A stretch of DNA of 64,000 bases from Pseudarthrobacter sp. W1I19. GTDB taxonomy: Bacteria; Actinomycetota; Actinomycetes; Actinomycetales; Micrococcaceae. The stretch covers positions 3,348,001 to 3,412,000 of the forward strand of contig NZ_JAUSZR010000001.1 of the NCBI RefSeq assembly GCF_030817835.1, given 5' to 3'. Positions 1-64,000 of the stretch are shown piece by piece. Under the pieces are notes generated by a model. That model was not told the origin of the DNA and searched no databases. It saw only the letters and a list, made by a program, of their open reading frames with translations. Numbering within the stretch: position 1 is the stretch's first letter; each line of letters starts with the position of its first letter. A program made the position numbers and the translations under genes.

Positions 1-2
1 GT

Positions 3-467
3 CTTCACCCTGCTCCCGTCCGTGCAGTCGCCACCCCCAGTCATGGAACTTGGTCCGAATGGACCCCGTTTGACGATGCCCTTAAAGTCGCACCGCGATT
101 TCCCGGCGTTTAGATGTTCCGGATCGCAGCGGAACCTCATCGCGGCCCTGTCTACATAGGCATGGCGGGAGAAAGGAAGGGCAATGGGCTCCGTGGCCGA
201 CTGGCAATCTACGCAAGCGGCAAGGGAGCCGGCTCCGGGTTGGGAGAGCATGCTTTCGACAGGGCATTGGAAGACCCGAAGTGGCTCCAAGCACGGCTGG
301 ACGAAGCTCATGCAGGCACTCCCATGAGGGCGAAGGAAGCAGCGCGTTCAGCAATTGACCATGCAGGACTGGAAGTGCGCTGGCAGACGCTTGAGACCAG
401 AGCCCAGGCCCTTCAGGTGGAAGCTCAACTGATCAACGAATACAGGAATCAGCTCTGGAACCGCTGA
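3..467 (+). pseudogene. GIY-YIG nuclease-like gene interrupted by an amber stop in the GIY motif (5' end outside window)
   Basis: The frame starting at base 3 is open for 36 codons, reaches TAG at 111-113, and continues open to the stop at 465-467. Joined, it reads PRFPGV-stop-MFRIAAEPHRGPVYIGMAG, which is the start of a GIY-YIG fold: the stop occupies the tyrosine of GIY (GVY), and YIG follows about 13 residues later. The downstream part has the usual GLRGRL, Y-x-SGKG and a late conserved Glu (LINEYRN). One base (TAC or TAT to TAG) explains the lesion. An ATG directly follows the stop at 114, so a 117-residue product could be made by restart, but it would lack the catalytic GIY tyrosine and the preceding strand. 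The 5' end lies before the window. Alternatives are a sequencing error or amber suppression. Confidence 0.75.
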
Positions 468-516
468 TACGACAGACAACTCCGCCGGTCACTTACCGCG
501 CCCTCCTGAGCCTTTA

Positions 517-1239
517 TCAGCTGCCCAAGTGCCATGAATAGCTGGCATCGTTCCAGTTGACAGTTGCCGAAAAGCGGTAGCCTGAGGATGACCCGTCAGC
601 TTCGGTCTTGTTGACTGCGATGCATTGGAAGGTCCCGGTGATGGCCGTCAAGTCATCGGACGAACCTCCACCAAGAGGGGTGCAGGATGCCCGGGTGATT
701 GGCCCCTCGAGGACTCCTTTGGCGACACGGGACTCGGCGTCCTTCAGGATGGAATCTTCTAGGGATGTCACTATCAGCTTCCGCTGGGCGCGTTTGGTTG
801 CATCTGCTGCCTGTTTGGCAGCGGCCGCGGCCTGGGATGCCCGCGTAGCTTCCGCCTGACGTTTGTTTTCCGCTTCGGCCGCCGACGCTGCCGCAGCCTT
901 CTCTGCATTGACCTGGTTTGCGTGCTGAATATTAAGTGAAATGGCAATCCCGGCTACCGCAATAATGAGAACGGCTGCAGCTATAGCCACGAGGCGCTTA
1001 TTCACATTGGCGAAACGCCGTCGCGCGACATATGGCGTGCCACAACTCGGGCAGTAACCACCGACGGTCAGACTTTGCACACTGCATTTAGGGCAGACCT
1101 TTGTCTGTGGCTCTAGGGAATCCGTTGAGTTTGGCGTTCCGGCAGGGAAGGCGGTGTTGCTGCCGGAGACATCTTCCTCAGGCTCCTCCGGACGAGGCGG
1201 ACCGCCCTGAGGTGAATTGTTAGTTGCTGAAGTCGTCAC
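517..1239 (-). CDS. Zinc-ribbon, single-pass membrane protein with extracytoplasmic C-terminal domain
   Basis: A 240-residue protein starting at GTG (1239), with GGGAG about 8 nt upstream. It has a low-complexity Pro/Ser/Thr N-terminus, a four-cysteine zinc ribbon (CPKC at 49-52, CPSC at 63-66), one membrane segment at about 83-102, an Ala/Lys/Glu-rich segment at about 105-152 likely to be helical or coiled coil, and a small C-terminal domain with two cysteines (C186 and one near 207). That layout suggests a cytoplasmic ribbon connected through the membrane to an external domain. It lies 45 nt downstream of the DUF4234-like gene on the same strand, probably the same transcript. The family is not recognised beyond the ribbon and the function is unknown. 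Confidence 0.75.
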   Translation of the reverse strand: MTTSATNNSPQGGPPRPEEPEEDVSGSNTAFPAGTPNSTDSLEPQTKVCPKCSVQSLTVGGYCPSCGTPYVARRRFANVNKRLVAIAAAVLIIAVAGIAISLNIQHANQVNAEKAAAASAAEAENKRQAEATRASQAAAAAKQAADATKRAQRKLIVTSLEDSILKDAESRVAKGVLEGPITRASCTPLGGGSSDDLTAITGTFQCIAVNKTEADGSSSGYRFSATVNWNDASYSWHLGS

Positions 1240-1284
1240 AGTGCATCTCCCTTTGCCCGGTTTCTGAATCAGTCAGGTAGGAAG

Positions 1285-1614
1285 TCAGGCGGAGGCCGGC
1301 AAGGTGAGCGGGGCTGGTGCGACTTTTCGGTTGAACTCGTGCTGCACTATGGCTGAACCGATGGTCCCGAGAAGGAGCATCAGCCAAAAAGCAGCATGAC
1401 GTCCGAGACCACGACGCGTGAAGGCTTCGACTCCCACAGAGTATTTCCATAGCCAAACGATGTTGGCGATAGGCAGGACCAGCAACCAAGCGGTGGGTAT
1501 GCCCGTGCCGTACTTATTCATTTCGTTCTTCGTTTTAACACTCCAAACCAAGGAGTAGATACCGAAAGTGACGAGAGGCAAAAGTAGGGGAGCTGCGATG
1601 CTGCGGTATTTCAT
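1285..1614 (-). CDS. DUF4234-like small membrane protein
   Basis: A 109-residue protein with three or four hydrophobic segments (about 8-25, 42-60, 77-95). The N-terminal pattern (TFGIYSLVWSVKTKNEMN) matches DUF4234, where a T-x-GIY-x-x-x-W motif is followed by a polar stretch with an EMN-type triplet. AGGAG lies just upstream of the ATG at 1614. The gene is first of a two-gene minus-strand unit with the zinc-ribbon protein. The two partners, a zinc-ribbon protein and a DUF4234 protein, suggest a small membrane assembly; this is inference only. It is divergent from the AAA+ operon. Confidence 0.75.
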   Translation of the reverse strand: MKYRSIAAPLLLPLVTFGIYSLVWSVKTKNEMNKYGTGIPTAWLLVLPIANIVWLWKYSVGVEAFTRRGLGRHAAFWLMLLLGTIGSAIVQHEFNRKVAPAPLTLPASA

Positions 1615-1931
1615 AATTCTCCTAGGTACGTTTTATGAACTCTCGGAGTAATACCGTCGGCGCAACACAGCGTCGTAGATTTCCCCCGAAAGAGACGGTA
1701 TCCGACGGCCGTTATGCGGATCGGCGAATCTGCGCAAATCTTGAGGTGATCCTGCGGGAAACGTCATATTGAAGAGTCGCAGTGACTTTTTCCTTGAGCG
1801 CGAGATGGCCGCTCCTCATCCCTCGGGCCTGGATACGTGGCATTCAACTCGCGCCCTCGTTGCGTGCCTTTCGTACTTGCGTTGCTTCAGCCGCCGTTTT
1901 TGCCCTTCACCGCGGTGGAAGTTAGTGGGAT
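1615..1931. promoter_or_regulatory. Divergent intergenic region between DUF4234 gene and AAA+ operon
   Basis: About 317 bases without a supported gene. It must hold promoters for both directions. It is AT-richer than the flanks. I saw no clear operator, riboswitch or hairpin terminator; small open frames here have no ribosome site and were not accepted. Confidence 0.4.
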
Positions 1932-3614
1932 ATGCTTCCTCCAGTTGTGACAGAAGTTATATTGGGGGCATATGTGAATTCGAAGACGCCACTGAAGTTC
2001 GGGGCCACACTCGTGGAGTTGATCCGGGCCAGGCACCCGATCCTTCTCGTCGAGACCCACGAAGGTGACAGGGTAGTCGCCGCGGCGGAAGCCGTCGCGG
2101 TCAGCCCGGACATTCGTCGTCAGCGGAGGGTCGTCACTTACACCGTTTCGAGGGGACTGCACGCCCCCGGTCAGATGACGGGAAAGCCCACGGCTCCCGA
2201 CGCTGCCCTAGCAGAAGCGATAAAGACTCAAGAGCCGACCATATTCGTCTTCTTCGATCTGCACCACTTCCTAGGATCGCAGGGACGCCCAGCCGAGGCC
2301 ACCATGGTGCGTGCAGTGCAGGACGCAGCGACTGCGTTTCGCACGGGAGAAGTCCCGCATACTCTCATCATCGTTTCACCGGGAATGACGCTTCCGCCTG
2401 ACCTGGAAAAGGAAGTCACTGTTGTTGACCTTCCTTTGCCTACAGCAGGGGAAATCGAGGGTGTTCTGGATGAGATAGTCAACGCGAACGCGGCATCGAT
2501 CGTCGTTGATCTGAGCACGGATGAACGTCAGAGGCTCATCCAAGCAGCACAGGGCCTCACGCTTGGCGAGGCAGAAAATGCCTTCGCACGCGCCATCGCT
2601 TCGGACCGTCGACTGGACGCTTCTGACATCGCTCTGGTCCTTGACGAAAAGCGCCAGACCATCAGGAAATCAGGACTGCTGGAGTTCATCACGCCTGAAG
2701 GTTCGATGAACGACGTCGGAGGCTTGGAAAATCTGAAGAAATGGCTGGAAAAGCGGAACGGCTCGTGGCTGCCCGAAGCCCAGCGCTGGTCCATCCCGGC
2801 GCCGAAAGGTGTCCTCATAACGGGCATCCCCGGCTGCGGCAAGAGCCTGACAGCGACATGCATGGCGACGCTCTGGGGTCTGCCCCTACTCCGCCTAGAT
2901 GTCGGCCGAGTCTTCTCCGGCCTCGTAGGATCCAGCGAGCAAAATATGCGGGGAGCTCTCAGGCTGGCTGAGGCTGTCTCGCCCTCCATCTTGTGGATAG
3001 ATGAAATTGAAAAGGGCTTTGGTTCCAGCGGCAGTGGTGACTCGGGCACCAGCCAGCGGGTCTTCGGTACATTTTTGACCTGGATGCAGGAGAAAAAGAA
3101 TCCGGTCTTCGTCATCGCCACCGCAAATAAGATCGATACCCTTCCGCCAGAGTTCCTCCGCAAGGGCCGCTTCGACGAGATCTTCTTCGTGGACTTGCCA
3201 ACCAGAGAGGAACGCGTCCACATCTGGCGCATCCAGCTTGAGAAGAGACTCACCGCGGGGTCTGCGGCGAGTGGCGATTTCGAGATCAACAGCGACTCCC
3301 TGGGCTTCCTTGCGGAACATACAGAAGGTTTCTCAGGTGCAGAAATTGCCGAAGCGGCCGTCAGTGCCTGCTTCGAGGCTTATTCTGAACGCCGGCGGTT
3401 AAACGAAAAAGACCTCCGACGGGCGATCACCAACACTGTCCCCTTGTCGGTCACCCAAGCCGAGCAGATCAAGGGAGTCCGAGATTGGGCTTCACAGCGT
3501 GCCGTGGCAGCAACGTCGACGAGTTCCAGGGGCGATTACTCCACCAGCGGGTCAGCAGCGCCAGCAGACGTCAACTCTTGGCGTGGTGGTCGGCAGATTG
3601 ACTTCGGGGACTAG
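1932..3614 (+). CDS. Ycf46-like AAA+ ATPase, head of a five-gene operon
   Basis: A 560-residue protein. The first 250 residues form an N-terminal domain like that of Ycf46 proteins, with a degenerate P-loop-like layout (LLVETHEGDR, IFVFFDL at about 104-110). The AAA+ module has Walker A GIPGCGKS (298-305), Walker B ILWIDEIE (353-360), sensor-1 Asn399 in ATAN, and the RKGRFD arginine-finger region (410-415). The C-terminal tail is Ser/Gly-rich. The family is widespread but poorly characterised. The gene starts the operon AAA+/DUF1257/DUF2997/HhH/radical SAM with only 3 nt before the next gene, so all five are probably one functional unit. A role as a remodelling ATPase on the small partners is inference. 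Confidence 0.85.
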   Translation: MLPPVVTEVILGAYVNSKTPLKFGATLVELIRARHPILLVETHEGDRVVAAAEAVAVSPDIRRQRRVVTYTVSRGLHAPGQMTGKPTAPDAALAEAIKTQEPTIFVFFDLHHFLGSQGRPAEATMVRAVQDAATAFRTGEVPHTLIIVSPGMTLPPDLEKEVTVVDLPLPTAGEIEGVLDEIVNANAASIVVDLSTDERQRLIQAAQGLTLGEAENAFARAIASDRRLDASDIALVLDEKRQTIRKSGLLEFITPEGSMNDVGGLENLKKWLEKRNGSWLPEAQRWSIPAPKGVLITGIPGCGKSLTATCMATLWGLPLLRLDVGRVFSGLVGSSEQNMRGALRLAEAVSPSILWIDEIEKGFGSSGSGDSGTSQRVFGTFLTWMQEKKNPVFVIATANKIDTLPPEFLRKGRFDEIFFVDLPTREERVHIWRIQLEKRLTAGSAASGDFEINSDSLGFLAEHTEGFSGAEIAEAAVSACFEAYSERRRLNEKDLRRAITNTVPLSVTQAEQIKGVRDWASQRAVAATSTSSRGDYSTSGSAAPADVNSWRGGRQIDFGD

Positions 3615-3617
3615 GCC

Positions 3618-4046
3618 ATGAGTCTCGAAGTCCTCCTCATCCCCCTTGGGATTGCCGCCATCGCGGCTATCCGCGAAGCGCGTAGCACTGATCTCTGCGA
3701 GAAGTGCAAGACCACCCGGATCAAGGACCAGCAACTGCTCCACGACGCGCTCCTTGCAATGGGCGCCACCAGCCTCAGCGTCGCAGAAGGGCGCATTACC
3801 GGCGACAGCCCTTACGGCCGGATCACTTTTCAACGGATCGGTGAACTGTTCCTCGGGCGTGTCGATCGCGCCGACGACCAGGTCACTGACAACATGCTGG
3901 CTGCCTTGGACATGACCGTTGGTGCCGTGCTGCAGCAAAGAACGATCGCTTCCTTGCACGCCCGGGCCGCGGAGATGGGGATGACCCTGGTCTCCCAGAC
4001 GGCAGCAAACGGAGAAGTTCAACTCGTTTTCGAACAGGCCACATAA
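3618..4046 (+). CDS. DUF1257-like (Ycf35-type) protein
   Basis: A 142-residue protein. The C-terminal 40 residues (LQQRTIASLHARAAEMGMTL then NGEVQLVF) match the end of DUF1257 proteins, where a helix is followed by a dG-x-I-x-L strand; the KDQQLLHDALLAMG segment fits the front of that family. Unusual is the N-terminus: a hydrophobic stretch (about 4-18) and a CEKC pair (27-30), absent from typical DUF1257 proteins, which may bind a metal or Fe-S cluster. Start ATG is 3 nt after the AAA+ stop; the stop overlaps the next start (TAATG). The association of AAA+, DUF1257 and DUF2997 genes is seen elsewhere in bacteria; the function is not known. Confidence 0.6.
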   Translation: MSLEVLLIPLGIAAIAAIREARSTDLCEKCKTTRIKDQQLLHDALLAMGATSLSVAEGRITGDSPYGRITFQRIGELFLGRVDRADDQVTDNMLAALDMTVGAVLQQRTIASLHARAAEMGMTLVSQTAANGEVQLVFEQAT

Positions 4047-4267
4047 TGCAAAAGAAGACCATAACTATCACGGTTTCAGCCTCCGGATCAATCACTGCTG
4101 AGGCCAATGGTCCGGGCCCAGCCTGCGTAGATGAGCTGGCGGCGATTCAGGCACTCCTCCCCGACGCGGTCATTGCGGATTCACGCCTGACTCCGGCCTA
4201 CTTCCAAACCGCCACACAAACAGTGGCACATCAGCAACTACAGCATGAGGGGGACAACGGACGATGA
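4046..4267 (+). CDS. DUF2997-like small protein
   Basis: A 73-residue protein. The start MQKKTITITVSASGSITAEA and a later G-P-A-C match DUF2997, whose members begin with a basic strand, a V-s-x-dG-x-i turn and a G-x-x-C segment. The ATG overlaps the previous stop by one base (TAATG), and its own stop overlaps the next start by four (ATGA), so translation is coupled on both sides. The single cysteine (Cys29) could contact the Fe-S protein encoded two genes downstream; that is inference. No enzymatic motif is visible. Confidence 0.6.
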   Translation: MQKKTITITVSASGSITAEANGPGPACVDELAAIQALLPDAVIADSRLTPAYFQTATQTVAHQQLQHEGDNGR

Positions 4268-5058
4268 CGCCCGAAGAAAAACTGTGTTCACGAACATGGC
4301 GGCTGCGGAACAGTGCCGGAGTCCTGTGGAGTATTCTCTCCTTCGGCTTACTTACGGGCGTGGGAATTCTTATCCGCGGGGTGAAAGCCAAGAACAAGCT
4401 GTGGATCCAAACGGGCATAGGGTTCCTCGTTTTGGGGGTCGGCCTCATGGTGGCGACCGGAACGTATGACTCCGGCACGAAGGAAGCACCTATTCGTTCC
4501 ACGGCGAGCACCGTTTGGGGATGGGTATGGTTCCTCACCTTCATCGGTGGACTCGTGGCAACCTTCATCACAAACCGGAAATGGCTGGTGTGGAAGGCAC
4601 ACGCTGGCGACACCAAGTGGTATGCCCAAGCCGGTAGTTCCGCACCCTCGGTTAGTACCAACCCTGCCGCAGGCTACGATCCCAACGCCGCGTCCGCCGC
4701 CTTCAGGTCAGTCGTTCCTCCACCTCCGGCACCTCCTGTGCAATACGCTCCGCCAGCCCAAATTTTTTCGGGTCATAGTGCCCAGTCGGCCGCCATTGAC
4801 GTGAATGCGGCACCCACCCAGGACCTCGTTGCTGCCCTCGGAATCGATCATGCCGTTGCCGAACGTATCGTGCAGGCACGTCAAAGCCAAGGACAGTTCA
4901 CCTCCTTCGAGCAACTCATGGCCAGGGCCCAGATACAACCGCACATTCTCATTCCACACCGTCACAGGCTTGTCTTCGGAAATTCAAACAGTGGGGCTAC
5001 GCCGTCCCCGGACCAGCCACAGCCAACACGGCGCAGCGCAAATCAAGCAGCCCGTTGA
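4264..5058 (+). CDS. Membrane protein with C-terminal helix-hairpin-helix (ComEA-like) domain
   Basis: A 264-residue protein with three membrane segments (about 18-38, 46-65, 83-103), a Pro/Ala-rich linker (about 145-170), and a C-terminal helix-hairpin-helix module from about 178 to 243. The latter begins IDVNAAPTQDLVAALGID, close to the ComEA/OB-fold-associated repeat N-aA-t-x-e-L-x-x-l-pGi, and a second pair follows (FTSFEQLMARAQIQ). HhH modules bind DNA non-specifically or mediate protein contacts. The gene overlaps its neighbours by 4 nt on each side (ATGA; TTGA), fixing it in the AAA+ operon. Membrane anchoring of an HhH domain beside an AAA+ and a radical SAM protein is an unusual combination. 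Confidence 0.75.
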   Translation: MTPEEKLCSRTWRLRNSAGVLWSILSFGLLTGVGILIRGVKAKNKLWIQTGIGFLVLGVGLMVATGTYDSGTKEAPIRSTASTVWGWVWFLTFIGGLVATFITNRKWLVWKAHAGDTKWYAQAGSSAPSVSTNPAAGYDPNAASAAFRSVVPPPPAPPVQYAPPAQIFSGHSAQSAAIDVNAAPTQDLVAALGIDHAVAERIVQARQSQGQFTSFEQLMARAQIQPHILIPHRHRLVFGNSNSGATPSPDQPQPTRRSANQAAR

Positions 5059-5693
5059 CTCGACCTTTGACGACGGACGTGCTGCGCATCGCGCGTGTCC
5101 TTCATGGGACGACAGCCGAAGGCCCTGGCCTACGCACAGCTGTCTGGTTTCAGGGATGTAGCATCCGCTGCATGGGATGCATTAACCCTCACCTCTTTAG
5201 CCCCAGCGGCGGAAGCGATGTGACGGTCAGCGACATCGTTCTTGGTGCCATGGCCGGGGAAGTCGAGGGCCTCACGCTCATCGGGGGTGAGCCCTTTGAC
5301 CAGCCTTCCGCCGGTGCAAAGCTTGTCACAGAGGCGCAGGAACAAGGGCTTGGTGTCATCGCGTTCTCCGGCTACGAGTACGAGATGCTGCGTGACAGGG
5401 ACGAAGACACCAAAAGGTTCCTTGCCGGGATTGATCTGCTCGTCGACGGCCCCTACCAGGCATGGAAGCAGGAAACAGGTCGAGCATTGGTCGGTTCCAC
5501 CAACCAGCGCTTCATCCATATCTCCGACCGGTATCGCTCCTACCAGCCTGATATGGCTGCCAACCGCGTTGACATACGGATTCTTCCTGATGGTTCCATC
5601 GACGTGGCCGGCTTCCTTGACACGGATGCGCTCAAGAACCTACTCGAAGCAACGGGAACGAGCAGAAAACCGCGACGAGCAATCGCCGAGTAG
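5055..5693 (+). CDS. NrdG-like radical SAM / 4Fe-4S single-cluster protein
   Basis: A 212-residue protein with Cys35-x3-Cys39-x2-Cys42 (GCSIRCMGC), the radical SAM cluster motif, and GGEP at 77-80, the SAM amino-group motif. Length and layout fit the Fer4_12/NrdG-like activating group rather than long radical SAM enzymes. The start is TTG at 5055 overlapping the previous stop (TTGA), typical of translational coupling; there is no better start downstream because the cluster motif lies close to the N-terminus. No anaerobic ribonucleotide reductase gene is nearby, so an NrdG role is unlikely; a partner within the same operon is more likely its substrate. Expected to act in the cytosol. Confidence 0.8.
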   Translation: MTRPLTTDVLRIARVLHGTTAEGPGLRTAVWFQGCSIRCMGCINPHLFSPSGGSDVTVSDIVLGAMAGEVEGLTLIGGEPFDQPSAGAKLVTEAQEQGLGVIAFSGYEYEMLRDRDEDTKRFLAGIDLLVDGPYQAWKQETGRALVGSTNQRFIHISDRYRSYQPDMAANRVDIRILPDGSIDVAGFLDTDALKNLLEATGTSRKPRRAIAE

Positions 5694-6197
5694 AAAGGCG
5701 ACAACCGCTGAGCGCGTCCTCTCCTAACATCCTGCACAAAATTCGAGTTGTGGAAGGCTAAGTAACCCGTCACCCTATCAATCCCGCGGGCCTCGGGGTT
5801 ATTCTGCTCGAGCGCTACATAGTCCTCTCCGGAACTTGTCCTCGCTGCACGTACTTTCCGTAATTCCGGATTCGGGGCAATAACAATAGAACCGTGCCTT
5901 CAAAATTAAGGACAAGGGGCTCAGGGGGTTGCGCGATCTGGTACCGCGCTAGCCGGGTGGCACCGTGCATCCCTCCTAGGGCGACTATGCACATCACCCG
6001 TGGCAGCATGAAGAACCCAAGTGCCGCCAACGGTACATCTGGCTCCATGATTCCGTGGTTGCCGGCAGACTTTGTCTCGTTGTTTCTGTACACGAGAAAA
6101 TTGCAGCCGGCTTAGGTGGATTGACTTTGACGCATTCTTAAAAAATGATACTTGTGCCATATTCTGTCATTCGGTCTTCTATCCGAATTGGGGGAAT
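5694..6197. other. Long intergenic stretch after the AAA+ operon
   Basis: About 500 bases without a supported gene. A weak hairpin at 5780-5800 may end the operon. A 92-codon minus-strand frame (5815-6093) has a hydrophobic segment but no ribosome site and no recognisable family, so it is not called. Composition is mixed, with an AT-rich patch near 5870-5910 and before 6198, where the promoter of the next gene probably lies. Confidence 0.4.
5780..5800 (+). terminator. Weak hairpin downstream of the radical SAM gene
   Basis: AATCCCG pairs with CGGGGTT (7 bp, one G-T) across a 7-nt loop, followed by ATTCTG. There is no strong T-tract, so this is a tentative intrinsic terminator about 90 nt past the operon stop. 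Confidence 0.3.
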
Positions 6198-6638
6198 ATG
6201 CAATTCAAGCCATCAGCCGGCATCTTTGTTACAGGCCTGGTCCTATCGATCATCGGCACTGTTTTCGGATTTATCGGGATCGGTATCGCCGGTTCGAGCC
6301 GTTCCTACTACTCCAGCGGTGCATCAGCCGGTGGAGGCTTCTTAGCTTTCCTTGGCTTCGCTACCGCCTTGATCGGAGTGGTTCTGATTTACGTTGGTGC
6401 CAGCCGTGCTCTCAAAATCATTGATGCGTTGCCATTCGTGCTGAACTTCAACGGGCAGGGGCAGTCTTCCCACATACCCGCCCACCAGCCAGCTACCCAT
6501 CAGCCATCTGCTCAGCAGATCCAGCAATCTCCTCCCGCGCCGAAGCCACAGCAGCAGCAACCCAACGCCCGACCGCAGACCCCTCAGCACCTCGTGTACA
6601 ACGAGCCACAGGGCGAGCAGCAGCCGCCAGTTCAATAG
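6198..6638 (+). CDS. Small membrane protein with Gln/Pro-rich tail
   Basis: A 146-residue protein starting at ATG 6198, just after a GGGGGAAT ribosome site; the open frame extends 42 codons further upstream, but those have no ribosome site. Two membrane segments (about 8-28 and 46-68) flank a short Gly/Ser/Tyr-rich loop (SSRSYYSSGASAGGG). The C-terminal half is almost entirely Gln, Pro, His and Ala, probably disordered. No family is recognised. The architecture, a small membrane core with a low-complexity tail, resembles the DUF4352-type protein at 19.8 kb but without its globular domain. Function unknown. Confidence 0.7.
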   Translation: MQFKPSAGIFVTGLVLSIIGTVFGFIGIGIAGSSRSYYSSGASAGGGFLAFLGFATALIGVVLIYVGASRALKIIDALPFVLNFNGQGQSSHIPAHQPATHQPSAQQIQQSPPAPKPQQQQPNARPQTPQHLVYNEPQGEQQPPVQ

Positions 6639-7018
6639 CTGGGGTTCGCCGTTGGAGGTTGGGTCGTAGGGCGCCCGTACGGCTGGTCTCTCCCCTGGAA
6701 CTCGTCAACGAGGTCCGTGCCTTCTTAGTACAGGGCGATGCTCCGCATGTGGTCCAGGTCCCCCCCTTTGGCCACGCTCCTCCGCTCTATGTTGCAAACG
6801 GACGAGCGCGGACGCGCCTGGCAGAACGCCCTCATACGAGGGGCCTTGAGGTTGCTAATGCTTACAGGGAAGCCGAAAGTGCGGCCGCCGCGCCAAGTTG
6901 TCAGAAGCCGCAATCCGCGTGCCGCCGTCGCACTTTCGCGGTGCGACTCCAAACACATCCGGCCTCCCCGCCAGAGCATGGGAGGCCGGATGTGTTCGGC
7001 TCCATCGGAACAATGTCA
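6639..7018. other. Convergent intergenic region
   Basis: About 380 bases between the small membrane protein and the convergent CoA-transferase gene. It holds the strong hairpin at 6953-6995. Short open frames in both strands lack ribosome sites and family signals. Nothing else was seen. Confidence 0.5.
6953..6995 (-). terminator. Perfect 16-bp hairpin ending the CoA-transferase operon
   Basis: ACACATCCGGCCTCCC (6953-6968) pairs fully with GGGAGGCCGGATGTGT (6980-6995) across an 11-nt loop. It lies about 25 nt past the minus-strand stop at 7019 and could work in both directions, since the plus-strand gene at 6198-6638 converges on it. There is no long T-tract. Confidence 0.75.
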
Positions 7019-8170
7019 CTACGCTGACACACGTTCTTCTTCGAGCCAGCTGAGAATGGCTTCGGTGTCGGCGCCGACGGCGGGCACTGGCTCCAGCCTG
7101 GGTACCCAGCCCGCTGATTCCACCACGGGGAGAAAGGCATTCACTGTTCCCGCCTCCGTTTCCACTGTCGAGATGCGGTTCCGCGCTAAAAGCTGGGGAT
7201 GTTGATCCAGGTCGGCAACATCATTCATCCGGCCCTGGGCTATTCCCGCTTCGTCCAAAGCCTCTGCCACATCGAGGACAGGCCGCTTACCCAGCTGTTC
7301 ATCGATGAGCAGGTCGAGGTCAGCGCGGTTGGCGATCCGGTTGCTGACCGTGTCGAAGCGCGGATCCGCAGAGAGCTCGGGCTTATTCAGCACCGAGGTG
7401 CAGAAGCGTTCCCACTCGCGTTCGTTCTGAACCGCGATCAGGAGTGAACCGTCAAGGCAGGAGACAGGGCCGTAGGGGGCGATGGATGCGTGGTGTGCTC
7501 CTGCCCGGACCGGGCGGCTTCCCCCGTAACGGGCGTAGTAGTACGGGAAGCCCATCCATTCCGTGAGGGAGTCCAGGAGGGATACGGACAGCTGGCGGCC
7601 CTTTCCCGTGACTTCCCGTTCATACAGGGCGCTGAGGATTCCACTGTAGGTGTACATGCCCGCTGCGATGTCCGCGATGGAGATGCCCGCCTTCGCCGGT
7701 TCATCCTCCGTGCCCGTCACCGAGAGGAATCCGGCTTCCGCCTGGATCAGCAGGTCGTAGGCCTTTTTATTTCCAAGCGGGCCACCGCTGCCGTATCCAC
7801 TCAGGCTGCAGGTGATCAGCTGCGGAAACTCCCCGCACAGCTCTTCTGGAACAAAACCGAGCCGTTCAATCGCCCCGGGGGCGAGGTTCTGGACAAAGAC
7901 GTCGGCCTTAGAGATCAGCCGGCGCAGCGCTTCCTTGCCGCTTTCTGTTTTGAGGTCCAGGACGATCGACTTCTTGTTCCGGTTAAGCCATATGAAGTGG
8001 CTGGATAAACCATGGACGGTTTCGTCATAGTCCCTAGCAAAGTCGCCTCTTCCCGGCCGTTCTACTTTGATGACGGTGGCCCCGAGGTCGGCGAGTTGGC
8101 GCGTGGCGAACGGCACGGCTACGGCCTGTTCGAGGGCGACAACCGTGATTCCTGTGAGTGGCAGCGTCAT
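7019..8170 (-). CDS. CaiB/BaiF family (class III) CoA-transferase
   Basis: A 383-residue protein of normal length for family III CoA-transferases. It has the N-terminal G-x-x-V-x-x-x-E start, the family's VIKVERPGRGD (33-43) and LNRNKKSIVLDLK (62-74), and Asp167 in SIADIAAG, the position of the catalytic aspartate that forms the mixed anhydride. It moves CoA between an acyl-CoA donor and a carboxylic acid. It is the last gene of the minus-strand unit and overlaps the cupin gene by 4 nt (ATGA). With the CitE-like lyase across the control region, activation of a C4-C5 diacid or hydroxy acid followed by retro-aldol cleavage is plausible, but the substrate cannot be read from the sequence. Confidence 0.88.
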   Translation of the reverse strand: MTLPLTGITVVALEQAVAVPFATRQLADLGATVIKVERPGRGDFARDYDETVHGLSSHFIWLNRNKKSIVLDLKTESGKEALRRLISKADVFVQNLAPGAIERLGFVPEELCGEFPQLITCSLSGYGSGGPLGNKKAYDLLIQAEAGFLSVTGTEDEPAKAGISIADIAAGMYTYSGILSALYEREVTGKGRQLSVSLLDSLTEWMGFPYYYARYGGSRPVRAGAHHASIAPYGPVSCLDGSLLIAVQNEREWERFCTSVLNKPELSADPRFDTVSNRIANRADLDLLIDEQLGKRPVLDVAEALDEAGIAQGRMNDVADLDQHPQLLARNRISTVETEAGTVNAFLPVVESAGWVPRLEPVPAVGADTEAILSWLEEERVSA

Positions 8171-8724
8171 CGGACCGGGCTTTCGTCGTGGTGGTACCTT
8201 CCTTCAGCGTCAGTGGTGGCTCCGGGGACGGGGATGCCCCAGAACTTCGAGCGGAGGTCCTGGTGGACGGCAGGGGTGTTCACCGCAAAGATCTCGAAGT
8301 CCTCCTCGTTTTCGGCGGGGTTGAATACTTCGTGCCGCACTCCTGTCCGCTGGTGGAAGGTGTCCAGTGGGCCGGCGTCATAGAGCTCCCCATCGATCCG
8401 GACCTTGCCGTGGCCGGAGATGACGAGGTAGATCTCATCCCCGTAACCGTGCACATGTTCCGGGAAGCCATGGCCGGGCTTGATCCGGATCAGGCAGTAA
8501 TCCATCTGCCGGTTGGGCAGGGCAAGGAAATTAATGGGCAGGTCGGTGGGGCAGCCTGGGAACTCTGCGGTGATGACCGGTTCGCGCAGGTTGCCCTTCG
8601 GAGAGAACCCCGCGTCGTTGCGGGCCTTCTCGAGGGTGGCGTCGAACTCCCGTGCTTTGTCCGCCAGGGGCCCGGTCAGCCGGGAGAATCCGTTGTCGGT
8701 AAAGAAATCTGTGGCGTCGCTCAT
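8167..8724 (-). CDS. Cupin domain protein
   Basis: A 185-residue single-domain cupin. The metal site is visible in PEHVHGYGDEIYLVISGHG (His, His, Glu of motif 1), with a later His-rich segment (DTFHQRTGVRHEVFNP) giving motif 2. The sequence around (DTFHQRTGVRHEVFNPAE) suggests a small-molecule dioxygenase or isomerase rather than a seed-storage fold, but no close family is recognised. It overlaps the dehydrogenase upstream (stop/start 8721-8724) and the CoA-transferase downstream by 4 nt, so its product is needed in step with theirs. It may act on an intermediate of the same pathway, or stabilise a reactive aldehyde or keto acid. Confidence 0.75.
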   Translation of the reverse strand: MSDATDFFTDNGFSRLTGPLADKAREFDATLEKARNDAGFSPKGNLREPVITAEFPGCPTDLPINFLALPNRQMDYCLIRIKPGHGFPEHVHGYGDEIYLVISGHGKVRIDGELYDAGPLDTFHQRTGVRHEVFNPAENEEDFEIFAVNTPAVHQDLRSKFWGIPVPGATTDAEGRYHHDESPVR

Positions 8725-9812
8725 GACATGGTCCTTTCAGGTTCTTCGGCGAACAGGACGTCGCCTTCATTCAATGCGTCGGCAGCGGGCTCGACGATGG
8801 TCCGGCCAGGTGCACGGCCGGGTGACCCGAACGTGGCGAGGGCGCGGTCCACGTCGTCCAGGCCGATGACCTGCCCGATCATGGTGTCCACGTCGATGAG
8901 CCCGCGGCTCATGAAGCCAAGCACGTCTTCAATCTCGTTCTTGTCGAAGGCGTAGGAGCCCATAACCGTTTTTTCCTCGCGGACCATGATGCTTCCGGCC
9001 GCAGTGTTCCAGGAGTGGGGACTGTGGCCAACCACCACCACGCGGCCTCCACGGTCCACCAGGCGTGTGGCGGCCTGGACGGTCTCGGGACGCCCGACGA
9101 AGTCCAGGGCATAAACAGCGTTTCGGGTCCCGGCCCAGGCAGGATGGTCAGCGTCCTCCAGTGCTTCGGCGGGGATACTGTGCGTCGCTCCGAGGCTCAT
9201 GGCCAGCTCGAGGGCTTTCGGATCGGCGTCCACGGCAATGATCGGGTAGGCGCCGCGGATCTTGAGCAACTGCACGGCGCTCAGGCCCAGGCCGCCCACC
9301 CCGATCACGATGCAGCCCTCCCCCGCCTGCACCTGCGCGCGTTTGGAGATTGCGTGCAGGGAGGTGGCGAAGGCGTCCGTGGCCAGGGCCGCGTGGCGGA
9401 AGGGAACTGGGTCCGGAATGCGGATGAGGTTCCGTTCGGGCACCACCATGTACTCCGAGAACCCGCCGTCGCGTACGATGCCGAGCCCCTCCCTGCTGAG
9501 GCAAAGCGAGGTCCTGCCTGCCACGCAGTACCGGCACTGTCCGCACGTGATCAGGAAGTTCACCGCAATTCGGGCGCCGGCCTCGATCCCGGTAGAACCG
9601 GGGCCGGTTTCGCATACCGTGCCGGCGATCTCGTGGCCCAGGACTCTGGGGTAGTGAGGCAGGGGCGTCCGGCCGTTGAGGATGTGCAGATCGGAGCCGC
9701 ACAGGCCGGCGGCTTCGACCCGTATCAGTACCTCGTCACCGGTTGGGCGCGGGACGGGAATGTCATCCACTTGGACGCCATTGCCCACCTGGTGCAGACG
9801 GACGGCTTTCAT
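8721..9812 (-). CDS. Zinc-dependent MDR alcohol/polyol dehydrogenase
   Basis: A 363-residue medium-chain dehydrogenase. The catalytic zinc ligands are Cys38 (GLCGSDLH) and His60-Glu61 (GHE); the structural zinc is bound by Cys90, 93, 96 and 104. The nucleotide-binding GVGGLG follows near residue 171, with an acidic residue after it that favours NAD. It resembles threonine/sorbitol/galactitol dehydrogenases of COG1063, but the substrate is not determinable. It is between the MBL protein and the cupin with 4-nt overlaps at both ends, so it oxidises a hydroxyl group within the local pathway. Confidence 0.88.
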   Translation of the reverse strand: MKAVRLHQVGNGVQVDDIPVPRPTGDEVLIRVEAAGLCGSDLHILNGRTPLPHYPRVLGHEIAGTVCETGPGSTGIEAGARIAVNFLITCGQCRYCVAGRTSLCLSREGLGIVRDGGFSEYMVVPERNLIRIPDPVPFRHAALATDAFATSLHAISKRAQVQAGEGCIVIGVGGLGLSAVQLLKIRGAYPIIAVDADPKALELAMSLGATHSIPAEALEDADHPAWAGTRNAVYALDFVGRPETVQAATRLVDRGGRVVVVGHSPHSWNTAAGSIMVREEKTVMGSYAFDKNEIEDVLGFMSRGLIDVDTMIGQVIGLDDVDRALATFGSPGRAPGRTIVEPAADALNEGDVLFAEEPERTMS

Positions 9813-10828
9813 TTCCGGGCTGCTCCTTCACGCGCTTCGGCGTCGAGGTCCACCGCAGGGGTGGGCCCTGCCTGCAGGGACACCGAAGAGCCTGTGACGT
9901 TCAGGAGGAAACGGTCCGGGATGGCTCGGGCGATGTCCATAATCGCCTCCATGCCGGTGCAGTGGCTGGGAGCGACGACTTCGACGTCGAGGTCCTTCAG
10001 CGCCTGAATGGTCTTTTCGGTCTTGGCTTTGGGCGAGCCCGGGAAGCCCAGATGGAATCCGCCAAAGGCCCCGATGACCCGCTCAATACCGGTGATCTTC
10101 TTCGCGTAGTTAATCGTGTTGATGATGCCCGCGTGGCTGCACCCGGCGAGGATGATGATGCCGTCACCCAATTGGATAACCAGGGCCTGATCATCGGGAA
10201 CCACGTCCGCCTCCACCTTGCCCTCGCGGACGTGCAACAGCGCGTTGGGCGCGGACAGGTCCGTGGGCGGAACCTCGAAGTCGCTCTCCCGGGGAATCGG
10301 ACCTGTCGCAACGAGCCCGGGCCCGATCTCCAACGGCTGCGTGTGCTCCACCAGCATTCCGCCACGGGATGAGATCGATTCCTTGGTCAGTCCGTAGTTG
10401 AAGTACGGCGCCACCTGGCCGGAGGCGAGCCGAAGGTAGCGGGGGGCGAAGGCGTCGGGGTGCACGGAAATCGGCAAGGGCGCTTCCCGCGCGTCGAGCA
10501 GTCCTTGCAGTCCCCCGTAGTGATCCGGGTGCCCGTGGCTAAGGACCACGTGGTCCAGTTCGTTGGCGGCGAGGTGAAGTGTTGAGAGGTTGTGCAGCAG
10601 AACGTTTGAGGACATGCCGGTGTCGAACAGTGCCCGGTAGGTGTACCTGCCCCAGCTGACTTCCACGTGCAGCGCGATGCCATTTTCGCCCAGCACGCAT
10701 TGGGTTTTCGGATCGAAGTGGTGGGCGAGCCCCGTGCGGGTGACGTTGGGAAGGTCCGCAAGCAGCATGTCGACGTGGTTGTCGGTCACCATCGTCAGCT
10801 TGACCCGGTCAACTCCAGGCATTTTCAA
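9809..10828 (-). CDS. Metallo-beta-lactamase-fold hydrolase (COG1237-like)
   Basis: A 339-residue protein. HxHxDH is present as His98-Gly-His100-Pro-Asp102-His103, preceded by ALFDTG, and CSHAGIIN occurs near residue 230, typical of the COG1237 group that contains beta-ribofuranosylaminobenzene phosphate synthase-like proteins. It probably binds two metal ions and hydrolyses an ester, thioester or lactone. Its place upstream of the dehydrogenase (4-nt overlap) suggests a thioesterase or lactonase step. A gap of about 110 nt separates it from the transporter stop, so it may also have its own ribosome supply: TAGGAGTTGAAA lies directly before its ATG. Confidence 0.8.
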   Translation of the reverse strand: MKMPGVDRVKLTMVTDNHVDMLLADLPNVTRTGLAHHFDPKTQCVLGENGIALHVEVSWGRYTYRALFDTGMSSNVLLHNLSTLHLAANELDHVVLSHGHPDHYGGLQGLLDAREAPLPISVHPDAFAPRYLRLASGQVAPYFNYGLTKESISSRGGMLVEHTQPLEIGPGLVATGPIPRESDFEVPPTDLSAPNALLHVREGKVEADVVPDDQALVIQLGDGIIILAGCSHAGIINTINYAKKITGIERVIGAFGGFHLGFPGSPKAKTEKTIQALKDLDVEVVAPSHCTGMEAIMDIARAIPDRFLLNVTGSSVSLQAGPTPAVDLDAEAREGAARK

Positions 10829-10940
10829 CTCCTAGTTATGTATATGGACTCTCGTGGCGGCAGGTGAGGCCGGGTCCCCGGCCATCCGCTTCGAGCCTGA
10901 AGGCAGGAGAAGGGATGACCGGGGTTTGTTTCGGCTGCGG

Positions 10941-12320
10941 TTACTGCGAGGGCACTGACTGCACAGCGTTCGTGCGGGAGTTCGGGCCTTGGCCCTCGGT
11001 GTTTTCGTTGAAGCGCTCGTCGCTTCCCTGGTGCGCGTCTGAACGGAAGTACTTGGAGTAGTAGACCGCCGTGAGGCTGACCAGGGCCATGACTGCCATG
11101 AACGTCGCGATCGGCCACCAATGCCCTGACCAGGCGAACAGTGCCGTGGCGAGGAGTGGCGCGGTGCCGCCCAGCAGCGCACCGCTGACTTCGCGGGCGA
11201 ACGCGACGCCCGAGTAGCGGATGGCCGGAGGGAACAGTTCGGTCAGGAATGCGGCCTGGGCGGCCATGGAAGTGGCCACCGCACCGACGAAGCAAACAAC
11301 CAGTGCCAGCAGGATCACAACAGGCTGGCGGGTATCGATGAGCATGAACATGGGGAATGCCCACACCGCGCCGAAGGCAGACCCGAAGAGGAACAGTTTG
11401 CGGCGGCCGATCTTGTCCCCGAGACGTCCGAACAGGGGCATGAATGACGCCCCGCCGAGCAGGAGCGCGGCGTTGATGCCGAGGGCCAGGACAGCTGCGA
11501 GACCAAGGTTATTGGTCAGGTAGCTCAAGGCCCAGACCTGGGGAATGTAGGCAAAGCCGGACAGGATGAAGTTCGATCCGAGGGCAATCAGCAGCCGGCG
11601 CTTCTCGGTCCGGAAGAGGCGGACCAGCGGGATCCGCTCAATCTCCTTGCCCTGCTTTGCCTTCTCGAAGGACTTGGTTTCGTTGACCTTGCGCCGGATG
11701 TACATGCTGATGAGCAGCATCACGAGGCTGAGGATAAACGGAACCCGCCAGCCCCAGGTGTAGAAGGCATCGCCGGTCATGGCGAGCACCGCCTGGAACG
11801 ACAGGAGCCCGAGGGCCGAGCCGATCCATACGCCGGCGCCGGACCAGGACGCGTAGAAGCCGCGACGGGCAGACGGTGCCGACTCCGAGGAGAGGATGAC
11901 CGCTCCGGCGTATTCCGCTCCGGCTCCAAGGCCCTGGACAATGCGAAGCAGCACCAGCAGCAGCGGGGCTCCCAGGCCGATGGTGGTGTAGCCGGGCAGC
12001 AGTCCGATCAGCGCCGTGCTGATCCCCATGATGGTCAGCGTTGCGATCATCACCGGCTTGCGGCCGATCTTGTCACCCAGATGTCCGAACACCATGCCAC
12101 CGAACGGGCGGGCAAAATAGCCGACGGCGAAGGTTGCGAAAGCGGCCAGCAAGCCGGCTGCGGGGTCGGTGGTCCCAAAGAAGTAGGTCTTGAATATCAG
12201 GGCCGCTGCGGCACCGTAGAGGGCGAAGTCATACCATTCGACAAGGCTGCCGACGGCGGAAGCTGCGGCGGCCCGCCGGGCCTCGCGTTCCCCCGCTGGG
12301 GACTGGACTTTCGAATCCAT
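10941..12320 (-). CDS. MHS-family MFS transporter (KgtP/ShiA/ProP type)
   Basis: A 459-residue, 12-helix transporter. Start is ATG 12320 with AAAGGAG nearby; the frame is open further upstream but without a ribosome site and across the control region. Family marks: EWYDFALYG in helix 1, GRKPVM-type loop 2-3 (GHLGDKIGRKP), and R-x-x-QGLGAGAEY in helix 4, the metabolite:H+ symporter signature. Substrates of this group are organic acids such as ketoglutarate, shikimate, citrate or dicarboxylates. It opens the catabolic unit and most likely imports its substrate. The C-terminal tail after helix 12 is hydrophilic and Asn/Ser-rich. Confidence 0.88.
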   Translation of the reverse strand: MDSKVQSPAGEREARRAAAASAVGSLVEWYDFALYGAAAALIFKTYFFGTTDPAAGLLAAFATFAVGYFARPFGGMVFGHLGDKIGRKPVMIATLTIMGISTALIGLLPGYTTIGLGAPLLLVLLRIVQGLGAGAEYAGAVILSSESAPSARRGFYASWSGAGVWIGSALGLLSFQAVLAMTGDAFYTWGWRVPFILSLVMLLISMYIRRKVNETKSFEKAKQGKEIERIPLVRLFRTEKRRLLIALGSNFILSGFAYIPQVWALSYLTNNLGLAAVLALGINAALLLGGASFMPLFGRLGDKIGRRKLFLFGSAFGAVWAFPMFMLIDTRQPVVILLALVVCFVGAVATSMAAQAAFLTELFPPAIRYSGVAFAREVSGALLGGTAPLLATALFAWSGHWWPIATFMAVMALVSLTAVYYSKYFRSDAHQGSDERFNENTEGQGPNSRTNAVQSVPSQ

Positions 12321-12681
12321 TGTTGCTCCTTTGCACGTGGATCTGATCTTGCCGGCTGTTTTTGTGGCCGGCGAAGGGTTGCCGCGTTTTTCCAGTGCTG
12401 GGTTCTGCTGGCGCTGGTGGCAACGCGAACGGGAGACGCCGACTGGGAAGGGAAGTGGTTCCTTCTGTCGGCTGCGAGCCTTGCCGGAGGACCTACCGCG
12501 GCTGTGCCGCAGGACCCCATCAGTCGCCCCTTGTTGACTCCTGCCATCCACAGTGACAAAGAAAATGCACATCGTCAAGAGATAATCGATAATCTTTCAA
12601 AAGAATGCATTCTTTGCTAGTCTTAGGCATAGTTCAAGCTAGTCTGATGTGTAAGCACCAGACCGGAACCGAAGGAGCAGC
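12321..12681. promoter_or_regulatory. Shared control region of the divergent catabolic locus
   Basis: About 360 bases between the transporter start and the GntR start. It is GC-rich next to the transporter and AT-rich at 12560-12660, where promoters are likely. The AT-rich part contains tandem GATAATC copies (12581-12594) and the perfect palindrome at 12600-12615. Possible plus-strand promoter elements follow at TTGCTA (12614) and TAGTCT about 25 nt later. Confidence 0.6.
12600..12615. promoter_or_regulatory. Perfect 16-bp palindrome, likely GntR operator
   Basis: AAAGAATGCATTCTTT is fully self-complementary. It lies 67 bp before the GntR start and about 280 bp before the divergent transporter start. 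GntR regulators of the FadR type bind short palindromes in such divergent regions; assignment to this regulator is inference from position. Confidence 0.6.
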
Positions 12682-13347
12682 GTGGCAACCAAGAGGGATT
12701 TGATCGCGGCCGAACTGCGGCGGCAGATCAGCACCGGTGAACTCGCGCGCGGGGCGCGGGTGCCCCAGAGCCAGTTGGCATCGAAATTTTCAACGAGCAT
12801 CACTCCTGTGCGCGAAGCGCTGGGACTCCTCGAGGCCGAGGGCGTCTTGGTTGCAGAGCCGCACCACGGTGTACGCGTGGCGACAGCCAACCTCGCCCAG
12901 GTCAAGACGGTGTATCTGATGAGGCAGTTGGCCGAGCCCTATGCAATGCAGCGGGCTGTGTGGAATATGAGCCGCCGGGACCTCCAGGTGGTGACAGAGC
13001 TCTTCGAGCACATGGAGAAATCGGAAAGCGTCGGGGACAAGCCGGCGTTCAACGAGGCCAACCGGAAGTTCCACTTCGCCTTTTATGACCGGTGCGGGGA
13101 CGACGGGCTTCGGACGGAGATTGCGATGCTGTGGCAGCGGTACCCGTGGGACCTGCTGCAGGTCATCGAACACCGGGCCCCCGATTCGCATGAGGAACAC
13201 CGTCGTATCCTTGATGCAGCACGGGCCGGTGACCTGAACCTAGTGGCCACGGCCACGCGCGACCATCTGAAGCACGGGTACCTGGCTCTGGCCTCCCGGC
13301 TCTCCGAGGAACCCCAGCTGGACCCTTTCCCGGTGAACGATGACTAG
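12682..13347 (+). CDS. GntR-family regulator with FCD domain
   Basis: A 221-residue regulator starting at GTG 12682 with GAAGGAG 4 nt upstream. The winged helix (about 5-70) contains LARGARVPQSQLASKF and ITPVREALGLLEAEGVL, the GntR recognition helix. The C-terminal all-helical FCD domain (about 77-210) has the usual metal-site residues: N-x-x-FH (NRKFHFAF), HEEHRRILDA and RDHLKHG. FCD domains sense carboxylic acids. It overlaps the CitE-like gene by 8 nt and faces the transporter unit, so it probably represses both directions until the substrate or its CoA ester is present. Confidence 0.88.
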   Translation: MATKRDLIAAELRRQISTGELARGARVPQSQLASKFSTSITPVREALGLLEAEGVLVAEPHHGVRVATANLAQVKTVYLMRQLAEPYAMQRAVWNMSRRDLQVVTELFEHMEKSESVGDKPAFNEANRKFHFAFYDRCGDDGLRTEIAMLWQRYPWDLLQVIEHRAPDSHEEHRRILDAARAGDLNLVATATRDHLKHGYLALASRLSEEPQLDPFPVNDD

Positions 13348-14176
13348 GGCCGCCTCAAGCAATGCCTCGTTTCTCTATGTCCCCGCTGACCAACCCAAGC
13401 TTCTCGCTAAAACAAGAAGTCACCGCGGGGCCATCATTCTTGACCTGGAGGACAGCGTTGCACCCTCACGCAAGGAAGCTGCGCTTGCCGCAGCCGTCGC
13501 CTTTCTGAAAGACGAACTCCGGGACGGTGAAGTCTGGGTCCGGATCAATACCGGAGCGGCAGGATTGCGTGAAGCGGAACTGCTTGCTGGATGCCCCAAC
13601 CTCACCGGGCTCTGGATCCCAAAGGCCGAGGAACCCGCCTACGTACAGGACATTGCCCGGAGAACCAGTGAGGCACCCGGTGGCGGCCCTGCCCTGGGTT
13701 TGTTGATCGAAAGCACCCGGGGCGTGCTGGCTTTGGCCGAACTGCTGAATCTTCCCGACACCCAACAGGTACAGCTCGGCGAAATCGACCTTGCGGCTGA
13801 TTTACGGCACTCCGCCTCACACCCTGAGAACATGACTTGGTTCCGCCACTGGCTCATCACCCATGCGGCCGCAGCGGGTCTTCCCCAGCCAGTGGCTCCG
13901 GTGGACGCGGATTACACAAACCTGGCCAGTTTCAAGGCCTCCTGCATCAGTCTTCGGGACATGGGGTTTGGAAGCCGAGCCTGCATCCACCCAGCACAAG
14001 CGGACGTCGCGGAGCAGGTTTTCAGCACCGGCGCCGAGGACCTCGCCGCCGCACATGCCCTTCTGGACCAGTACGAAGCCGCGCTCAGGGAAAACCGCGG
14101 AGCAGTGGGTGATGACAGCGGTTCAATGATCGACGCCGCAAGTGTGCGGTCGGCGCGGCGCCTCACGGGGCGCTAA
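13340..14176 (+). CDS. HpcH/HpaI aldolase / CitE-like lyase
   Basis: A 278-residue protein of the CitE-type TIM-barrel group. Visible marks are FLYVPADQP, ILDLEDSVAP (metal-side acidic residues), VRINT, LGLLIESTRGV with the metal-binding Glu, LGEIDLAADL with the metal-binding Asp, and GSRACIHPAQ. Such proteins cleave citramalyl-, malyl- or beta-hydroxy-acyl-CoA esters to acetyl-CoA plus a keto acid. It starts 8 nt inside the end of the GntR gene, hence coupled translation. Together with the CoA-transferase across the control region it gives an activate-and-cleave pathway. The exact acyl-CoA is unknown. Confidence 0.85.
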   Translation: MTRAASSNASFLYVPADQPKLLAKTRSHRGAIILDLEDSVAPSRKEAALAAAVAFLKDELRDGEVWVRINTGAAGLREAELLAGCPNLTGLWIPKAEEPAYVQDIARRTSEAPGGGPALGLLIESTRGVLALAELLNLPDTQQVQLGEIDLAADLRHSASHPENMTWFRHWLITHAAAAGLPQPVAPVDADYTNLASFKASCISLRDMGFGSRACIHPAQADVAEQVFSTGAEDLAAAHALLDQYEAALRENRGAVGDDSGSMIDAASVRSARRLTGR

Positions 14177-14412
14177 CGGTCCCGATTCTGCTGGCACATG
14201 TGTGAAGCAGGTCCGGTCTGGGTGGCAATGCGGGGCTCGGCAATGGTCGCGGAGCTGCCCAGGAATCGGAGAGTGTTGTTCGGCCAGTCCGGAACAACAT
14301 CCTCCGACGTGTTTCGACAGCAACGTGCTGCACCACCGGCAACGGCGGGCCAACGAGCCAGAAAACTAACGGCCTCCGGGCCGCTTCCAGTCAGTTACGC
14401 GGGGAAAGCAGA

Positions 14413-14447
14413 GGCGACGCCCCCGCAAAAGCCGGGGCGCCGCCGTC
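14413..14447 (-). terminator. GC-rich hairpin after the permease gene
   Basis: CGCCCC (14418-14423) pairs with GGGGCG (14434-14439) across a loop containing CAAAAG, with imperfect outward extension into GACGGCGGC-type sequence. It sits about 30 nt past the minus-strand stop at 14470. The rest of the 14177-14469 gap shows no supported gene. Confidence 0.55.
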
Positions 14448-14469
14448 GTGCATTTCCTTTTAAATTGTT

Positions 14470-15885
14470 TCAGTCGATGAGCACCGGAGGCTTGGCGCGA
14501 TCGGAAGGATCCACAACGGGCGCCACCTTCCGGACGCCACGATGATTCACCCAGTTCGCCACCGCCAGCAGCGCCACGAGTCCGAATGTGCTCAGAAGCT
14601 GGGGACGGGAATCCTCGCCGATGAAGCCCACGGTGAAGATCGCGGCGAGGATCAGCAGACCAAGGGAAGTGAGCCACGGGAAGCCGGGCATCCGCAGGGG
14701 AAGCTCCGTTCCCTCCCGGTCGGCGCGGAGGCGCAGTGCAAGCTGGGCCAGGAGCGCGGACGTCCACACCAGCAGGCACGTCGAACCCACGATGTTGAGC
14801 AGGATGGGCAGGACCATCTCCGGGAAAGCCAGCTCCAGCACCACCGTGACAACGCCGAACGCGACGCTCGCCAGGACTGCCGCCACCGGGACCCGGGCCT
14901 TGGACACGGACGCAAGCAGCCGCGGTGCTTCACCGCGCTCGGCCAAGGAGTACGCCATGCGGGAGGCGCCGTAGAGGTTGGCGTTGAGCGCGGAGAGCAG
15001 TGCTGCCACGGCCACCAGGGTGATCGCGGTGGCTGCACCCGGCATACCCGCGGCGTCCAGCACCGCGGCGAACGGGCTCTTGAGCCCTGCCGAACCCACG
15101 GGAACCACAGCCGCGATCACAAAGATGGCACCGATGTAGAACACCAGGATGCGCCACAGCACCGTGCGGACGGCCTTCTTCACGCTGCGGGCCGGCTCGG
15201 CGGTCTCAGCTGCCGCCACGGACACAATCTCGGTGCCCCCGAACGCGAATGCCACCACAAACAGTGCCGTGGCAATCCCGGCGAAACCGCTGGGCGCGAA
15301 GCCCGCTCCGGTGAAGTTGGCCAGGCCCGGCGACTGCACGCCCGGCAGCCATCCGAAGAGCAGGGCAGCGCCCACCAGGAGGAACCCGACGATCGCCGCC
15401 ACCTTGAGCAGGGCGAACCAGAACTCGAACTCGCCGAAGTTCTTTACGCTGGTCAGGTTCACGGCGGTGAGCACCACGATGAACACAAAGGCCATCAGCC
15501 ATACCGGCAGCGCCGGGAAGATGGTGGCAAGCAGGCCCGCCGCACCGAGCGCTTCCGCCGCGATCACCACCACGAGCTGCAGCCACCAGAGCCAGCCCAC
15601 CGTGGCACCGGCCACCGGCCCGTAAGCCTTGGCCGTGTAGACGGAGAAGGCGCCGCTGTCCGTGTTGGCCGCAGCCATCTCGCCGAGGGCCCACATCACC
15701 AGGATGATGAGCGTGCCGGCCACGAGGTAGGAGATCAGTACCGCCGGGCCGGCCGCCTGGATGCCGGCGCCGGAGCCGATGAAGAGGCCCGCGCCGATGG
15801 CGCTGCCGAGCCCCATCATGGTGAGCTGGCGGGGTTTGAGGGCCGCGCCGAGCGCGCGGGCAGACGTCTTTGTCTGTTGTTCCAT
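14470..15885 (-). CDS. APC-superfamily amino acid permease
   Basis: A 471-residue protein with 12 membrane helices. Helix 1 carries GLGSAIGAGLFIGSG, the unwound amino-acid-binding motif of the AAT/APC group; helix 6 has AFAFGGTEIVSVAAAE, another family mark. It resembles the GABA/aromatic/lysine permease group. It lies 45 nt downstream of the aminotransferase on the same strand, so uptake and first degradation step are probably one transcript. Substrate is inferred to be an aromatic or branched amino acid from its partners only. Confidence 0.85.
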   Translation of the reverse strand: MEQQTKTSARALGAALKPRQLTMMGLGSAIGAGLFIGSGAGIQAAGPAVLISYLVAGTLIILVMWALGEMAAANTDSGAFSVYTAKAYGPVAGATVGWLWWLQLVVVIAAEALGAAGLLATIFPALPVWLMAFVFIVVLTAVNLTSVKNFGEFEFWFALLKVAAIVGFLLVGAALLFGWLPGVQSPGLANFTGAGFAPSGFAGIATALFVVAFAFGGTEIVSVAAAETAEPARSVKKAVRTVLWRILVFYIGAIFVIAAVVPVGSAGLKSPFAAVLDAAGMPGAATAITLVAVAALLSALNANLYGASRMAYSLAERGEAPRLLASVSKARVPVAAVLASVAFGVVTVVLELAFPEMVLPILLNIVGSTCLLVWTSALLAQLALRLRADREGTELPLRMPGFPWLTSLGLLILAAIFTVGFIGEDSRPQLLSTFGLVALLAVANWVNHRGVRKVAPVVDPSDRAKPPVLID

Positions 15886-15930
15886 GGGATTCCTCTAGTT
15901 AGTAGGTGGAACGGATTTTGGGATAAAAGT

Positions 15931-17028
15931 TCAGGCTGCGTGGGCTGCCAGGATCCGGAGCACGCGGTTGTTGGCGGCGGCGTCAGCAACGGTGATCCGC
16001 ACGCCGTCGCCTTGGTACGCCCGGACCATAATGCCGGCGCCGTCGAAGGCCTCCATCAGCCTCGTCCGGAGCTCGTCGTCGGCACGGATCCACAGGAAAT
16101 TGCCCTGGCTCGGCTCCAGCTTCCAGCCCCGGGCTGCCAGCTCCCGAGACATCCGGGCACGCTCCTGCTTGACGACGGCGACCCGCGCCTCCATCTCCTC
16201 CCCCGCGTCCAGCGACGCCACGGCTGCCTTCTGGGCCAGGGCGCTCACGGAGAAGGGAAGGGCGGTCCGGCGCAGTCCCTCAGCGATGTCCGGCGCCGCC
16301 ACGGCGTACCCCACGCGCAGTCCGGCCAGTCCGTAGGCCTTGGAGAAGGTGCGCAAGATGCAGACGTTCGGAAACTCGCGGTAGAGCGACAGGGAATCGG
16401 GGCCGCTGCCCGCCTCGGCGTATTCCACGTAGGCCTCATCGATCACCACGAGGATGTCGGAACGGACCGAGCGCAGGAAGGCCTCGATGCGGTCGTGGCT
16501 TATCGGGACGCCGGTGGGATTGTTGGGGGTGCACAGCAGGATGACCCTGGTGCGTTCGGTGACGGCCGCGGCCATGGCATCGAGGTCGTGGCCCTCCAGG
16601 TGGTCCAGCGGGATGCGGACCGGCCGGGCGCCTGCCAGTTCCACCAGGATGGGGTAGGCCTCGAAGGAGCGCCACGCGAAGATCACCTCATCGCCGGCGT
16701 CGCACAGTCCGGTGATGATCTGCTGGAGGACGCCCACGCTGCCCGGTCCCACGGCAATCTCCCCGGCGGAGACGCCGAGGTGCCGGGCAAGCCGGTCGCG
16801 GAGTTCGACCGCGGCCATGTCCGGGTAGCGGTTCATGGCACCGGCCGCTCCGGCCACCGCAGCAATTGCTGCTGGCAGCGGCTCGTAGTGGCTTTCGTTG
16901 CTGGCGAGGGCTGCGATGTCCATGCCAGCGCTGCGCCGGCCCGGGACGTAGGACGGGAGGCCGGTCACCGCGCCACGAAGGGTGGGGCGCGCGGCGGCCG
17001 GTGCCGATTGAAGCTGAGTGAGGGTCAT
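15931..17028 (-). CDS. HisC-like class I aminotransferase (aromatic amino acid type)
   Basis: A 365-residue fold-type I PLP enzyme. The PLP lysine is Lys230 in TFSKAYGLAGLRVGY; Asn170 (TPNNPTG) and Asp197 (VVIDEAYVEY) bind the cofactor. HisC and the actinobacterial aromatic/phenylalanine aminotransferase Pat share this pattern. No histidine genes are nearby; instead there is an amino acid permease downstream, and an AsnC regulator and ThDP enzyme divergently, so aromatic amino acid transamination fits better than histidinol phosphate synthesis. The N-terminal 30 residues are longer than usual and poorly conserved. Confidence 0.82.
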   Translation of the reverse strand: MTLTQLQSAPAAARPTLRGAVTGLPSYVPGRRSAGMDIAALASNESHYEPLPAAIAAVAGAAGAMNRYPDMAAVELRDRLARHLGVSAGEIAVGPGSVGVLQQIITGLCDAGDEVIFAWRSFEAYPILVELAGARPVRIPLDHLEGHDLDAMAAAVTERTRVILLCTPNNPTGVPISHDRIEAFLRSVRSDILVVIDEAYVEYAEAGSGPDSLSLYREFPNVCILRTFSKAYGLAGLRVGYAVAAPDIAEGLRRTALPFSVSALAQKAAVASLDAGEEMEARVAVVKQERARMSRELAARGWKLEPSQGNFLWIRADDELRTRLMEAFDGAGIMVRAYQGDGVRITVADAAANNRVLRILAAHAA

Positions 17029-17121
17029 GAGGACCGATCATGATTGTGACCCGGCGCACATTGCAAGGTACCCTCAAGGCATTGGGACTTCTGCTCAACT
17101 TCTACTGCATGTGGTGAAAAT

Positions 17122-17652
17122 ATGACCATCGCTAACTCCCGCACCCTGGATTCCCTCGACGGCAGGATCATCCTCGCCCTGGACAAGGATCCGGAAGCCA
17201 GCGCCCTGGCACTCTCCCGGACGCTCGGCGTCGCCCGCAACACCGTCCACGCCCGGCTGTCACGGCTCGAGCGCAGCGGCGCGCTCCGCTCCTTCAGCCG
17301 CAGGCTGGACCCCGCCGCCCTCGGCTACGACCTGATGGCCTTCCTCTCGCTGGCCATCAGCCAGACCCGGGCGGGCGCGGTGGAAAACGGGCTCGCGGCC
17401 ATCCCCGAGGTGATCGAGGTGCACGCCACCACCGGCGACGCGGACCTGATGGCCAAGGTGGTAGCCCGCAGCACTGCCGACCTCTACCGCATCACCAACC
17501 AGATCCTGGCCATCGACGGGATCCAGCGGACCAGCACCGCGATTTCCGTCGTCGAACTTATGCCACCCCGGTACGACGGCCTCCTGAACCGGCTCTCGAA
17601 GCAGGAATCCCACCCGTCGGATGAAGCCACGGGTGACGCAGGCCATAAGTAG
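17122..17652 (+). CDS. AsnC/Lrp-family regulator
   Basis: A 176-residue regulator. The N-terminal helix-turn-helix (LSRTLGVARNTVHARLSRLERSG) starts about residue 30; the C-terminal RAM/effector domain spans about 75-150 with the VHATTGDADLMAKV strand-turn. The family binds amino acids and forms dimers and octamers. It is divergent from the aminotransferase (94-bp shared gap) and upstream of the ThDP enzyme (94 nt), the classic arrangement for an Lrp-type regulator of adjoining amino acid degradation genes. Confidence 0.88.
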   Translation: MTIANSRTLDSLDGRIILALDKDPEASALALSRTLGVARNTVHARLSRLERSGALRSFSRRLDPAALGYDLMAFLSLAISQTRAGAVENGLAAIPEVIEVHATTGDADLMAKVVARSTADLYRITNQILAIDGIQRTSTAISVVELMPPRYDGLLNRLSKQESHPSDEATGDAGHK

Positions 17653-17746
17653 GCATATTTTCAATAAACCCTGTTCCTTATTGCCAATAAGCCCAGTCAG
17701 ATCCAGCTCTATTGCTTATCCGCAAGCTGGCCCACAGGATTCCTGC

Positions 17747-19405
17747 ATGACTACTCTCACCGTCTCGGGCCGCGTGGTACAGGTTCTCAGCAGCTACCTC
17801 AGCGACGTCTTCGGCGTTATGGGCAACGGCAACGTCTACTTCCTGGACGCTGCCGAAAAGATGGGCCTGCGCTTCTCCGCGGTCCGGCATGAGGGCGCCG
17901 CGATCGCCGCCGCCGACGCCTACTACCGGACGTCCGGACGGCTCGCGGCGGGCACCACCACCTACGGACCCGGCTACACGAACGCACTCACCGCCCTGGC
18001 CGAGGCGGTCCAGGCGCAGATCCCGGTTGTGCTCGTCACCGGAGACGCACCCAGCAGCGGCGCCCGGCCGCAGGACGTGGACCAGGCGGCCATCGCTGCC
18101 GGACTCGGCGCGGCCACCTTCACCGTCACCCGCGACGCCGCGGGCTCCATCACCCAGCAGGCGGTGGAGTACGCACTCACCAAGCACACCGCCGTCGTGA
18201 TTGCCATTCCCTACGACCTCGCGTCAGTCGAGGCAGCGGACGAGGAACTTCCGGCGCCGTTGGCTGCAAAGGTGACGGACGACGTCGACCGCGGCCTCGT
18301 GCAGGCAGCCCGCCTGCTCGCCGGGGCCAAGCGCCCGCTGATCCTCGCCGGCCGCGGTGCGCACCTGGCCGGAGCCGGCCCGGAGCTCCGGGAACTCGCC
18401 GACCGACTCGGCGCCCTGACCGCCGGCACCGCCCTGGCGCTCAACCTGCTCCAGGGCGAGGGGTACCTCGGCGTCGCGGGCGGCTTTGGCACGGACACCG
18501 CGGCCGGGCTCATGGGCGAGGCCGACGTGGTGCTGGCGGCCGGGGCGAGCCTGAGCCCGTTCACCATGCGGTTCGGGCACCTGCTCGGCCCGGACAGCAC
18601 GGTCATCCAGATCGACACCGCCCTGCAGCCGACGAACCCCCGGGTGGACCTGTTCGTCAGCGCGGACGCGAAGTCCGCCACGGGACGCCTTCTTCATCTG
18701 CTTGATGACGCGGCTTCCGCGGAAGGCTGGCGCGCGGAAGCTTCTAAGCGTCTGGCTGCGGGACCGGGGCACCACCCGGGCTCGGACGAGACGCCGGACG
18801 GCCGCCTGGACCCGCGCTCCCTCGCCACCGCGCTCGATGCCGTGCTGCCGGAGCGCCGCACGGTGGTCCAGGACGGCGGGCACTTTGTGGGCTGGGCACC
18901 GATGTACTGGAACATTCCGCGGCCGCAGGACCTGGTGATGGTGGGGACCGCGTTCCAGGCCATCGGGTTGGGCCTTGCCAGCGCCGTGGGGGCGGCCCGC
19001 ACCGTGGAGGACGGCCGCACCTTGGTGCTGGCCTCCGGCGACGGCGGTTTCCTGATGGGCCTGGCCGACCTCGAATCGCTCATCGGCGCGGCGAAGAGCG
19101 CCATCGTGGTGATCTACAACGATGCCGCCTACGGGGCCGAGATCCACCAGTACGGCTCCCAGGGCCTGACCGAAAAGCCGATGCTGATCCCCGAGGTGGA
19201 CTTCAGCGGGATTGCGCGCGCTCTGGGTGCAGAGTCGGCGATCGTCCGGTCCCTGGCGGACCTCTCGGCGCTCACGGATTGGATCGACGCCGGCGCTCAG
19301 GGAACCTTCGTGGCCGACTGCCGGATCACGTCCAGCGTGCGGGCGCCGTGGCTGAGCGAGTGGATGAACGCCAAGCAGGCGGCTAAGGCGGCAGTGGCGG
19401 GGTAA
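17747..19405 (+). CDS. ThDP-dependent enzyme, acetolactate-synthase/keto-acid decarboxylase type
   Basis: A 552-residue protein with three ThDP-family domains. The catalytic glutamate that activates ThDP is Glu49 (RHEGAA). The C-terminal domain has the diphosphate/Mg site GDGGFLMGLADLESL followed by YNDAAYG (the GDG-x~26-N motif). Chosen start ATG 17747; the frame is open upstream through the end of the AsnC gene but without a ribosome site. Beside an aromatic aminotransferase it may decarboxylate phenyl- or indole-pyruvate (Ehrlich-type route, possibly toward phenyl- or indole-acetate). Acetolactate synthase or benzoylformate decarboxylase are alternatives; no small regulatory subunit is present. 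Confidence 0.78.
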   Translation: MTTLTVSGRVVQVLSSYLSDVFGVMGNGNVYFLDAAEKMGLRFSAVRHEGAAIAAADAYYRTSGRLAAGTTTYGPGYTNALTALAEAVQAQIPVVLVTGDAPSSGARPQDVDQAAIAAGLGAATFTVTRDAAGSITQQAVEYALTKHTAVVIAIPYDLASVEAADEELPAPLAAKVTDDVDRGLVQAARLLAGAKRPLILAGRGAHLAGAGPELRELADRLGALTAGTALALNLLQGEGYLGVAGGFGTDTAAGLMGEADVVLAAGASLSPFTMRFGHLLGPDSTVIQIDTALQPTNPRVDLFVSADAKSATGRLLHLLDDAASAEGWRAEASKRLAAGPGHHPGSDETPDGRLDPRSLATALDAVLPERRTVVQDGGHFVGWAPMYWNIPRPQDLVMVGTAFQAIGLGLASAVGAARTVEDGRTLVLASGDGGFLMGLADLESLIGAAKSAIVVIYNDAAYGAEIHQYGSQGLTEKPMLIPEVDFSGIARALGAESAIVRSLADLSALTDWIDAGAQGTFVADCRITSSVRAPWLSEWMNAKQAAKAAVAG

Positions 19406-19795
19406 CCGTTTCTATCCTCAGAGCTTGGCGGTTGCTTCTTGTGACCGGACGACGACCTACATACGGGTTTACGCAATTCGGGGAGGCGCCCCGGACCCGA
19501 CAGTCTGAGACAACCACGTACCTACCGTAACCAAGCTGCCACTTATCAAGAATCAGTCCGTCGTTCATGATGAAAACTCATCCACTCTCGGGCTGCTGCA
19601 ACTTCGTCAAAATTACATCAAGATCTGTGCAGGATTTCCCTCGTAGAAACGAATTATTGCTGCAGCATTAGGGCAGGATTTATTTGATATTGAGCGCATT
19701 GCCCGCGAAATCAAGGGCGAAACTTGCATCGGGCGAGTCCTTTTCATATGAAGGGGATGAATGCGAAAAGCCAACAATTCTGTCATCATCATGAC
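19406..19795. other. Intergenic region with a lower-GC patch
   Basis: About 390 bases without a supported gene. A small hairpin at 19477-19495 (TTCGGGG pairing with CCCCGGA, 5-nt loop) may end the ThDP gene. The second half (about 19560-19790) is notably AT-richer than the surroundings and probably contains the promoter of the next gene. Confidence 0.4.
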
Positions 19796-20698
19796 ATGAC
19801 TACACCAGAGCTTCCGGGGGCAAGTTCTCAGCAGACGGCGCCCCACCAGCAACCGCAATTTCCACCTATGCCGCCGCGCTACGGCCCACCAAGTGCTACG
19901 GGCCCTCAAGAGTACGCAAAGGCAAAAAAGCAGCGAAATGTCATCGGACTCGTCGCACTTAGTGCCGCAATTGTCGGTTTCATCTTTGCATGCATTCCCG
20001 GGGCGCTTATTATCGGTTGGGTCTTGCTGCCGATTGGGTTCATCCTGGCAATTGTTTCTCTCTTCTTGAAAGACAAAGCCAAGGGAATGGGCATCACAGC
20101 CCTGATCTTGTCGATCGTGGGAACCATCGTCGGCTTTGCTGTCTTCTTCTCCGTTGTCACCTCGTCCGCCAAAGACGCTTTCGGCAGCGGCGACACTAAA
20201 GTTTCGGCACCTACCGCTGAAGCAGGTGGTGATGCTCAAGCAGCAGCAGCAGCAGCGCCCGCCGCCAAGGCCGGAACACGTGAAAATCCTTCGCCAATCG
20301 GCTCGGTGGTGGAGTCTAAGGACTGGAAGGTAGTGGTTAATTCGGTCACCCTTGGGGCTTCCGATGCAGTCGTAGCGGCCAACCGGTTCAATGACGCTCC
20401 TGCTGCGGGCTCGGAGTACATCCTGGTGAACTACTCGGCAACGTACGTCGGCGACGACGCCAATGGACAGACACCTTCCTTCGTCTCTGTGGATTACGTC
20501 ACCGCCGACGGTAAAACCATAAATGCGTACGACCACCATGTCGTTGCACCTGAAGCCATCGACAGCAACACCCTCTACAAGGGCGGCACAGCAACCGGCA
20601 ATATCGCCATTCAAGTACCAACCGCCACAACCAGCCAAGGTGTTCTCGCCGTCCGGCCGGGCATGATCGCCGACAAGGTATTCGTCGCCGTCAAATAG
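19796..20698 (+). CDS. DUF4352-type membrane-anchored exported protein
   Basis: About 300 residues. The N-terminus is Pro/Gln-rich; two membrane segments follow (about 45-75 and 85-110), in the DUF4190-like style (VIGLVALSAAIVGFIFACIP; GMGITALILSIVGTIVGFAV). A run of Ala precedes an extracellular C-terminal domain with DUF4352 features (a polar strand ending ...VNSVTLG, then EYILVNYSATYVGDD). The start is uncertain: ATG 19796 has no clear ribosome site; ATG 19757 directly after AAGGGG and ATG 19748 are in frame and would add 13-16 residues. A strong terminator follows. Function unknown; such proteins are usually surface-exposed. Confidence 0.72.
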   Translation: MTTPELPGASSQQTAPHQQPQFPPMPPRYGPPSATGPQEYAKAKKQRNVIGLVALSAAIVGFIFACIPGALIIGWVLLPIGFILAIVSLFLKDKAKGMGITALILSIVGTIVGFAVFFSVVTSSAKDAFGSGDTKVSAPTAEAGGDAQAAAAAAPAAKAGTRENPSPIGSVVESKDWKVVVNSVTLGASDAVVAANRFNDAPAAGSEYILVNYSATYVGDDANGQTPSFVSVDYVTADGKTINAYDHHVVAPEAIDSNTLYKGGTATGNIAIQVPTATTSQGVLAVRPGMIADKVFVAVK

Positions 20699-21043
20699 CT
20701 TTCTTCCACAACAAATCAAGGCCTCCGGCAGTCACCGGGGGCCTTGATTTGTTGGGATACTACGATCGATCCCCGGCCCATCTTCAAATTCCCGGTCGTT
20801 CACACCGGCCAGATGAGCGAAGAGCAAAGGCTCCAGCTCCTCGAATTCATGGGCGGTGGACAATGTCCGCGATGTTCCGGGGACACCTGCGGGGTTCGCA
20901 AACGTCTACCTAATGCCCTCCCCTTTCGGCTCCCCTTTTTGCCACCGCTGTGGCTCACGGTGAAGCATGCAGACGTAGAGTTTTGCCGCATAGAGGTGAT
21001 GAAACGGCCTCCCGTCCACCGATATAACTCAGAGGACACCATC
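20699..21043. other. Intergenic region after the DUF4352-type gene
   Basis: About 345 bases holding the terminator at 20710-20753 and the upstream region of the exported protein. The frame of the next gene is open back to 20744, but that extension is Cys/Pro/Arg-rich, starts inside the terminator and is unlikely to be translated. Confidence 0.5.
20710..20753 (+). terminator. Strong intrinsic terminator after the DUF4352-type gene
   Basis: A stem of about 17 bp pairs 20711-20727 (ACAAATCAAGGCCTCCG) with 20736-20752 across an 8-nt loop, with one G-T pair. It starts 12 nt after the stop. Confidence 0.85.
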
Positions 21044-22330
21044 ATGCGTCTGCTACGCCTTTTCATCGCTCTACTACTCGCGGCGGCTGGCGCTGTCGCA
21101 CTCCCCGTCCCGGCCCAGGCGGCCGACATCGGAGTTCCTGGGCCGTCCTATGTAGGCGACGGTGTCCGAAACCCGACTGCGGACAAGGCCCAGAGCAAGC
21201 TCTGGTACCAGGATGGGAGCTGGTGGGGGCTGTTATGGAGCGCGTCCGCACACGCGACGACGATTCACCGGCTCGACGCCGCAACGCAGGCGTGGCAGGA
21301 GACGGCAACGGTTGTTGACTCACGGGTGAGTGCGCGCGGTGACGCGCTCTGGGATGCAAAGGATGGCAAGCTCTACATCGTGTCGGGCACCACCGTGCAA
21401 TCGGAGTGGGCCGCGCCGCCATCCCAGAAGGAGGTGGCCTCCGGATCCGCAGTGCTTCTCCGCTTCAGCTACAACGCGTCGACGAAGACCTACTCACAAG
21501 ACGCCGGATTCCCGGTCACCCTTCACAGCGGGAGCACGGAATCGATCACCGTGGCCAAAGATTCCATCGGTAAGCTGTGGGTCACCTATACCGTCGTATC
21601 GTCCGCCGACAGCAACAGTGTCTACGTCAACCACTCGACGACGAGCGACTCGGCATGGGGGACTCCCTTCGTCCTGCCGACGCCCAATGCCAAGGTGAAC
21701 CCGGACGATATCTCCGCGGTCACGTCGTTCCAGGGCGACAAGATCGGAATCATGTGGAGCAATCAGCGGAAAGAGCATAAGAAGTTCTACTTTGCTGTCC
21801 ACCAGGACGGTCAGCCAGAGGACTCGTGGCAGACGGAGGTCGCTTTCGGAGGGGGAAAGAACTGCACCGGAGGCTGCGCGAACGACCACCTGAACCTCAG
21901 GCAATTAACAAGCGACGGCAGCGGCCGGCTCTACGCAGCGATCAAGACAGCCAATCGAAACGCCGGTCAAACGTTGGTGGCGCTCCTGGTGCGCGATGGT
22001 AAGGGCCAATGGACCAGCGCGCAGTTCGGGGTTGTCGAGGACGCCCACACCCGGCCCATGGTCATGATCGACGAGGAGCACCGTCAGGTCTGGATGTTCG
22101 CGGTCGCACCGGAGACGGGCGGCACCCTCTATTACAAGAAGGCGCCGATTGACAACGTTTCCTTCCCGCCCGGCGCCGGTACGCCCATCATCAGCAGCAG
22201 TACCGACACGGACATCAACGACCCCACAACAACGAAACAAAACGTCAACGGCCAGACCGGTCTGGTGGTGTTGACGGCCGCGAGCATCAACGCCCGGTAC
22301 TGGCACGCCTACATAGATCTTGCGCAGTAG
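21044..22330 (+). CDS. Secreted protein with Sec signal peptide, sialidase/BNR-like repeat layout
   Basis: A 428-residue protein starting at ATG 21044 with AGAGGA a few bases upstream. The signal peptide has RLLR, a hydrophobic core of about 15 residues and a likely cleavage after PAQA (near residue 27). The mature part is rich in Trp, Ser, Thr and Asp, with recurring blocks such as KLWYQDGSWWGLLWS, KLWVTYTVVSS and KIGIMWSNQR that look like beta-propeller blades. One close cysteine pair (CTGGC) may be a disulfide. No catalytic residues are assignable. It may be a secreted glycan-binding or glycan-degrading protein; the family is not firmly recognised. Confidence 0.7.
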   Translation: MRLLRLFIALLLAAAGAVALPVPAQAADIGVPGPSYVGDGVRNPTADKAQSKLWYQDGSWWGLLWSASAHATTIHRLDAATQAWQETATVVDSRVSARGDALWDAKDGKLYIVSGTTVQSEWAAPPSQKEVASGSAVLLRFSYNASTKTYSQDAGFPVTLHSGSTESITVAKDSIGKLWVTYTVVSSADSNSVYVNHSTTSDSAWGTPFVLPTPNAKVNPDDISAVTSFQGDKIGIMWSNQRKEHKKFYFAVHQDGQPEDSWQTEVAFGGGKNCTGGCANDHLNLRQLTSDGSGRLYAAIKTANRNAGQTLVALLVRDGKGQWTSAQFGVVEDAHTRPMVMIDEEHRQVWMFAVAPETGGTLYYKKAPIDNVSFPPGAGTPIISSSTDTDINDPTTTKQNVNGQTGLVVLTAASINARYWHAYIDLAQ

Positions 22331-22724
22331 TTCACACCGCTGGATGGTGGGGGTACGGCGGCGCGGACGGTGACCGCCGTGTCCCCGGACGGCTTCGCGG
22401 GCTGCGAAGGCGGTGGTCGCCGGTAGGACTGCCTCAGCCAGGCGGCAACTGATCCAGTGATCGCGGTGCCATGGCTCATCTCCTTCACAACCCACTTGCT
22501 GCAGCGGCATCAACGTCTCAAAACGAGATGCCCGTTTCTTCTGTCACAAATTCGAATGCTGTCCGGTCTTAGGTGTTGACGAGACCAGAGGACAAGCTGC
22601 AGAGCAAGGGAAACAGTCAAGGATGGCACATCAACTTACCGCCAGAGTTGCCCGCCGTCGGATGCCACCGCGCCCCGGAATTCCATCGCCAGGATCCAAC
22701 CCTTGGAACAGTAATATTGGGCGC
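22331..22724. promoter_or_regulatory. Upstream region of the ECF41 sigma gene
   Basis: About 390 bases without a supported gene. It contains the ECF41-type promoter at 22542-22568, leaving a leader of about 150 nt. The frame of the sigma factor is open upstream to ATG 22623, but this extension is Pro/Arg-rich and unlike the family. Confidence 0.5.
22542..22568 (+). promoter_or_regulatory. ECF41-type promoter upstream of the sigma factor gene
   Basis: TGTCACA (22542-22548), 15-nt spacer, CGGTC (22564-22568). TGTCACA is the -35 element known for ECF41 sigma factors, and the -10 reported for them is CGTC-like. The same motif with the same 15-nt spacer precedes the NmrA gene pair, so autoregulation and control of both units are likely. 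Confidence 0.72.
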
Positions 22725-23621
22725 ATGGATGCCGACGCCGGGTCAACGGACGAATTGGAAACGGCAGCCTCGATTTTCGCTGAGGTCCGTCCTCGACTCT
22801 TCGGGATCGCCTACCGCATGCTCGGCAGTGTCAGCGAGGCGGAGGACATTGTCCAGGAGACGTGGGTCCGATGGCAGACCTGCGATCGCAGCCTGGTTCG
22901 GCATGCGCCGGCGTTCCTGGCGACCACCGCCACCCGGCTAGCCATCAATGTCGGGCAGTCGGCACGTGTCCGTCGTGAGACGTATGTGGGTCCCTGGCTG
23001 CCCGAGCCTGTGGACACCAGCGCCGACCCCGAACTGGGCGCCTTGCATGGTGAAGCGCTCGAGTTTGCGGTGTTGCTGATACTGGAAAAATTGTCGCCGA
23101 CCGAACGGGCAGCGTACGTACTCCGGCAAGCGTTCGACTACCCGTATGAGCAGATCGCCGAGGTCATCCAACAGACAGAAGGGAATGCCCGCCAGTTGGT
23201 CAGCCGGGCGCGGAAACGCCTTGCTGAAGAGAAACGCGCCGAGGTGAGCGTGAGCGAGCAGCGGCAACTGCTGGAGGCATTCCTTGCTGCTGCCCGAACC
23301 GGAAACCTGGCCGCGCTGGAGGCACTGTTCGCCGCCGACGTCGTCAGTTACTCCGACGGCGGTGGCAAGGTCCGGGCTTCCAAGTTCCCTGTTGTCGGAC
23401 GGGAACGGGTGGCGAAGTACTACCAGGCGTTCGCGTCGCGTTTCTGGGTTGGCGTGGATACCCAGCCTTTCATGGCTAACGGCCGGCCCTCCGCACGGCT
23501 GGTCCAGGACGGGGTGGTGTTTGCGGTGGTGACGCTCACGGCGTCTGCCGATGGAATTGATCGGCTGTTGTGGACCATGAATCCGGACAAACTCTCCGGC
23601 GTGACGAGGGTTGGCGCCTAA
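22725..23621 (+). CDS. ECF41-family sigma factor with C-terminal SnoaL-like domain
   Basis: A 298-residue protein. Sigma region 2 covers about 12-80 (RLFGIAYRMLGSVSEAEDIV), region 4 about 115-170. The family's three marks are all present: WLPEP at 91-95 in the linker, DGGGK at 211-215 and NPDKL at 286-290 in the C-terminal SnoaL-like domain, which modulates activity in place of a separate anti-sigma factor. Start ATG 22725 puts region 2 at the expected distance. An ECF41-type promoter precedes it. The next genes are NmrA-type epimerase-like proteins, the known kind of ECF41 partner. Confidence 0.92.
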   Translation: MDADAGSTDELETAASIFAEVRPRLFGIAYRMLGSVSEAEDIVQETWVRWQTCDRSLVRHAPAFLATTATRLAINVGQSARVRRETYVGPWLPEPVDTSADPELGALHGEALEFAVLLILEKLSPTERAAYVLRQAFDYPYEQIAEVIQQTEGNARQLVSRARKRLAEEKRAEVSVSEQRQLLEAFLAAARTGNLAALEALFAADVVSYSDGGGKVRASKFPVVGRERVAKYYQAFASRFWVGVDTQPFMANGRPSARLVQDGVVFAVVTLTASADGIDRLLWTMNPDKLSGVTRVGA

Positions 23622-23654
23622 CCTGCTGGCCTTACAGCCCATTTTTCCTAAGCC

Positions 23655-23681
23655 TGTCACAGATTGATCTGGTACCCGGTC
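23655..23681 (+). promoter_or_regulatory. ECF41-type promoter upstream of the NmrA gene pair
   Basis: TGTCACA (23655-23661), 15-nt spacer, CGGTC (23677-23681), identical in both elements and spacing to the motif upstream of the sigma gene. The leader to the ATG at 23742 is about 55 nt. Confidence 0.75.
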
Positions 23682-23741
23682 ATAGCTGGTGGAAGGAATG
23701 CCATTGCATTCCTCTCAGCCATTATCGGAGGGAAGACCATC

Positions 23742-24497
23742 ATGAAAATCGTTGTAATCGGCGGCACTGGCTTGATCGGCAAGCAGGTTGTGGAGATCCT
23801 CAGCAGTCAATGCCATGAGGCGAAAGCGGCGTCCCCTTCCACCGGGGTGGATTCCGTCACCGGCCAGGGACTGGATGAGGTGATGGTGGGGGCGGACGTC
23901 GTCGTCGACTTGACCAACACCGCCGATTTCGATGAGAAGGTAGTGGTTCCCTTCTTCTCCACTTCATCCCGCAACCTTCTCGCTGCCGAGAAAAAGGCCG
24001 GCGTGCGGCATCATGTGGCTCTCTCGGTTGTGGGAACCGACCGCATCGGCGTCGGCTATTTCGCCGGAAAAACTGCACAGGAGAAGGCAGTTAGGGAAGG
24101 CGGAGTGCCGTACACCATCCTGCGGGCTACTCAATTCTTCGAGTTCATCCCGCTCATCGCCGATGCCGGAACACGCGACGGCTCGGTGTACGTGACAAAT
24201 CACCTGATGCAGCCGATGGCCGCCGCCGACGTTGCCCGCATAGTGGCGGAGACGGCCGTCTCGCCCGCGATTGACGGCGTCCTTGAAATGGCGGGCCCTG
24301 AGCGCGCTGGACTCGATGAATTCGCGAGTCGGGTTCTCGCGGCCCGCAATGATTCCCGCCCAGTGGTCACTGATACCCAAGCCGGCTACTTCGGCATACC
24401 GATCGAAGAGACCAGCATCGTTCCCGTGGGTGAATCCCGCATCGGGGACATCACCCTCAAGGAGTGGCTGAACTCGACGTCCCCGGCCGGTCTGTAG
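23742..24497 (+). CDS. NmrA-like NAD(P)-binding protein (ECF41 target)
   Basis: A 251-residue atypical SDR. The nucleotide motif GGTGLIG is at about 7-13; there is no YxxxK catalytic pair, as in NmrA/NmrL-like sensors and epimerase-like ECF41 partners. SVVGTDR, VPYTILRATQFFEF and HLMQPMAAADVA are typical of this group. ATG 23742 has GGAGGG about 10 nt upstream. It follows the ECF41 promoter and is 31 nt before a close paralogue with which it is probably co-transcribed. It may be a redox sensor or an isomerase/reductase; the substrate is unknown. Confidence 0.85.
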   Translation: MKIVVIGGTGLIGKQVVEILSSQCHEAKAASPSTGVDSVTGQGLDEVMVGADVVVDLTNTADFDEKVVVPFFSTSSRNLLAAEKKAGVRHHVALSVVGTDRIGVGYFAGKTAQEKAVREGGVPYTILRATQFFEFIPLIADAGTRDGSVYVTNHLMQPMAAADVARIVAETAVSPAIDGVLEMAGPERAGLDEFASRVLAARNDSRPVVTDTQAGYFGIPIEETSIVPVGESRIGDITLKEWLNSTSPAGL

Positions 24498-24528
24498 CTC
24501 GTTACAAGAGATTATTGAAAGGAAGATC

Positions 24529-25272
24529 ATGAAGGTCGTAGTTATCGGCGGTACCGGCCTTATTGGCTCGAAACTGGTCAGCAAGCTCCGCGAACACGGA
24601 CACGAAGCAGTGGCCGCTTCCCCTGACTCGGGGGTGAACACGCTCACCGGCGAAGGCCTTGCGGACGTGCTGCAGGGAGCCGACACCGTAGTCGACGTGT
24701 CGAATTCGCCCTCGTTTGCAGATGCGGCCGTGCTGGATTTCTTTACCACCTCCACCCGCAACCAGCTCGCCGCGGAGAAGGAGGCCGGCCTGGGGCACCA
24801 CGTCGCCCTGTCGGTGGTGGGCACCGAGCGCCTGGCCGAGAGTGGCTACTTCCGGGCGAAAATCGCGCAGGAGAAGCTCATCAAGGAATCAGGCGTCCCG
24901 TATTCGATTGTTCATGCGACGCAGTTTTTCGAGTTCGTGAAAAGCATCGCCCAGGCCGCGACCGAGGGAAACACTGTTCGCCTGTCACCCGCCCTGATCC
25001 AGCCCATGGCCGCAGAGGACGTGGCCACCGCGGTTGCACGCACCGCCGTCGGGACTCCGCAAAACGCCACCGTTGAGGTGGCCGGTCCCGAGCAGTTCGG
25101 CCTTGATGAGCTCATCCGCAAAGGCCTCAGCTTCCGTGGCGACCCCCGCGAGGTTGTCACTGACCCCACCGCGCGCTACTTCAACGCCATGCTTCAGGAC
25201 GGAGAACTGCTTCCCGGAAGCGAAGCGACCATTTACAACACCCGCTTCGAAGAATGGTTGAACCAGCAGTAG
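24529..25272 (+). CDS. Second NmrA-like NAD(P)-binding protein, tandem paralogue
   Basis: A 247-residue protein very similar along its length to its upstream neighbour: GGTGLIG, ADTVVDVSNSPSF, HHVALSVVGTERL, SGVPYSIVHATQFFEF and PAEDVATAVA-like segments. It has AAAGGAAG ahead of ATG 24529. The pair arose by tandem duplication, and both lie under the same ECF41-type promoter. The mature proteins differ in the region before the final helix (FNAMLQDGELLPG versus FGIPIEETSIVPVG), where substrate specificity may differ. Confidence 0.85.
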   Translation: MKVVVIGGTGLIGSKLVSKLREHGHEAVAASPDSGVNTLTGEGLADVLQGADTVVDVSNSPSFADAAVLDFFTTSTRNQLAAEKEAGLGHHVALSVVGTERLAESGYFRAKIAQEKLIKESGVPYSIVHATQFFEFVKSIAQAATEGNTVRLSPALIQPMAAEDVATAVARTAVGTPQNATVEVAGPEQFGLDELIRKGLSFRGDPREVVTDPTARYFNAMLQDGELLPGSEATIYNTRFEEWLNQQ

Positions 25273-25354
25273 CCGAACGGGGCGGGGTGTCCTTCACGGC
25301 CTCTGGAGGACACCCTGCTCCCGCTTTTCCATGCCCTCGGGCGAGAATGAACAG

Positions 25355-26041
25355 ATGGAACCAGCCGTGAGTACCTTCGTTCTGGTCCCAGGTGCAGGCG
25401 GCGCGGCCTGGTACTGGAGCCGTGTGGTCCCCCTGCTTCAAAGAGCCGGCCACGAAGCAGTCGCCGTCGACCTACCCGGTGACGACGAAAGCGCCGGTCT
25501 GCCCGAATATACGAACCTGGTTCTCGAGGCGATCGGTGAGCGCCAGGACGTGGTGCTCGTCGCTCAGTCGTTGGGCGCCTTCACAGCGCCGCTGGTCTGC
25601 AACCGGGCGGCTATTCGAGAGCTTATCCTCGTCAATGCCATGATCCCCGTCCCGGGCGAGACTCCCGGTGCATGGTGGGAGAACACCGGGTGGGCTGTGG
25701 CGCAGCAAAGCGCGGCGAAAGCCCAAGGGTACGGTACCGAGTTCGACGTCGGCACCTACTTCCTGCACGATGTCCCACGGGACGTCGCCGCCGAAGGAGA
25801 AAAGCATCAACGCTCCGAGGCAAATGCAGTCTTCGAATCAGTGTGCAATTTCGACGAATGGCCCAAAATTCCAATCCGAATACTCGCCGGAGAGGCAGAT
25901 CGGTTCTTTCCGATCGACTTCCAGAGACGAGTCGCCCGCGAACGCCTCGGGCTGGAGCCGGACGTCGTGCCCGGTGGCCACCTTCTGGCACTGGCAAACC
26001 CGGAGGCCGTGGCCAACTACCTGATCCAAGACATGCCCTGA
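25355..26041 (+). CDS. Alpha/beta-fold hydrolase
   Basis: A 229-residue single-domain hydrolase. The oxyanion loop is VPGAGGAAWYW (11-21), the nucleophile elbow is VAQSLGAF (Ser72; A-x-S-x-G instead of G-x-S-x-G), the acid is in AGEADRFFP and the catalytic His in GGHLLALANP. Similar proteins hydrolyse esters or act on salicylate-like methyl esters. The start is uncertain: ATG 25355 and GTG 25367 have no strong ribosome site. It follows the NmrA pair by 80 nt on the same strand and could be part of their transcript. Confidence 0.8.
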   Translation: MEPAVSTFVLVPGAGGAAWYWSRVVPLLQRAGHEAVAVDLPGDDESAGLPEYTNLVLEAIGERQDVVLVAQSLGAFTAPLVCNRAAIRELILVNAMIPVPGETPGAWWENTGWAVAQQSAAKAQGYGTEFDVGTYFLHDVPRDVAAEGEKHQRSEANAVFESVCNFDEWPKIPIRILAGEADRFFPIDFQRRVARERLGLEPDVVPGGHLLALANPEAVANYLIQDMP

Positions 26042-26176
26042 GCAGTTCGCGGGATCCGGAACAAATGCGCCTTATCGCTTCGGGGGAACCCCTTACCCTG
26101 AATGGGGACCCATCGGCACTTCCTGGCTCCTGTGCCCGGTCAACATTCTTCGAAAATTACCGAAAGGTAGCCACGC

Positions 26177-27073
26177 ATGCGGATACTCGTCGTCGGAGCA
26201 GGAGCAACAGGTGGGGCGTTCGGAACGCTCCTGCAGGAGGCAGGACGGGACGTCACGTACCTGGTGCGGCCACGCAAGCAGGAGGTCCTCAGCCGCGACG
26301 GATTACGCTTCGTCTCCCCCACCGGTGACCGGACGCACGCAGTGAAAACCATCACCGGCCCGGACGCGTCAGGAGCGTTCGATCTGATCCTCGTAACGGT
26401 CAAAGCCACGGCCTTCGATGGCGTTGTGGGTGAAATCGGCGCTTTCGCCGGGCCAGGAACCAGCATCATTCCCATCCTTAATGGCATGGCTCACGTGGAG
26501 CGCCTCGAGCATCTGTACCCGGGTCAGGTCCTGGGCGGTCTGGCCCGGATCGTCGCCACTCTCGACGGCGACGTGGTCCGCCAGCAGACAACCCTGACGT
26601 CCCTCACCGTCGGCGGGTTGAACGGCAACCCCGTCCCTGGGGAGGTTGCCCAGGCACTGGACGTCCCCACCATCGCCTTCTCGGTGGTTGACGCCATCGT
26701 CGGCGCCCTCTGGGAGAAATGGGCATTCATCGCCGCCGCGGGGATTGTCAATTGCCTCTTCCGGGCACCCGTCGGACGGATCCTGGACGCCGGCGGTGAG
26801 CCGAGGATTCTGGAGGCCATCCATGAAACGGAAGCGGTAGCGGCGGCGGCAGGACATCCCGTATCGGACGCCGGCCACGCACAGGCCGTTGGTTTACTCA
26901 CCGAGCCCGGATCAGCCTTCACGTCCTCCCTGTACCGGGACCTCAGCGCAGGACTGCCGTCGGAAGCTGAGCACATCCTTGGCGACCTCGCCCGCAGGGC
27001 CCGCGACCTCAACGTTCCCACGCCGCTGCTGGACCTCACCCTCATCCAGATCAGGGCCAGCCCGCAGCCCTGA
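26177..27073 (+). CDS. Ketopantoate reductase PanE/ApbA-like protein
   Basis: A 298-residue protein. The N-terminus has GAGATGG for NADPH, followed by LVRPRKQE, LVTVKAT with the substrate lysine, and ILNGMAH. The C-terminal helical domain contains EKWAF, where the catalytic Lys of 2-dehydropantoate reductase sits, and HPVS (hydrophobic segment). The sequence is closer to the broad PanE-like family than to authentic PanE, which is usually in a pantothenate context absent here, so another 2-oxo acid may be its substrate. A ribosome site CGAAAGGTAG precedes ATG 26177. Confidence 0.82.
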   Translation: MRILVVGAGATGGAFGTLLQEAGRDVTYLVRPRKQEVLSRDGLRFVSPTGDRTHAVKTITGPDASGAFDLILVTVKATAFDGVVGEIGAFAGPGTSIIPILNGMAHVERLEHLYPGQVLGGLARIVATLDGDVVRQQTTLTSLTVGGLNGNPVPGEVAQALDVPTIAFSVVDAIVGALWEKWAFIAAAGIVNCLFRAPVGRILDAGGEPRILEAIHETEAVAAAAGHPVSDAGHAQAVGLLTEPGSAFTSSLYRDLSAGLPSEAEHILGDLARRARDLNVPTPLLDLTLIQIRASPQP

Positions 27074-27137
27074 ACCCCTAGGCGCGGCTGCACGCAGCGC
27101 GCGGACTGCAGCCTTTGACGCGTAACCCGAATCATCG

Positions 27138-27171
27138 GCGACGGCGGCACTCACGCAAATCCCGCCGTCGC
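27138..27171. terminator. Bidirectional hairpin between the reductase and the convergent transporter
   Basis: GCGACGGCGG (27138-27147) pairs perfectly with CCGCCGTCGC (27162-27171) across a 14-nt loop. It stands between two convergent genes and can serve both. The GACGGCGGC core is reused in other terminators of this window. Confidence 0.75.
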
Positions 27172-27182
27172 ACGTCCCCGCA

Positions 27183-28694
27183 TCACATCACTGTCGGCTT
27201 CCCGGGCCGCCCCTTGTGCGACTCCCGCGCGATCGCAAAGCTGCTCTCGAACGGCAGTGAGTCCACGTCCAGCAGCGGGTTGGTGTCCTGCGTCTCCACC
27301 AGTTGCCGGGCGGCTTCCTCGGAGTCCACACTGGGCATCGACCCGGGCAGGTGCCGCCCGGCTGATTCTGGCAGGAAACGGATGGCCACGGCGGCCACCA
27401 CGGCCACCGCCATGAGGTAGTACGCAATCGCCATATCGTCGCCGGTCAGCTCAATGAGGGCCGCGATGATGAACGGGGCCGTTCCACCGAAGATGGCAAC
27501 TGCCAGGTTGTAGGCGATGCCCATGGCTGAATAGCGGTGCTCGGTGGGAAACAGCGCCGGCAGCGCCGAGGCGAGGTTCGGTACCGAAAACGCCACCGGG
27601 AAGGCAATCAGGGCCAGGCCGAGCAATGTCATCGGAAGGCTGCCCGCCGCTATCGCCAGGAACGCGGGAACCGCGAACACCACCGTACTGAAGGCCCCGA
27701 TCCACAGCACGCGGCGGCGGCCGATCCGGTCCGAGAGAAGCCCGGTGAACGGGATGCACAGCGCCATGGCCACCAGGACCGGGAGGGTCAGCAGCGTCCC
27801 CTGGACCTCGTCGTAGCCCTTGTTGCTGGTCAAATACGTGGGCATGTAGGACGTCAGGGCATAGGCCACCGTATTGGCAGCCGCCGCCAGGATCATGGCC
27901 AGCACGAGAGGCCGCCAGTGGGCCTTCACAATGCCCACCGGGCCCACGGGGCGAACCTCTTCGGCGCCAGGACGCTTCGCCGCCACGGCTTCAGCTTCCA
28001 GCGTGGCCTTGAAGGCGGACGACTCCTCGATCTTCATCCGGAAGTAGACGGCGACGATGCCCAGCGGACCGGCCACCAGGAACGGGATCCGCCAGCCCCA
28101 CTCCCCCATCTGCTCCTGGCCCAGGGTCAGCTGAAGGACGGACACCACCGCCCCGCCCGCCGCAAAACCAAGGTAGCTGCCCATGTCCAGGAAGCTGACG
28201 TAGAAGCCCCGGCGCCGGTCCGGCGCGTGCTCGCACACAAAGGTGGTGGCTCCCGAGTACTCGCCGCCGGTGGAAAAGCCCTGCACCAGCTTGGTGGCCA
28301 CCAGCAGCACCGCCGCCCACAGGCCCAGCACCTCGTACCCCGGCAGCAGGCCGACGGCGAACGTTGCGGCGGCCATGAGCATCAGCGTCATGGCCAGGAC
28401 CTTCTGGCGGCCGATCTTGTCCCCGAGCCAGCCGAAGAAGATCCCGCCCAGGGGCCGGGCGATGAACGTGGCGGCGAACGTCCCCAGCAGGAACAGGTTC
28501 TGCACTGCTTTGTCCGCTTCGGGCAGGAACACCGGCCCCATGGTGGTGATGAGGTAGCCGAACACCCCGACGTCGTACCACTCCATCGTGTTTCCGACGA
28601 TGGTGCCGCCCAGCGCCTTCCGCAGCGTCCGGTGGTTCACCACGTTGACGTCGGATACCTTCAGCCGCCGCTGCTGCCCGTTGCGTTCTGTCAT
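27183..28694 (-). CDS. MHS-family MFS transporter (ProP/KgtP type)
   Basis: A 503-residue transporter. The chosen start is ATG 28694 (MTERNGQQRR), giving the standard MHS length; the frame is open further upstream but without a ribosome site and with a Pro/Arg-rich tail. Marks are EWYDVGVFGY in helix 1, FGWLGDKIGRQKVL between helices 2 and 3, and LVQGFSTGGEYSGA in helix 4. It is about the size of ProP-like osmolyte transporters. No enzyme genes accompany it, so the substrate (organic acid or osmolyte) cannot be inferred. Confidence 0.85.
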   Translation of the reverse strand: MTERNGQQRRLKVSDVNVVNHRTLRKALGGTIVGNTMEWYDVGVFGYLITTMGPVFLPEADKAVQNLFLLGTFAATFIARPLGGIFFGWLGDKIGRQKVLAMTLMLMAAATFAVGLLPGYEVLGLWAAVLLVATKLVQGFSTGGEYSGATTFVCEHAPDRRRGFYVSFLDMGSYLGFAAGGAVVSVLQLTLGQEQMGEWGWRIPFLVAGPLGIVAVYFRMKIEESSAFKATLEAEAVAAKRPGAEEVRPVGPVGIVKAHWRPLVLAMILAAAANTVAYALTSYMPTYLTSNKGYDEVQGTLLTLPVLVAMALCIPFTGLLSDRIGRRRVLWIGAFSTVVFAVPAFLAIAAGSLPMTLLGLALIAFPVAFSVPNLASALPALFPTEHRYSAMGIAYNLAVAIFGGTAPFIIAALIELTGDDMAIAYYLMAVAVVAAVAIRFLPESAGRHLPGSMPSVDSEEAARQLVETQDTNPLLDVDSLPFESSFAIARESHKGRPGKPTVM

Positions 28695-28839
28695 GGCCCG
28701 CTCGTCGCCGCCTCGCTGATCACGCTGGGCACACGTCGTCGTTCTTCCGGCCCGTTTGGCCGGCAGGAGCCCAACACTTTCGATCATCCTGCTACTGCCG
28801 CGCGGTGGCAATAACGGAAGACGGGCACTTCCTGAAGTG

Positions 28840-28867
28840 CGCCGTCGTAAGCCAACGGACGACGGCG
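28840..28867 (-). terminator. Hairpin at the end of the membrane-protein gene, part of a dispersed repeat
   Basis: CGCCGTCGT (28840-28848) pairs with ACGACGGCG (28859-28867), loop of 10 nt. It ends transcription from the minus-strand gene at 28935. Its right arm begins the repeat copy at 28859-28905. Confidence 0.6.
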
Positions 28868-28905
28868 GCCCGCTGGCCACCTGCCTAGCTCCCCTGCTGT
28901 CCCGG
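28859..28905. repeat. Dispersed repeat copy A (terminator-associated)
   Basis: 47 bases matching copy B at 33909-33955 in 40 positions by hand alignment, in the same plus-strand orientation. Both begin with the hairpin arm ACGACGGCGGCCCGC and end TCCCCT-R-CTGTCCCGG. Copy A lies in a non-coding gap between MHS transporter and membrane protein. Confidence 0.6.
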
Positions 28906-28934
28906 TCCTCTCCACGGCGGCCGGGTGCCCTGTC

Positions 28935-29477
28935 TCAGCGATCAACATGCAGTAGCAGGATCTGTTCACTCAGCTTGCCCTCGACCACGCAAATGTTCCT
29001 CAGCCGTACCGCCGAGAATGCAAACACCGCAACCCCCAATGTTGCGGTGGCCACGGAACAGCAGAGGAAGAGGGGACCCCCTGCGGGATCGCGGAGAAAA
29101 CCATATACGTCGATCAGAGTGACCACCGCTGTCACCGCCGGAAACACGCGGAGGGCCAGCGAATACGTCTCCCGCTGTTGTGCGAGTTCATCGCTCCAGT
29201 CACTGAACAGACTGGCCAGGGGCAGGACTCCGGAACGGATTGCGTATTTCAGCTGCCCCTGGTGCCCCTCCGGCATGGCGTCGGGCATCGTTCCGCCCGG
29301 CAGTGGCTTCAATGCCAGAAGGAGTCCCGCGGCGAGGAGAACCACCGCAGAGGACAAGTGATCCATGTAGGTGGTGCCTGGATAAAGATCCAGGCACAGG
29401 ACCATGCTGCAGGGCAAAAGAGTGAGGAAACACGCGGCGGGAAGCCACGGCAACCCGCTTCTGGGTTCGCTTGCCAT
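28935..29477 (-). CDS. Hypothetical four-helix membrane protein
   Basis: About 180 residues from ATG 29477, 10 nt after the stop of the upstream membrane-protein gene, so probably co-transcribed. It has four hydrophobic segments (about 10-30, 40-58, 110-130, 140-160 of the mature frame) and a polar middle region with DWSDELAQQRE. No known family is recognised. The open frame extends to 29522, overlapping the neighbour, without a ribosome site. Confidence 0.6.
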   Translation of the reverse strand: MASEPRSGLPWLPAACFLTLLPCSMVLCLDLYPGTTYMDHLSSAVVLLAAGLLLALKPLPGGTMPDAMPEGHQGQLKYAIRSGVLPLASLFSDWSDELAQQRETYSLALRVFPAVTAVVTLIDVYGFLRDPAGGPLFLCCSVATATLGVAVFAFSAVRLRNICVVEGKLSEQILLLHVDR

Positions 29478-29487
29478 GTCACACGAG

Positions 29488-30249
29488 CTAGCTGGTGACC
29501 GGATTCGCCGGCTTGACGGCAAACCGGGCTCTGGGGTGGTTGCGGGCGAAGCCCCAGCGCAGGCTGATCACCAGTTCCCACACGAGGATCAGCAGGAACG
29601 ACGGCGCGAAGCCGGACTCCGGAAGATTCACGCCAATGACCGCCGCGGTGACGATATTGCCCGCCCCAATGGCAATGCCGGACCAAGCCAACACAGGGCC
29701 CAACTCCTTCGCCCGGAGGGCAGAAATGGCAGCGCAGAGCACGAACAGACCAGCCGGCAGCAGTCCCACCATGAAGTCTGCCTTGTTCATCTGGGTGAGA
29801 ATAGCGGCCTGCTCCGGCGAAATCTGGTCACGCAGCGAATAGCCCGAAATGAGAGGGGCCGCTGAACCCAGCTTCACTGCAATCTCGACAACACCGCCCA
29901 CCAGGGCCACTGCAGCCACCCAACCGGCAGCCCGAAGGCGCCAGCAGACGTATCCGATGAACGCCATCCAAAGTGTAAACGCCAGAAATTCGAGGCCAAC
30001 CGCCACCTGGGCGGCTGGGTTTGCAGCCATTCGTTCCAAAGCATCGAGGCTCTGCTGCCCCGTTGGTGCATCAGGCGTCGCCGGGTCTGCGCCAATGGCA
30101 ATTGCAGCGTTCGCCAGGATGAAATATGCGGCGCCGCTGAAGGCTCCGACCCTGTCCATGGCGGTGATGGCTCCGCCTGACGCCCGCTGTCCTGGGCCGT
30201 TGCGGCCGCCGGATTCAATGTCGTCTGCTGGGTCTGGACGGGTTTTCAT
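29488..30249 (-). CDS. Hypothetical multi-pass membrane protein (DUF4386-like layout)
   Basis: A 253-residue protein starting at ATG 30249 with AAAGGA nearby. It has an N-terminal cytoplasmic tail of about 30 residues, then six to seven membrane helices including YFILANAAIAIGA, VGLEFLAFTLWMAFIGYVCW and VGLLPAGLFVLCAAISALRA. The alternation of helices and short loops is similar to DUF4386 proteins, but the match is from memory and weak. The small 70-residue gene lies 41 nt upstream on the same strand. Confidence 0.65.
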   Translation of the reverse strand: MKTRPDPADDIESGGRNGPGQRASGGAITAMDRVGAFSGAAYFILANAAIAIGADPATPDAPTGQQSLDALERMAANPAAQVAVGLEFLAFTLWMAFIGYVCWRLRAAGWVAAVALVGGVVEIAVKLGSAAPLISGYSLRDQISPEQAAILTQMNKADFMVGLLPAGLFVLCAAISALRAKELGPVLAWSGIAIGAGNIVTAAVIGVNLPESGFAPSFLLILVWELVISLRWGFARNHPRARFAVKPANPVTS

Positions 30250-30290
30250 GATGATTCCTTTCACTTCCGGCGCCACTGATCTTTACGGCC

Positions 30291-30503
30291 TCATCTGTGC
30301 GTGAGGCGGCGAAACTTCCAGAGTTCCGGTGAGCCTTCCAGCGGCGTGTCCGTATGGTCCTGCTGATGTGGAACGTCGCAGCCAGTTGGTGCTGGAGGTA
30401 CTGTGCTTTCCTGTGTGCCCTCGGAGAGAGCTGTCGCAATTAGGCCGAGGCTGAGGATGGTGATGGTCAGCCGAGCTGTCCGCGGTCTGGATTTGTGGGC
30501 CAT
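30291..30503 (-). CDS. Small exported peptide (70 residues)
   Basis: ATG 30503 follows a good ribosome site (AAGGAG, 5-nt spacing). The sequence has a basic start (MAHKSRPRTAR), a hydrophobic core (LTITILSLGLIATALSEG) and then a polar tail with one Cys and several His/Asp/Pro residues (CDVPHQQDHTDTP). That is consistent with a small exported or membrane-tethered peptide. It is first of a three-gene minus-strand run. No family is recognised. Confidence 0.5.
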   Translation of the reverse strand: MAHKSRPRTARLTITILSLGLIATALSEGTQESTVPPAPTGCDVPHQQDHTDTPLEGSPELWKFRRLTHR

Positions 30504-30732
30504 GGTGCTCCTTGGCTTTTCTCGTCCATGAACGTCTACGTCACGGAGTTGATAGCCATCAGTGTTGATCGCGGAAGCGATGTGCCGCGTCGACCCCCGG
30601 TAGCCATTCCGGCGTACATCTACAGGGGATGCGGCGCGGTCACCAACTACATCCCGCGGCGTAGGAATCCTCCGCCCGCCAGATCCACACGTGCCCGTGG
30701 CTTTTCAGTTCGCGGATGGATAAGGTCCACTC

Positions 30733-31464
30733 ATGGATGGCACACGAAGCGGTGCGCCCGTGTCGGCCGGTGAAGCCGAGCGCCGCCTTCGTGTGGTCCT
30801 GATTGACGACGAAGCCCTGATCAGGGCCGGCCTCGCCCTGCTGCTGGAGTCGGAGCCAGACATCGAGGTGGTTGGGGAGGCTGGCGACGGCCGCGCCGGC
30901 GTCGAAGTGGTGGCAGGGCTGCAGCCCGACGTTGTGGTGATGGATATTCGGATGCCTGTGATGGACGGCGTCGCGGCCACCCGGGTCCTCACCTCCGAAG
31001 AGTTCAATGCCGGCCGCACGGAAGCAATACCCGTGCTCATCCTGACCACCTTCAACGAGGATGAAGCCGTCCACGCCGCCCTCCGTGCAGGCGCCTCCGG
31101 CTTCATCCTTAAGAACTCTGCGCCACGCATCCTGGCCTCCGCCATCCGTGCTCTTGCCGAGGGAGCAGGCTGGCTTGACCCCAATATCACCCGCAAGCTC
31201 CTTGAGGAATTCTCGAACAGGCCGGAACCGTACCTTCCCGGCCACGCCGAGCTGGATCAGCTGACACGGCGCGAACGGGAAGTGCTCGCCGCGATAGCCA
31301 CAGGAATGAACAACAGCCAGATCGCAGGCAAGCTGTTCCTGAGCGAGGCGACCGTGAAAACGCATGTGCACCGCATCCTCATGAAACTCGGCGTCGCAGA
31401 TCGTGCGCAGGCTGTGGCGGCGGCGTACCGGTCGGGCCTGGTCAAGCCGGACGGCCGCGGCTGA
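30733..31464 (+). CDS. NarL/LuxR-family response regulator
   Basis: A 243-residue regulator. The receiver domain has Asp25-Asp26, the phosphoacceptor Asp71 (VVMDIRMPVMDG) and Lys127 (FILKN). A C-terminal LuxR-type helix-turn-helix runs from about 177 (LTRREREVLAAIATGMNNSQIA) to 230. It is followed 153 nt later by a sensor kinase of the matching type. The first 18 residues before the receiver are extra. It probably binds DNA as a phosphorylated dimer; the regulon is not visible, though the neighbouring membrane-protein operon shares its upstream region. Confidence 0.9.
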   Translation: MDGTRSGAPVSAGEAERRLRVVLIDDEALIRAGLALLLESEPDIEVVGEAGDGRAGVEVVAGLQPDVVVMDIRMPVMDGVAATRVLTSEEFNAGRTEAIPVLILTTFNEDEAVHAALRAGASGFILKNSAPRILASAIRALAEGAGWLDPNITRKLLEEFSNRPEPYLPGHAELDQLTRREREVLAAIATGMNNSQIAGKLFLSEATVKTHVHRILMKLGVADRAQAVAAAYRSGLVKPDGRG

Positions 31465-31617
31465 GCATTACAGCCGCTGCTTGCCCTAGTCCTGCAATAG
31501 TCCACTCGGTGGTGTATGCCATTGCTCAACCGGAGGATGGATGAAGGCCGCCGTCCCCGGGGGCACACTAGGGACAGAGGCATAGCCTTGACTGGTAAAC
31601 CAGTTGTGAGGTGGGCA

Positions 31618-32838
31618 ATGGTCCAAAATTATTTGAAATTCAGAGTGGCAAATTCTGGCCCTGCACGCCTGAACGGATCGCGTGGCTTCACACGGGCGGA
31701 TTACACTGTTGTGCTGCTGGCATTTGCGCTTGAGCTTGCCAGCTTTTTTCCGGCTACGGCCGGCTCGCTCTCGGGGATCCTGGCCGTGGCGGCCTTTCTG
31801 TACGTGGCGGTTGGATTTCTTCCCCTCCTTTGGAGGCACCGCGCCCCGATCTTAGTTTTCGCCGGGCTCTTGTTGCATCAGGCGATCTTCGTGTTCTTCG
31901 TGACTCCCAACTACTTCGACTTCTCGCAGATTTACCGTGTCCCTTACATGCCAATAACCACTGTCCTGGTGGCGCTGGCCGCAGTGGCATCCGATCGTTC
32001 GTTGCGGCAGTCCCTCACGGCCCTCTTTACCGCAATCGCCTTTCCTGTTCTGATCACTTCACGCGGCAGGCCAGTCGAAGAGGATCTGTGGTTCATCGGC
32101 ACCGGGGCCGTGTGGCTGGGAGGAGCTTGGGCTTTTGGCCGCTTTGTGGCCCGGAACCGGCAACGGATCAGCGCCCTTCAAGAAGAGCAGCGCAAGGCTG
32201 AACTGGCCGTAGCGCAGGAGCGCGCCCACATCGCCGCGGAACTGCATGACATCGTCTCCCATGCCGTCACCGTGATGATGCTGCACGCGGCCGGCGGGCG
32301 CAGGGTCATCGATTCCGATCCCCAACGCGCCGCCCAGGCCCTGGAGGTGATCGAGTCCGTCGGCACGGAGGCGACGCAGGAACTCGGCCGCCTCCTGAGG
32401 CTGCTGAAGCCACCCGGTAAGAACTCAGACGAAGAACAGCAGACCCCGCTCCCCACCCTGGGCGATATCCATTCGCTGATCGAGCCTGTCCGTTCAGGAG
32501 GAGTGCAGGTGGACGTGCGGGCATCCGGGGAAGCTGGCAGGCTTGACCCAAGCGTTGGCCATGCTGCGTACCGTGTTGTGCAGGAGTCGCTGACGAACAT
32601 CTCCAAGCACGCCGGATCAGGAACCACTGCACTCATCGATGTTCGATGGGAGCCGCGGACGCTGACCCTCAACATCTCCGATGACGGTGGAGGCACGCCC
32701 GGAGGCCATCCGGAGGGTGCATCAGGCTATGGGCTCCTGGGGCTCAAAGAGCGGGTGGAAGTGGCCGGGGGAAGCATCGAATGGGGGCCGCGAGATCGAG
32801 GCTTCTTCCTGAGTGCCCATCTTCCCTCGTCACCTTAG
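31618..32838 (+). CDS. NarL-type sensor histidine kinase (HisKA_3)
   Basis: A 406-residue membrane kinase from ATG 31618 with GAGGTGGG upstream. The first 170 residues hold five to six membrane helices with no large sensor loop. The HisKA_3 phosphoacceptor is His210 (ELHDIVSHAVTV), and the ATPase ends with DDGGGTP (about 355-361) and GLLGLKERV (about 372-380). It partners the response regulator upstream. The stimulus is probably sensed in the membrane. An in-frame start at 31516 is possible but has no ribosome site. Confidence 0.9.
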   Translation: MVQNYLKFRVANSGPARLNGSRGFTRADYTVVLLAFALELASFFPATAGSLSGILAVAAFLYVAVGFLPLLWRHRAPILVFAGLLLHQAIFVFFVTPNYFDFSQIYRVPYMPITTVLVALAAVASDRSLRQSLTALFTAIAFPVLITSRGRPVEEDLWFIGTGAVWLGGAWAFGRFVARNRQRISALQEEQRKAELAVAQERAHIAAELHDIVSHAVTVMMLHAAGGRRVIDSDPQRAAQALEVIESVGTEATQELGRLLRLLKPPGKNSDEEQQTPLPTLGDIHSLIEPVRSGGVQVDVRASGEAGRLDPSVGHAAYRVVQESLTNISKHAGSGTTALIDVRWEPRTLTLNISDDGGGTPGGHPEGASGYGLLGLKERVEVAGGSIEWGPRDRGFFLSAHLPSSP

Positions 32839-32920
32839 TAAACCCGCCTCGCCTTGGAACACCGGGAACAAAGCGCCGTCGCCCGGAGGAATTCACAGGT
32901 CCACCGCCTAACATTGCCCC

Positions 32921-33877
32921 ATGAAGGCTGCCCGGGACGCACGCTCTGCCGCCGTGGTGATCAACGCCGGATCACGCCGGGGGGCGGCACACGAACTCGC
33001 CGTGGACACCATGCGCAAGGCAGGCGTGCCCATCTCCTCCGTCCATCCTGTGCACTCCGTGTCGGACCTGGCCGGGACGCTTGACCGGGTGCTTGCCGAC
33101 GGGCACGACCTGGTGGTTGTCGGCGGCGGCGACGGGACTGTGTCCTACGCCGCCGGCCGGGTTGCCGGCACCAACACTGTGCTGGGTGTTCTTCCGCTGG
33201 GCACCGCCAACGACTTCGCCCGCACGCTGGAGATACCAAGCAATCTTTCCGAGGCCTGCGCTGCCCTTGCCGACGGGAAGGTGGTGGACATCGACCTCGG
33301 CCGGGCCAACGGTGAGCCCTTCCTCAACGTCGCCTCCGTGGGCCTGTCGGTGGCTGTGACGGAAGCCCTCAGCCCACGCCTGAAGCGGTACATCGGGCCA
33401 TTGGCGTACAGCATCGCCACCCTAACGGCTTATGCCCGGCACAAGTCGTTCCGGGCCCGCCTCGAATTCCCCGAGGGCGACCATGAGCCGATGGAGCTCG
33501 AGGACCTGCTTCAGGTGGCCGTCGGCAACGGCAGGCATTACGGCGGCGGCAACACGGTCTCCCCCACGGCCGGGATCGACGACCACACCCTGGACATCTA
33601 CGCCATCGTGGCCGGGCCGCTCCGGGAGCACGTGAGCATCGCCCGGCTGCTCAAGGACGGAAGCTTCATCAAACACGACCGCGTGCACCACCTGACCAGC
33701 CGGGCGGTCCGGCTGGTCACCGACCCGCCGCTGCCCGTGAACCTCGACGGCGAGATTGCGGCCACCACGCCCACCGACTTCACCATCCAGCGCAACGCCG
33801 TCCACGTCGTGGTGCCCCAGGGCAGCAACAGCGCGCTGTTCGACGGACCGGGCGCGGAGAACTGGCCGCCTCTGTGA
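32921..33877 (+). CDS. Diacylglycerol/lipid kinase (DagK/YegS family)
   Basis: A 318-residue kinase. The nucleotide motif is VVGGGDGTVS (Gly68-Thr73), followed by LPLGTANDFAR (Gly94-Asp98), the two defining blocks of the family. LPVNLDGE near the C-terminus is the third. It probably phosphorylates a lipid or a long-chain base using ATP at the membrane. It ends 14 nt before the shared hairpin at 33891 and converges on the GYD gene. A second, divergent copy lies at 51106-52011. Confidence 0.88.
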   Translation: MKAARDARSAAVVINAGSRRGAAHELAVDTMRKAGVPISSVHPVHSVSDLAGTLDRVLADGHDLVVVGGGDGTVSYAAGRVAGTNTVLGVLPLGTANDFARTLEIPSNLSEACAALADGKVVDIDLGRANGEPFLNVASVGLSVAVTEALSPRLKRYIGPLAYSIATLTAYARHKSFRARLEFPEGDHEPMELEDLLQVAVGNGRHYGGGNTVSPTAGIDDHTLDIYAIVAGPLREHVSIARLLKDGSFIKHDRVHHLTSRAVRLVTDPPLPVNLDGEIAATTPTDFTIQRNAVHVVVPQGSNSALFDGPGAENWPPL

Positions 33878-33890
33878 AGCACAAGGCGAC

Positions 33891-33921
33891 GGGCCGCCGT
33901 CGTACATTACGACGGCGGCCC
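33891..33921. terminator. 13-bp bidirectional terminator hairpin, part of a dispersed repeat
   Basis: GGGCCGCCGTCGT (33891-33903) pairs perfectly with ACGACGGCGGCCC (33909-33921) across a 5-nt loop. It lies between the convergent lipid kinase and GYD genes. Its right arm starts repeat copy B. Confidence 0.85.
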
Positions 33922-33955
33922 GCAGGCAAGGTGCCTGACTCCCCTACTGTCCCGG
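33909..33955. repeat. Dispersed repeat copy B overlapping the 3' end of the GYD gene
   Basis: 47 bases matching copy A (28859-28905) in 40 positions by hand alignment. It contains the GYD gene's stop codon (33944-33946) and last codons (PGQ), so repeat and coding end coincide. Confidence 0.6.
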
Positions 33956-34264
33956 GGCCCGGTAGGACGGCGTCTTCTTGGCGGCTTCGTCGAGGTCTTC
34001 CACGGTCAGGAGCGGCTTCAGGCGGACGTTGACGTTTCCCGTCGAGTTGATCAGCAGCGACAGCGCTGCAGCACTCGCATCGTCCGGCGCCTCAAAAACA
34101 CCAAGGACGTCGTAGTAGCCAAAGGCGTAGTAGAAGCTCTCCAAGGAACCTCCCACCGAGTTGAGGGCCTCCGCCAGCGCGTCACGCCGCTTGCTGCCGC
34201 CCTCCTGCATCAGCCCCTTGACGCCCGGGCCCACATACGTTCCTTCAAACAGATACTTCGGCAT
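33944..34264 (-). CDS. GYD domain protein
   Basis: A 106-residue protein beginning MPKYLFEGTYVGPGVKGLM, with the family's GS-x-x-SFYYAFGYYDVLGVFEAPDDASA block, where GYYD is the motif that names the domain. The fold is a ferredoxin-like alpha/beta barrel half; function is unknown. GGAAAGAG precedes the ATG at 34264. The last codons are inside a dispersed repeat. Confidence 0.88.
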   Translation of the reverse strand: MPKYLFEGTYVGPGVKGLMQEGGSKRRDALAEALNSVGGSLESFYYAFGYYDVLGVFEAPDDASAAALSLLINSTGNVNVRLKPLLTVEDLDEAAKKTPSYRAPGQ

Positions 34265-34343
34265 GCTCTTTCCTTCCTATTTTTCATTCCACCCGCGCTG
34301 TGGCGGACGTCTGCCGGCCCGTCCCTTAGCCGGGAGCGCACGG

Positions 34344-35981
34344 CTAAGAATCCCGGGTGAAGGTTCCCAGCCCGGTTCTGTCGTAGAAGTCCAGGGTGAC
34401 GCTGGGCGAGGAGCCGTTGCCTGGTGCAGCAAAGATCGCACCGGCCAGGCCGTTGCCGTTCTCGCCGATGGTCTCGAAGCTGAAGGTATCGCCGTCGAAG
34501 TGGGTGAGGGGGAACGTGGTGAGTTTGTCGGCAGGGCCCATCCGCATGGCCAGCTGCCCGTCCTGCTCGAAGACCACGAGCGGGCCGTAGTAGGGGTTGT
34601 CATAGGTGCCCGTGTAGGCACTGTTCGGTTTGGCAAAGGCCGGCTTGGGCGGAAGTTTGGTGTAATCGACCTCGGGTTTGTCGGCCTCGTCCTGCTGCTT
34701 GAAGAGTCCGGCGAAGAAAGACAGCCAGTCCACGGTGGGTGAGCCATGCTGGGCCGTGTCCATAAAGTCCGCGTTGATGGCTTCCGGAATCCCCTGCGGG
34801 CGGCCGTTGGTCAGGGTCACAATGGCCAGTTGTTCACCGGGAAGCATGGAAACGGCAGTTGCGGCGCCGAGGTTGAACGCGCCCGAATGTCCCAGCGAGA
34901 CACGGCCCTGGTCGTCGTAGGAGACATTCCAGCCCAGCCCGTAAAAACCTGACCGGGCTGCGGGGGCGGACGCTACCCGGGAAACGATATGGGGGACGTG
35001 GGTTGTTTGCAGGGCAGCGGGATCAATGACCGGCTTCCCCTCATATTCGCCGTTGCCCAGCTGCAGCCGGAGCCACTGGGCCAGATCCCGGACGGACGAG
35101 CTGGCACCACCCGCCGGGGCTTCGGAGTCGGGGTCGCGGTGGTATTTCGCCGCCCACTCCTTGTTCCCCACCGGCACATGCAGCACGGCCTTGTCTGCGG
35201 CCTTTTCATAGTCGGCGAGGCGGTAACTGGACGCAGACATGCCCAGCATGCGGAACAGGATCCCGTCCGCCAGGTCCTCCCAGGCCAAGTTCATGGCATC
35301 CGCTGCTGCCTGCCCGCCCTCGGTGAAGCCGAAATTGCTGTAGTTGTAGCTGGACCGGAAGGTATCAAGCGGTTGCTGGTTCAGGTGGGACAGGATGTAG
35401 TCACGGTCGAAGCCGAGGTCCTCCAGCAGGTCACCCGAACCGGTTCGAAGCCCAGTGCGGTGGGACAACAGGTCAGCGAAGGTCGCGTTCCGGGTGACGT
35501 ACTCATCGTTGAGCGCGAAGTTGCTGTTGTATTCGATGACGGGGTCGGTCCATTTGATGACTTCTTGTCCCACCACCCCTGCCACCACGGTGGACGCCAG
35601 GGGCTTGGACACCGAAGCCACCTGGAACACCGTGTCCGGAGTGATCTTTCCGGGCTTTCCGACTTCCCGGACGCCAAAACCCTTGGAAAACACCACCTCG
35701 TCCCGGTACACCACGGCAACGGCCATCCCCGGCAGGCCGGTACTGGCCATGGAGTCCTGGATGAATCCGTCCAGCCTGGCCAAGGCACGGTCTACTTTCG
35801 GCCTGTCCAGCAGCGGTGGAACCTGTCCCGGCGGGGTCGGGAGAAGTGATGCGGGCGCCGATGCACCAACAGCCTGTGCCGATGCCCCGCTGCAAGCGGT
35901 CAGAAAGGGTAAACCGACGACGCCCACCCCGGCTGACTTCAGCAGCGTTCGTCGGTTCGGGAGAAGGGGAGCATTGTTCAT
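34344..35981 (-). CDS. Tat-type lipoprotein serine hydrolase (class C beta-lactamase / DD-peptidase fold)
   Basis: A 545-residue protein. The signal has NRRTLLKSAG with the twin arginine, a hydrophobic core and lipobox LTAC (Cys30), so it is probably Tat-exported and lipid-anchored. The catalytic domain has SVSK (Ser123-Lys126) and YSN (Tyr214-Asn216); the third motif is likely HSG near GHSGAFN (about residue 360). The C-terminal 150 residues form a separate beta-rich domain (YTGTYDNPYYGPLVVFE) as in esterase-type members with a C-terminal lipocalin-like domain. It could be an esterase, peptidase or D-aminopeptidase rather than a beta-lactamase. Confidence 0.85.
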   Translation of the reverse strand: MNNAPLLPNRRTLLKSAGVGVVGLPFLTACSGASAQAVGASAPASLLPTPPGQVPPLLDRPKVDRALARLDGFIQDSMASTGLPGMAVAVVYRDEVVFSKGFGVREVGKPGKITPDTVFQVASVSKPLASTVVAGVVGQEVIKWTDPVIEYNSNFALNDEYVTRNATFADLLSHRTGLRTGSGDLLEDLGFDRDYILSHLNQQPLDTFRSSYNYSNFGFTEGGQAAADAMNLAWEDLADGILFRMLGMSASSYRLADYEKAADKAVLHVPVGNKEWAAKYHRDPDSEAPAGGASSSVRDLAQWLRLQLGNGEYEGKPVIDPAALQTTHVPHIVSRVASAPAARSGFYGLGWNVSYDDQGRVSLGHSGAFNLGAATAVSMLPGEQLAIVTLTNGRPQGIPEAINADFMDTAQHGSPTVDWLSFFAGLFKQQDEADKPEVDYTKLPPKPAFAKPNSAYTGTYDNPYYGPLVVFEQDGQLAMRMGPADKLTTFPLTHFDGDTFSFETIGENGNGLAGAIFAAPGNGSSPSVTLDFYDRTGLGTFTRDS

Positions 35982-36316
35982 AACGAATCCTTGATCCTCA
36001 GGCGGTGAGCACTCATGAGGCCCCAGCCTTCCCGAGCCTTAATAGTGGACCCGGCGCCCGCACCCGTGCAATGGGCTGCTGGGACGAGCCTCCCCTAAAT
36101 CGGAGCACCCGCGGGGAGAGCGGCTACCTCATGATCCCGCAGGGACCTTTGGCCTATCGCTTACCGGATCCATGTGCAGTAGGTTGGGCGTACGCCGTAT
36201 GAACAGGGTGCTGCTGGGCACCGTTATTTCCGGCTGTCAACGCTTGGCTCAACTCGTCAGGCCTGCATGGACAGTGCTGTCCACGCCAACGCCCAGTAAC
36301 TTCAGAGAAGCCCATC
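35982..36316. other. Divergent intergenic region
   Basis: About 335 bases between the serine hydrolase and the DUF2306 gene. It holds the promoters for both. No operator, hairpin or gene was seen with confidence. Confidence 0.4.
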
Positions 36317-37009
36317 ATGGCAACTGCAACCATTCCCCGTATCCGTCCCAACCCCAGGTTCGGGTGGCTCGTGCCCGCCGCCCTGATTCTCCTCAGCCTC
36401 GTGCCCATCATCGCCGGGGCCGTCCGTATCACCGATCTGACGGGTGGCCAGATCAGGCCGGACAACGCCCGGTTCTTCGATGCGCCCATCCCCGTGCTGA
36501 TCCACATCCCCGCCGTCACCCTGTACCTGGTTCTGGGCGCGTTCCAGTTCGTTCCCCCGCTGCGCCGGGGCAAGCGCGGCAGGCCGAGCTGGCACAAAGT
36601 CGCCGGCCGCATCCTTGCCCCCACAGGTTTGCTCGCTGCCCTGTCCGGTTTGTGGATGGCGGTATTCTACGACCTCCCGCCCCTGGACGGGACCCTGCTG
36701 CTTGTCCTTCGGTTGGTGTTCGGGTCCGCGATGGTGGCGTTTATTGCCCTGGGATTCATTGAGGTGCGCCGCAGGAACTACGTCCGGCACAGCGAGTGGA
36801 TGTCCCGGGCGTACGCCATCGGCATCGCCCAGGGAACCATCGTTGTGGTGACCATTCCCTGGATCGTCCTGGTGGGGCCGGTGACCGAGCTGAGCCGGGC
36901 GCTGCTGATCGGCGCCTCCTGGGTGCTCAGCCTGGTTGTGGCCGAATACTTCATCTACCGGCGCGCGCACGCATCCGGACGGAACCCCCGCGCTATCAAG
37001 CCGGCCTAG
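36317..37009 (+). CDS. DUF2306 membrane protein
   Basis: A 230-residue protein with six to seven membrane helices. HIPAVTLYLVLGAFQFVP (about 58-75), WHKVAGRIL with a conserved His, then RHSEWMSRAYAIG with another His, match DUF2306. The histidines at the ends of helices 2, 3 and 5 suggest a haem- or metal-binding membrane core, as proposed for related cytochrome-like families; this is inference. It converges on the DUF1003 gene with 6 nt between stops. Confidence 0.82.
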   Translation: MATATIPRIRPNPRFGWLVPAALILLSLVPIIAGAVRITDLTGGQIRPDNARFFDAPIPVLIHIPAVTLYLVLGAFQFVPPLRRGKRGRPSWHKVAGRILAPTGLLAALSGLWMAVFYDLPPLDGTLLLVLRLVFGSAMVAFIALGFIEVRRRNYVRHSEWMSRAYAIGIAQGTIVVVTIPWIVLVGPVTELSRALLIGASWVLSLVVAEYFIYRRAHASGRNPRAIKPA

Positions 37010-37015
37010 GCCTGC

Positions 37016-37462
37016 CTACGCCTCTTGGGTGTCTGCGCGGCCATGGAGGTGCAGGCCCTCGAACGCCGCGACCTTCTTCAGCTCCTGCAGGATCGCGAGC
37101 TGCTCACGGTTGATGGCTATCAGAAGTTCGATCTCTTCCTTGGCCTTGGTGTTGGTGTCGTAGTCGTGCTGGGCCATGGCCGCGGCGATGGCGTCCTGCC
37201 GTTTGGCGGCGATGAGCAGTATGGCGCCCTGGAGTCCTGCCAACATGGAGAGCAGGAGGTTCAGGAGGATGTAGGGGTATGGGTCCCAGGCCTGGGTGGC
37301 CAACGCCCAGGTGTTGATTGCGGCCCAGATGAACATGAACCCGATGAAGCTTCCAACGAACGGCCAGCTTCCCATGCCGTTGCGCATGACGTCAGCCGCC
37401 CGTTGCCCCCTGGTGAGAGAGGCCTTGTGTTTGTCATGCCAGGTCTTCTGTTGATGGTTCAT
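37016..37462 (-). CDS. DUF1003 membrane protein
   Basis: A 148-residue protein with two membrane helices (about 33-55 and 67-87). WPFVGSFIGFMFIWAAINTW and DPYPYILLNLLLSMLAGLQGAILLIAAKRQD match DUF1003 closely, including the DPyPfilLNl motif. A coiled-coil tail (about 95-135) follows, with the charged KAKEEIELLIAINREQ. It is 62 nt downstream of the P-type ATPase stop. Function is unknown; members often accompany cation transporters, which fits here. Confidence 0.87.
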   Translation of the reverse strand: MNHQQKTWHDKHKASLTRGQRAADVMRNGMGSWPFVGSFIGFMFIWAAINTWALATQAWDPYPYILLNLLLSMLAGLQGAILLIAAKRQDAIAAAMAQHDYDTNTKAKEEIELLIAINREQLAILQELKKVAAFEGLHLHGRADTQEA

Positions 37463-37524
37463 GACTCAGACTAAGCCTCCGGTCCACGCCGCGGGGTGCA
37501 CGGTGGTTCCGCGGATTTGCGATC

Positions 37525-39963
37525 CTAGGCAGTATGGGCGCGGTCCCTGCTGAGGTACCGTCTGTGTGCCCGATGGAGGAGTTCGACGGCGAGGCACCCG
37601 GCGAGGGCGATCAGCGCCGTCGCTGTCAGGTGTTCTTGTTCGGGCAGGGTGAAATCAAAAAAATCGCGGAGCAGCGGCACTGTCAGCAACATGGCAAGAG
37701 CGGCATACATCACGCCAACAATTAACATCCGCCAGCGGTTCAAGGGGCGCGAGAGAACCACCAACACCCACAAGGCGATAAGGGTCAGGACAAGAACGGA
37801 ACCAGTCCGGACGGCGGGCCCGGTGCCCTGACCGGCCAACAGGGCATAGGCGTTGATGCTGAGGACGGCGAGCGCGATGATGAGCCCGGCAGGGACAGCG
37901 AAGGACAGTGAGCGCTTCAGGAATCCGGCCCGGTAGCGGCGGGTGTTCGGCATCAGCGCCAGGAAGAAGGCCGGAATTCCGATGGTGATGCCGTCCGTGG
38001 CGGACAGCTGGCGGGGAAGGAATGGAAATCCCCAGAGCAGCGCCCCGAACGTGACCGAGAGGATGACGGCGTAGGCGGTTTTGGCCAGGAACAGCATGGA
38101 GACCCGTTCGATGTTCGCGATCACCTGCCGGCCTTCCGCGACCACCCCCGGGAGCCTGTCGAATCTGCCGTCCAACAGGACGAGCCGCGATACGGCTTTG
38201 GTCGCGGCGGCGGCGGAGTCCATGGCGATGCCGATGTCCGCTTCCTTCAAGGCCAGGGCATCGTTGACGCCGTCACCGGTCATGGCCACCACGTGCCCTC
38301 GCCGTTGCAGCGCCCGGACCATGTCCTTCTTCTGTGCAGGAGTGACCCGGCCGAAGACGGTGTGCTGCTCCATGACATCAGCCAACTCATCGGGATCTTC
38401 GGGCAGCTCCCGGGCGTCGAAGCCTCCATCGGTTTCCACCCCTACCTCCCGGGCAACAGCTGTCACGGTCCGGGGATCGTCACCGGAAATAATTTTCAAC
38501 TCCACGCCCTGGTCCCGGAAATAGGACATCGTCTGCGCGGCGTCCGGACGGACCTGCTCACGAAAGGTCAAAAGTACGGCGGGAGCGGCCTGGGCCGGAA
38601 GCACTTCTTCGTTGTCGTTTCGGGTGAAGCTTGTTCCGGGGGCGTGTGCGAGCACTAGTGTCCGTAATCCTGTGGAGGCAAGTCCGGCGGCCGTCCGGAG
38701 GGTACTGTCAGGCTCGGGCGTTCCCGGGAGAAGGACAATCTCCGGGGCCCCCAGCAGCCATGTCCCGGCCATGGTGGTGCCGGCAGGGAAGCTGACGGCG
38801 CTCCACTTCCTGCCGGACGAAAAGGGCACTGAATCGAGCGGACGGAGCGTATCCGCGGGAAACGCTTCCGTGAGGCACCGGGCGGTGGCGTTGGCGTTCG
38901 GGTCGGCGCCAAACCATCCAAGCGCCCGCTTCCATCCTGCCGGTGCTTCTGTATCCAACTCGTGGACGGCGTCGAAGACGATCCTGCCCACGGTGAGGGT
39001 CCCGGTCTTGTCCAGGCACAGAACGTCCACCCGGGCAAGGCCCTCCACAGCAGCAAGTTCCTGGATGAGCACCTTCTGGCGTGCCAGCCGGACGGCGCCC
39101 ACAGCAAAGGCGACGCTCGTCATCAGGACCAGGCCCAGCGGAATCATGGCTATGACGCTGGCGACGGCGCCCACGGACGCAGTCTTCCAGGTTCCCGTTG
39201 CTATGGCCTGCTGCCATCCGCCCTGGCCCTGCATCTGCCCGTTGACGACGATGGCCATGATGGGCAGTAGCGCCAGGGTGATCCACCGAAGAATCCGGTC
39301 AAGCCCCCGGCGGATCTCCGACTGCACCAGGGAGAACCGCTTCGCCTCGGCTGTCAGGCGGCTCGCGAACGACTCCGCGCCCACGCGGGTCACCACAGCC
39401 CTTCCCTGGCCGGAGACGATGCTGGAGCCGGACAGCACTTCAGCACCGGCAGCTTTCTGCACGGCGTCCGATTCGCCGGTCAGCAAAGACTCATCGACCT
39501 CCAGGCCGTCGGCGTCCAGAATCACCCCATCCGCGGGGACCTGGTCTCCGGCGCGGAGGACCAGCACATCGTCGCGGACGACGTCTTCGATATGGATCTC
39601 CTGAACCGCGCCGTCCCGGAGCACCCGTGCCCGCGGGGAGTTCAGGACGGCCAGGCGGTCCAGTGACTTTTTGGCCCTGTATTCCTGGACGACACCGATG
39701 AGGGCGTTGCTGACGGCCGCGAATCCGAACAACGCGTCCCGCCACTGGCCGAGCAAAAGCAGCAGCACGAAGCTGCCGGCAACGATGGCATTGAAGAGAG
39801 TCAGGACGTTGGCCCGGAAAATGTCCCAAAGGCTCCGGCTGGAATCATTTGACGTGACGTTGGTCAATCCGGATTCGATGCGCACGGCAACATCGTCAGT
39901 GGACAGTCCTGCCCTTTCCGACAGGTGCGCCATGCGGACAGCCGCGTGCTCTTGCCCGGTCAT
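37525..39963 (-). CDS. CtpE-like cation-translocating P-type ATPase lacking the M4 glutamate
   Basis: A 812-residue P-type ATPase from ATG 39963. TGES (162-165), the phosphorylated Asp318 in DKTGTL, and GDGVND in the P-domain are present; eight to ten membrane helices. The order and MVPEGLVLMT-like region resemble CtpE, a mycobacterial calcium-type ATPase. Here the M4 motif reads IPLGLVLMTS (Pro275-Leu278), with Leu276 where PEGL ATPases have Glu. That Glu is a transport-site ligand in calcium pumps, so ion specificity may be altered. An upstream in-frame start at 40074 would overlap the dehydrogenase gene and lacks a ribosome site. Confidence 0.85.
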   Translation of the reverse strand: MTGQEHAAVRMAHLSERAGLSTDDVAVRIESGLTNVTSNDSSRSLWDIFRANVLTLFNAIVAGSFVLLLLLGQWRDALFGFAAVSNALIGVVQEYRAKKSLDRLAVLNSPRARVLRDGAVQEIHIEDVVRDDVLVLRAGDQVPADGVILDADGLEVDESLLTGESDAVQKAAGAEVLSGSSIVSGQGRAVVTRVGAESFASRLTAEAKRFSLVQSEIRRGLDRILRWITLALLPIMAIVVNGQMQGQGGWQQAIATGTWKTASVGAVASVIAMIPLGLVLMTSVAFAVGAVRLARQKVLIQELAAVEGLARVDVLCLDKTGTLTVGRIVFDAVHELDTEAPAGWKRALGWFGADPNANATARCLTEAFPADTLRPLDSVPFSSGRKWSAVSFPAGTTMAGTWLLGAPEIVLLPGTPEPDSTLRTAAGLASTGLRTLVLAHAPGTSFTRNDNEEVLPAQAAPAVLLTFREQVRPDAAQTMSYFRDQGVELKIISGDDPRTVTAVAREVGVETDGGFDARELPEDPDELADVMEQHTVFGRVTPAQKKDMVRALQRRGHVVAMTGDGVNDALALKEADIGIAMDSAAAATKAVSRLVLLDGRFDRLPGVVAEGRQVIANIERVSMLFLAKTAYAVILSVTFGALLWGFPFLPRQLSATDGITIGIPAFFLALMPNTRRYRAGFLKRSLSFAVPAGLIIALAVLSINAYALLAGQGTGPAVRTGSVLVLTLIALWVLVVLSRPLNRWRMLIVGVMYAALAMLLTVPLLRDFFDFTLPEQEHLTATALIALAGCLAVELLHRAHRRYLSRDRAHTA

Positions 39964-40030
39964 CCCGGTTCCCGCATCCAGCGCGGTGACATCCCTGAGC
40001 GCCCGGCCACGGTCCGGGGCGGGGCCATCT

Positions 40031-41121
40031 TCATGTGGCTGCTTCCTGCCGTGCCTCCGTGGTTGCACTCGCATTGAGCATCACCTTCAGTGCCTTGGTT
40101 TCGGCGGCCCGGGAAAAGGTGTCGTACGCCTTTTCGATGTCGTCGAGGTCGAACTCGTGACTGACGAACGGGTCCACCTGCAGCTTTTTCTGTGCGACGA
40201 GCTTGAGTAGCGTGCCGGTGGTGTTCGTATTCACCAGCCCCGTGGTGATGGTGATGTTCGAGATCCAGAGTTTGTCCAACGGCAGGTCAGCACCTTTGCC
40301 ATGTACGCCCACATTGGCCACGTGGCCGGCGGGCCTGACAATGTCCAGCACCATGGCAAAGGTCTCCGGTATACCCACTGCTTCAATGGCTACGTCGACG
40401 CCGAGACCATCCGTGAGGGCGAGCACCTGACCCTTCCAGCCAGCATCGGTGGACACCACGCCGTCCGTGGCACCAAACCGTTTGGCCTGCTCCACCCGGT
40501 TCCGGTCCACGTCCACCGCGATGATGCGGGATGGACCGTAGAGTCCCGCGGTGGTGATCGCCGCCAGTCCAACGGGACCTGCACCCACCACGGCGACGAC
40601 ATCACCGGGCTTGACGGCCCCGTACTGCACTCCGATCTCGTGGCCGGTGGGCAGGATGTCGGACAGCATCGTGCCCGCCTGGGTGTGACGCCGTCGGGCA
40701 TTTTGTACACGGAAGTCTCGGCGTACGGGACGCGCACAAACTCGGCCTGTGTCCCGTCGATGAGGTGCCCAAGAATCCAGCCGATCCCGGCGGCCCCCTC
40801 CTCACCCAGACAGTGGGCGAAAACTCCCTGCTTGCAGTAATCGCAGTGCCCGCACGCGGAGATACACGAGATGATCACCCGGTCACCGGTCACGAGGCCG
40901 GTGACCGCGGACCCCACTTCAGTGATCGTGCCCACGCCCTCGTGCCCGAGGATGCGGCCGCGCTCCACTGCCGGCACGTCGCCCTTGAGGATGTGCAGGT
41001 CCGTCCCGCAAATGGTGGTTGTTTCGACTTTCACGATGACGTCGGTCGGTTTCCGGATCTTGGGATCGGGTACCTCTTCCCATGCCTTCTGGCCAGGACC
41101 GTGGTAGACAAGTGCCTTCAT
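40031..41121 (-). pseudogene. Zinc-dependent MDR dehydrogenase with a 1-nt deletion
   Basis: The 5' part (41121 to about 40681, 147 codons) encodes an MDR enzyme with catalytic zinc residues (ICGTD, GHE) and structural cysteines (ACGHCDYCKQG...HC). The frame then runs out of phase. The 3' part (from about 40680 down to 40031) continues in the next frame as ML-SDILPTGHEIGV...GAGPVGLAA, the coenzyme domain. Adding one base between 40681 and 40680 gives codons P-(E/Q/K)-A-G-T-M-L-S-D and a 363-residue protein of normal length. A true deletion or a sequencing error cannot be distinguished here. Family: threonine-dehydrogenase/formaldehyde-type COG1063. Confidence 0.85.
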
Positions 41122-41382
41122 CGTCGTTCCTTCGATCGGCCAAGGCGCCCCCGCCTGGGAGCTGCGTTCGGCGGCATCGCTGACTGCACGAGTTGCCCTA
41201 AGCGTACGTCCGGCCTCCCCGCCCCACGCAAGGGGACCATTCGGTTCGGGCCGCAGCCTGAAGTCGAGGACCGGCAGTCACGGTCAGAATGAGCATGACT
41301 TGTGGACTCTTTCGCCGGTGAAGGGGCACACACTGGGAAGAGGAGGGGGCCCACCCCGCCACCGGCCAGGACGCGAGATGAC

Positions 41383-42541
41383 ATGAGAATACTGTTTGCC
41401 CTTTTTCTCGGCCTCCATGGTCTACTTCATCTGCTGGGTGCAGCGAAGGGGCTCGGGCTCGCCGACGTTGCCCAGCTAACCCAGCCAATCACCCAGCCCG
41501 AGGGCGTTCTATGGCTTCTCGCAGCGGTACTGCTCCTCGCCACCGCGATCTCCCTGTTCGTCCTGCCCCGGTTGTGGATGGTGATCGGCATTTCCGCGCT
41601 CATCATGTCCCAGCTTACGATTAGTCTTTCGTGGGCTGACGCCGGGTACGGGACCATCCCGAACATCATCCTGCTTGCCGGACTGGTCTTCGGGTTTCTG
41701 TCCTCGGGGCCCCGGAGCTTCCGCGCCGAGTACAACCGTGAGGTCGCACAAGACCTGGCCCGATCCGTCCCCACGCCGCTGCTCACCGAGGCCGACCTCG
41801 TGCACCTCCCCGCCGTGGTGCAGCGCTACATCCGCCGCAGTGGCGCTGTGGGTTTACCCAAAGTCCAAAATTTCTCGGCCCGCTATCACGGACAGATCCG
41901 CAGCGGGCCGGACTCGTCCTGGATGTCCTTCACGGGCCGGCAGCAGAACGCCTACGACCGTCCCTCACGCCTGTTCCTCATGGACGCCTCAAAATCCGGA
42001 GTGCCCTTCCAGGCCTTCCACCGTTTTGTCGGCCCCTCCGCGACGATGAGGGTCAAAGTCGCCTCACTCGTCACTTTGGTGAACGCGGCTGGCCCGGAGA
42101 TGGACGAGGCGGAGACAGTCACCCTTTTCAACGATCTTTGCGTCCTGGCGCCGGGCGCGTTGATCGCCGGCAGCATTGAATGGCGCGAGATCGATCAGGA
42201 GTCGGTGGAAGCGTCCTTTACCAATACCGGCCGCACCATCCACTACCAATACCGGCCGCACCATCCACGCAATCCTCTCGTTCAATGAGCTCGGGGAACT
42301 GATCAACTTCGTTGCCGATGGACGAGGCGCAGCGTCGTCGGATGGACGATCATTCACCAAAATGCGGTGGTCCACTCCGTTGACTGCCTACCGGAGCTTC
42401 GGAGTGCACCGGCTCATGGGTTCCGGCGAGGGAATCTGGCACGCACCGGCAGGGAACTACTCCTACCTGCGCTTTGTCCTGGATTCGATCGAGTACAACG
42501 TGGCCAGACCGCCCCTATTGCAAGGCTGGCCCCCTGTGTAG
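41383..42541 (+). pseudogene. DUF6544-type membrane protein disrupted by a 25-bp tandem duplication
   Basis: Four membrane helices at the N-terminus (about 1-105) are followed by a soluble domain with VQNFSARYHGQIRSGP, SWMSFTGRQQ, FHRFVGPSATMRVKV and RSFTKMRW...YRSFG, as in DUF6544 proteins. The frame breaks at 42219-42268, where a 25-base unit occurs twice in tandem. Removing one copy restores an open frame of 378 codons (377 residues) and the sequence ...FTNTGRTIHAILSFNELGEL. Because 25 is not a multiple of 3, the duplication alone explains the frameshift. Start ATG 41383 is chosen at the first membrane helix. Confidence 0.85.
42219..42268 (+). repeat. 25-bp tandem duplication
   Basis: 42219-42243 and 42244-42268 are identical and adjacent (TACCAATACC...CATCCAC). 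The unit is long enough for slipped-strand gain and loss, so the gene could be reversibly switched. Confidence 0.95.
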
Positions 42542-42550
42542 GCTCAGGCC

Positions 42551-43036
42551 ATGGATACCGCCGAGCCAGGACAAACAACTGAAAACCTCAGCGTTCATGA
42601 CTGCTGGAAATACCTTCGGTCAGTCTCCGTCTGCAGAGTGGCCGTGACCGGCGGCGACGGAACGGACATCTTCCCCGTGAACTATGTCCCCAACTACGGG
42701 ACCGTCATCTTCCGGACGGGCCCCGGCACCAAATTGGATGCCCTGCTGGCAATACCTGCGGTGGTGCTGGAAGCGGACGGAATGAACAGTTACGGCACCA
42801 TTGCCTGGAGTGTTGTCATTAAGGGTCTTGCTGAGGTGGTATCGAACGGCGAGGAGCTCCAGGAGGCTGCAGAGGCAGGCCTGTCCCCGTGGCAGCCGGG
42901 GGTGAAAGACACGCTCGTCCGGGTCACTCCGAAAGAAATCAGCGGCCGCCGCTTTGTCATCAGCTCGCCATTGAATTGGTGGCCGCCGCTGGACTCGGCC
43001 TCTTCCGAGCCCAAGGACGCTGGCCAGACAACGTGA
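42551..43036 (+). CDS. PNPOx-like (split-barrel FMN/F420) protein
   Basis: A 161-residue protein of the pyridoxamine-phosphate-oxidase-like split barrel. CWKYLRSVSVCRVAVTG, FPVNYVPNYGTVIFRTGPGTKL and VVLEADGM match the common start of the family (the strand, the N-Y-x-v-x-x-g flavin loop, and the tkl helix). It starts 9 nt after the DUF6544-type gene's stop, probably the same transcript. The family includes F420-dependent reductases and FMN proteins; the cofactor cannot be told here. Confidence 0.82.
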   Translation: MDTAEPGQTTENLSVHDCWKYLRSVSVCRVAVTGGDGTDIFPVNYVPNYGTVIFRTGPGTKLDALLAIPAVVLEADGMNSYGTIAWSVVIKGLAEVVSNGEELQEAAEAGLSPWQPGVKDTLVRVTPKEISGRRFVISSPLNWWPPLDSASSEPKDAGQTT

Positions 43037-43091
43037 AAAGCGAGAGCAGGCACGTGGGTGAAGGCCCGGGCTCCGGTATTACCGGAGCCCC

Positions 43092-43757
43092 GTGAAGAAA
43101 GCCGACGCCGCCCCTGGGCTGCCACGAAGAGCTTTCCTCCGCAGATGGGTCATTGCAGTCACGGCGGGCGAGGCACTCGGTTTTATGATCCCGGCCGCCG
43201 TGGGTGGAGTTCTGGCAGTGGCCGCCACACCCAGTTTCCTTGTTTACCCTTTGATGATTGCTGCTGGCGCCTGCGAGGGTGCTCTGCTCGGGCTGGGGCA
43301 GTCGATCGGTTTCGGTTCTTCGGTGGTACGGCGGTCCTCCTGGGTGGCGGCCACCGCAGCAGGCGCGGCTGTGGCCTGGTCGGTCGGCATGCTGCCCAGC
43401 ACCATCAACGACTTCGATCCCGGCTCACCGTCGGTTGTCCCATGGATTCTGGCCGGTGCCGTGCTGCTTCTGGTGTCCATTCCGGCCTTGCAGTGGCTTG
43501 TCCTCAGGAGGGTTATCAGGCCTGCGTTCTGGTGGATACCCGTTAATGTCGGCGTCTGGGCAGTGGGCATCCTGTGGACCCTGGCGCCGTCACCGTTCAT
43601 CGACGAGAGGACGGCACTTCCTGTGCTGTTCGGGACGTACCTCTTGGCGGGCCTACTGATGGCCCTCACCGTGGCCTCACTGTCAAGCCTCGCCGCACTG
43701 CGCGTGGTGCAGTTGCATTCCCGAACTGAAAACCAGCAAGCGGAAGTTACTAACTAA
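43092..43757 (+). CDS. Hypothetical multi-pass membrane protein
   Basis: A 221-residue protein with six membrane helices, starting with a basic N-terminus (PRRAFLRRW). It has GACEGALLGLGQSIGFGSSV near residue 60-80 and LPSTINDFDPGSPSVVPW in a loop. No family is recognised. It lies 55 nt after the PNPOx-like gene and 17 nt before the stress-protein gene on the same strand, so all three are likely one transcript. Confidence 0.65.
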   Translation: MKKADAAPGLPRRAFLRRWVIAVTAGEALGFMIPAAVGGVLAVAATPSFLVYPLMIAAGACEGALLGLGQSIGFGSSVVRRSSWVAATAAGAAVAWSVGMLPSTINDFDPGSPSVVPWILAGAVLLLVSIPALQWLVLRRVIRPAFWWIPVNVGVWAVGILWTLAPSPFIDERTALPVLFGTYLLAGLLMALTVASLSSLAALRVVQLHSRTENQQAEVTN

Positions 43758-43774
43758 TCGATTGGAGAAGTGCC

Positions 43775-44218
43775 ATGCAGGACAACCCCGGATCCCACGT
43801 CGTTGTGGGGGTCGATGGCTCCCCGGCATCAGTTGAGGCGCTGAGGCAAGGACACCGCCTTGCCACCGCACTTGGTGCGGAAGTCCACGCCCTCGCCTGC
43901 TGGGAGAACCCGCAAATGTATGACGGCTACGCCGTGATGGGCATCGGAGGCTTTGAGGAGAAGGTGGAACAAATACTCGCCCAGGCGGTGCAGGACGCCT
44001 TTGGAACACAGCGCCCAGCCAACCTGCGGACCCGCCTGGTCAATGGAGCACCGCGCCAGACCCTTCTTGATGCCAGCAAGGACGCGGCCATGCTTGTTGT
44101 CGGCAGGCGCGGCCACGGTGGCTTTGGAGGGCTGCTTCTGGGTTCGGTAAGTTCCGCGTGCGTCGCACACGCCGATTGCCCGGTTCTCGTGGCTCACGCA
44201 CCCAGCACCAGCAGCTGA
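43775..44218 (+). CDS. Universal stress protein (UspA family)
   Basis: A 147-residue Usp domain: VVVGVDGSPAS at the N-terminus, and VVGRRGHGGFGGLLLGSVSSACVAHADCPVLV at the C-terminus, which fits the ATP-binding G-x2-G-x9-G-S motif. It probably binds ATP. It ends 8 nt before the convergent oleD stop. AAGTGCC lies just before ATG 43775; GAGAAG is a few bases further out and is the likely ribosome site. Confidence 0.9.
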   Translation: MQDNPGSHVVVGVDGSPASVEALRQGHRLATALGAEVHALACWENPQMYDGYAVMGIGGFEEKVEQILAQAVQDAFGTQRPANLRTRLVNGAPRQTLLDASKDAAMLVVGRRGHGGFGGLLLGSVSSACVAHADCPVLVAHAPSTSS

Positions 44219-44226
44219 TCCAGCCC

Positions 44227-45213
44227 TCAAGAACCGCCCTGCGGCCGGGAGCCGTAGTGCTCGGCCAGCTTCGCCAGCCCCTCGTCAATGGAGACTGCGG
44301 GGGTCCAGTCGAGGAGTTCCCGGGTCTCGCGCTGGTCGAACCAGTGCGCGGTGGAGAGCTGTTCGGCGAGGAACCTGGTCATCGGCGGCTCCTCTTCCCG
44401 CCCGGCCCAGATCCAGAGCTTCTCCACCACAGCCCCCGCCGCCCGCGCCACCGCACCAGGCACGGACCACGACGGCGGGCGGACGCCTCCCGCGGCGCAG
44501 ATGCCTGCCAGCAGCTCGCCCACCGGGCGGGGCTCGCCGTTGGTCACCACCAGAGCCCTGCCATGGATGTGGTCCATCCTGTGCAGCGCGGCGACGATGG
44601 CCGTGGCGGCATTGTCCACGTACGTGGTGTCGATCAGGGCCCCACCGGCGTCGAGCAGCGGCAGGCGTCCCTGCTTGGCGCGTGCCAGGACCCGTTCCAC
44701 CAGTTGGGTGTCGCCCGGTCCCCAGACGATGTGCGGGCGCACCGCCGCCACCCGGAAGGCAGGAGAGTCAGCTGCGAGCGCCAGCAGCTCGGCCTCGGCC
44801 TTGCTGCGGGAGTAGTCTCCGTGCGCATGCTCCGGGTCGGCCGGCTCCGCGCCCAGCCCGGCGATGGCGGCGCCGGAATTGGCCACCGACGGGGAGGACA
44901 CATACACGACGTCCCGCACCCCGGCGGCACGGGCGCAAGCGAGCAGGCGGCGGGTCCCTTCGACGTTCACCTGATCGAACTCCGCCGCGCGGCCCGTGAA
45001 AGAGACTTTTGCCGCCAGGTGGATGATTCCGCCGGCGCCTGCAACTGCTGCCCGGAGCGCCGCATCATCCGTGACGGACCCGCAGAAGTCCGTGGCGCCG
45101 TCGACCCCCGATGGGCGGCGCTGGAACGTCGCCACCTCATGCCCCTGACGTACCAGCAGCCGGGCAACCTCTCCCCCGAGCAGCCCGCTGGCACCGGTGA
45201 CGAGGACCCTCAT
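44227..45213 (-). CDS. oleD: OleD, 2-alkyl-3-oxoalkanoate reductase (NAD(P)-dependent SDR)
   Basis: A 328-residue extended SDR. The nucleotide motif is TGASGLLGG (6-14), and the catalytic pair is Tyr134-Lys138 (YSRSK). In long-chain olefin synthesis OleD reduces the beta-keto acid made by OleA to the beta-hydroxy acid. Its ATG (45213) overlaps the stop of the OleBC gene by 4 nt (ATGA), so it is coupled to it. It is last of oleA-oleBC-oleD. Confidence 0.87.
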   Translation of the reverse strand: MRVLVTGASGLLGGEVARLLVRQGHEVATFQRRPSGVDGATDFCGSVTDDAALRAAVAGAGGIIHLAAKVSFTGRAAEFDQVNVEGTRRLLACARAAGVRDVVYVSSPSVANSGAAIAGLGAEPADPEHAHGDYSRSKAEAELLALAADSPAFRVAAVRPHIVWGPGDTQLVERVLARAKQGRLPLLDAGGALIDTTYVDNAATAIVAALHRMDHIHGRALVVTNGEPRPVGELLAGICAAGGVRPPSWSVPGAVARAAGAVVEKLWIWAGREEEPPMTRFLAEQLSTAHWFDQRETRELLDWTPAVSIDEGLAKLAEHYGSRPQGGS

Positions 45214-47921
45214 GGCTTTCCCGGCCGGCCGCCAGCAAGCACCCGCGAAGCCCAGCGGGACAGGCGGGTCCGGTCGATCTTGGCGTTGTGCCGGATGTCC
45301 GTGGGCTGCGCGGGAACCACGAGCACGGCGGAGACTTTCACGCCGGCCTCCAGTGCGGCCTTCCGGACCCGCCCGGCCAGCTGCGGCCCAGCGGGTCCGG
45401 CTTTCCGGACTGGAGGGGAGGTCTCGACGACGGCCACCACGGCCTGGGTGCCCGCGGGTCCGACGCCGGTGATCGCCGCCAGCCGTACGCCGTCCAGTCG
45501 TTCGATGGCCTGTTCGGCACCCACGGGGGTCACCACGCCGTCGGGTCCCGTAACAACATGCGCAAGGCGTCCTTCCACCCAAAGCCTGCCCGCGGCGTCG
45601 AAGTGCCCCACATCGCCGGTGCGGTGCCATCCGGGCAAGCTGGCACTCTCCCGCTGGACCAGCCAGAGCCTGTCGTACGCTTCCTTGACGTGCGGGGCGC
45701 ACACCAGGATCTCACCGGTCACTCCGGCCTCTGTCACGGGATCGGCTCCGGGGGCGGTGCCATCCGCCGCCAGCGGGACGACGGCCACACGGGCGCCATG
45801 CACGGGCCACCCCACACACACGCCGTTGCCTGCTCCCGCCACGGCGTCTGCTCCAGCGGAGGTGCCGGCGGCAGCATCGGCGTCGGCCGTTTGGATCTGT
45901 TCCAAGCTGATGTCGGTGACCGGCAGCGCCTCCGTCATCCCGTACGGGGTGTGCAGCGAGGCCCGGGGCATGAGCCGCTGTACCTCTGCCAGCAACGGTT
46001 CCGGGACGGGGGCACCGGCGGAGAGCAGCAGTTCGACACGTTCCAGAGCTTTATGCCCTGCGCTGCTGAGGCCATCTTGCGTGGCAAGGACGTTGCGCAA
46101 AGCCGCCGGCGAGGCGAAGACCGCCGTGGCGTCGATGGCCGCGGCAGCGTCGGCGAGCGCGTTCGCCGTCAAGGTGCGCGGCGCGGTGACGTCCATGGCC
46201 GGGGTCACCGACACCGCACCGAGCGCCGGACCCAGCAGCGCGAACGGCGCGAAGCCTGCCACCAGCCGGGCACCGGGACGGATCCCGAACGTTTCGGCCA
46301 CCGTGTCCCGCATCGCCGCCAACTTCCGGTGCGTATAAAGCACACCCTTGGCTGGGCCGGTGGAGCCGGAGGTGAAGAGTACGGCGGCCGGGGCATCCGG
46401 GTCCACGCTGTCCGGCAATTGCGCCGCACCGGGAGCGGCGCCGCTCCGGGCCAGCTCGTCAAGGGAGGTCTCCACGCCTAGGATCCGACGGCGGGCGGCC
46501 GGGAGATCCCGCACGCTGATCCGCCGCCCGGGCCAGCCCAGCAGTGAAGCGGCCGCGAACGCCTTGTCGATGCCGATGAGGACATCAGGGGTGGCGCCTT
46601 TGACGGCGCGGCTCAGGCCCCTGGTTCCCAGTCCGGCGTCGGCCACTACCACCACGGCGCCCAGCCGCAGGCAGGCGTAAAGGGCCACGGTCAGGTCCAC
46701 CCCGGGCGGAACCATCAGGCTGACACGGCTGCCGCTTTCAACCCCCGCCTCCTTCAGCCCCGCGGCGAGGTTCAGGATGTTACGGTCCAGCTGCCGCCAG
46801 CTCAGCGAGCGGGCAGCTGTGCCGTCCGGCGCCATTTCCACGACGGCGGTGTCCGCTCCCGCCGGTCCTGTCGCCTGCTGCTGGAGCGGGTGCCAGAGGG
46901 GCCGGAATTCGGCAGGGCCTGGCTGCGCCGCGTCCTGCTCCTGGCCGCCGGCAGGCGTTGCTTCAGATCTCGTGGACTCGCCTTCGCTGGCTTCAACGTT
47001 CCCGGCGAGCCACTGGAAAACCGGCGTGGCAATGTCCCGGTCCTCCGCCACAAGATGGCCGGCGCCTTCGAAGCGGTGCACCTTGGCGTGCGGGAGCCTG
47101 CTGATGAGGTCCTTGAGGTACCGGTCCGAGAAGATGGGATCCCGCGGGCCCCAGAGCATCAGCGCCGGGGCTTTCAACCCGCGCAGTCCTTCCGCCACGC
47201 CACTGAGCGCCGCGAAACTGGGATGCGAGGCGTCCACCGGAATGTCTGCAACAAAGTTCCCCACTCCCGCCCTGCGCTCCGCTCCGCGGTAGGGGGCCAT
47301 GTAGGCGCTGCGGATATCGGCGGAAAGCGGCGGGTGCGCCAACGAGTGCGTCACCCGCAGGAAGGCGTCCGACGTCGTGGTTCCCCACTTGTGCAGGGCG
47401 GGGTGCAGGGCAAGCCGCAGGGCCGGCGGGATGGCCTGGCCTGCGGGCTGGTGCACGGCCGTGTTGGTCAGCACCACCCCGGCCAGCTGTTGCGGATGCG
47501 CGAGGGCCCAGCCCAGGCTGATCACGCCGCCCCAGTCGTGGCCCACAGTGACAACCGGCCCGTCCAGGGCCAGGGCGTCCGTGAGGTCGCGAAGGTCATT
47601 GATCCGGTGGGCCAGCCGCCGGAAAGTGCCGGTCCGCTCCGAGTAGCCCATGTCCAGCTGGTCTACCGCGACCACGCGCCACGGGTGGGCGGGATCGGAT
47701 CCGGCAGCGAGCAGCGTCCGCCACAGGTATGACCAGGTGGGGTTGCCGTGCACGCACAGCAGGGTGCCGGCGGGGACCAGGGCACGGCGGGACAGCTGCG
47801 GGCCGTTGTCCAGCAGGTGCCAGCGGCGCACGGTGCCTGGCCGATCGGCGTCGGACGTGGAAGCTACCTCGATTTCACGCGACCACTCCGGGTCCACGCC
47901 GGGCCAGTTGGCGGCTACCAA
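45210..47921 (-). CDS. oleBC: OleBC fusion: beta-lactone decarboxylase plus beta-lactone synthetase
   Basis: A 903-residue two-enzyme fusion. Residues 1-310 are OleB: an alpha/beta hydrolase of the haloalkane-dehalogenase type, with HGNPTWS (59-65), nucleophile Asp129 (GHDWGG) and His289. A linker of about 35 residues (about 310-345; EGESTRSEATPAGGQEQDAA) leads to OleC (about 345-903), an AMP-forming ligase fold with LFTSGSTGPAKG (515-526). OleC makes the beta-lactone; OleB decarboxylates it to the olefin. Fused OleBC is known from Micrococcus and relatives. Start is inferred as TTG 47921, inside the end of oleA (7-nt overlap); the frame is open far upstream, but there it reads antisense-like sequence. 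Confidence 0.85.
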   Translation of the reverse strand: MVAANWPGVDPEWSREIEVASTSDADRPGTVRRWHLLDNGPQLSRRALVPAGTLLCVHGNPTWSYLWRTLLAAGSDPAHPWRVVAVDQLDMGYSERTGTFRRLAHRINDLRDLTDALALDGPVVTVGHDWGGVISLGWALAHPQQLAGVVLTNTAVHQPAGQAIPPALRLALHPALHKWGTTTSDAFLRVTHSLAHPPLSADIRSAYMAPYRGAERRAGVGNFVADIPVDASHPSFAALSGVAEGLRGLKAPALMLWGPRDPIFSDRYLKDLISRLPHAKVHRFEGAGHLVAEDRDIATPVFQWLAGNVEASEGESTRSEATPAGGQEQDAAQPGPAEFRPLWHPLQQQATGPAGADTAVVEMAPDGTAARSLSWRQLDRNILNLAAGLKEAGVESGSRVSLMVPPGVDLTVALYACLRLGAVVVVADAGLGTRGLSRAVKGATPDVLIGIDKAFAAASLLGWPGRRISVRDLPAARRRILGVETSLDELARSGAAPGAAQLPDSVDPDAPAAVLFTSGSTGPAKGVLYTHRKLAAMRDTVAETFGIRPGARLVAGFAPFALLGPALGAVSVTPAMDVTAPRTLTANALADAAAAIDATAVFASPAALRNVLATQDGLSSAGHKALERVELLLSAGAPVPEPLLAEVQRLMPRASLHTPYGMTEALPVTDISLEQIQTADADAAAGTSAGADAVAGAGNGVCVGWPVHGARVAVVPLAADGTAPGADPVTEAGVTGEILVCAPHVKEAYDRLWLVQRESASLPGWHRTGDVGHFDAAGRLWVEGRLAHVVTGPDGVVTPVGAEQAIERLDGVRLAAITGVGPAGTQAVVAVVETSPPVRKAGPAGPQLAGRVRKAALEAGVKVSAVLVVPAQPTDIRHNAKIDRTRLSRWASRVLAGGRPGKP

Positions 47922-48937
47922 ACGATTTCCATCATGGCGGTGTTCAGTCCGGATCCGACGCCCATGCAGAGCACCCGGTCCCCCGTCTCGAGGGATTGTG
48001 CCTCGGCCGCGAGGGTCATGGGCAGCGACGCCGGACCCACGTTGCCCCAGTGCGGGAACGTGATGGGCACCCTGGCAGGGTCCAGGTCGATCGCGTCGAT
48101 GATCGCTTGGGTGTAGGCGTTGCTCACCTGGTGCGTGACGTACCGGTCCATGGCGGCCCAGTCCCACTCTGCCCGCGCCTCATCCCAGGCGTCGACGACG
48201 AGTTGGAGGCCGCCGTCGAGCAGTCCCTTGGTGTCGGTGGCCATGCCGTCGATGCCGCCCACGCACAACTCATGGTGTTCGGTGCCGGCGCGCATCACGC
48301 CGCCCACCACCCGGTGCGATCCGGGGTGCTGGTCCGCGGGGCCCAGGACGGCGGCGGCGGCACCGGATCCCAGGGTGAGTGTGGCGAACTCCCGGTTGAA
48401 GTCCTCGCGTGTGGTTTCGGGCCGCTGCAAACGGGCCAGCGTGGCCTCCTGCGTGGCTTCGGCATCCTCTCCGTTGACGATCATGGCGTACTTGATCTGG
48501 CCGGAGTCGATCATGTTGGCCGCCAGTGTCAGTCCGTTTACGAATCCCAGGCAGGCGTTGGCGAGGTCAAAGTTCATGGCCGACGACGGCAGGCCAAGTC
48601 CGTGGTGGATCTTCACCGCAACGGACGGTTCAAGGTTGCGACGGGTCACCGAGGTGTTGATCAGCAAACCTACCTCGGACGCTTCGACGCCGGCCTCCGC
48701 CAGCGCCTTCGCGCCCGCCTCGGCAGCAGCGTCATCGAAGGAGGTCCCGGCCGCCCACCAGCGGCGGTGCGTTACGCCGGCAACGCGCTCAAGCAGCCGT
48801 GTCGGGAACTTCAGCCGCTGCAGGGTGGAAGCCAACCGGCGGTCAAAATCCGTGGAGCTCACGATCCTTGGAGCCTCGACACTGCTCACCGAGAGCAGCG
48901 CGGTGTTACTGTGCCGGAAGGTTGCATTCCCTGCCAA
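47915..48937 (-). CDS. oleA: OleA, thiolase-fold head-to-head acyl-CoA condensing enzyme
   Basis: A 340-residue KASIII-fold protein. Cys129 in ANACLGFVNG is the acyl acceptor; THQVSN and PHWGNVGPAS supply the catalytic His and Asn. It joins two fatty acyl-CoAs to a 2-alkyl-3-oxoalkanoate. The start is TTG 48937: AGGGG lies six bases before it, and the N-terminus becomes MAGNATFRHSNTALLSV, as in known OleA proteins. An ATG at 48988 in frame would add 17 residues not found in the family. It heads the operon with oleBC and oleD. Confidence 0.87.
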   Translation of the reverse strand: MAGNATFRHSNTALLSVSSVEAPRIVSSTDFDRRLASTLQRLKFPTRLLERVAGVTHRRWWAAGTSFDDAAAEAGAKALAEAGVEASEVGLLINTSVTRRNLEPSVAVKIHHGLGLPSSAMNFDLANACLGFVNGLTLAANMIDSGQIKYAMIVNGEDAEATQEATLARLQRPETTREDFNREFATLTLGSGAAAAVLGPADQHPGSHRVVGGVMRAGTEHHELCVGGIDGMATDTKGLLDGGLQLVVDAWDEARAEWDWAAMDRYVTHQVSNAYTQAIIDAIDLDPARVPITFPHWGNVGPASLPMTLAAEAQSLETGDRVLCMGVGSGLNTAMMEIVW

Positions 48938-49046
48938 TTCAAGCCCCTGTTCGTCCGTCCTGCATTCACGCGGCGATGTACCCATCAAGGCAAACGCAGA
49001 GCTTAATAATGCCGGTCCGTGACCGGCATCCGCGAAATGCCAATGG

Positions 49047-49058
49047 TAAGCATGCTTA
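49047..49058. promoter_or_regulatory. 12-bp palindrome upstream of oleA
   Basis: TAAGCATGCTTA is fully self-complementary and is about 110 bp before the oleA start. A MarR/TetR-type site is possible, but no regulator gene of that kind is adjacent. Confidence 0.35.
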
Positions 49059-49116
49059 GGATAGGATACAGCGGCATTCAGGGACTGCCCCTACGCAACA
49101 GGCTGGCAGGTACCCC

Positions 49117-49950
49117 TCAAGGCTGGCTGGCTGGAACAAGCCGGTAGGCGAAGCGGCCCTCCAGCCCACCGTCCGGGATCATGGTGAGGTCCGCTCCCTC
49201 GGTAGGCAGCTGCACGGGCGCCTTGAACATCGTCCCCGTGCAGGGCACCTGCACGGGAGCCAGGACTTCAACACCTGCTGCCGTGGACACGGACAGCTGG
49301 GCCCCGGGCAGCCAGTCGCAGACGAACTGCAGCTCGTACTGGCCCGGTGCCGCCATGAGCGTTGCCGTGCTGGTGATCTTTCCGCTGCTGCTGCCGCGAA
49401 GCTCGCCGGGGAGCCGTGGCTGCAGCTGCTGCGCCGACCACTCCGACAAATCCTCCAGCTCCGACGCCCGGCGGTCCGGATTGGTCTGGACTTTGACCCC
49501 CGTTGCGGCAGGCTTGCCCGATGGCGGGACCGCGCTGATGGTGATCGGCCCGCCGTCGTGCCTGACAAAGCGGTCCAGCGAGGAGCCGCACTCAAAGCTG
49601 GACGCCTCCGGTTCCCCGTCACCCTTCACGATGGTCAGTTTGGCCCCGTACGTCCCGGCACAGGCACCGGAAACCATATAGTCTCCGGGCGCCAGAACCA
49701 GGGACAGCCTCCCGGCGGGCTCCGCCTCGGACGGCATGCCCGGCTCTGTTGGGGAAGCCTCGAGCCGGCGGGCCACCTCGTCCGCGTTCTCCCCGAAGGA
49801 CCGGGGCTGTGGTGTTGCTGCCGGCGGGGAGGCCGGAGCCGCCTGTTCATCCGGGCCGCTGTACTCACACCCCGCAAGGGCCATGGCCAGAACGGCCACT
49901 CCGAACAAAACTCCTCCGCGCCGTGCCGGCACTCCCCCAGAAGCTGACAT
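49117..49950 (-). CDS. Lipoprotein, function unknown
   Basis: A 277-residue protein with a signal peptide and lipobox LAGC (Cys28). Two similar beta-rich halves follow: each has a G-x-Y/D-x-V/L pattern with a Cys pair (GDYMVSGACAG; GQYELQFVCDW), suggesting an internal repeat of a small Ig- or jelly-roll-like domain. Pro/Ala-rich linker at about 35-50. It is the first gene upstream of the ole cluster on that strand but separated by 180 nt and a palindrome, so not obviously co-regulated. No family is recognised. Confidence 0.75.
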   Translation of the reverse strand: MSASGGVPARRGGVLFGVAVLAMALAGCEYSGPDEQAAPASPPAATPQPRSFGENADEVARRLEASPTEPGMPSEAEPAGRLSLVLAPGDYMVSGACAGTYGAKLTIVKGDGEPEASSFECGSSLDRFVRHDGGPITISAVPPSGKPAATGVKVQTNPDRRASELEDLSEWSAQQLQPRLPGELRGSSSGKITSTATLMAAPGQYELQFVCDWLPGAQLSVSTAAGVEVLAPVQVPCTGTMFKAPVQLPTEGADLTMIPDGGLEGRFAYRLVPASQP

Positions 49951-50048
49951 GGCTTCGAGTCTATGGCCTCCTGCCGGATGCCGTTGCCTGAGGAGACCCG
50001 TGGCTGCGCGGCGTAGGAAGGAGGGGCCAAAGGGCGCATAGTTGAACC

Positions 50049-50540
50049 ATGACCAGTCCTTACACCCGCGGCGACTCCTTGAGCAGCGGCGCTTCCCGGG
50101 AACGCATCAGGCTGGCGCTCGTGGAATACGGCGCCACGGACGTTCTTTTCAGTCAGCGCGGAAACCGGAGCGCTATCGCCTTCAGGGGCGGCGGAAGGCA
50201 ATTCCGGATTGTAGTTTCCTTGCCGGACTCTGACGGGAGCGTGATGGTCCCGGGGGACACAGCGCAGGGCCCCATGGGCGAAGCGAAGGCAAAGGCGCTC
50301 GAACGCGCCAACCGCAGGTTTTGGCACGCCCTGTCCGTGTCAATAGACGCCAAACTAGCAGCGGTGGCGGCAGGCCTTGCCACTCTGGAATCCGAATTTC
50401 TGGCCCACGTGGTTCTCCCCGGGAACCACACGGTTCTGGACGAGCTCGAACCGGTCATCGAGTCTGCTTACCGGTCTGGCCGGCGTCCCTCCTTCGGCGA
50501 TTCCGCCCCGTCTTCGAGGCTGGCTCCGGCGGTGCCGTAG
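50049..50540 (+). CDS. Phage-type conserved hypothetical protein
   Basis: A 163-residue protein. The core, beginning RIRLALVEYGATDVLF and continuing through RRFWHALSVSIDAKLAAVAAG then ESEFLAHVVLP and VLDELEPVIESAYRSG, resembles from memory a small family common in actinobacteriophages and prophages, in which a KAKLEAV-type helix is followed by EFLAhIVLPDG. No other phage gene is nearby, so it may be a single domesticated copy or a chance carrier. Function unknown. Confidence 0.6.
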   Translation: MTSPYTRGDSLSSGASRERIRLALVEYGATDVLFSQRGNRSAIAFRGGGRQFRIVVSLPDSDGSVMVPGDTAQGPMGEAKAKALERANRRFWHALSVSIDAKLAAVAAGLATLESEFLAHVVLPGNHTVLDELEPVIESAYRSGRRPSFGDSAPSSRLAPAVP

Positions 50541-50793
50541 CTTGGCGTAGATTGCCCCGGCTTCACCGGCTGAATGTGGGCTATTGGAGCGTAGACTCGC
50601 TGTACGTCGGGACGGCCGTGACTGGACATCTGGTTCCCTGATCAACGCGGACGGCCATGATGGAACCACAGGCCGGAACAGGCATCAACCGTTGCCCTCG
50701 CTGCAGTGACCCGGCCCCGGGTCTCTGACCCCGGCACAGCCGTTCCACGTTTCCAGCGGACGGACAGTGCATCCACACGAACGTTGGCGCGCA

Positions 50794-51060
50794 ATGACCG
50801 ACACCTTTATCCAAGACCAGTGGCACCGGCTTCCTTCAACGGTCACGCAGTGGCTGATAGATAACCCTGGCTGCATGATCCTTCCGCGGACCTTGTCTGC
50901 GGAAATCAGTGCAGCCACCGGCCACCCCCTCAACCAGGACCCTCACGGCGAGACTACGCTCTGCCAGGAGGATGTGGATTTCATCCGCATGAAATCGCAT
51001 GAAGCCGAGACCGCGGGGCCGGATGGCGGGTACACGTTCTTCGACTCCGTGCAACCGTAG
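50794..51060 (+). CDS. Small conserved hypothetical protein
   Basis: An 88-residue protein from ATG 50794 (MTDTFIQDQWHRLP). The pattern WLIDNPGCMILPRTLSAEIS suggests a known small actinobacterial family of unknown function, and the C-terminus (GPDGGYTFF) is glycine-rich. It might be a small DNA-binding or toxin-type protein, but nothing is decisive. The frame is open back to 50767 without a ribosome site. It ends 45 nt before the convergent lipid kinase. Confidence 0.5.
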   Translation: MTDTFIQDQWHRLPSTVTQWLIDNPGCMILPRTLSAEISAATGHPLNQDPHGETTLCQEDVDFIRMKSHEAETAGPDGGYTFFDSVQP

Positions 51061-51105
51061 GCACCTCCCGGAGACAACACCAGGACTGCATGCGGCAAAG
51101 ATCCG

Positions 51106-52011
51106 TCAAGTGGTGGCGAGGGCGCCTTTGGCGCTTTCCACGAGGACGTGCGTGCCCGCCTGGATATGCACAACTTCGCCGTCGATCTGGCAGGGAACGG
51201 CGTTGCGCGTGGTAAAGGCATAACTGCTGACGGCGGGTTGATGGCCCAGGCCCAGCGTGACGGCGCGCAGTGTCATCAACGCCATCTTCCACCGGCCGGC
51301 ATGGGGCAGCGTCACCACCTCGAACCGGCCATCGACCGGGTGGTGCGCCTCGCTGGCTGTTCCGTACTTCGCCATCCGGGAGATGTTGGCCAGGATCAGG
51401 CTGTCGAACTGCGCCGTGGCCCCGTCATCCCGCACAAGCTCGAACGGCCGCAGGCCGGAGAGGGTCCGGGCAACGGAGATGAGTTCGAGGACCTTTCCTT
51501 TTCCGCCCTTTTCGATGCCGATCGCCATCAACGGCGTGAGCCCGAACCCCACGTAGGAGTGGGCGTACTGGACCTGTTCACCGCCGGCGCGGCGGAATGT
51601 GATGCGCAGCAGGTCAATGTGCCGTACCCGGCGCTCGCGGATGGCGTCCGTCAGCGGCCTTGCGGGCAAGCTCCGATGATGGTCATTGGCATTACCTGCA
51701 AGAAGCACCGTGCACACCGCCCTGCTGCCGGGAACGTCCATCACCCCGTTGACTACCTCGTTGTATCCGCCATCGCCGCTGACTGACACGATGAGCGGGG
51801 CTCCTCGCCCGGCCTCGGACCTCGCCAGGTCCCTGGCATGCCCCGCAAAGCCTGTCGGCAGAAGCTCAACAGGCAGGCCCTGCAGGTCGAGGGCCAGATC
51901 CCGCTGCAGCGTTTCTATGCGCCCGGCCATTCCGGCCCTGCCTGGATTGAAGATCAGGACTAAGCGGTCGAAGGGGGCGGCAGGTGCCAGGTCATCAGCC
52001 ATGGTGTTCAT
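51106..52011 (-). CDS. Diacylglycerol kinase-like protein, divergent motif form
   Basis: A 301-residue YegS/DagK-like protein. The nucleotide block is SGDGGYNEVVNG (78-89), with the usual GGDGT replaced by SGDGG, and AGNANDHHR replaces GTANDFAR. IDGE at the end is present. This is the divergent subgroup seen in Actinobacteria, in which the ATP-contacting Thr is Gly/Tyr. It may be a lipid kinase with different substrate, or an inactive paralogue. In-frame ATG 52002 is a second possible start. Confidence 0.8.
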   Translation of the reverse strand: MNTMADDLAPAAPFDRLVLIFNPGRAGMAGRIETLQRDLALDLQGLPVELLPTGFAGHARDLARSEAGRGAPLIVSVSGDGGYNEVVNGVMDVPGSRAVCTVLLAGNANDHHRSLPARPLTDAIRERRVRHIDLLRITFRRAGGEQVQYAHSYVGFGLTPLMAIGIEKGGKGKVLELISVARTLSGLRPFELVRDDGATAQFDSLILANISRMAKYGTASEAHHPVDGRFEVVTLPHAGRWKMALMTLRAVTLGLGHQPAVSSYAFTTRNAVPCQIDGEVVHIQAGTHVLVESAKGALATT

Positions 52012-52190
52012 CCTTCAGGCGCTGCTGCGGTTAAGTCCAGCCGAGGCCCTGGCGACCGCCGTTCCGCCCTGCCAGCAGTCCCCGATGAACGGGCCACGCC
52101 CGGAAGTTATGGCCACCCGCCCGCTGCAGTGCCAGTATGTGGAGAACCAGTTCACTCCAGGCACCCCATCCAGGCAGCAAGGACTCGCTC

Positions 52191-54935
52191 ATGAGCTTTA
52201 TCACCGATTTGGCCGATGTTGGACAGGGCGACCTAGCCGGGGCCGGCGGCAAGGCCGTGGGCCTTGGCGGCCTCATCCAGGCCGGCCTGCCGGTCCCGCC
52301 GGGGTTTGTCCTCACCACTGCCGCCTACTCGCACTTCGTCCACGAAAACCAGCTCGACGCCGCCATCCAGGATTTGGCCACGCTCCCGCCGCAAGCGTCG
52401 CCCCAGGAGTATGAGGAGGCCTCGGAGCGGATCAGGTCACTGTTCCACGGCGGCACTGTGCCGGCAGGGATTGCGGCCGAACTCGCCGAAGCCTACGGGC
52501 GCCTCGGCGGGGACGCTTCAGTGGCGGTCCGTTCCTCGGCCACCGCCGAGGACCTGGCCTCCGCCAGTTTCGCCGGGCAGCAGGACACCTACCTGAACGT
52601 CCGCGGCATGCAGGCGCTGACTAAAGCCGTGATCGACTGCTGGGCTTCGCTCTGGACGGCGCGCGCCATGGCCTACCGTGCCCGCGAAGGCGTGGCGCCT
52701 GACCAGGTGCGACTCGCCGTCGTCATTCAACAGATGGTGGAGGCGGACGCTTCCGGGGTGATGTTCACCGCCAACCCCACGAACGGGCGGCGGGACCAGA
52801 CGGTGATCAGTGCCGCGTGGGGCTTGGGCGAATCGGTGGTGGGCGGAACGGTCACCACGGATGACCTAGTGGTCGACGCGGCGACCGGCACGGTGCTGTC
52901 GCGGCAGACAGCCGACAAGGACGTTATGACCGTCTACGCGGAGAACGGAACGCAGGAGCAGCCGGTGGCGGAAGCCCGCCGTCGTACGCCGGTGCTTGGT
53001 GACCGAGCAGCCGCCCAGCTGGCCAGCTACGGCCGGCAGATCGCCGCCCATTTCGGTGCCCCGCAGGACATCGAGTGGGCGCGGGCCGGTGGCCGGTTCT
53101 ACATGCTGCAGTCCCGGCCCATCACGGCGCTGCCCGAGCCGGCGGCCGACACCCCGGACACGTGGCCCCTGCCCTATCCGGACGGGCTCTACTTCCGGGC
53201 GAGCATTGTGGAACAGCTGCCGGACCCGCTCACTCCGCTGTTCGCCGACATGATTGACGGCTCCGTGGCGCGGTCGCTAAACGCCCTGATGGCCGAGGCC
53301 CTGGGCAGGAACGTCATCCGCGACGGCGACGTGGGACTGCCCACCATCAACGGCTACGCCTATTACTATTACCGCAACTCGGGCATGCGCCGGATGATGG
53401 CCAGGACGCCAAAGGCCCTTGGTGCCCTGGCCCGCGGCAAGGCGCATATGGGAGTGGCCGGCTGGCGGGGGTTTTCGCACCCGCGGTACGTGAAGGTGAT
53501 CAAGGACTGGGCGGCCAGGCCGACGGCGGGGCTGACGGGCGAGGAACTGCTGGCGGGAGTGCAGGCGTTGCTCGACGCCGGAACCGTGTACTACACGGCC
53601 GTGCAGTCCATCATTCCGCTCGCGGCCACCAGCGAGATCGCCTTCCGGGCCTTCTACGACAAGCTGGTCCGGCGCGACGGCGATCCCCCGGCCCAGACGT
53701 TGCTGCTGGGCTTCGACAGCCAACCCATTCAGGCGGAGAAGTCCCTGTACGATCTCGCGGGCTGGGCGCGGAGCGATCCCGGGCTGACGTCGGCCCTGCT
53801 GGATGAGCCGACGGCGGTGCTCACCGAGTCCCAGCGCACCGGCACCCCGCCCGCCGGGGTGAACGATGGCCTGTGGCAGGAATGGCGTTTCGCGTTCAAG
53901 GAGCATCTGGCCCTCTACGGCCATGGAGTCTACAACCTTGATTTCGCCAGCCCGGTACCTGCTGACGATCCGTCCGCCCTGCTGGAAACGGTGAAGTTCT
54001 ACCTGGGCGGGCAGGGCATAGATCCGCATGAGCGGCAGCGGCTGCTGACCGAGCGCCGGGAATCGCTCACTGAGCAGATGGCCGCGCGGCTGGGGCCGCG
54101 CCGCCGGGCCGCCTTCCTCCGTCTGCTCCGGTGGGCGCAGGACACAGCACCGATCCGCGAGGACGCGCTGGCCGACGTCGGCCTGGCCTGGCCGCTGCTG
54201 CGGCAAATGCTGCTCGAACTCGGGCAGCGGCTGGTGGGCTCCGGCGTCATCGCTGCTCCGGACGACGTGTTTTGGCTCCGGCACCAGGAGCTGCGGAGCG
54301 CGGTGGAGTTCGGCCTTGCCGCGCCGGGCGCGCGGGCCGCCGTCGTTATTGCCGGAGCCGGGCGGCCCGTCCGTGCCGCCGCCGTGGAGGAACGCAGGAT
54401 GCTGTGGCGGGGCCAGGCGAAGGCCGCCGCACCGCAGATGCTTCCCGAGAGCCGCTGGATGGACAAGGCCTTCGGATCCATGATGCCGGCCGGCCCCCGG
54501 CAAAAGCCCGGCGGCGTGATCAAGGGCGTGGGAGCAAGTGCGGGCAAGGTTACTGCTCCCGCCCGCGTCCTGACGGGTCCCCAGGACTTCGGCACCATGC
54601 AGCCCGGCGACGTCCTGGTGGCCCGCATCACCACGCCCGCGTGGACATCGCTGTTCGCGATGGCTTCCGCCGTGGTCACCGACGTGGGCGGTCCGCTGAG
54701 CCACAGCTCCATCGTGGCCCGCGAGTACGGCATTCCCGCCGTCCTTGGTACCGGCGTGGCCACGCAGCGGCTGGCCACCGGCCAGCGGATCCTCGTGGAT
54801 GGCGACGCCGGGACGGTCACGGTTGAGGATGCTTCCCCGGACCGGGCGGCCGTCGGGGACGCGCCGGGCAGCTCCTTGGCGAACGGCTATCCAGGCCGGA
54901 ACGGCGCCCTTCGGCCGGGCGTTGACAGGTTATGA
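52191..54935 (+). CDS. PEP synthase/rifampin phosphotransferase-like enzyme
   Basis: A 914-residue protein from ATG 52191 with AAGGA upstream. The N-terminal ATP-grasp domain (PPDK_N) covers about 1-330, with KAVGLGGLIQAGLPVPPGFVL, VAVRSSATAEDLASASFAGQQDT, GLGESVVGG and EWARAGGRFYMLQSRPITAL. The C-terminal phosphohistidine domain has GGPLSHSSIVAREYGIPAVLGTG with catalytic His838. The SH-x-x-x-VAREYGIPAV wording is that of rifampin phosphotransferases; true PEP synthases read SHAAI-like with TCH and have a large PEP-binding barrel between, absent here. The central part (about 350-740) resembles the Rph substrate domain. It may phosphorylate an antibiotic or other small molecule. Coupled to the DM13 gene. 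Confidence 0.82.
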   Translation: MSFITDLADVGQGDLAGAGGKAVGLGGLIQAGLPVPPGFVLTTAAYSHFVHENQLDAAIQDLATLPPQASPQEYEEASERIRSLFHGGTVPAGIAAELAEAYGRLGGDASVAVRSSATAEDLASASFAGQQDTYLNVRGMQALTKAVIDCWASLWTARAMAYRAREGVAPDQVRLAVVIQQMVEADASGVMFTANPTNGRRDQTVISAAWGLGESVVGGTVTTDDLVVDAATGTVLSRQTADKDVMTVYAENGTQEQPVAEARRRTPVLGDRAAAQLASYGRQIAAHFGAPQDIEWARAGGRFYMLQSRPITALPEPAADTPDTWPLPYPDGLYFRASIVEQLPDPLTPLFADMIDGSVARSLNALMAEALGRNVIRDGDVGLPTINGYAYYYYRNSGMRRMMARTPKALGALARGKAHMGVAGWRGFSHPRYVKVIKDWAARPTAGLTGEELLAGVQALLDAGTVYYTAVQSIIPLAATSEIAFRAFYDKLVRRDGDPPAQTLLLGFDSQPIQAEKSLYDLAGWARSDPGLTSALLDEPTAVLTESQRTGTPPAGVNDGLWQEWRFAFKEHLALYGHGVYNLDFASPVPADDPSALLETVKFYLGGQGIDPHERQRLLTERRESLTEQMAARLGPRRRAAFLRLLRWAQDTAPIREDALADVGLAWPLLRQMLLELGQRLVGSGVIAAPDDVFWLRHQELRSAVEFGLAAPGARAAVVIAGAGRPVRAAAVEERRMLWRGQAKAAAPQMLPESRWMDKAFGSMMPAGPRQKPGGVIKGVGASAGKVTAPARVLTGPQDFGTMQPGDVLVARITTPAWTSLFAMASAVVTDVGGPLSHSSIVAREYGIPAVLGTGVATQRLATGQRILVDGDAGTVTVEDASPDRAAVGDAPGSSLANGYPGRNGALRPGVDRL

Positions 54936-55531
54936 GAAAGCGCATAATCATCCCGGCTGCGCTTCTCATTGGCGCCATCGTGGTGGCCGTGGGCCTCTAC
55001 CTGTTCCAGCCCTGGCGGATCTTCACCAGCTCAACGGTTATCGAGGATCTTCCGGTTGCCCCCACCCCGGCCTCGCAGTCGCAGGGGCCCACGGGAGCGC
55101 CCTCCACACCGGCCGCGGGCGCTGCGCCTTCCGCCGGTACCACGCCCTCCGCGGGCCCCGCACCTTCCGCCGTCGCCGCTCCGCGGGAACTGGCAACAGG
55201 CCAACTCATCAGCCACGAACACGCCAGCTCGGGAACGGTGAAGATCCTCGAGCTCCCTGATGGAAGCCGGATCCTGCGCTTCGAAGGCCTTGACACCTCA
55301 GACGGTCCGGATCTCCGGGTATGGCTCAGTGACGCACCGGTGGTAGAGGGAATAGCTGGCTGGTATCTGTTCGACGACGGCCGCTATCTCGACCTGGGCG
55401 CGCTCAAAGCAAACAAGGGCAATCAGAACTATGACATCCCGGCCGCAACGGACCTGGGCGCCTACACCTCGGTCAGCATCTGGTGCGCCCGTTTCACTGT
55501 GTCTTTCGCCGCCGCCGAGCTGACCGCATAG
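54932..55531 (+). CDS. DM13-domain membrane-anchored protein
   Basis: A 199-residue protein: a signal-anchor (about 5-27), an Ala/Pro/Ser/Thr-rich linker, and a DM13 domain (about 90-199). The domain has EHASSGTVKIL, FEGLDTSDGPDLRVWLSD, GNQNYDIPA and SIWCARFTVSFAAAEL, close to the DM13 consensus. DM13 domains are thought to bind metal or haem and act as redox switches outside the cell. The start overlaps the preceding stop by 4 nt (ATGA), so it is coupled to the PEP-synthase-like gene, an odd partnership between a cytosolic and an external protein. Confidence 0.85.
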   Translation: MRKRIIIPAALLIGAIVVAVGLYLFQPWRIFTSSTVIEDLPVAPTPASQSQGPTGAPSTPAAGAAPSAGTTPSAGPAPSAVAAPRELATGQLISHEHASSGTVKILELPDGSRILRFEGLDTSDGPDLRVWLSDAPVVEGIAGWYLFDDGRYLDLGALKANKGNQNYDIPAATDLGAYTSVSIWCARFTVSFAAAELTA

Positions 55532-55678
55532 CCCGCCCCGGCACCCGTTGGATGTCCGCTGCGCCACGCCGGAACCTGCGCGGAAGCCCTTAGTTCACCG
55601 GGTAAACTTGTTAGAGGAACTGTTAGGCCAGAAGCGCCCGGTTCCACTCTCCCTCCCCCTTGAATGGAACACCCCTTA

Positions 55679-56917
55679 ATGTCCTCCGCGATTTCCGCGC
55701 CGGCGCCCCAGCGTTTCCCGCTGGCCGCCATGATGGTCCTGGCCACCATCGCCTTCACCGCCATCACCACCGAGCTGCTCCCGTCCGGCCTGCTCCCCCA
55801 GATCAGCACCGGGTTGAACGTGTCCGAACCGGTGGCCGGCTACCTCGCCGCGGCCTACGCCGCCGTCATTGTGGTTACGGTGGTGCCCGCCGCACGGCTG
55901 CTGGCCAACATCCCGAAGCGGCCGTTGCTGGTGGCCCTGGTCCTGACCTTTGCGCTGAGCAACGCCCTGGTGGGGCTGGCCCCGGACTTCACCTTCGCGA
56001 TGGTGGCACGGCTGGTGGGCGGCCTGGCGCACGGGCTGCTCTGGACCACCATGGCCCCGTACGTCGCCCGCGTGGTCCCTGCGGACAAGGTGGGAAAGGC
56101 CCTGGCCATTGTCTTCAGCGGCAACAGCCTGGGCCTGGCTATCGGCGCACCCATTGGCACTGCGCTGGGCACAGTCCTCGGCTGGCGCTCGGCGTTCCTT
56201 GCCCTCGCCGGGTTCGGTGTGGCCCTTGCGGTCCTGGGCTTTTTCTTCCTCCCGTCTGTCAAGCGCGGCGCCGGCGAAGCCCGCCCCTCCATGCGCGCGG
56301 CCATCGCCCAGCCCGGCGTGAAGTCCGTGGCCATCGCATGGCCATTGCTTGTCCTGGCCCACTTCGCGCTCTTCACCTACATCGCTCCGTATATCCGCGA
56401 GGCCGGCCTGCCGGACTACGCCATCAGCCTCTCCCTTACCGTCCTGGGCGTCTCCGGCCTGCTGGGCATCTGGATCGCAGGAATGACCGTGGATTCCCAC
56501 CCGCGCCGTTCGCTATTGATAACGACGGCGGCAATTGCAGCTTCGATGCTTGCCTTGCCGTTTGTGGGTGGCAGCCTCTTCTTCGCCCTGGCTTTGATGA
56601 CCGTGTGGGGCGCGGGGCTGGGTGCCATCGGCATCTACAACCAGTCCGCCATCCTCCGGGCAGGCCGTGAAAACAAGGACGCGGCCAACGGGCTGACGGT
56701 CCTGACCATCCAGCTGGGCATCACCATCGGCGCCCTCTACGGCTCCGCCGCGCTGGTTGTTGCCGGGCCTTTGCTGGTTCCCGCGGCGGCTGCGCTTCCG
56801 GTTCTTGCCGCGCTGGCGATCGCTTGGGCCGGCAAGACTGCGGCCTACCCGCCGGGCCCCCGCGAGTCCACGTGGAAGAGCCCGCGGCCTGTTAGGGAAC
56901 CCGAAGAGTCACACTAA
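55679..56917 (+). CDS. MFS transporter, DHA1/AraJ-like
   Basis: A 412-residue protein with 12 helices. It begins MSSAISAPAPQRFPLAAMMVLA, has an ELLPSGLLP segment in helix 1, GGLAHGLLWTTMAPYVARVVP (motif C area) and GKALAIVFSGNSLGLAIGAPIGT typical of AraJ/CynX-type exporters of sugars, drugs or chloramphenicol. ATG 55664 in frame is the alternative start. Both starts lack a clear ribosome site, so the choice is by family length. Neighbours give no substrate hint. Confidence 0.85.
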   Translation: MSSAISAPAPQRFPLAAMMVLATIAFTAITTELLPSGLLPQISTGLNVSEPVAGYLAAAYAAVIVVTVVPAARLLANIPKRPLLVALVLTFALSNALVGLAPDFTFAMVARLVGGLAHGLLWTTMAPYVARVVPADKVGKALAIVFSGNSLGLAIGAPIGTALGTVLGWRSAFLALAGFGVALAVLGFFFLPSVKRGAGEARPSMRAAIAQPGVKSVAIAWPLLVLAHFALFTYIAPYIREAGLPDYAISLSLTVLGVSGLLGIWIAGMTVDSHPRRSLLITTAAIAASMLALPFVGGSLFFALALMTVWGAGLGAIGIYNQSAILRAGRENKDAANGLTVLTIQLGITIGALYGSAALVVAGPLLVPAAAALPVLAALAIAWAGKTAAYPPGPRESTWKSPRPVREPEESH

Positions 56918-57031
56918 ACAGTTTGAGACTCCTCACGCTGTAACGGCGTTAAGGCCCCACCATGGACGGCACTGAGGCGACCCGGGCAGCCAGGTTCACG
57001 CTACCGGCTCACGCTGCCGGCCGAGATTCTG

Positions 57032-57448
57032 TCAGTAAAAAGAGATCAGCTCCACGAGTTCCCCCACCCTGTCTTCCGGGTAGTTTCGGGCGATGTCCGC
57101 CTGGGTGAGGATACCCACCAGGTCATGGCCGTCAATGACCGGCAGCCGACGTACCTGGTGCTCTTGCATGGTGCTGATCGCTTCCTCAATCGAATCGTCC
57201 GCACCGATGGTCACCGGCTTGCCCTGGCCGAAATCCCCTGCCTTTGCATTTCGCGGATCGCCGCCCTCCGCGAAGCATTTGATGACGATGTCCCGGTCCG
57301 TGATCATGCCTTTGAGCCGGTTGTCCTCTCCGCAGATAGGCAGTGCGCCAACGTTCAGTTCCTTCATCTTCCGGGCGGCTGCTTCCAGCGTTTCGTTTTC
57401 ACCAATGCATTCAACCCCGCCGGTCATGATTTCGCGTGCTGTGGTCAT
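57032..57448 (-). CDS. CBS-domain protein (two CBS repeats)
   Basis: A 138-residue protein that is only a CBS pair: AREIMTGGVECIGENETLEAAARKM and AGDFGQGKPVTIGADDSIEEAISTMQEHQVRRLPVID. Each ends with a G-x-I/L-T-x-x-D motif (GMITDRDIV; GILTQADIA) that binds adenosine nucleotides. Start ATG 57448 has AAGGAG upstream. It may be a stand-alone nucleotide sensor; the hrp1/DUF-type is common in Actinobacteria under stress. Partners are not visible. Confidence 0.88.
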   Translation of the reverse strand: MTTAREIMTGGVECIGENETLEAAARKMKELNVGALPICGEDNRLKGMITDRDIVIKCFAEGGDPRNAKAGDFGQGKPVTIGADDSIEEAISTMQEHQVRRLPVIDGHDLVGILTQADIARNYPEDRVGELVELISFY

Positions 57449-57641
57449 GGCATTTCTCCTTCGGTTGCGCCCCGGCGGCGTCACGAAGTTCCCCTGCTCC
57501 GGGGGTTTCCCAGGACTTCGTCGCCTCAGGGGACAGTTCTCCCTATCCTGCAATTCAAAGCGCATGCAGCACCGGGCACACGAGTATTTACTACCTGCAT
57601 TTGAGAGCCCCGCGATACTCAGCCGGCACTCCACGGGCAGC

Positions 57642-57884
57642 TCAACCGCGAATTCCCCTGGCACCCAATCTGCGCCGCCGCCCCGGCGGGTGAGCCGTTG
57701 CGGGGTGGATGCGGTGCCACGGCTTCTGAACGTGGTTTACGACGGGGTCCGTTGGTGGGGATGCTGTTGCTACCACCGATGACCCACGCCTGCGGCGGCG
57801 CAGGCGGAGGAGTACGAATACGGTCAAGCCCAGCCAGGCCAAAGCCACACCAAAAATCAGGAACACCGCCGGCATCGCATCCAT
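57642..57884 (-). CDS. Small single-pass membrane protein (uncertain)
   Basis: An 80-residue frame. MDAMPAVFLIFGVALAWLGLT is a hydrophobic start, followed by an Arg-rich stop-transfer sequence (RLRRRRRG) and a basic, Pro/His-rich tail. There is no ribosome site beyond TGAGCC. It could be a real small membrane protein upstream of the CBS gene, or chance. Confidence 0.35.
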   Translation of the reverse strand: MDAMPAVFLIFGVALAWLGLTVFVLLRLRRRRRGSSVVATASPPTDPVVNHVQKPWHRIHPATAHPPGRRRRLGARGIRG

Positions 57885-58298
57885 GGCTCAGTCTAGGCGC
57901 GAGGCCATGTATGCGGCTTACTCGTTTTCCAGCGCCGGACTACGTGCTTGCCGGCTATCCGGCGGCGGGTACCTGCTAAGGCTTCTGCCTCTTGCGTGCC
58001 AACAAAGAAAGGAGCCGGCGACGGCTGGGGGGTGGTGCCCGCGGTCTCGAACGGACACTCTCGTCGCCGGCCCCTGCCTGGTACCTGAGGGACTCAGGAA
58101 GTTCAACTGGCGGAAGCCTCAGCGCCGTGAATCTCAACTGCGCTGTGCATCAAGCCTATGCAACACCCCCCGGGTGCGGCACGAGTAGCCGGTACTCGTT
58201 TACGGGCCGGCGCCTTACCTGCCGAGCCTGGCCACGCCAAAGGCTTACGCGGCGAAGGGATAGCTTCAGACGGTTCTGCGCCAGGACCGGCGCCAGCC
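57885..58298. other. Intergenic region with structured RNA/terminator candidates
   Basis: About 410 bases. The structured part is at 58011-58098 and is described separately. The rest shows no supported gene; small frames lack ribosome sites. Confidence 0.45.
58011..58098 (-). terminator. Long hairpin plus adjacent small hairpin downstream of the glycosidase gene
   Basis: GGAGCCGGCGACG (58011-58023) pairs with CGTCGCCGGCCCC (58062-58074), 12 of 13 positions, across a 38-nt loop, followed on the minus strand by TTTCTTTGTT. A second perfect 6-bp hairpin CCTGAG-GGA-CTCAGG is at 58084-58098. This would end the minus-strand gene that stops at 58299, but the long loop and two-hairpin shape could also mean a structured RNA. 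Confidence 0.5.
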
Positions 58299-60449
58299 TC
58301 AATCGGCGGCCAGGACCGAACGCATCTTGACCAGTTCGTTCAGCGGCGGGCGCGGCTCACGGCGCAGCCTGATGTTCTCGGGCAGGCCCCGGACATCGAC
58401 TGTTTCCCCCTCGATGTGGATCGAGAGCCGGTTGTCATCGCCGGAAAAGGGGACGTTGTCGAAGTGGAAGTAGGTGTTGTGTGGGGGCAGCGTGGGTGCA
58501 AGCCACACCTCGTCCCAGGGCAGCCCGGGATCGAACCGCAGGAGCGTCCGGATGAGCTGAACAGGGGCGGCCGACGCCCAGGCTTGCGGGGAACAGGAGG
58601 CAGGGTATGGGACCGGCTCCGGGTAGGCTGCCCGGTCCAATCCGCAGAAGAGTTCCGGCAGCCGCCCGCCGAAACGGTCGGCCGCCTCCAGCAGGGAGTA
58701 CGCCACTTTCCGGGCCTCCTTAACGAAGCCGTGCCGCATAAGCCCTGCAGCGGCGATCGCATTGTCGTGGGGCCACACTGATCCGTTGTGGTAGCTGGCT
58801 GGGTTGTAGGCGCCCATGTTCGTTGCCAGGGTTCGTATCCCCCACCCGGTAAACATTTCGGGGGACATCAGGTGTTCCACCACTTGCGGCGCCTTGGAGT
58901 CATCCACGATTCCGGTCCACAGGCAATGGGCCATATTCGAGGCGAGGGCGTCAACGGGTTTCTTGTCCCGGTCCAGGGCAATCGCGTAATAGCCGCGGTC
59001 CGGCAGCCAGAACTGGTCGTTGAATTTTCGTTTGAGGACGGACGCTTTGGCCAGGCAGGCATCAGCCGTGGCTCCGTCCCCCGCGGCGATCGCCATCAGC
59101 GCCCGGCCGAGGTACGCGGCATAGGCATACCCTTGGACTTCGCAGAGGGCGATGGGTGGCTCCGCGAGGGACCCGTCGGCGAAATTCACTCCGTCAGCGG
59201 AATCCTTCCAGCCTTGGTTGCGAAGGCCCTTTTCCGTTTTTCGCTGGTACTCGATGAAGCCGTCGCCATCGCTGTCACCGTAGTCCTCCATCCACCGGAT
59301 TGCCCTGTCTGCTGCGGGAAGAAGCTGACGGGTCGCGTCATCGTCAAGCCCCCACCTGCTGAGCTCGGCCAGCACGACCACGAAAAGCGGGGTCGCGTCG
59401 ACGCTCCCGTAGTAGACACCGCTGCCGCCCAGTGCGAGCCCGGCGGTGGCGCCGAGACGAACTTCGTGGAGGATTTTCCCGGGCTCTTCTTCCGAGGCTG
59501 CATCCATTTTGGTGCCCTGGTAGTCCGCCAGGGTCAGGAGGGTTCCCTTGGCCAGGGAAGGATCCAGGAGCAGGGACATAAACGAAGCGAGGAGGCTGTC
59601 CCTGCCAAACAGCGCCATGAACCACGGTGCCCCTGCAGCAACCACGGCGCGGTCCGGGTGCTCAGGGTTGAAAATGCGAAGGGAGCCCAGGTCTTCCTGG
59701 CTGCGCCTGATGATCTTCTCCACGGCGCGGTTCCGCAGGTTGGCCGTCGGCATGGACTTGCGCCAATGCATGACACGCTCGACAGCATCCGCCTCGGGAG
59801 CGCCGGTGCCGGCGGCCGGGGCCCCGGCTGCCCCTTCCAGCAGGGGTGTGGCCGAGACGGTGAAGGACCAGTGCCCATGGGCGGCAATGGTGGAGGCCAA
59901 CACCAGCCTGTCCCCCTCGATTTGGGCGCCGGGGCAGGCGACGGCGATGCGCCGGGTGTGGCCGTCCCGCACCGACTCCAGCGTGACGCCGTCCTGCACC
60001 ATCCGACGCGAGCGATGCCGGGGAACCCGCTTACCTTCCTTCACCTCGAAGAGGCTGGCAAAGTCGGCGTCAACAAATAGCTCCACGCGGCATAACTGTG
60101 GAGTCCGGGAGTAGTTATGCACCGTGACTACCTCCGTCAGGCTTGTCCCGAGCTTTCGTTCCCGGTCAATGAGGAGGGAAGTATCGGCGTGGTCGGGCCT
60201 GCGTGCCCTTCCAACGAAGACTCCGTGAAAGGGGTCCGGAGTACTCGCGGACAATGCTTCAACCGGCAGGCCCTGAACCTTCAGGGCCCAATCACTGATG
60301 AAGCGGGTGTCCTGGAAGAACACCCCCTGAGGGAGACCCGATGCCATATCCCCGTTGGAGGACGCTATGCAGAAGGAAGTCCCCTGAATCAGGGTGACTG
60401 CTCCGGGACCAGCGGAGCCGGCATTATTCTCGACATCCCCGTTGGCCAT
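58299..60449 (-). CDS. Glycogen-debranching-enzyme-like protein (COG3408 family)
   Basis: A 716-residue protein from ATG 60449 with GGAAGAAG upstream. The N-terminal beta-rich domain (about 1-215; FFQDTRFISDW, HNYSRTPQLCRVELFVDADFASLFEVKEG) is the glycogen-debranching N-terminal type; the C-terminal (alpha/alpha)6 barrel contains PWFMALFGRDSLLASFMSLL, the FGRDSL hallmark of the amylo-alpha-1,6-glucosidase-type family, plus GYAYAAYLGRALMAIA and SYHNGSVWPHDNA. GTG 60464 is an alternative start five codons earlier. It probably acts on a glycosidic linkage of a stored or imported glucan. Confidence 0.83.
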   Translation of the reverse strand: MANGDVENNAGSAGPGAVTLIQGTSFCIASSNGDMASGLPQGVFFQDTRFISDWALKVQGLPVEALSASTPDPFHGVFVGRARRPDHADTSLLIDRERKLGTSLTEVVTVHNYSRTPQLCRVELFVDADFASLFEVKEGKRVPRHRSRRMVQDGVTLESVRDGHTRRIAVACPGAQIEGDRLVLASTIAAHGHWSFTVSATPLLEGAAGAPAAGTGAPEADAVERVMHWRKSMPTANLRNRAVEKIIRRSQEDLGSLRIFNPEHPDRAVVAAGAPWFMALFGRDSLLASFMSLLLDPSLAKGTLLTLADYQGTKMDAASEEEPGKILHEVRLGATAGLALGGSGVYYGSVDATPLFVVVLAELSRWGLDDDATRQLLPAADRAIRWMEDYGDSDGDGFIEYQRKTEKGLRNQGWKDSADGVNFADGSLAEPPIALCEVQGYAYAAYLGRALMAIAAGDGATADACLAKASVLKRKFNDQFWLPDRGYYAIALDRDKKPVDALASNMAHCLWTGIVDDSKAPQVVEHLMSPEMFTGWGIRTLATNMGAYNPASYHNGSVWPHDNAIAAAGLMRHGFVKEARKVAYSLLEAADRFGGRLPELFCGLDRAAYPEPVPYPASCSPQAWASAAPVQLIRTLLRFDPGLPWDEVWLAPTLPPHNTYFHFDNVPFSGDDNRLSIHIEGETVDVRGLPENIRLRREPRPPLNELVKMRSVLAAD

Positions 60450-60659
60450 CCCGGCTTCTTCCACAGCACTTCACGGTCGCACCACCTCCCATAACTATCG
60501 GAGATCCTGCTGCCTTCCGGCAAGGGGGCACCTCCGGGCTTGCATGGAACCTGCGGCAGTTCTTTGGGTACACCGGAATCTCACTACGGGAACATTGCGG
60601 CCGGTCAAACGGTTATCACCATATAAGAATGTTCTTCCGCAGCGAAGGGAGGCAGGGCG

Positions 60660-61586
60660 ATGAGATGGCGTGGCCCGGCTGCTACCCGGAGCCTTCTTCG
60701 CAGCGACGGCACAGCGGTTCCTCGGTCCCTGGAGCACAATGCCCCCAGTAGTGAAACCGTGCGCACTGAGGACGGGCTGCACCCGTGGAGCCGCTACGTG
60801 GCACTGGGTGATTCCTTCACCGAGGGGGTCGGAGATCCGGAACCGGCGAGCGCAGGAGGACTGCGGGGGTGGGCGGACCGTGTTGCCGAAGAACTGGCTG
60901 CCGGCCGGTCCGATTTCGGCTACGCCAACCTGGCAGTCCGCGGCCTGTTGCTGCAGCAGATCATGGACCAGCAGGTTGGCAAAGCACTGGCACTGCAGCC
61001 GGACCTGGTCACCTTGTCAGCCGGCGGAAACGACATGGTGTTCCACGGGACTGATCCGGACAAGCTCGCGGCCAAACTCGAGGCCGGTGTAAGCCAGCTG
61101 GCTCAGGCAGGCCCTACGATCGTGTTGTTCACCGGACCGGACTGGGGTTCCACCCTGGTCCTGGGCCGTAACCGTGCGAAGGTGGCCATCTTCAACGAAA
61201 ACGTCCGCGCCCTCGCTGCCCGCCACGGCGCACTCATCGCAGACCTCTGGGCGCTGACCCAACTCAGGGACCCCCGGATGTGGGACCCTGACCGGCTGCA
61301 CCTCTCGCCGCTGGGCCATCACACCGTGGCCATGGCGGTACTGGAAGCCCTCAACGTGCCGCACACCCTGCAGCCCCTGGAGCCCAAAGAACTGCCGGCG
61401 AGCAGCTGGCGCCAGGCAAGGGCAAGCGACCTGTCCTGGGCCAGGGCATACTTTGTCCCCTGGATGGTCAGGCAGCTCCGCCCCCACGGAGCGGATGAGG
61501 AGCTGCAGGCTAAGCGCCCGTACGCCGGCCCGGTGTTCCCGGCCGGAAACCCTTCGGCACCAGCCCTGGCCCACCTGAAGAGTTAG
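60660..61586 (+). CDS. SGNH/GDSL-type hydrolase
   Basis: A 308-residue protein. Catalytic Ser52 is in VALGDSFTEG, Asn in SAGGNDMVF (oxyanion), and Asp/His in DPDRLHLSPLGHH. The fold is SGNH hydrolase: esterase, lipase or acyl-thioesterase. GGGAGGCAGG precedes ATG 60660. The 45 residues before the GDS motif are basic and unlike a signal peptide; a GTG at 60762 (residue 35) is an alternative start giving a standard short N-terminus. The C-terminal 40 residues form a tail. Confidence 0.85.
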   Translation: MRWRGPAATRSLLRSDGTAVPRSLEHNAPSSETVRTEDGLHPWSRYVALGDSFTEGVGDPEPASAGGLRGWADRVAEELAAGRSDFGYANLAVRGLLLQQIMDQQVGKALALQPDLVTLSAGGNDMVFHGTDPDKLAAKLEAGVSQLAQAGPTIVLFTGPDWGSTLVLGRNRAKVAIFNENVRALAARHGALIADLWALTQLRDPRMWDPDRLHLSPLGHHTVAMAVLEALNVPHTLQPLEPKELPASSWRQARASDLSWARAYFVPWMVRQLRPHGADEELQAKRPYAGPVFPAGNPSAPALAHLKS

Positions 61587-61666
61587 CGGTTGAATTGGTG
61601 CGCGATTGGTCGACATCCATTCGGGCCAACCGACACTAGGGGTGCCGGTGGAAAGGGGACCAGCTC

Positions 61667-62032
61667 ATGGCGACGCATCATCCAGTGAAGGTACGGCGGA
61701 TCTATGACGATCCGCTTCCGACAGACGGCACGCGCATCCTCGTGGACCGGCTCTGGCTACGAGGATTGACCAAGGAAAGGGCACACCTCGATGACTGGTG
61801 CAAAAGCGTGGCCCCCTCCACAGAACTGCGGAAGTGGTACGCCCACGATCCCCGGCTTTTCGATGAGTTCAGCCGGCGCTACCGGACGGAACTCCAGGAG
61901 CCTGCCGCAGCCAGAGCCCTTGACCATCTCCGCACCCTTGCCGGGCAGGGTCCCCTGACGCTGCTGACTGCCACCAAGGAGCCCGGAATCAGCGAAGCAG
62001 CCGTGTTGTGTGAGCTCATCACCGCAGGGTGA
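61667..62032 (+). CDS. DUF488 family protein
   Basis: A 121-residue protein that starts VKVRRIYDDPLPTDGTRILVDRLWLRGL, the DUF488 consensus (R-v-y-d-p-x-x-x-x-d-g-x-r-x-l-v-D-R-l-W-P-R-G-l), then LDDWCKSVAPSTELRKWY with the cysteine and tryptophan, and a final LTLLTATKEPGISEA. It is small and probably monomeric. Function unknown. Its stop is 9 nt before the convergent cupin stop. Confidence 0.88.
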   Translation: MATHHPVKVRRIYDDPLPTDGTRILVDRLWLRGLTKERAHLDDWCKSVAPSTELRKWYAHDPRLFDEFSRRYRTELQEPAAARALDHLRTLAGQGPLTLLTATKEPGISEAAVLCELITAG

Positions 62033-62041
62033 GGCGGGGAC

Positions 62042-62377
62042 TTACCGGTCCAGCTTCACCGCCGTGAACAGCACCGCCGAGTCCTCCTCGGCCTCCAGGC
62101 TGTGCATCCCGTCCGGGACGATCAGGAGGTCCCCGGCCTTGCCCTGCCACGCCTCGCCGCCGGACTTGAGCCACACGGATCCCTTGATCACGAAGACTGT
62201 GGCTTCACCGGGGTTCAGGTGTTCGCTGAGCTGGGTGCCGGCGCGGAAGGCCATGACGGTCTGCCGCAGCCTCTTCTCGTGGCCGCCGAACACTGTGTCC
62301 GAAGCGCGCCCACTGGATCCGGACACGGCCGCTTCGAGTTGCTGGCGGGCCAGGGCATCAATCGATATCTTCTGCAT
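62042..62377 (-). CDS. Small cupin-domain protein
   Basis: A 111-residue cupin from ATG 62377, LMQKISIDALARQQLEAA-like start. HLNPGEATVFVIKGSVWLKSG (motif 1) and DLLIVPDGMHSLEAEEDSAVLF (motif 2) form the double-stranded beta helix. Only one or two of the usual metal His residues are visible. The frame is open far upstream but runs through a terminator hairpin, so the start is taken here. It may act in resistance or in sensing; function unknown. Confidence 0.75.
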   Translation of the reverse strand: MQKISIDALARQQLEAAVSGSSGRASDTVFGGHEKRLRQTVMAFRAGTQLSEHLNPGEATVFVIKGSVWLKSGGEAWQGKAGDLLIVPDGMHSLEAEEDSAVLFTAVKLDR

Positions 62378-62447
62378 GAGGACACCGTACCCATGGGCCG
62401 CGGGCGGATCGAGGTAAAGCTGCCAATTCCGCCGTAAAAAGAACAGC

Positions 62448-62477
62448 GACGGCGGCACCCGGCCGGGTGCCGTCGTC
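62448..62477 (-). terminator. 15-bp intrinsic terminator after the DUF1295 gene
   Basis: GACGGCGGCACCCGG (62448-62462) pairs with CCGGGTGCCGTCGTC (62463-62477), one G-T, almost no loop. On the minus strand it is followed by CGCTGTTCTTTTTACG, a T-rich tract. It lies 22 nt past the stop of the DUF1295 gene. Confidence 0.85.
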
Positions 62478-62498
62478 GTACGCCCTGATCCCAGCCCG

Positions 62499-63368
62499 CT
62501 ACGTGAGCTTCGGAAGCAGGACCGGGGTGTCCTTTTTGTAGGCCTCATAGTCGGGCTGGCCGCCCCACTTCCTGTCCGCCTTCTCCTCAAGGGGCGGCAC
62601 GCCGCTGCCCCGGATCAGCAGCAACGCCACAAACACCGGCGACACCAGGGCAACCCACTGCCAGCCCTGCAGCACCGGCAGGGCGATGATGGCCACGCCC
62701 ACCCAGAGCGTGATCTCGCCGAAGTAGTTGGGGTGCCGGGACCTGGACCAGAGGCCGGTGCTGATGAAGCGGCCCTTGTTGGCGGGGTCGGCCTTGAAGC
62801 GGGTCTTCTGGGCGTCCGCCACCGTCTCCAGCGCGATACCCAGCGCCCACACCAGCAGCCCCACCCAGAAGAACCCGTCCAGGCCCACCTTCTTGTCCGA
62901 GGTGATGGCCACCCAAGCGAGGGCTGCGGTGAGCACCACCCACAGTCCCTGGAGGGTCCAGGTGTTCAGGAAACGGGCAAAGTCAGCCTTGAGCTCGTCG
63001 AAGCGGTCGTCCTTGCCGTGCTTCATCACCCGCCGGAACAGGTAACTGCCAAGCCGGGCCGCCCAGAGGACCACCATGGCCGCCAGCAGCAGTCCGCGCG
63101 CATCCACACCCGGGCTCGCCAGCACCAGGAACACCGTAATGGCGATATAGGTCAGGGCACCGGTGAGGTCGTAGAACTTTTCCGTCTGCGCCTTGTAGGA
63201 CGGAACGAACACCAGCCACTGGATCACGAACGCGGCAGCCACGCCCAGCGCGAACACCGGCAGCCCGCCGATCGTGGAGCCGCCATGGCTTCCGGCCAAG
63301 GCGATGAGCACCCCCGCCACCACGGCGATGGGGATGCTGATGAGTGCCTTCCGGCTCTTCTCGTTCAT
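62499..63368 (-). CDS. DUF1295 (steroid-5-alpha-reductase-like) membrane protein
   Basis: A 289-residue protein with about seven membrane helices. FYDLTGALTYIAITVFL, AARLGSYLFRRVMKHGKDDRFD, and the late STGLWSRSRHPNYFGEITLWVG are the family marks; the last is the NADPH- and substrate-site motif shared with steroid and isoprenylcysteine enzymes. It probably reduces or methylates a lipid in the membrane. GGAAAGG-type ribosome site precedes ATG 63368. It ends at the strong hairpin. Confidence 0.87.
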   Translation of the reverse strand: MNEKSRKALISIPIAVVAGVLIALAGSHGGSTIGGLPVFALGVAAAFVIQWLVFVPSYKAQTEKFYDLTGALTYIAITVFLVLASPGVDARGLLLAAMVVLWAARLGSYLFRRVMKHGKDDRFDELKADFARFLNTWTLQGLWVVLTAALAWVAITSDKKVGLDGFFWVGLLVWALGIALETVADAQKTRFKADPANKGRFISTGLWSRSRHPNYFGEITLWVGVAIIALPVLQGWQWVALVSPVFVALLLIRGSGVPPLEEKADRKWGGQPDYEAYKKDTPVLLPKLT

Positions 63369-63531
63369 GCGTTTGGTCCTTTCAGCGGAGCTCGCTCACC
63401 TAGTCTTCGGAGCGGGGCCGGTGTTGTATGGGTGGCCGTGCGCCATGCTGTGAGCGAAGCAGGAGGAGAGTGTCGGTCCCCGGGGGTAGGCTCCGTGTCA
63501 GAGAATTGACCACTCCCAGGAGGGGCACCAC

Positions 63532-64000
63532 ATGACGGAGTTCGAGGACCAGGGCGTGTCATTGACCGCGCTCGCCGTGGCTGCTGGCCGGGCCGTGGAA
63601 ACCTCCCGGCCCGATGCCCTGGTGAAGGACCAGTTCGCTGCCGCGCTCGTAGAGGCGGCCCATTCGCACGTGGATTTCCCGACGGCGTGGCCTTCCCATT
63701 CCGAGGGTGTGTCGCCTTTGCAGCAGCCTCTCCTTCTGGCCTCCATTTACATCGGTGTGCGGACCAGGTTCATCGACGACTTCCTCCAGTCCGCCCCTGC
63801 CACCGCGCAGACTGTGGTGCTCGGAGCAGGGCTGGACACGCGCAGCCACCGGCTGGACTGGCCCGCGGGAAGCCGGGTCTTTGAAATCGACCACGCCAAC
63901 GTCCTGGACTTCAAGGCCGGCGTGCTTGCACACCTGTCGCCGCCGCCGTCGTGCGAGCTCATCACCCTGGCCGCCGACCTGTCCGAGCCGTGGCGGGCAC
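63532..64000 (+). CDS. Class I SAM-dependent methyltransferase, LCMT/TIGR00027-like (3' end outside window)
   Basis: Starts at ATG 63532 with AGGAGGGG a few bases upstream; 156 residues are visible before the window ends. QFAAALVEAAHS, YIGVRTRFIDDFL and VVLGAGLDTRSHRLDWPAG give the SAM-binding GxGxDxR motif of the leucine carboxyl methyltransferase-like group common in Mycobacterium and relatives. FEIDH (EIDH) follows for the ribose-binding acid. The substrate is unknown. Confidence 0.87.
   Translation, partial: MTEFEDQGVSLTALAVAAGRAVETSRPDALVKDQFAAALVEAAHSHVDFPTAWPSHSEGVSPLQQPLLLASIYIGVRTRFIDDFLQSAPATAQTVVLGAGLDTRSHRLDWPAGSRVFEIDHANVLDFKAGVLAHLSPPPSCELITLAADLSEPWRA

Follow-up and report, generated by a model that had tools for sequence, protein, structure and literature searches.

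A five-gene AAA+, DUF1257-like, DUF2997, HhH and radical SAM cassette of Pseudarthrobacter and its candidate docking tail

DUF1257 (Ycf35) and Ycf46 are proteins of obscure function in plastid and cyanobacterial genomes. What could relatives of both be doing in an actinobacterium, packed into one locus with a DUF2997 protein, a HhH membrane protein and a NrdG-like radical SAM protein? The locus lies in a 64,000-nt stretch (the window) of contig NZ_JAUSZR010000001.1 from the one-contig genome of Pseudarthrobacter sp. W1I19. A first-pass annotation had proposed a coupled five-gene operon at 1932..5693, and the five open frames and their junctions were found in place.

1932..3614, + strand: AAA+ ATPase, Ycf46-type (Pfam AAA, E 7e-31; start perhaps GTG 1974)
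3582..3611, + strand: AAA C-terminal tail RGGRQIDF, then GD (comparison with relatives and cassette orthologues)
3618..4046, + strand: DUF1257 (Ycf35)-like protein, 142 aa (HHalign to DUF1257 set)
4046..4267, + strand: DUF2997 protein, 73 aa (Pfam E 1.4e-3, below cut-off; 22-sequence alignment)
4264..5058, + strand: HhH membrane protein (HHH_3, Pfam E 9.6e-10, about 1e-9; hydropathy; alignment)
5056..5058, + strand: TGA that ends the HhH gene early (in relatives the stop falls at the equivalent of 5068-5070)
5055..5693, + strand: NrdG-like radical SAM protein (Fer4_12, E 3.5e-27; start probably TTG 5067)

The locus and its distribution

The AAA stop codon (3612-3614) is followed, after a 3-nt gap, by the ATG of the DUF1257-like gene at 3618, and the next junctions are TAATG (4044-4048), ATGA (4264-4267) and TTGA (5055-5058). 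The TTGA at 5055 arises from a stop that only the window has; the HhH/radical SAM overlap of relatives corresponds to 5067-5070. Comparison between loci suggests that the AAA and radical SAM genes probably start further in than their longest frames, at GTG 1974 and TTG 5067. In the close relatives L022, L023, L025, L026, L029 and L030, the longest AAA frame starts at the equivalent of GTG 1974, and in L024 it starts further upstream. In L022-L026, a TTG or GTG that corresponds in position to TTG 5067 overlaps the HhH stop. The HMM search that the annotation had called for gave AAA, HHH_3 and Fer4_12 matches and a sub-cut-off DUF2997 match; the DUF1257-like protein was recognised by profile comparison only.

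All five genes were found in the same order at 19/19 other cassette loci (18 distinct). This answers the call for a check of neighbourhood conservation and supports the earlier proposal of one complex or pathway. No flanking gene is common to more than 3 of the 18 loci and, judged from these sequences, the five genes travel together as one mobile unit. The cassette is present in 9 of 197 genomes of the family, W1I19 included, 2 of 394 genomes of the class match the DUF1257-like profile, and five plasmid records carry the cassette, three of them typed as conjugative. Divergence is correlated among the cassette proteins (r 0.81-0.97 over 17 loci, with 0/2000 permutations as high), a pattern which shared descent alone could yield.

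Its sparseness, compactness, carriage on plasmids and hardly shared neighbours would all suit an anti-phage or inter-element conflict system, in which the AAA protein would sense the invader and the HhH or radical SAM protein would act as effector. A helicase/nuclease group with defence-like matches, located about 8-20 kb upstream of the cassette in the W1I19 genome, and the match of IetA models to the AAA domain (E 5.7e-20) also favour such a system. However, the IetA NCBIfam score is 57.8 bits, far below the cut-off of 510, and AAA-DUF1257-DUF2997 is carried by phages themselves. IetS is a protease, and no Pfam protease match was obtained among the five cassette proteins. The cassette is not among the named PADLOC defence systems, its matches being to the IetA, mad8, TRIP13 and pVip models only. 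At 1e-8, 11 PADLOC families (families being counted, and some representing weak ATPase matches) were found over the 129 neighbour proteins within 4.5 kb at 17 loci, versus 10 over 123 controls; thus, no defence-island enrichment was seen. Among ten neighbours examined singly, one had defence matches (L029:7986-9215; PDC-S48 and others). We consider a conflict system unlikely, at perhaps one chance in four.

A C-terminal tail common to the AAA and HhH proteins

Walker A, Walker B and LRKGRFDE are intact in 17/17 AAA orthologues. The protein has the Walker A/B and arginine-finger region of a Ycf46-type AAA+ ATPase, the family name coming from database sources (JGI names some of its relatives SpoVK/Ycf46/Vps4 family). 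The intact motifs belong to the C-terminal AAA domain, and the N-terminal half, in our own reading, resembles a degenerate AAA domain without P-loop. Its relatives in the PDB are VCP/CDC48. VCP/CDC48 and the cassette protein share the AAA domain family but differ in that the first AAA-like half of the latter shows no P-loop. Recruitment through adaptors and short motifs, as in p97/CDC48, would be a further common principle; DUF1257 and DUF2997 are not known as p97 adaptors.

The HhH protein is composed of three hydrophobic stretches (residues 19-102), a variable linker and a ComEA-like HhH domain (residues 176-227, nt 4789-4944). Three hydropathy peaks were found in 16/17 orthologues, and PF12836 is precomputed in 84/96 homologues. 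This HHH_3 domain, the ComEA family names given to several homologues by database entries and the presence of some cassettes on plasmids could point to a ComEA-like DNA receptor, the cassette then serving DNA uptake or plasmid biology. We regard such a role as very improbable: the NCBIfam ComEA subfamily model gave 23.1 bits against a cut-off of 152.4, and other modules have different partners with similar ends.

These ends are the feature newly found in this analysis. The AAA and HhH proteins have in common a C-terminal tail, R-x-[ILVF]-[DE]-[FLYI]-COOH. It forms the very end of 104/113 full-length AAA relatives and is followed by GD in 2 more; among the 17 cassette AAA orthologues, it is terminal in 14 and followed by GD or GE in 3. 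The tail is retained in 93/96 HhH homologues, 66 carrying it as such and 27 in a related form, and in the 66 the last six residues are 76% identical, compared to 21% for residues 7-12 from the end and 15% for residues 13-30. The tail was found in 0/242 control ORFs, and all 20 matches among the 314 ORFs of 17 cassette loci are AAA or HhH proteins. Outside the cassette family, the ends of 23 AAA relatives were inspected and only 2 (L034 and L053) had the strict tail, which was present in 2/150 CDS of 18 outside stretches. Of the looser patterns, devised after the sequences had been inspected, one matched 8/150 of these CDS versus 0/242 controls, and even the looser pattern was absent from the CDS tested at L035, L041, L042, L044, L047 and L049, which carry DUF1257 and DUF2997. 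No description of the cassette or the tail was recognised among the open-access papers listed, as covered by titles and abstract starts.

Taken together, these sequence comparisons suggest that the shared tail is likely a docking tag. A Shine-Dalgarno constraint is an unlikely source of AAA tail conservation, as the distance to the next gene ranges from -1 to +52 nt over 15 loci that retain the tail. A glycyl radical on RGGR of the AAA tail is also unlikely, as the glycines are lost from most HhH tails and from the mycobacteriophage AAA tail. The window HhH protein is itself without the family tail, cut by the early stop at 5056-5058. This implies that the tail is dispensable, that the window copy is impaired or that the base calls are wrong.

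The radical SAM protein and its possible substrates

Fer4_12 is matched at 95.8 bits (cut-off 22), and the Radical_SAM match (E 1e-5, 26.3 bits) is below its cut-off of 29.5. The protein carries the motifs of the radical SAM superfamily, CxxxCxxC (5157-5180) and GGE (as GGEP, 5283-5294), and the three cluster cysteines are invariant in 21/21 alignment rows. Its best NCBIfam match is NrdG (TIGR02491), and a Gly_radical gene was found in one of ten cassette genomes (G782), as could be expected of a plain NrdG or other activase for an enzyme encoded elsewhere, linked to the cassette by chance. This explanation is strongly disfavoured and, in our view, barely credible. The NrdG score of 85.3 bits is below the cut-off of 126.1, and the gene is linked to the other four at 19/19 loci. 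The first-pass annotation had seen no ribonucleotide reductase target nearby; this was borne out, with no NrdD or Gly_radical match anywhere in the W1I19 genome, where a glycyl-radical target is thus rejected (NrdD was found in none of the ten cassette genomes). Since the genome has neither, the protein, judged by sequence, is not a conventional activase.

Substrates could instead lie within the cassette. The DUF1257-like protein has no Pfam match to DUF1257 (PF06868), nor was one found in its own genome or in any of the 296 phylum genomes searched. HHalign nevertheless aligned it with the DUF1257 set (probability 91%, E 1.2e-6, 103 columns), and its gene occupies the place next to DUF2997 that is seen in L036 and in phages. 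The homology and shared position, together with the missing PF06868 match, indicate a divergent DUF1257 relative outside the Pfam family. An N-terminal hydrophobic helix is predicted at residues 7-26 (3636-3695) with low model confidence (AF2 mean pLDDT 80, residues 1-30 averaging under 60); the corresponding hydropathy peak occurs in 16/17 orthologues. CEKC (3696-3707) had been suggested as a substrate site. CxxC is present in 113/120 close relatives, and in the window copy and 12 of the 19 other cassette loci; it is missing from the seven divergent cassettes L016-L021 and L057, and P0073 has YEKY in its place. CEKC is consequently not essential, and its role as an obligate radical SAM site is rejected.

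The DUF2997 protein matches PF11211 over model positions 1-47 of 47 at 18.9 bits, below the cut-off of 24.1, and the L030-L033 orthologues carry the DUF2997 annotation. Gly14, Gly24 and Cys27 (codon 4124-4126) are invariant in 22/22 aligned sequences, and the lone Cys was also found in 7/7 cassette copies checked besides, one of which (L030) is already among the 22. GxxC is common to accepted DUF2997 members, and we read it as family-defining.

This invariance suits a maturation system, in which the radical SAM protein would modify Gly24-x-x-Cys27 of DUF2997 (as a thioether, a radical or otherwise) and the AAA protein would release or install the product. The radical SAM motifs are intact with no known substrate in the genome, and the DUF2997 gene adjoins the radical SAM gene in Paenibacillus. 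Published precedent exists: in the excerpted text of PMC7159879, FtsH-containing conflict systems include a radical SAM domain for which peptide modification is predicted. The MoxR-vWA and FtsH-type chaperone systems described there share an AAA+ engine with the cassette, one subtype having the radical SAM domain, and MoxR-vWA systems have a vWA partner; no Pfam vWA match was found among the five cassette proteins. However, phage and cyanobacterial DUF2997 proteins keep the same three residues just as strictly in records that gave no Fer4_12 match, so that Cys27 is not accounted for by a radical SAM partner alone. We regard maturation as improbable.

Related modules and a proposed machine

Six phage or phage-like modules (Rhizobium L338C and RHph_I4, Aeromonas HJ05, Agrobacterium JP1, Rhodobacter RcTiptonus and a R. 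bangladeshense plasmid) comprise AAA, a 208-243 aa partner, DUF1257 (weak in JP1, E 2e-4) and DUF2997. The partners are 17-33% identical, except for one pair at 79%, and end similarly to the cassette proteins, in looser versions of the tail: RRAVKL (twice), NRKLKL, RRLRLS, GRKITI and RRALDL. In contrast to the cassette, their AAA proteins are without tail. No Pfam match was found for the partner in the two modules scanned. Fer4_12 was searched in two of the six, L338C and HJ05, and gave no match, which implies that the minimal machine does not include the radical enzyme.

The Paenibacillus polymyxa M1 plasmid (L036) has the cassette order AAA-DUF1257-DUF2997-radical SAM, but with no HhH gene annotated, no tail on the AAA protein and non-overlapping genes. 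The two proteins downstream of this quartet, ending RVIHF and RVIRL, are in our reading probable membrane proteins. GrpE-Hsp70 or Hsp70-like genes adjoin DUF1257/DUF2997/AAA in Pseudanabaena and G707. As reported in the excerpted text of PMC4284462, the cyanobacterial cluster duf2997-ycf35-fed7 likewise groups DUF2997, DUF1257 and an Fe-S protein, the last being a [4Fe-4S] ferredoxin rather than a radical SAM protein, and that text lists no AAA or HhH gene; in the absence of Fed7, oxidative, metal and iron stress were less well tolerated, and a two-hybrid test showed interaction of Fed7 with a DnaJ protein.

We propose, with a probability of a little under one half, that the cassette is self-contained and moves horizontally, and that it builds a membrane-tethered AAA+ protein-remodelling machine which uses the docking tail and has an Fe-S radical SAM partner. 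The AAA hexamer and the DUF1257-DUF2997 pair would form the core engine, since phages and cyanobacterial plasmids carry this trio without the HhH and radical SAM genes. Hydrophobic stretches of the membrane-helix kind are present in the DUF1257-like and HhH proteins. Through the tail, the AAA protein and its partner would dock to a single shared pocket, with DUF1257/DUF2997 or the AAA protein itself as its most likely site. The partner, which in this cassette is the HhH membrane protein, would be engaged and remodelled at the membrane via its docked tail. The radical SAM protein, as Fe-S partner of the set (compare the ferredoxin gene beside DUF2997/DUF1257 in cyanobacteria), would either modify a cassette protein, with DUF2997 Cys27 as leading site, or confer iron and redox sensitivity on the machine. 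The role of the cassette would be accessory, in stress or conflict, and not housekeeping.

A broader proposal is more tentative, and we hold it at about one chance in three. AAA-DUF1257-DUF2997 may be an undescribed AAA+ machine, widespread in bacteria, phages and plasmids, that recognises partners by a C-terminal tag of about R-x-Phi-x-Phi-COOH. Partners (HhH membrane protein, other membrane proteins, phage protein, perhaps Hsp70) would be swapped and the tag kept; in the present cassette, the AAA protein would be tagged too and a radical SAM protein without glycyl-radical target recruited to work on the machine itself.

An activase-like radical SAM protein with no glycyl-radical enzyme found in its genome points to an unrecognised substrate. 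A short tail linking an AAA+ ATPase to its partner would offer a direct and cheap handle on the function of DUF1257 and Ycf46.

The five genes as a unit

The window (G000:C1:3348001-3412000) lies within a one-contig genome of 4.81 Mb, and the closest named protein relatives come from Pseudarthrobacter, Arthrobacter and Paenarthrobacter. A check of the sequence bore out the five frames and their four tight junctions as described by the first-pass annotation at 1932-5693, and Pfam searches gave the following matches.

Pfam matches of the five cassette genes
Gene 1: AAA (7e-31)
Gene 2: no fitting family
Gene 3: DUF2997, under the cut-off
Gene 4: HHH_3
Gene 5: Fer4_12; Radical_SAM just under the cut-off

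Gene 2 was related to DUF1257 by profile comparison, both with proteins from Paenibacillus, Bacillus, cyanobacteria and phages (91%, E 1.2e-6, 103 columns) and with a smaller DUF1257 set (86%, E 5e-6). Its product carries a hydrophobic N-terminal stretch ahead of the DUF1257-aligned part in 16 of 17 orthologues, and a CxxC motif in 113 of 120 close relatives.

Cassette loci were gathered with gene 2 as query, and therefore show the company of gene 2, not that of the AAA gene. This search gave 8 other genomes of the family, 5 genome-collection contigs (7 found, 2 of them duplicates), 5 plasmids and 1 more distant class member. All five genes occurred in the same order in 19 of these 19 loci, 18 of which are distinct since the cassette DNA is identical in two plasmids. 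At two loci (L020 and L021) DUF2997 was missed by BLAST, and an open frame with the DUF2997 motif lies between genes 2 and 4; at another (L018) the contig end cuts the AAA gene. Pairwise distances of the five proteins correlate over 17 loci (0.81-0.97), as expected from joint descent. The most widely shared non-cassette neighbour was present at 3 of 18 loci, a set that includes the window (ORFs of at least 90 aa within 10 kb, BLAST 1e-6).

Of 197 family genomes, 9 carry the cassette, our own included, as do at least 2 of 394 class genomes, a lower bound because 10 candidates were scored per genome. With the AAA protein as query, at least 6 of the 394 class genomes gave matches at 1e-70 (3 candidates scored per genome). 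Among these six, our genome and G782 carry the cassette, and G707 carries an Hsp70 version which includes a radical SAM gene. Around the matches in G515, G558 and G842, the 15-19 kb examined in each case gave no match to DUF1257, DUF2997 or radical SAM.

Several observations concern individual loci. In G707 (L087, 9115-16734), Ser/Thr kinase-like, DUF1257, unknown, Hsp70-like, DUF2997, radical SAM and AAA genes lie on one strand, the labels Hsp70 and kinase being our own reading of the sequence. In Arthrobacter sp. Hiyo4 (L022, 8360-12026), the AAA and radical SAM genes are each split over two frames and the end of the HhH frame is unlike its relatives. A small DUF4234 membrane protein gene lies divergently upstream of the cassette (window 1285-1614) and is common to two other loci, L024 and L026. 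Upstream of the window (L056, G000:C1:3330001-3348000), a helicase/nuclease group at 340-11771 comprises a NERD-UvrD helicase, a DEAD/ResIII helicase frame, a PD-(D/E)XK protein and a UvrD-PD-(D/E)XK protein, followed by an EcsC-family gene (12212-13336). The DEAD/ResIII open frame runs on into sigma-70 regions 1.2, 2 and 4, an odd fusion, and PADLOC gave defence-like matches in this region.

A C-terminal tail common to the AAA and HhH proteins

Alignment of the HhH proteins revealed a conserved C-terminus beyond an unalignable linker. When all C-termini were compared, those of the AAA proteins had the same form, typically RGGRxI[DE]F. The strict pattern, R-x-[ILVF]-[DE]-[FLYI]-COOH, forms the very end of the AAA protein in 14 of 17 orthologues and is followed by GD or GE in the other 3; it ends 14 of 17 HhH orthologues, two others ending in RRLFD and the window copy having no tail. 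Among wider relatives, it was at the end of 104 of 113 full-length AAA proteins (GD follows in 2, other ends in 7; 7 of 120 were left out as short) and of 66 of 96 HhH proteins (R-x-L-F-D in 27, other in 3). It was absent from 120 DUF1257 relatives and from 242 control ORFs, which were called mechanically and surely include some non-genes. Over 17 cassette loci it occurred on 20 of 314 ORFs, every one AAA or HhH, in a count whose non-overlap rule misses some cassette genes.

In the window, the HhH gene stops 12 bases ahead of the stop position of its relatives, which have intact copies, and the residues lost are the tail. The window AAA protein keeps the tail and has an additional GD after it, like that of L024 (L023 has GE). 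With its HhH protein lacking the tail, the cassette may be partly impaired here, or the early stop may be a sequencing error.

Outside the cassette family, the evidence for the tail is thinner. The strict form was found on 2 of 23 AAA relatives whose ends were compared, and on 2 of 150 annotated CDS that we selected from 18 plasmid and phage stretches (the AAA proteins of L034 and L053). Every looser pattern was drawn up after the ends had been viewed. A first one fitted 8 of the 150 CDS versus 0 of 242 controls; the looser-only CDS were two Paenibacillus proteins, two Comamonas proteins and, in L051 and L052, the protein located between AAA and DUF1257 in phage modules (the partner). In L035, L041, L042, L044, L047 and L049, six stretches that contain both DUFs, no CDS entered fits the strict or looser pattern. 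A second one, in seven phage or phage-like stretches, fitted 6 of 56 ORFs versus 1 of 242 controls, namely five partners and one AAA; a sixth partner ends in GRKITI. The Hsp70-like neighbours end in PVIKLT (L041) and PVVRLT (L087), a resemblance only.

The wider module and the radical SAM protein

AAA relatives adjoin DUF1257 and DUF2997 on plasmids from other phyla. The order in Paenibacillus polymyxa is AAA-DUF1257-DUF2997-radical SAM; further plasmid modules occur in Geminocystis, Planktothrix, Bacillus, P. urinalis and Nostoc, and that of Pseudanabaena also has GrpE and Hsp70. The order AAA, partner (208-243 aa), DUF1257, DUF2997 is seen in five phages and in a plasmid that bears phage genes; the JP1 module has an extra short gene in between, and its DUF1257 is a weak match (E 2e-4). 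The other AAA or radical SAM matches were without the DUF pair within the stretch viewed, as judged by annotation or our own profiles; in particular, a mycobacteriophage (L053) has the AAA gene with neither DUF detected in the stretch.

Other arrangements were also seen. Plasmids of Polaromonas (L038, 1-6621), Moellerella (L039, 1-6576) and Acinetobacter (L040, 1-6573) have a different set of genes in common, coding for an AAA-domain protein, a PIN-domain protein, an unknown protein, an AAA ATPase and an NrdG-like radical SAM protein. On a Treponema succinifaciens plasmid (L034, 4360-8584), radical SAM, AAA and phage baseplate V genes are adjacent, the AAA protein being 42% to P0001 with the C-terminal end RKLEM.

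A duf2997-ycf35-fed7 cluster is described in cyanobacteria, where loss of fed7 gives stress phenotypes and Fed7 interacts with DnaJ (PMC4284462). A survey of red-algal plastids connects habitat with whether ycf35 and ycf46 are present, and assigns them no function (PMC5940233).

The gene 5 protein scores as NrdG-like, below the curated line. Its cluster cysteines and its GGxP and GSxNQ motifs are retained in all 21 aligned relatives, proteobacterial and Clostridia proteins included (one has GGDP). Profile searches of our own genome gave no match to NrdD (positive in 6 of 14 control genomes) or to a glycyl-radical domain (positive in 3 of 14). NrdD was absent from the 10 cassette genomes searched, and Gly_radical was present in one of them. 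The C-terminal ends of the radical SAM orthologues (window 5600-5693) are often arginine-rich, and might interact with nucleic acid or with acidic partners.

A possible working of the cassette

Among the open-access papers listed by full-text searching, none recognisably treats the cassette or its tail. AAA+ machines that work with adaptors and short tags are already known as a class. We infer binding, chemistry and the role of the cassette from sequence facts. The joint recurrence of AAA, DUF1257 and DUF2997 while their partners change suggests that these three may be engine and adaptors. The same tail on two proteins of one cassette suggests that the AAA and HhH tails could use one pocket. 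With hydrophobic stretches on two components, the work of this machine would be located at the membrane. Its Fe-S partner would be an enzyme or a sensor.
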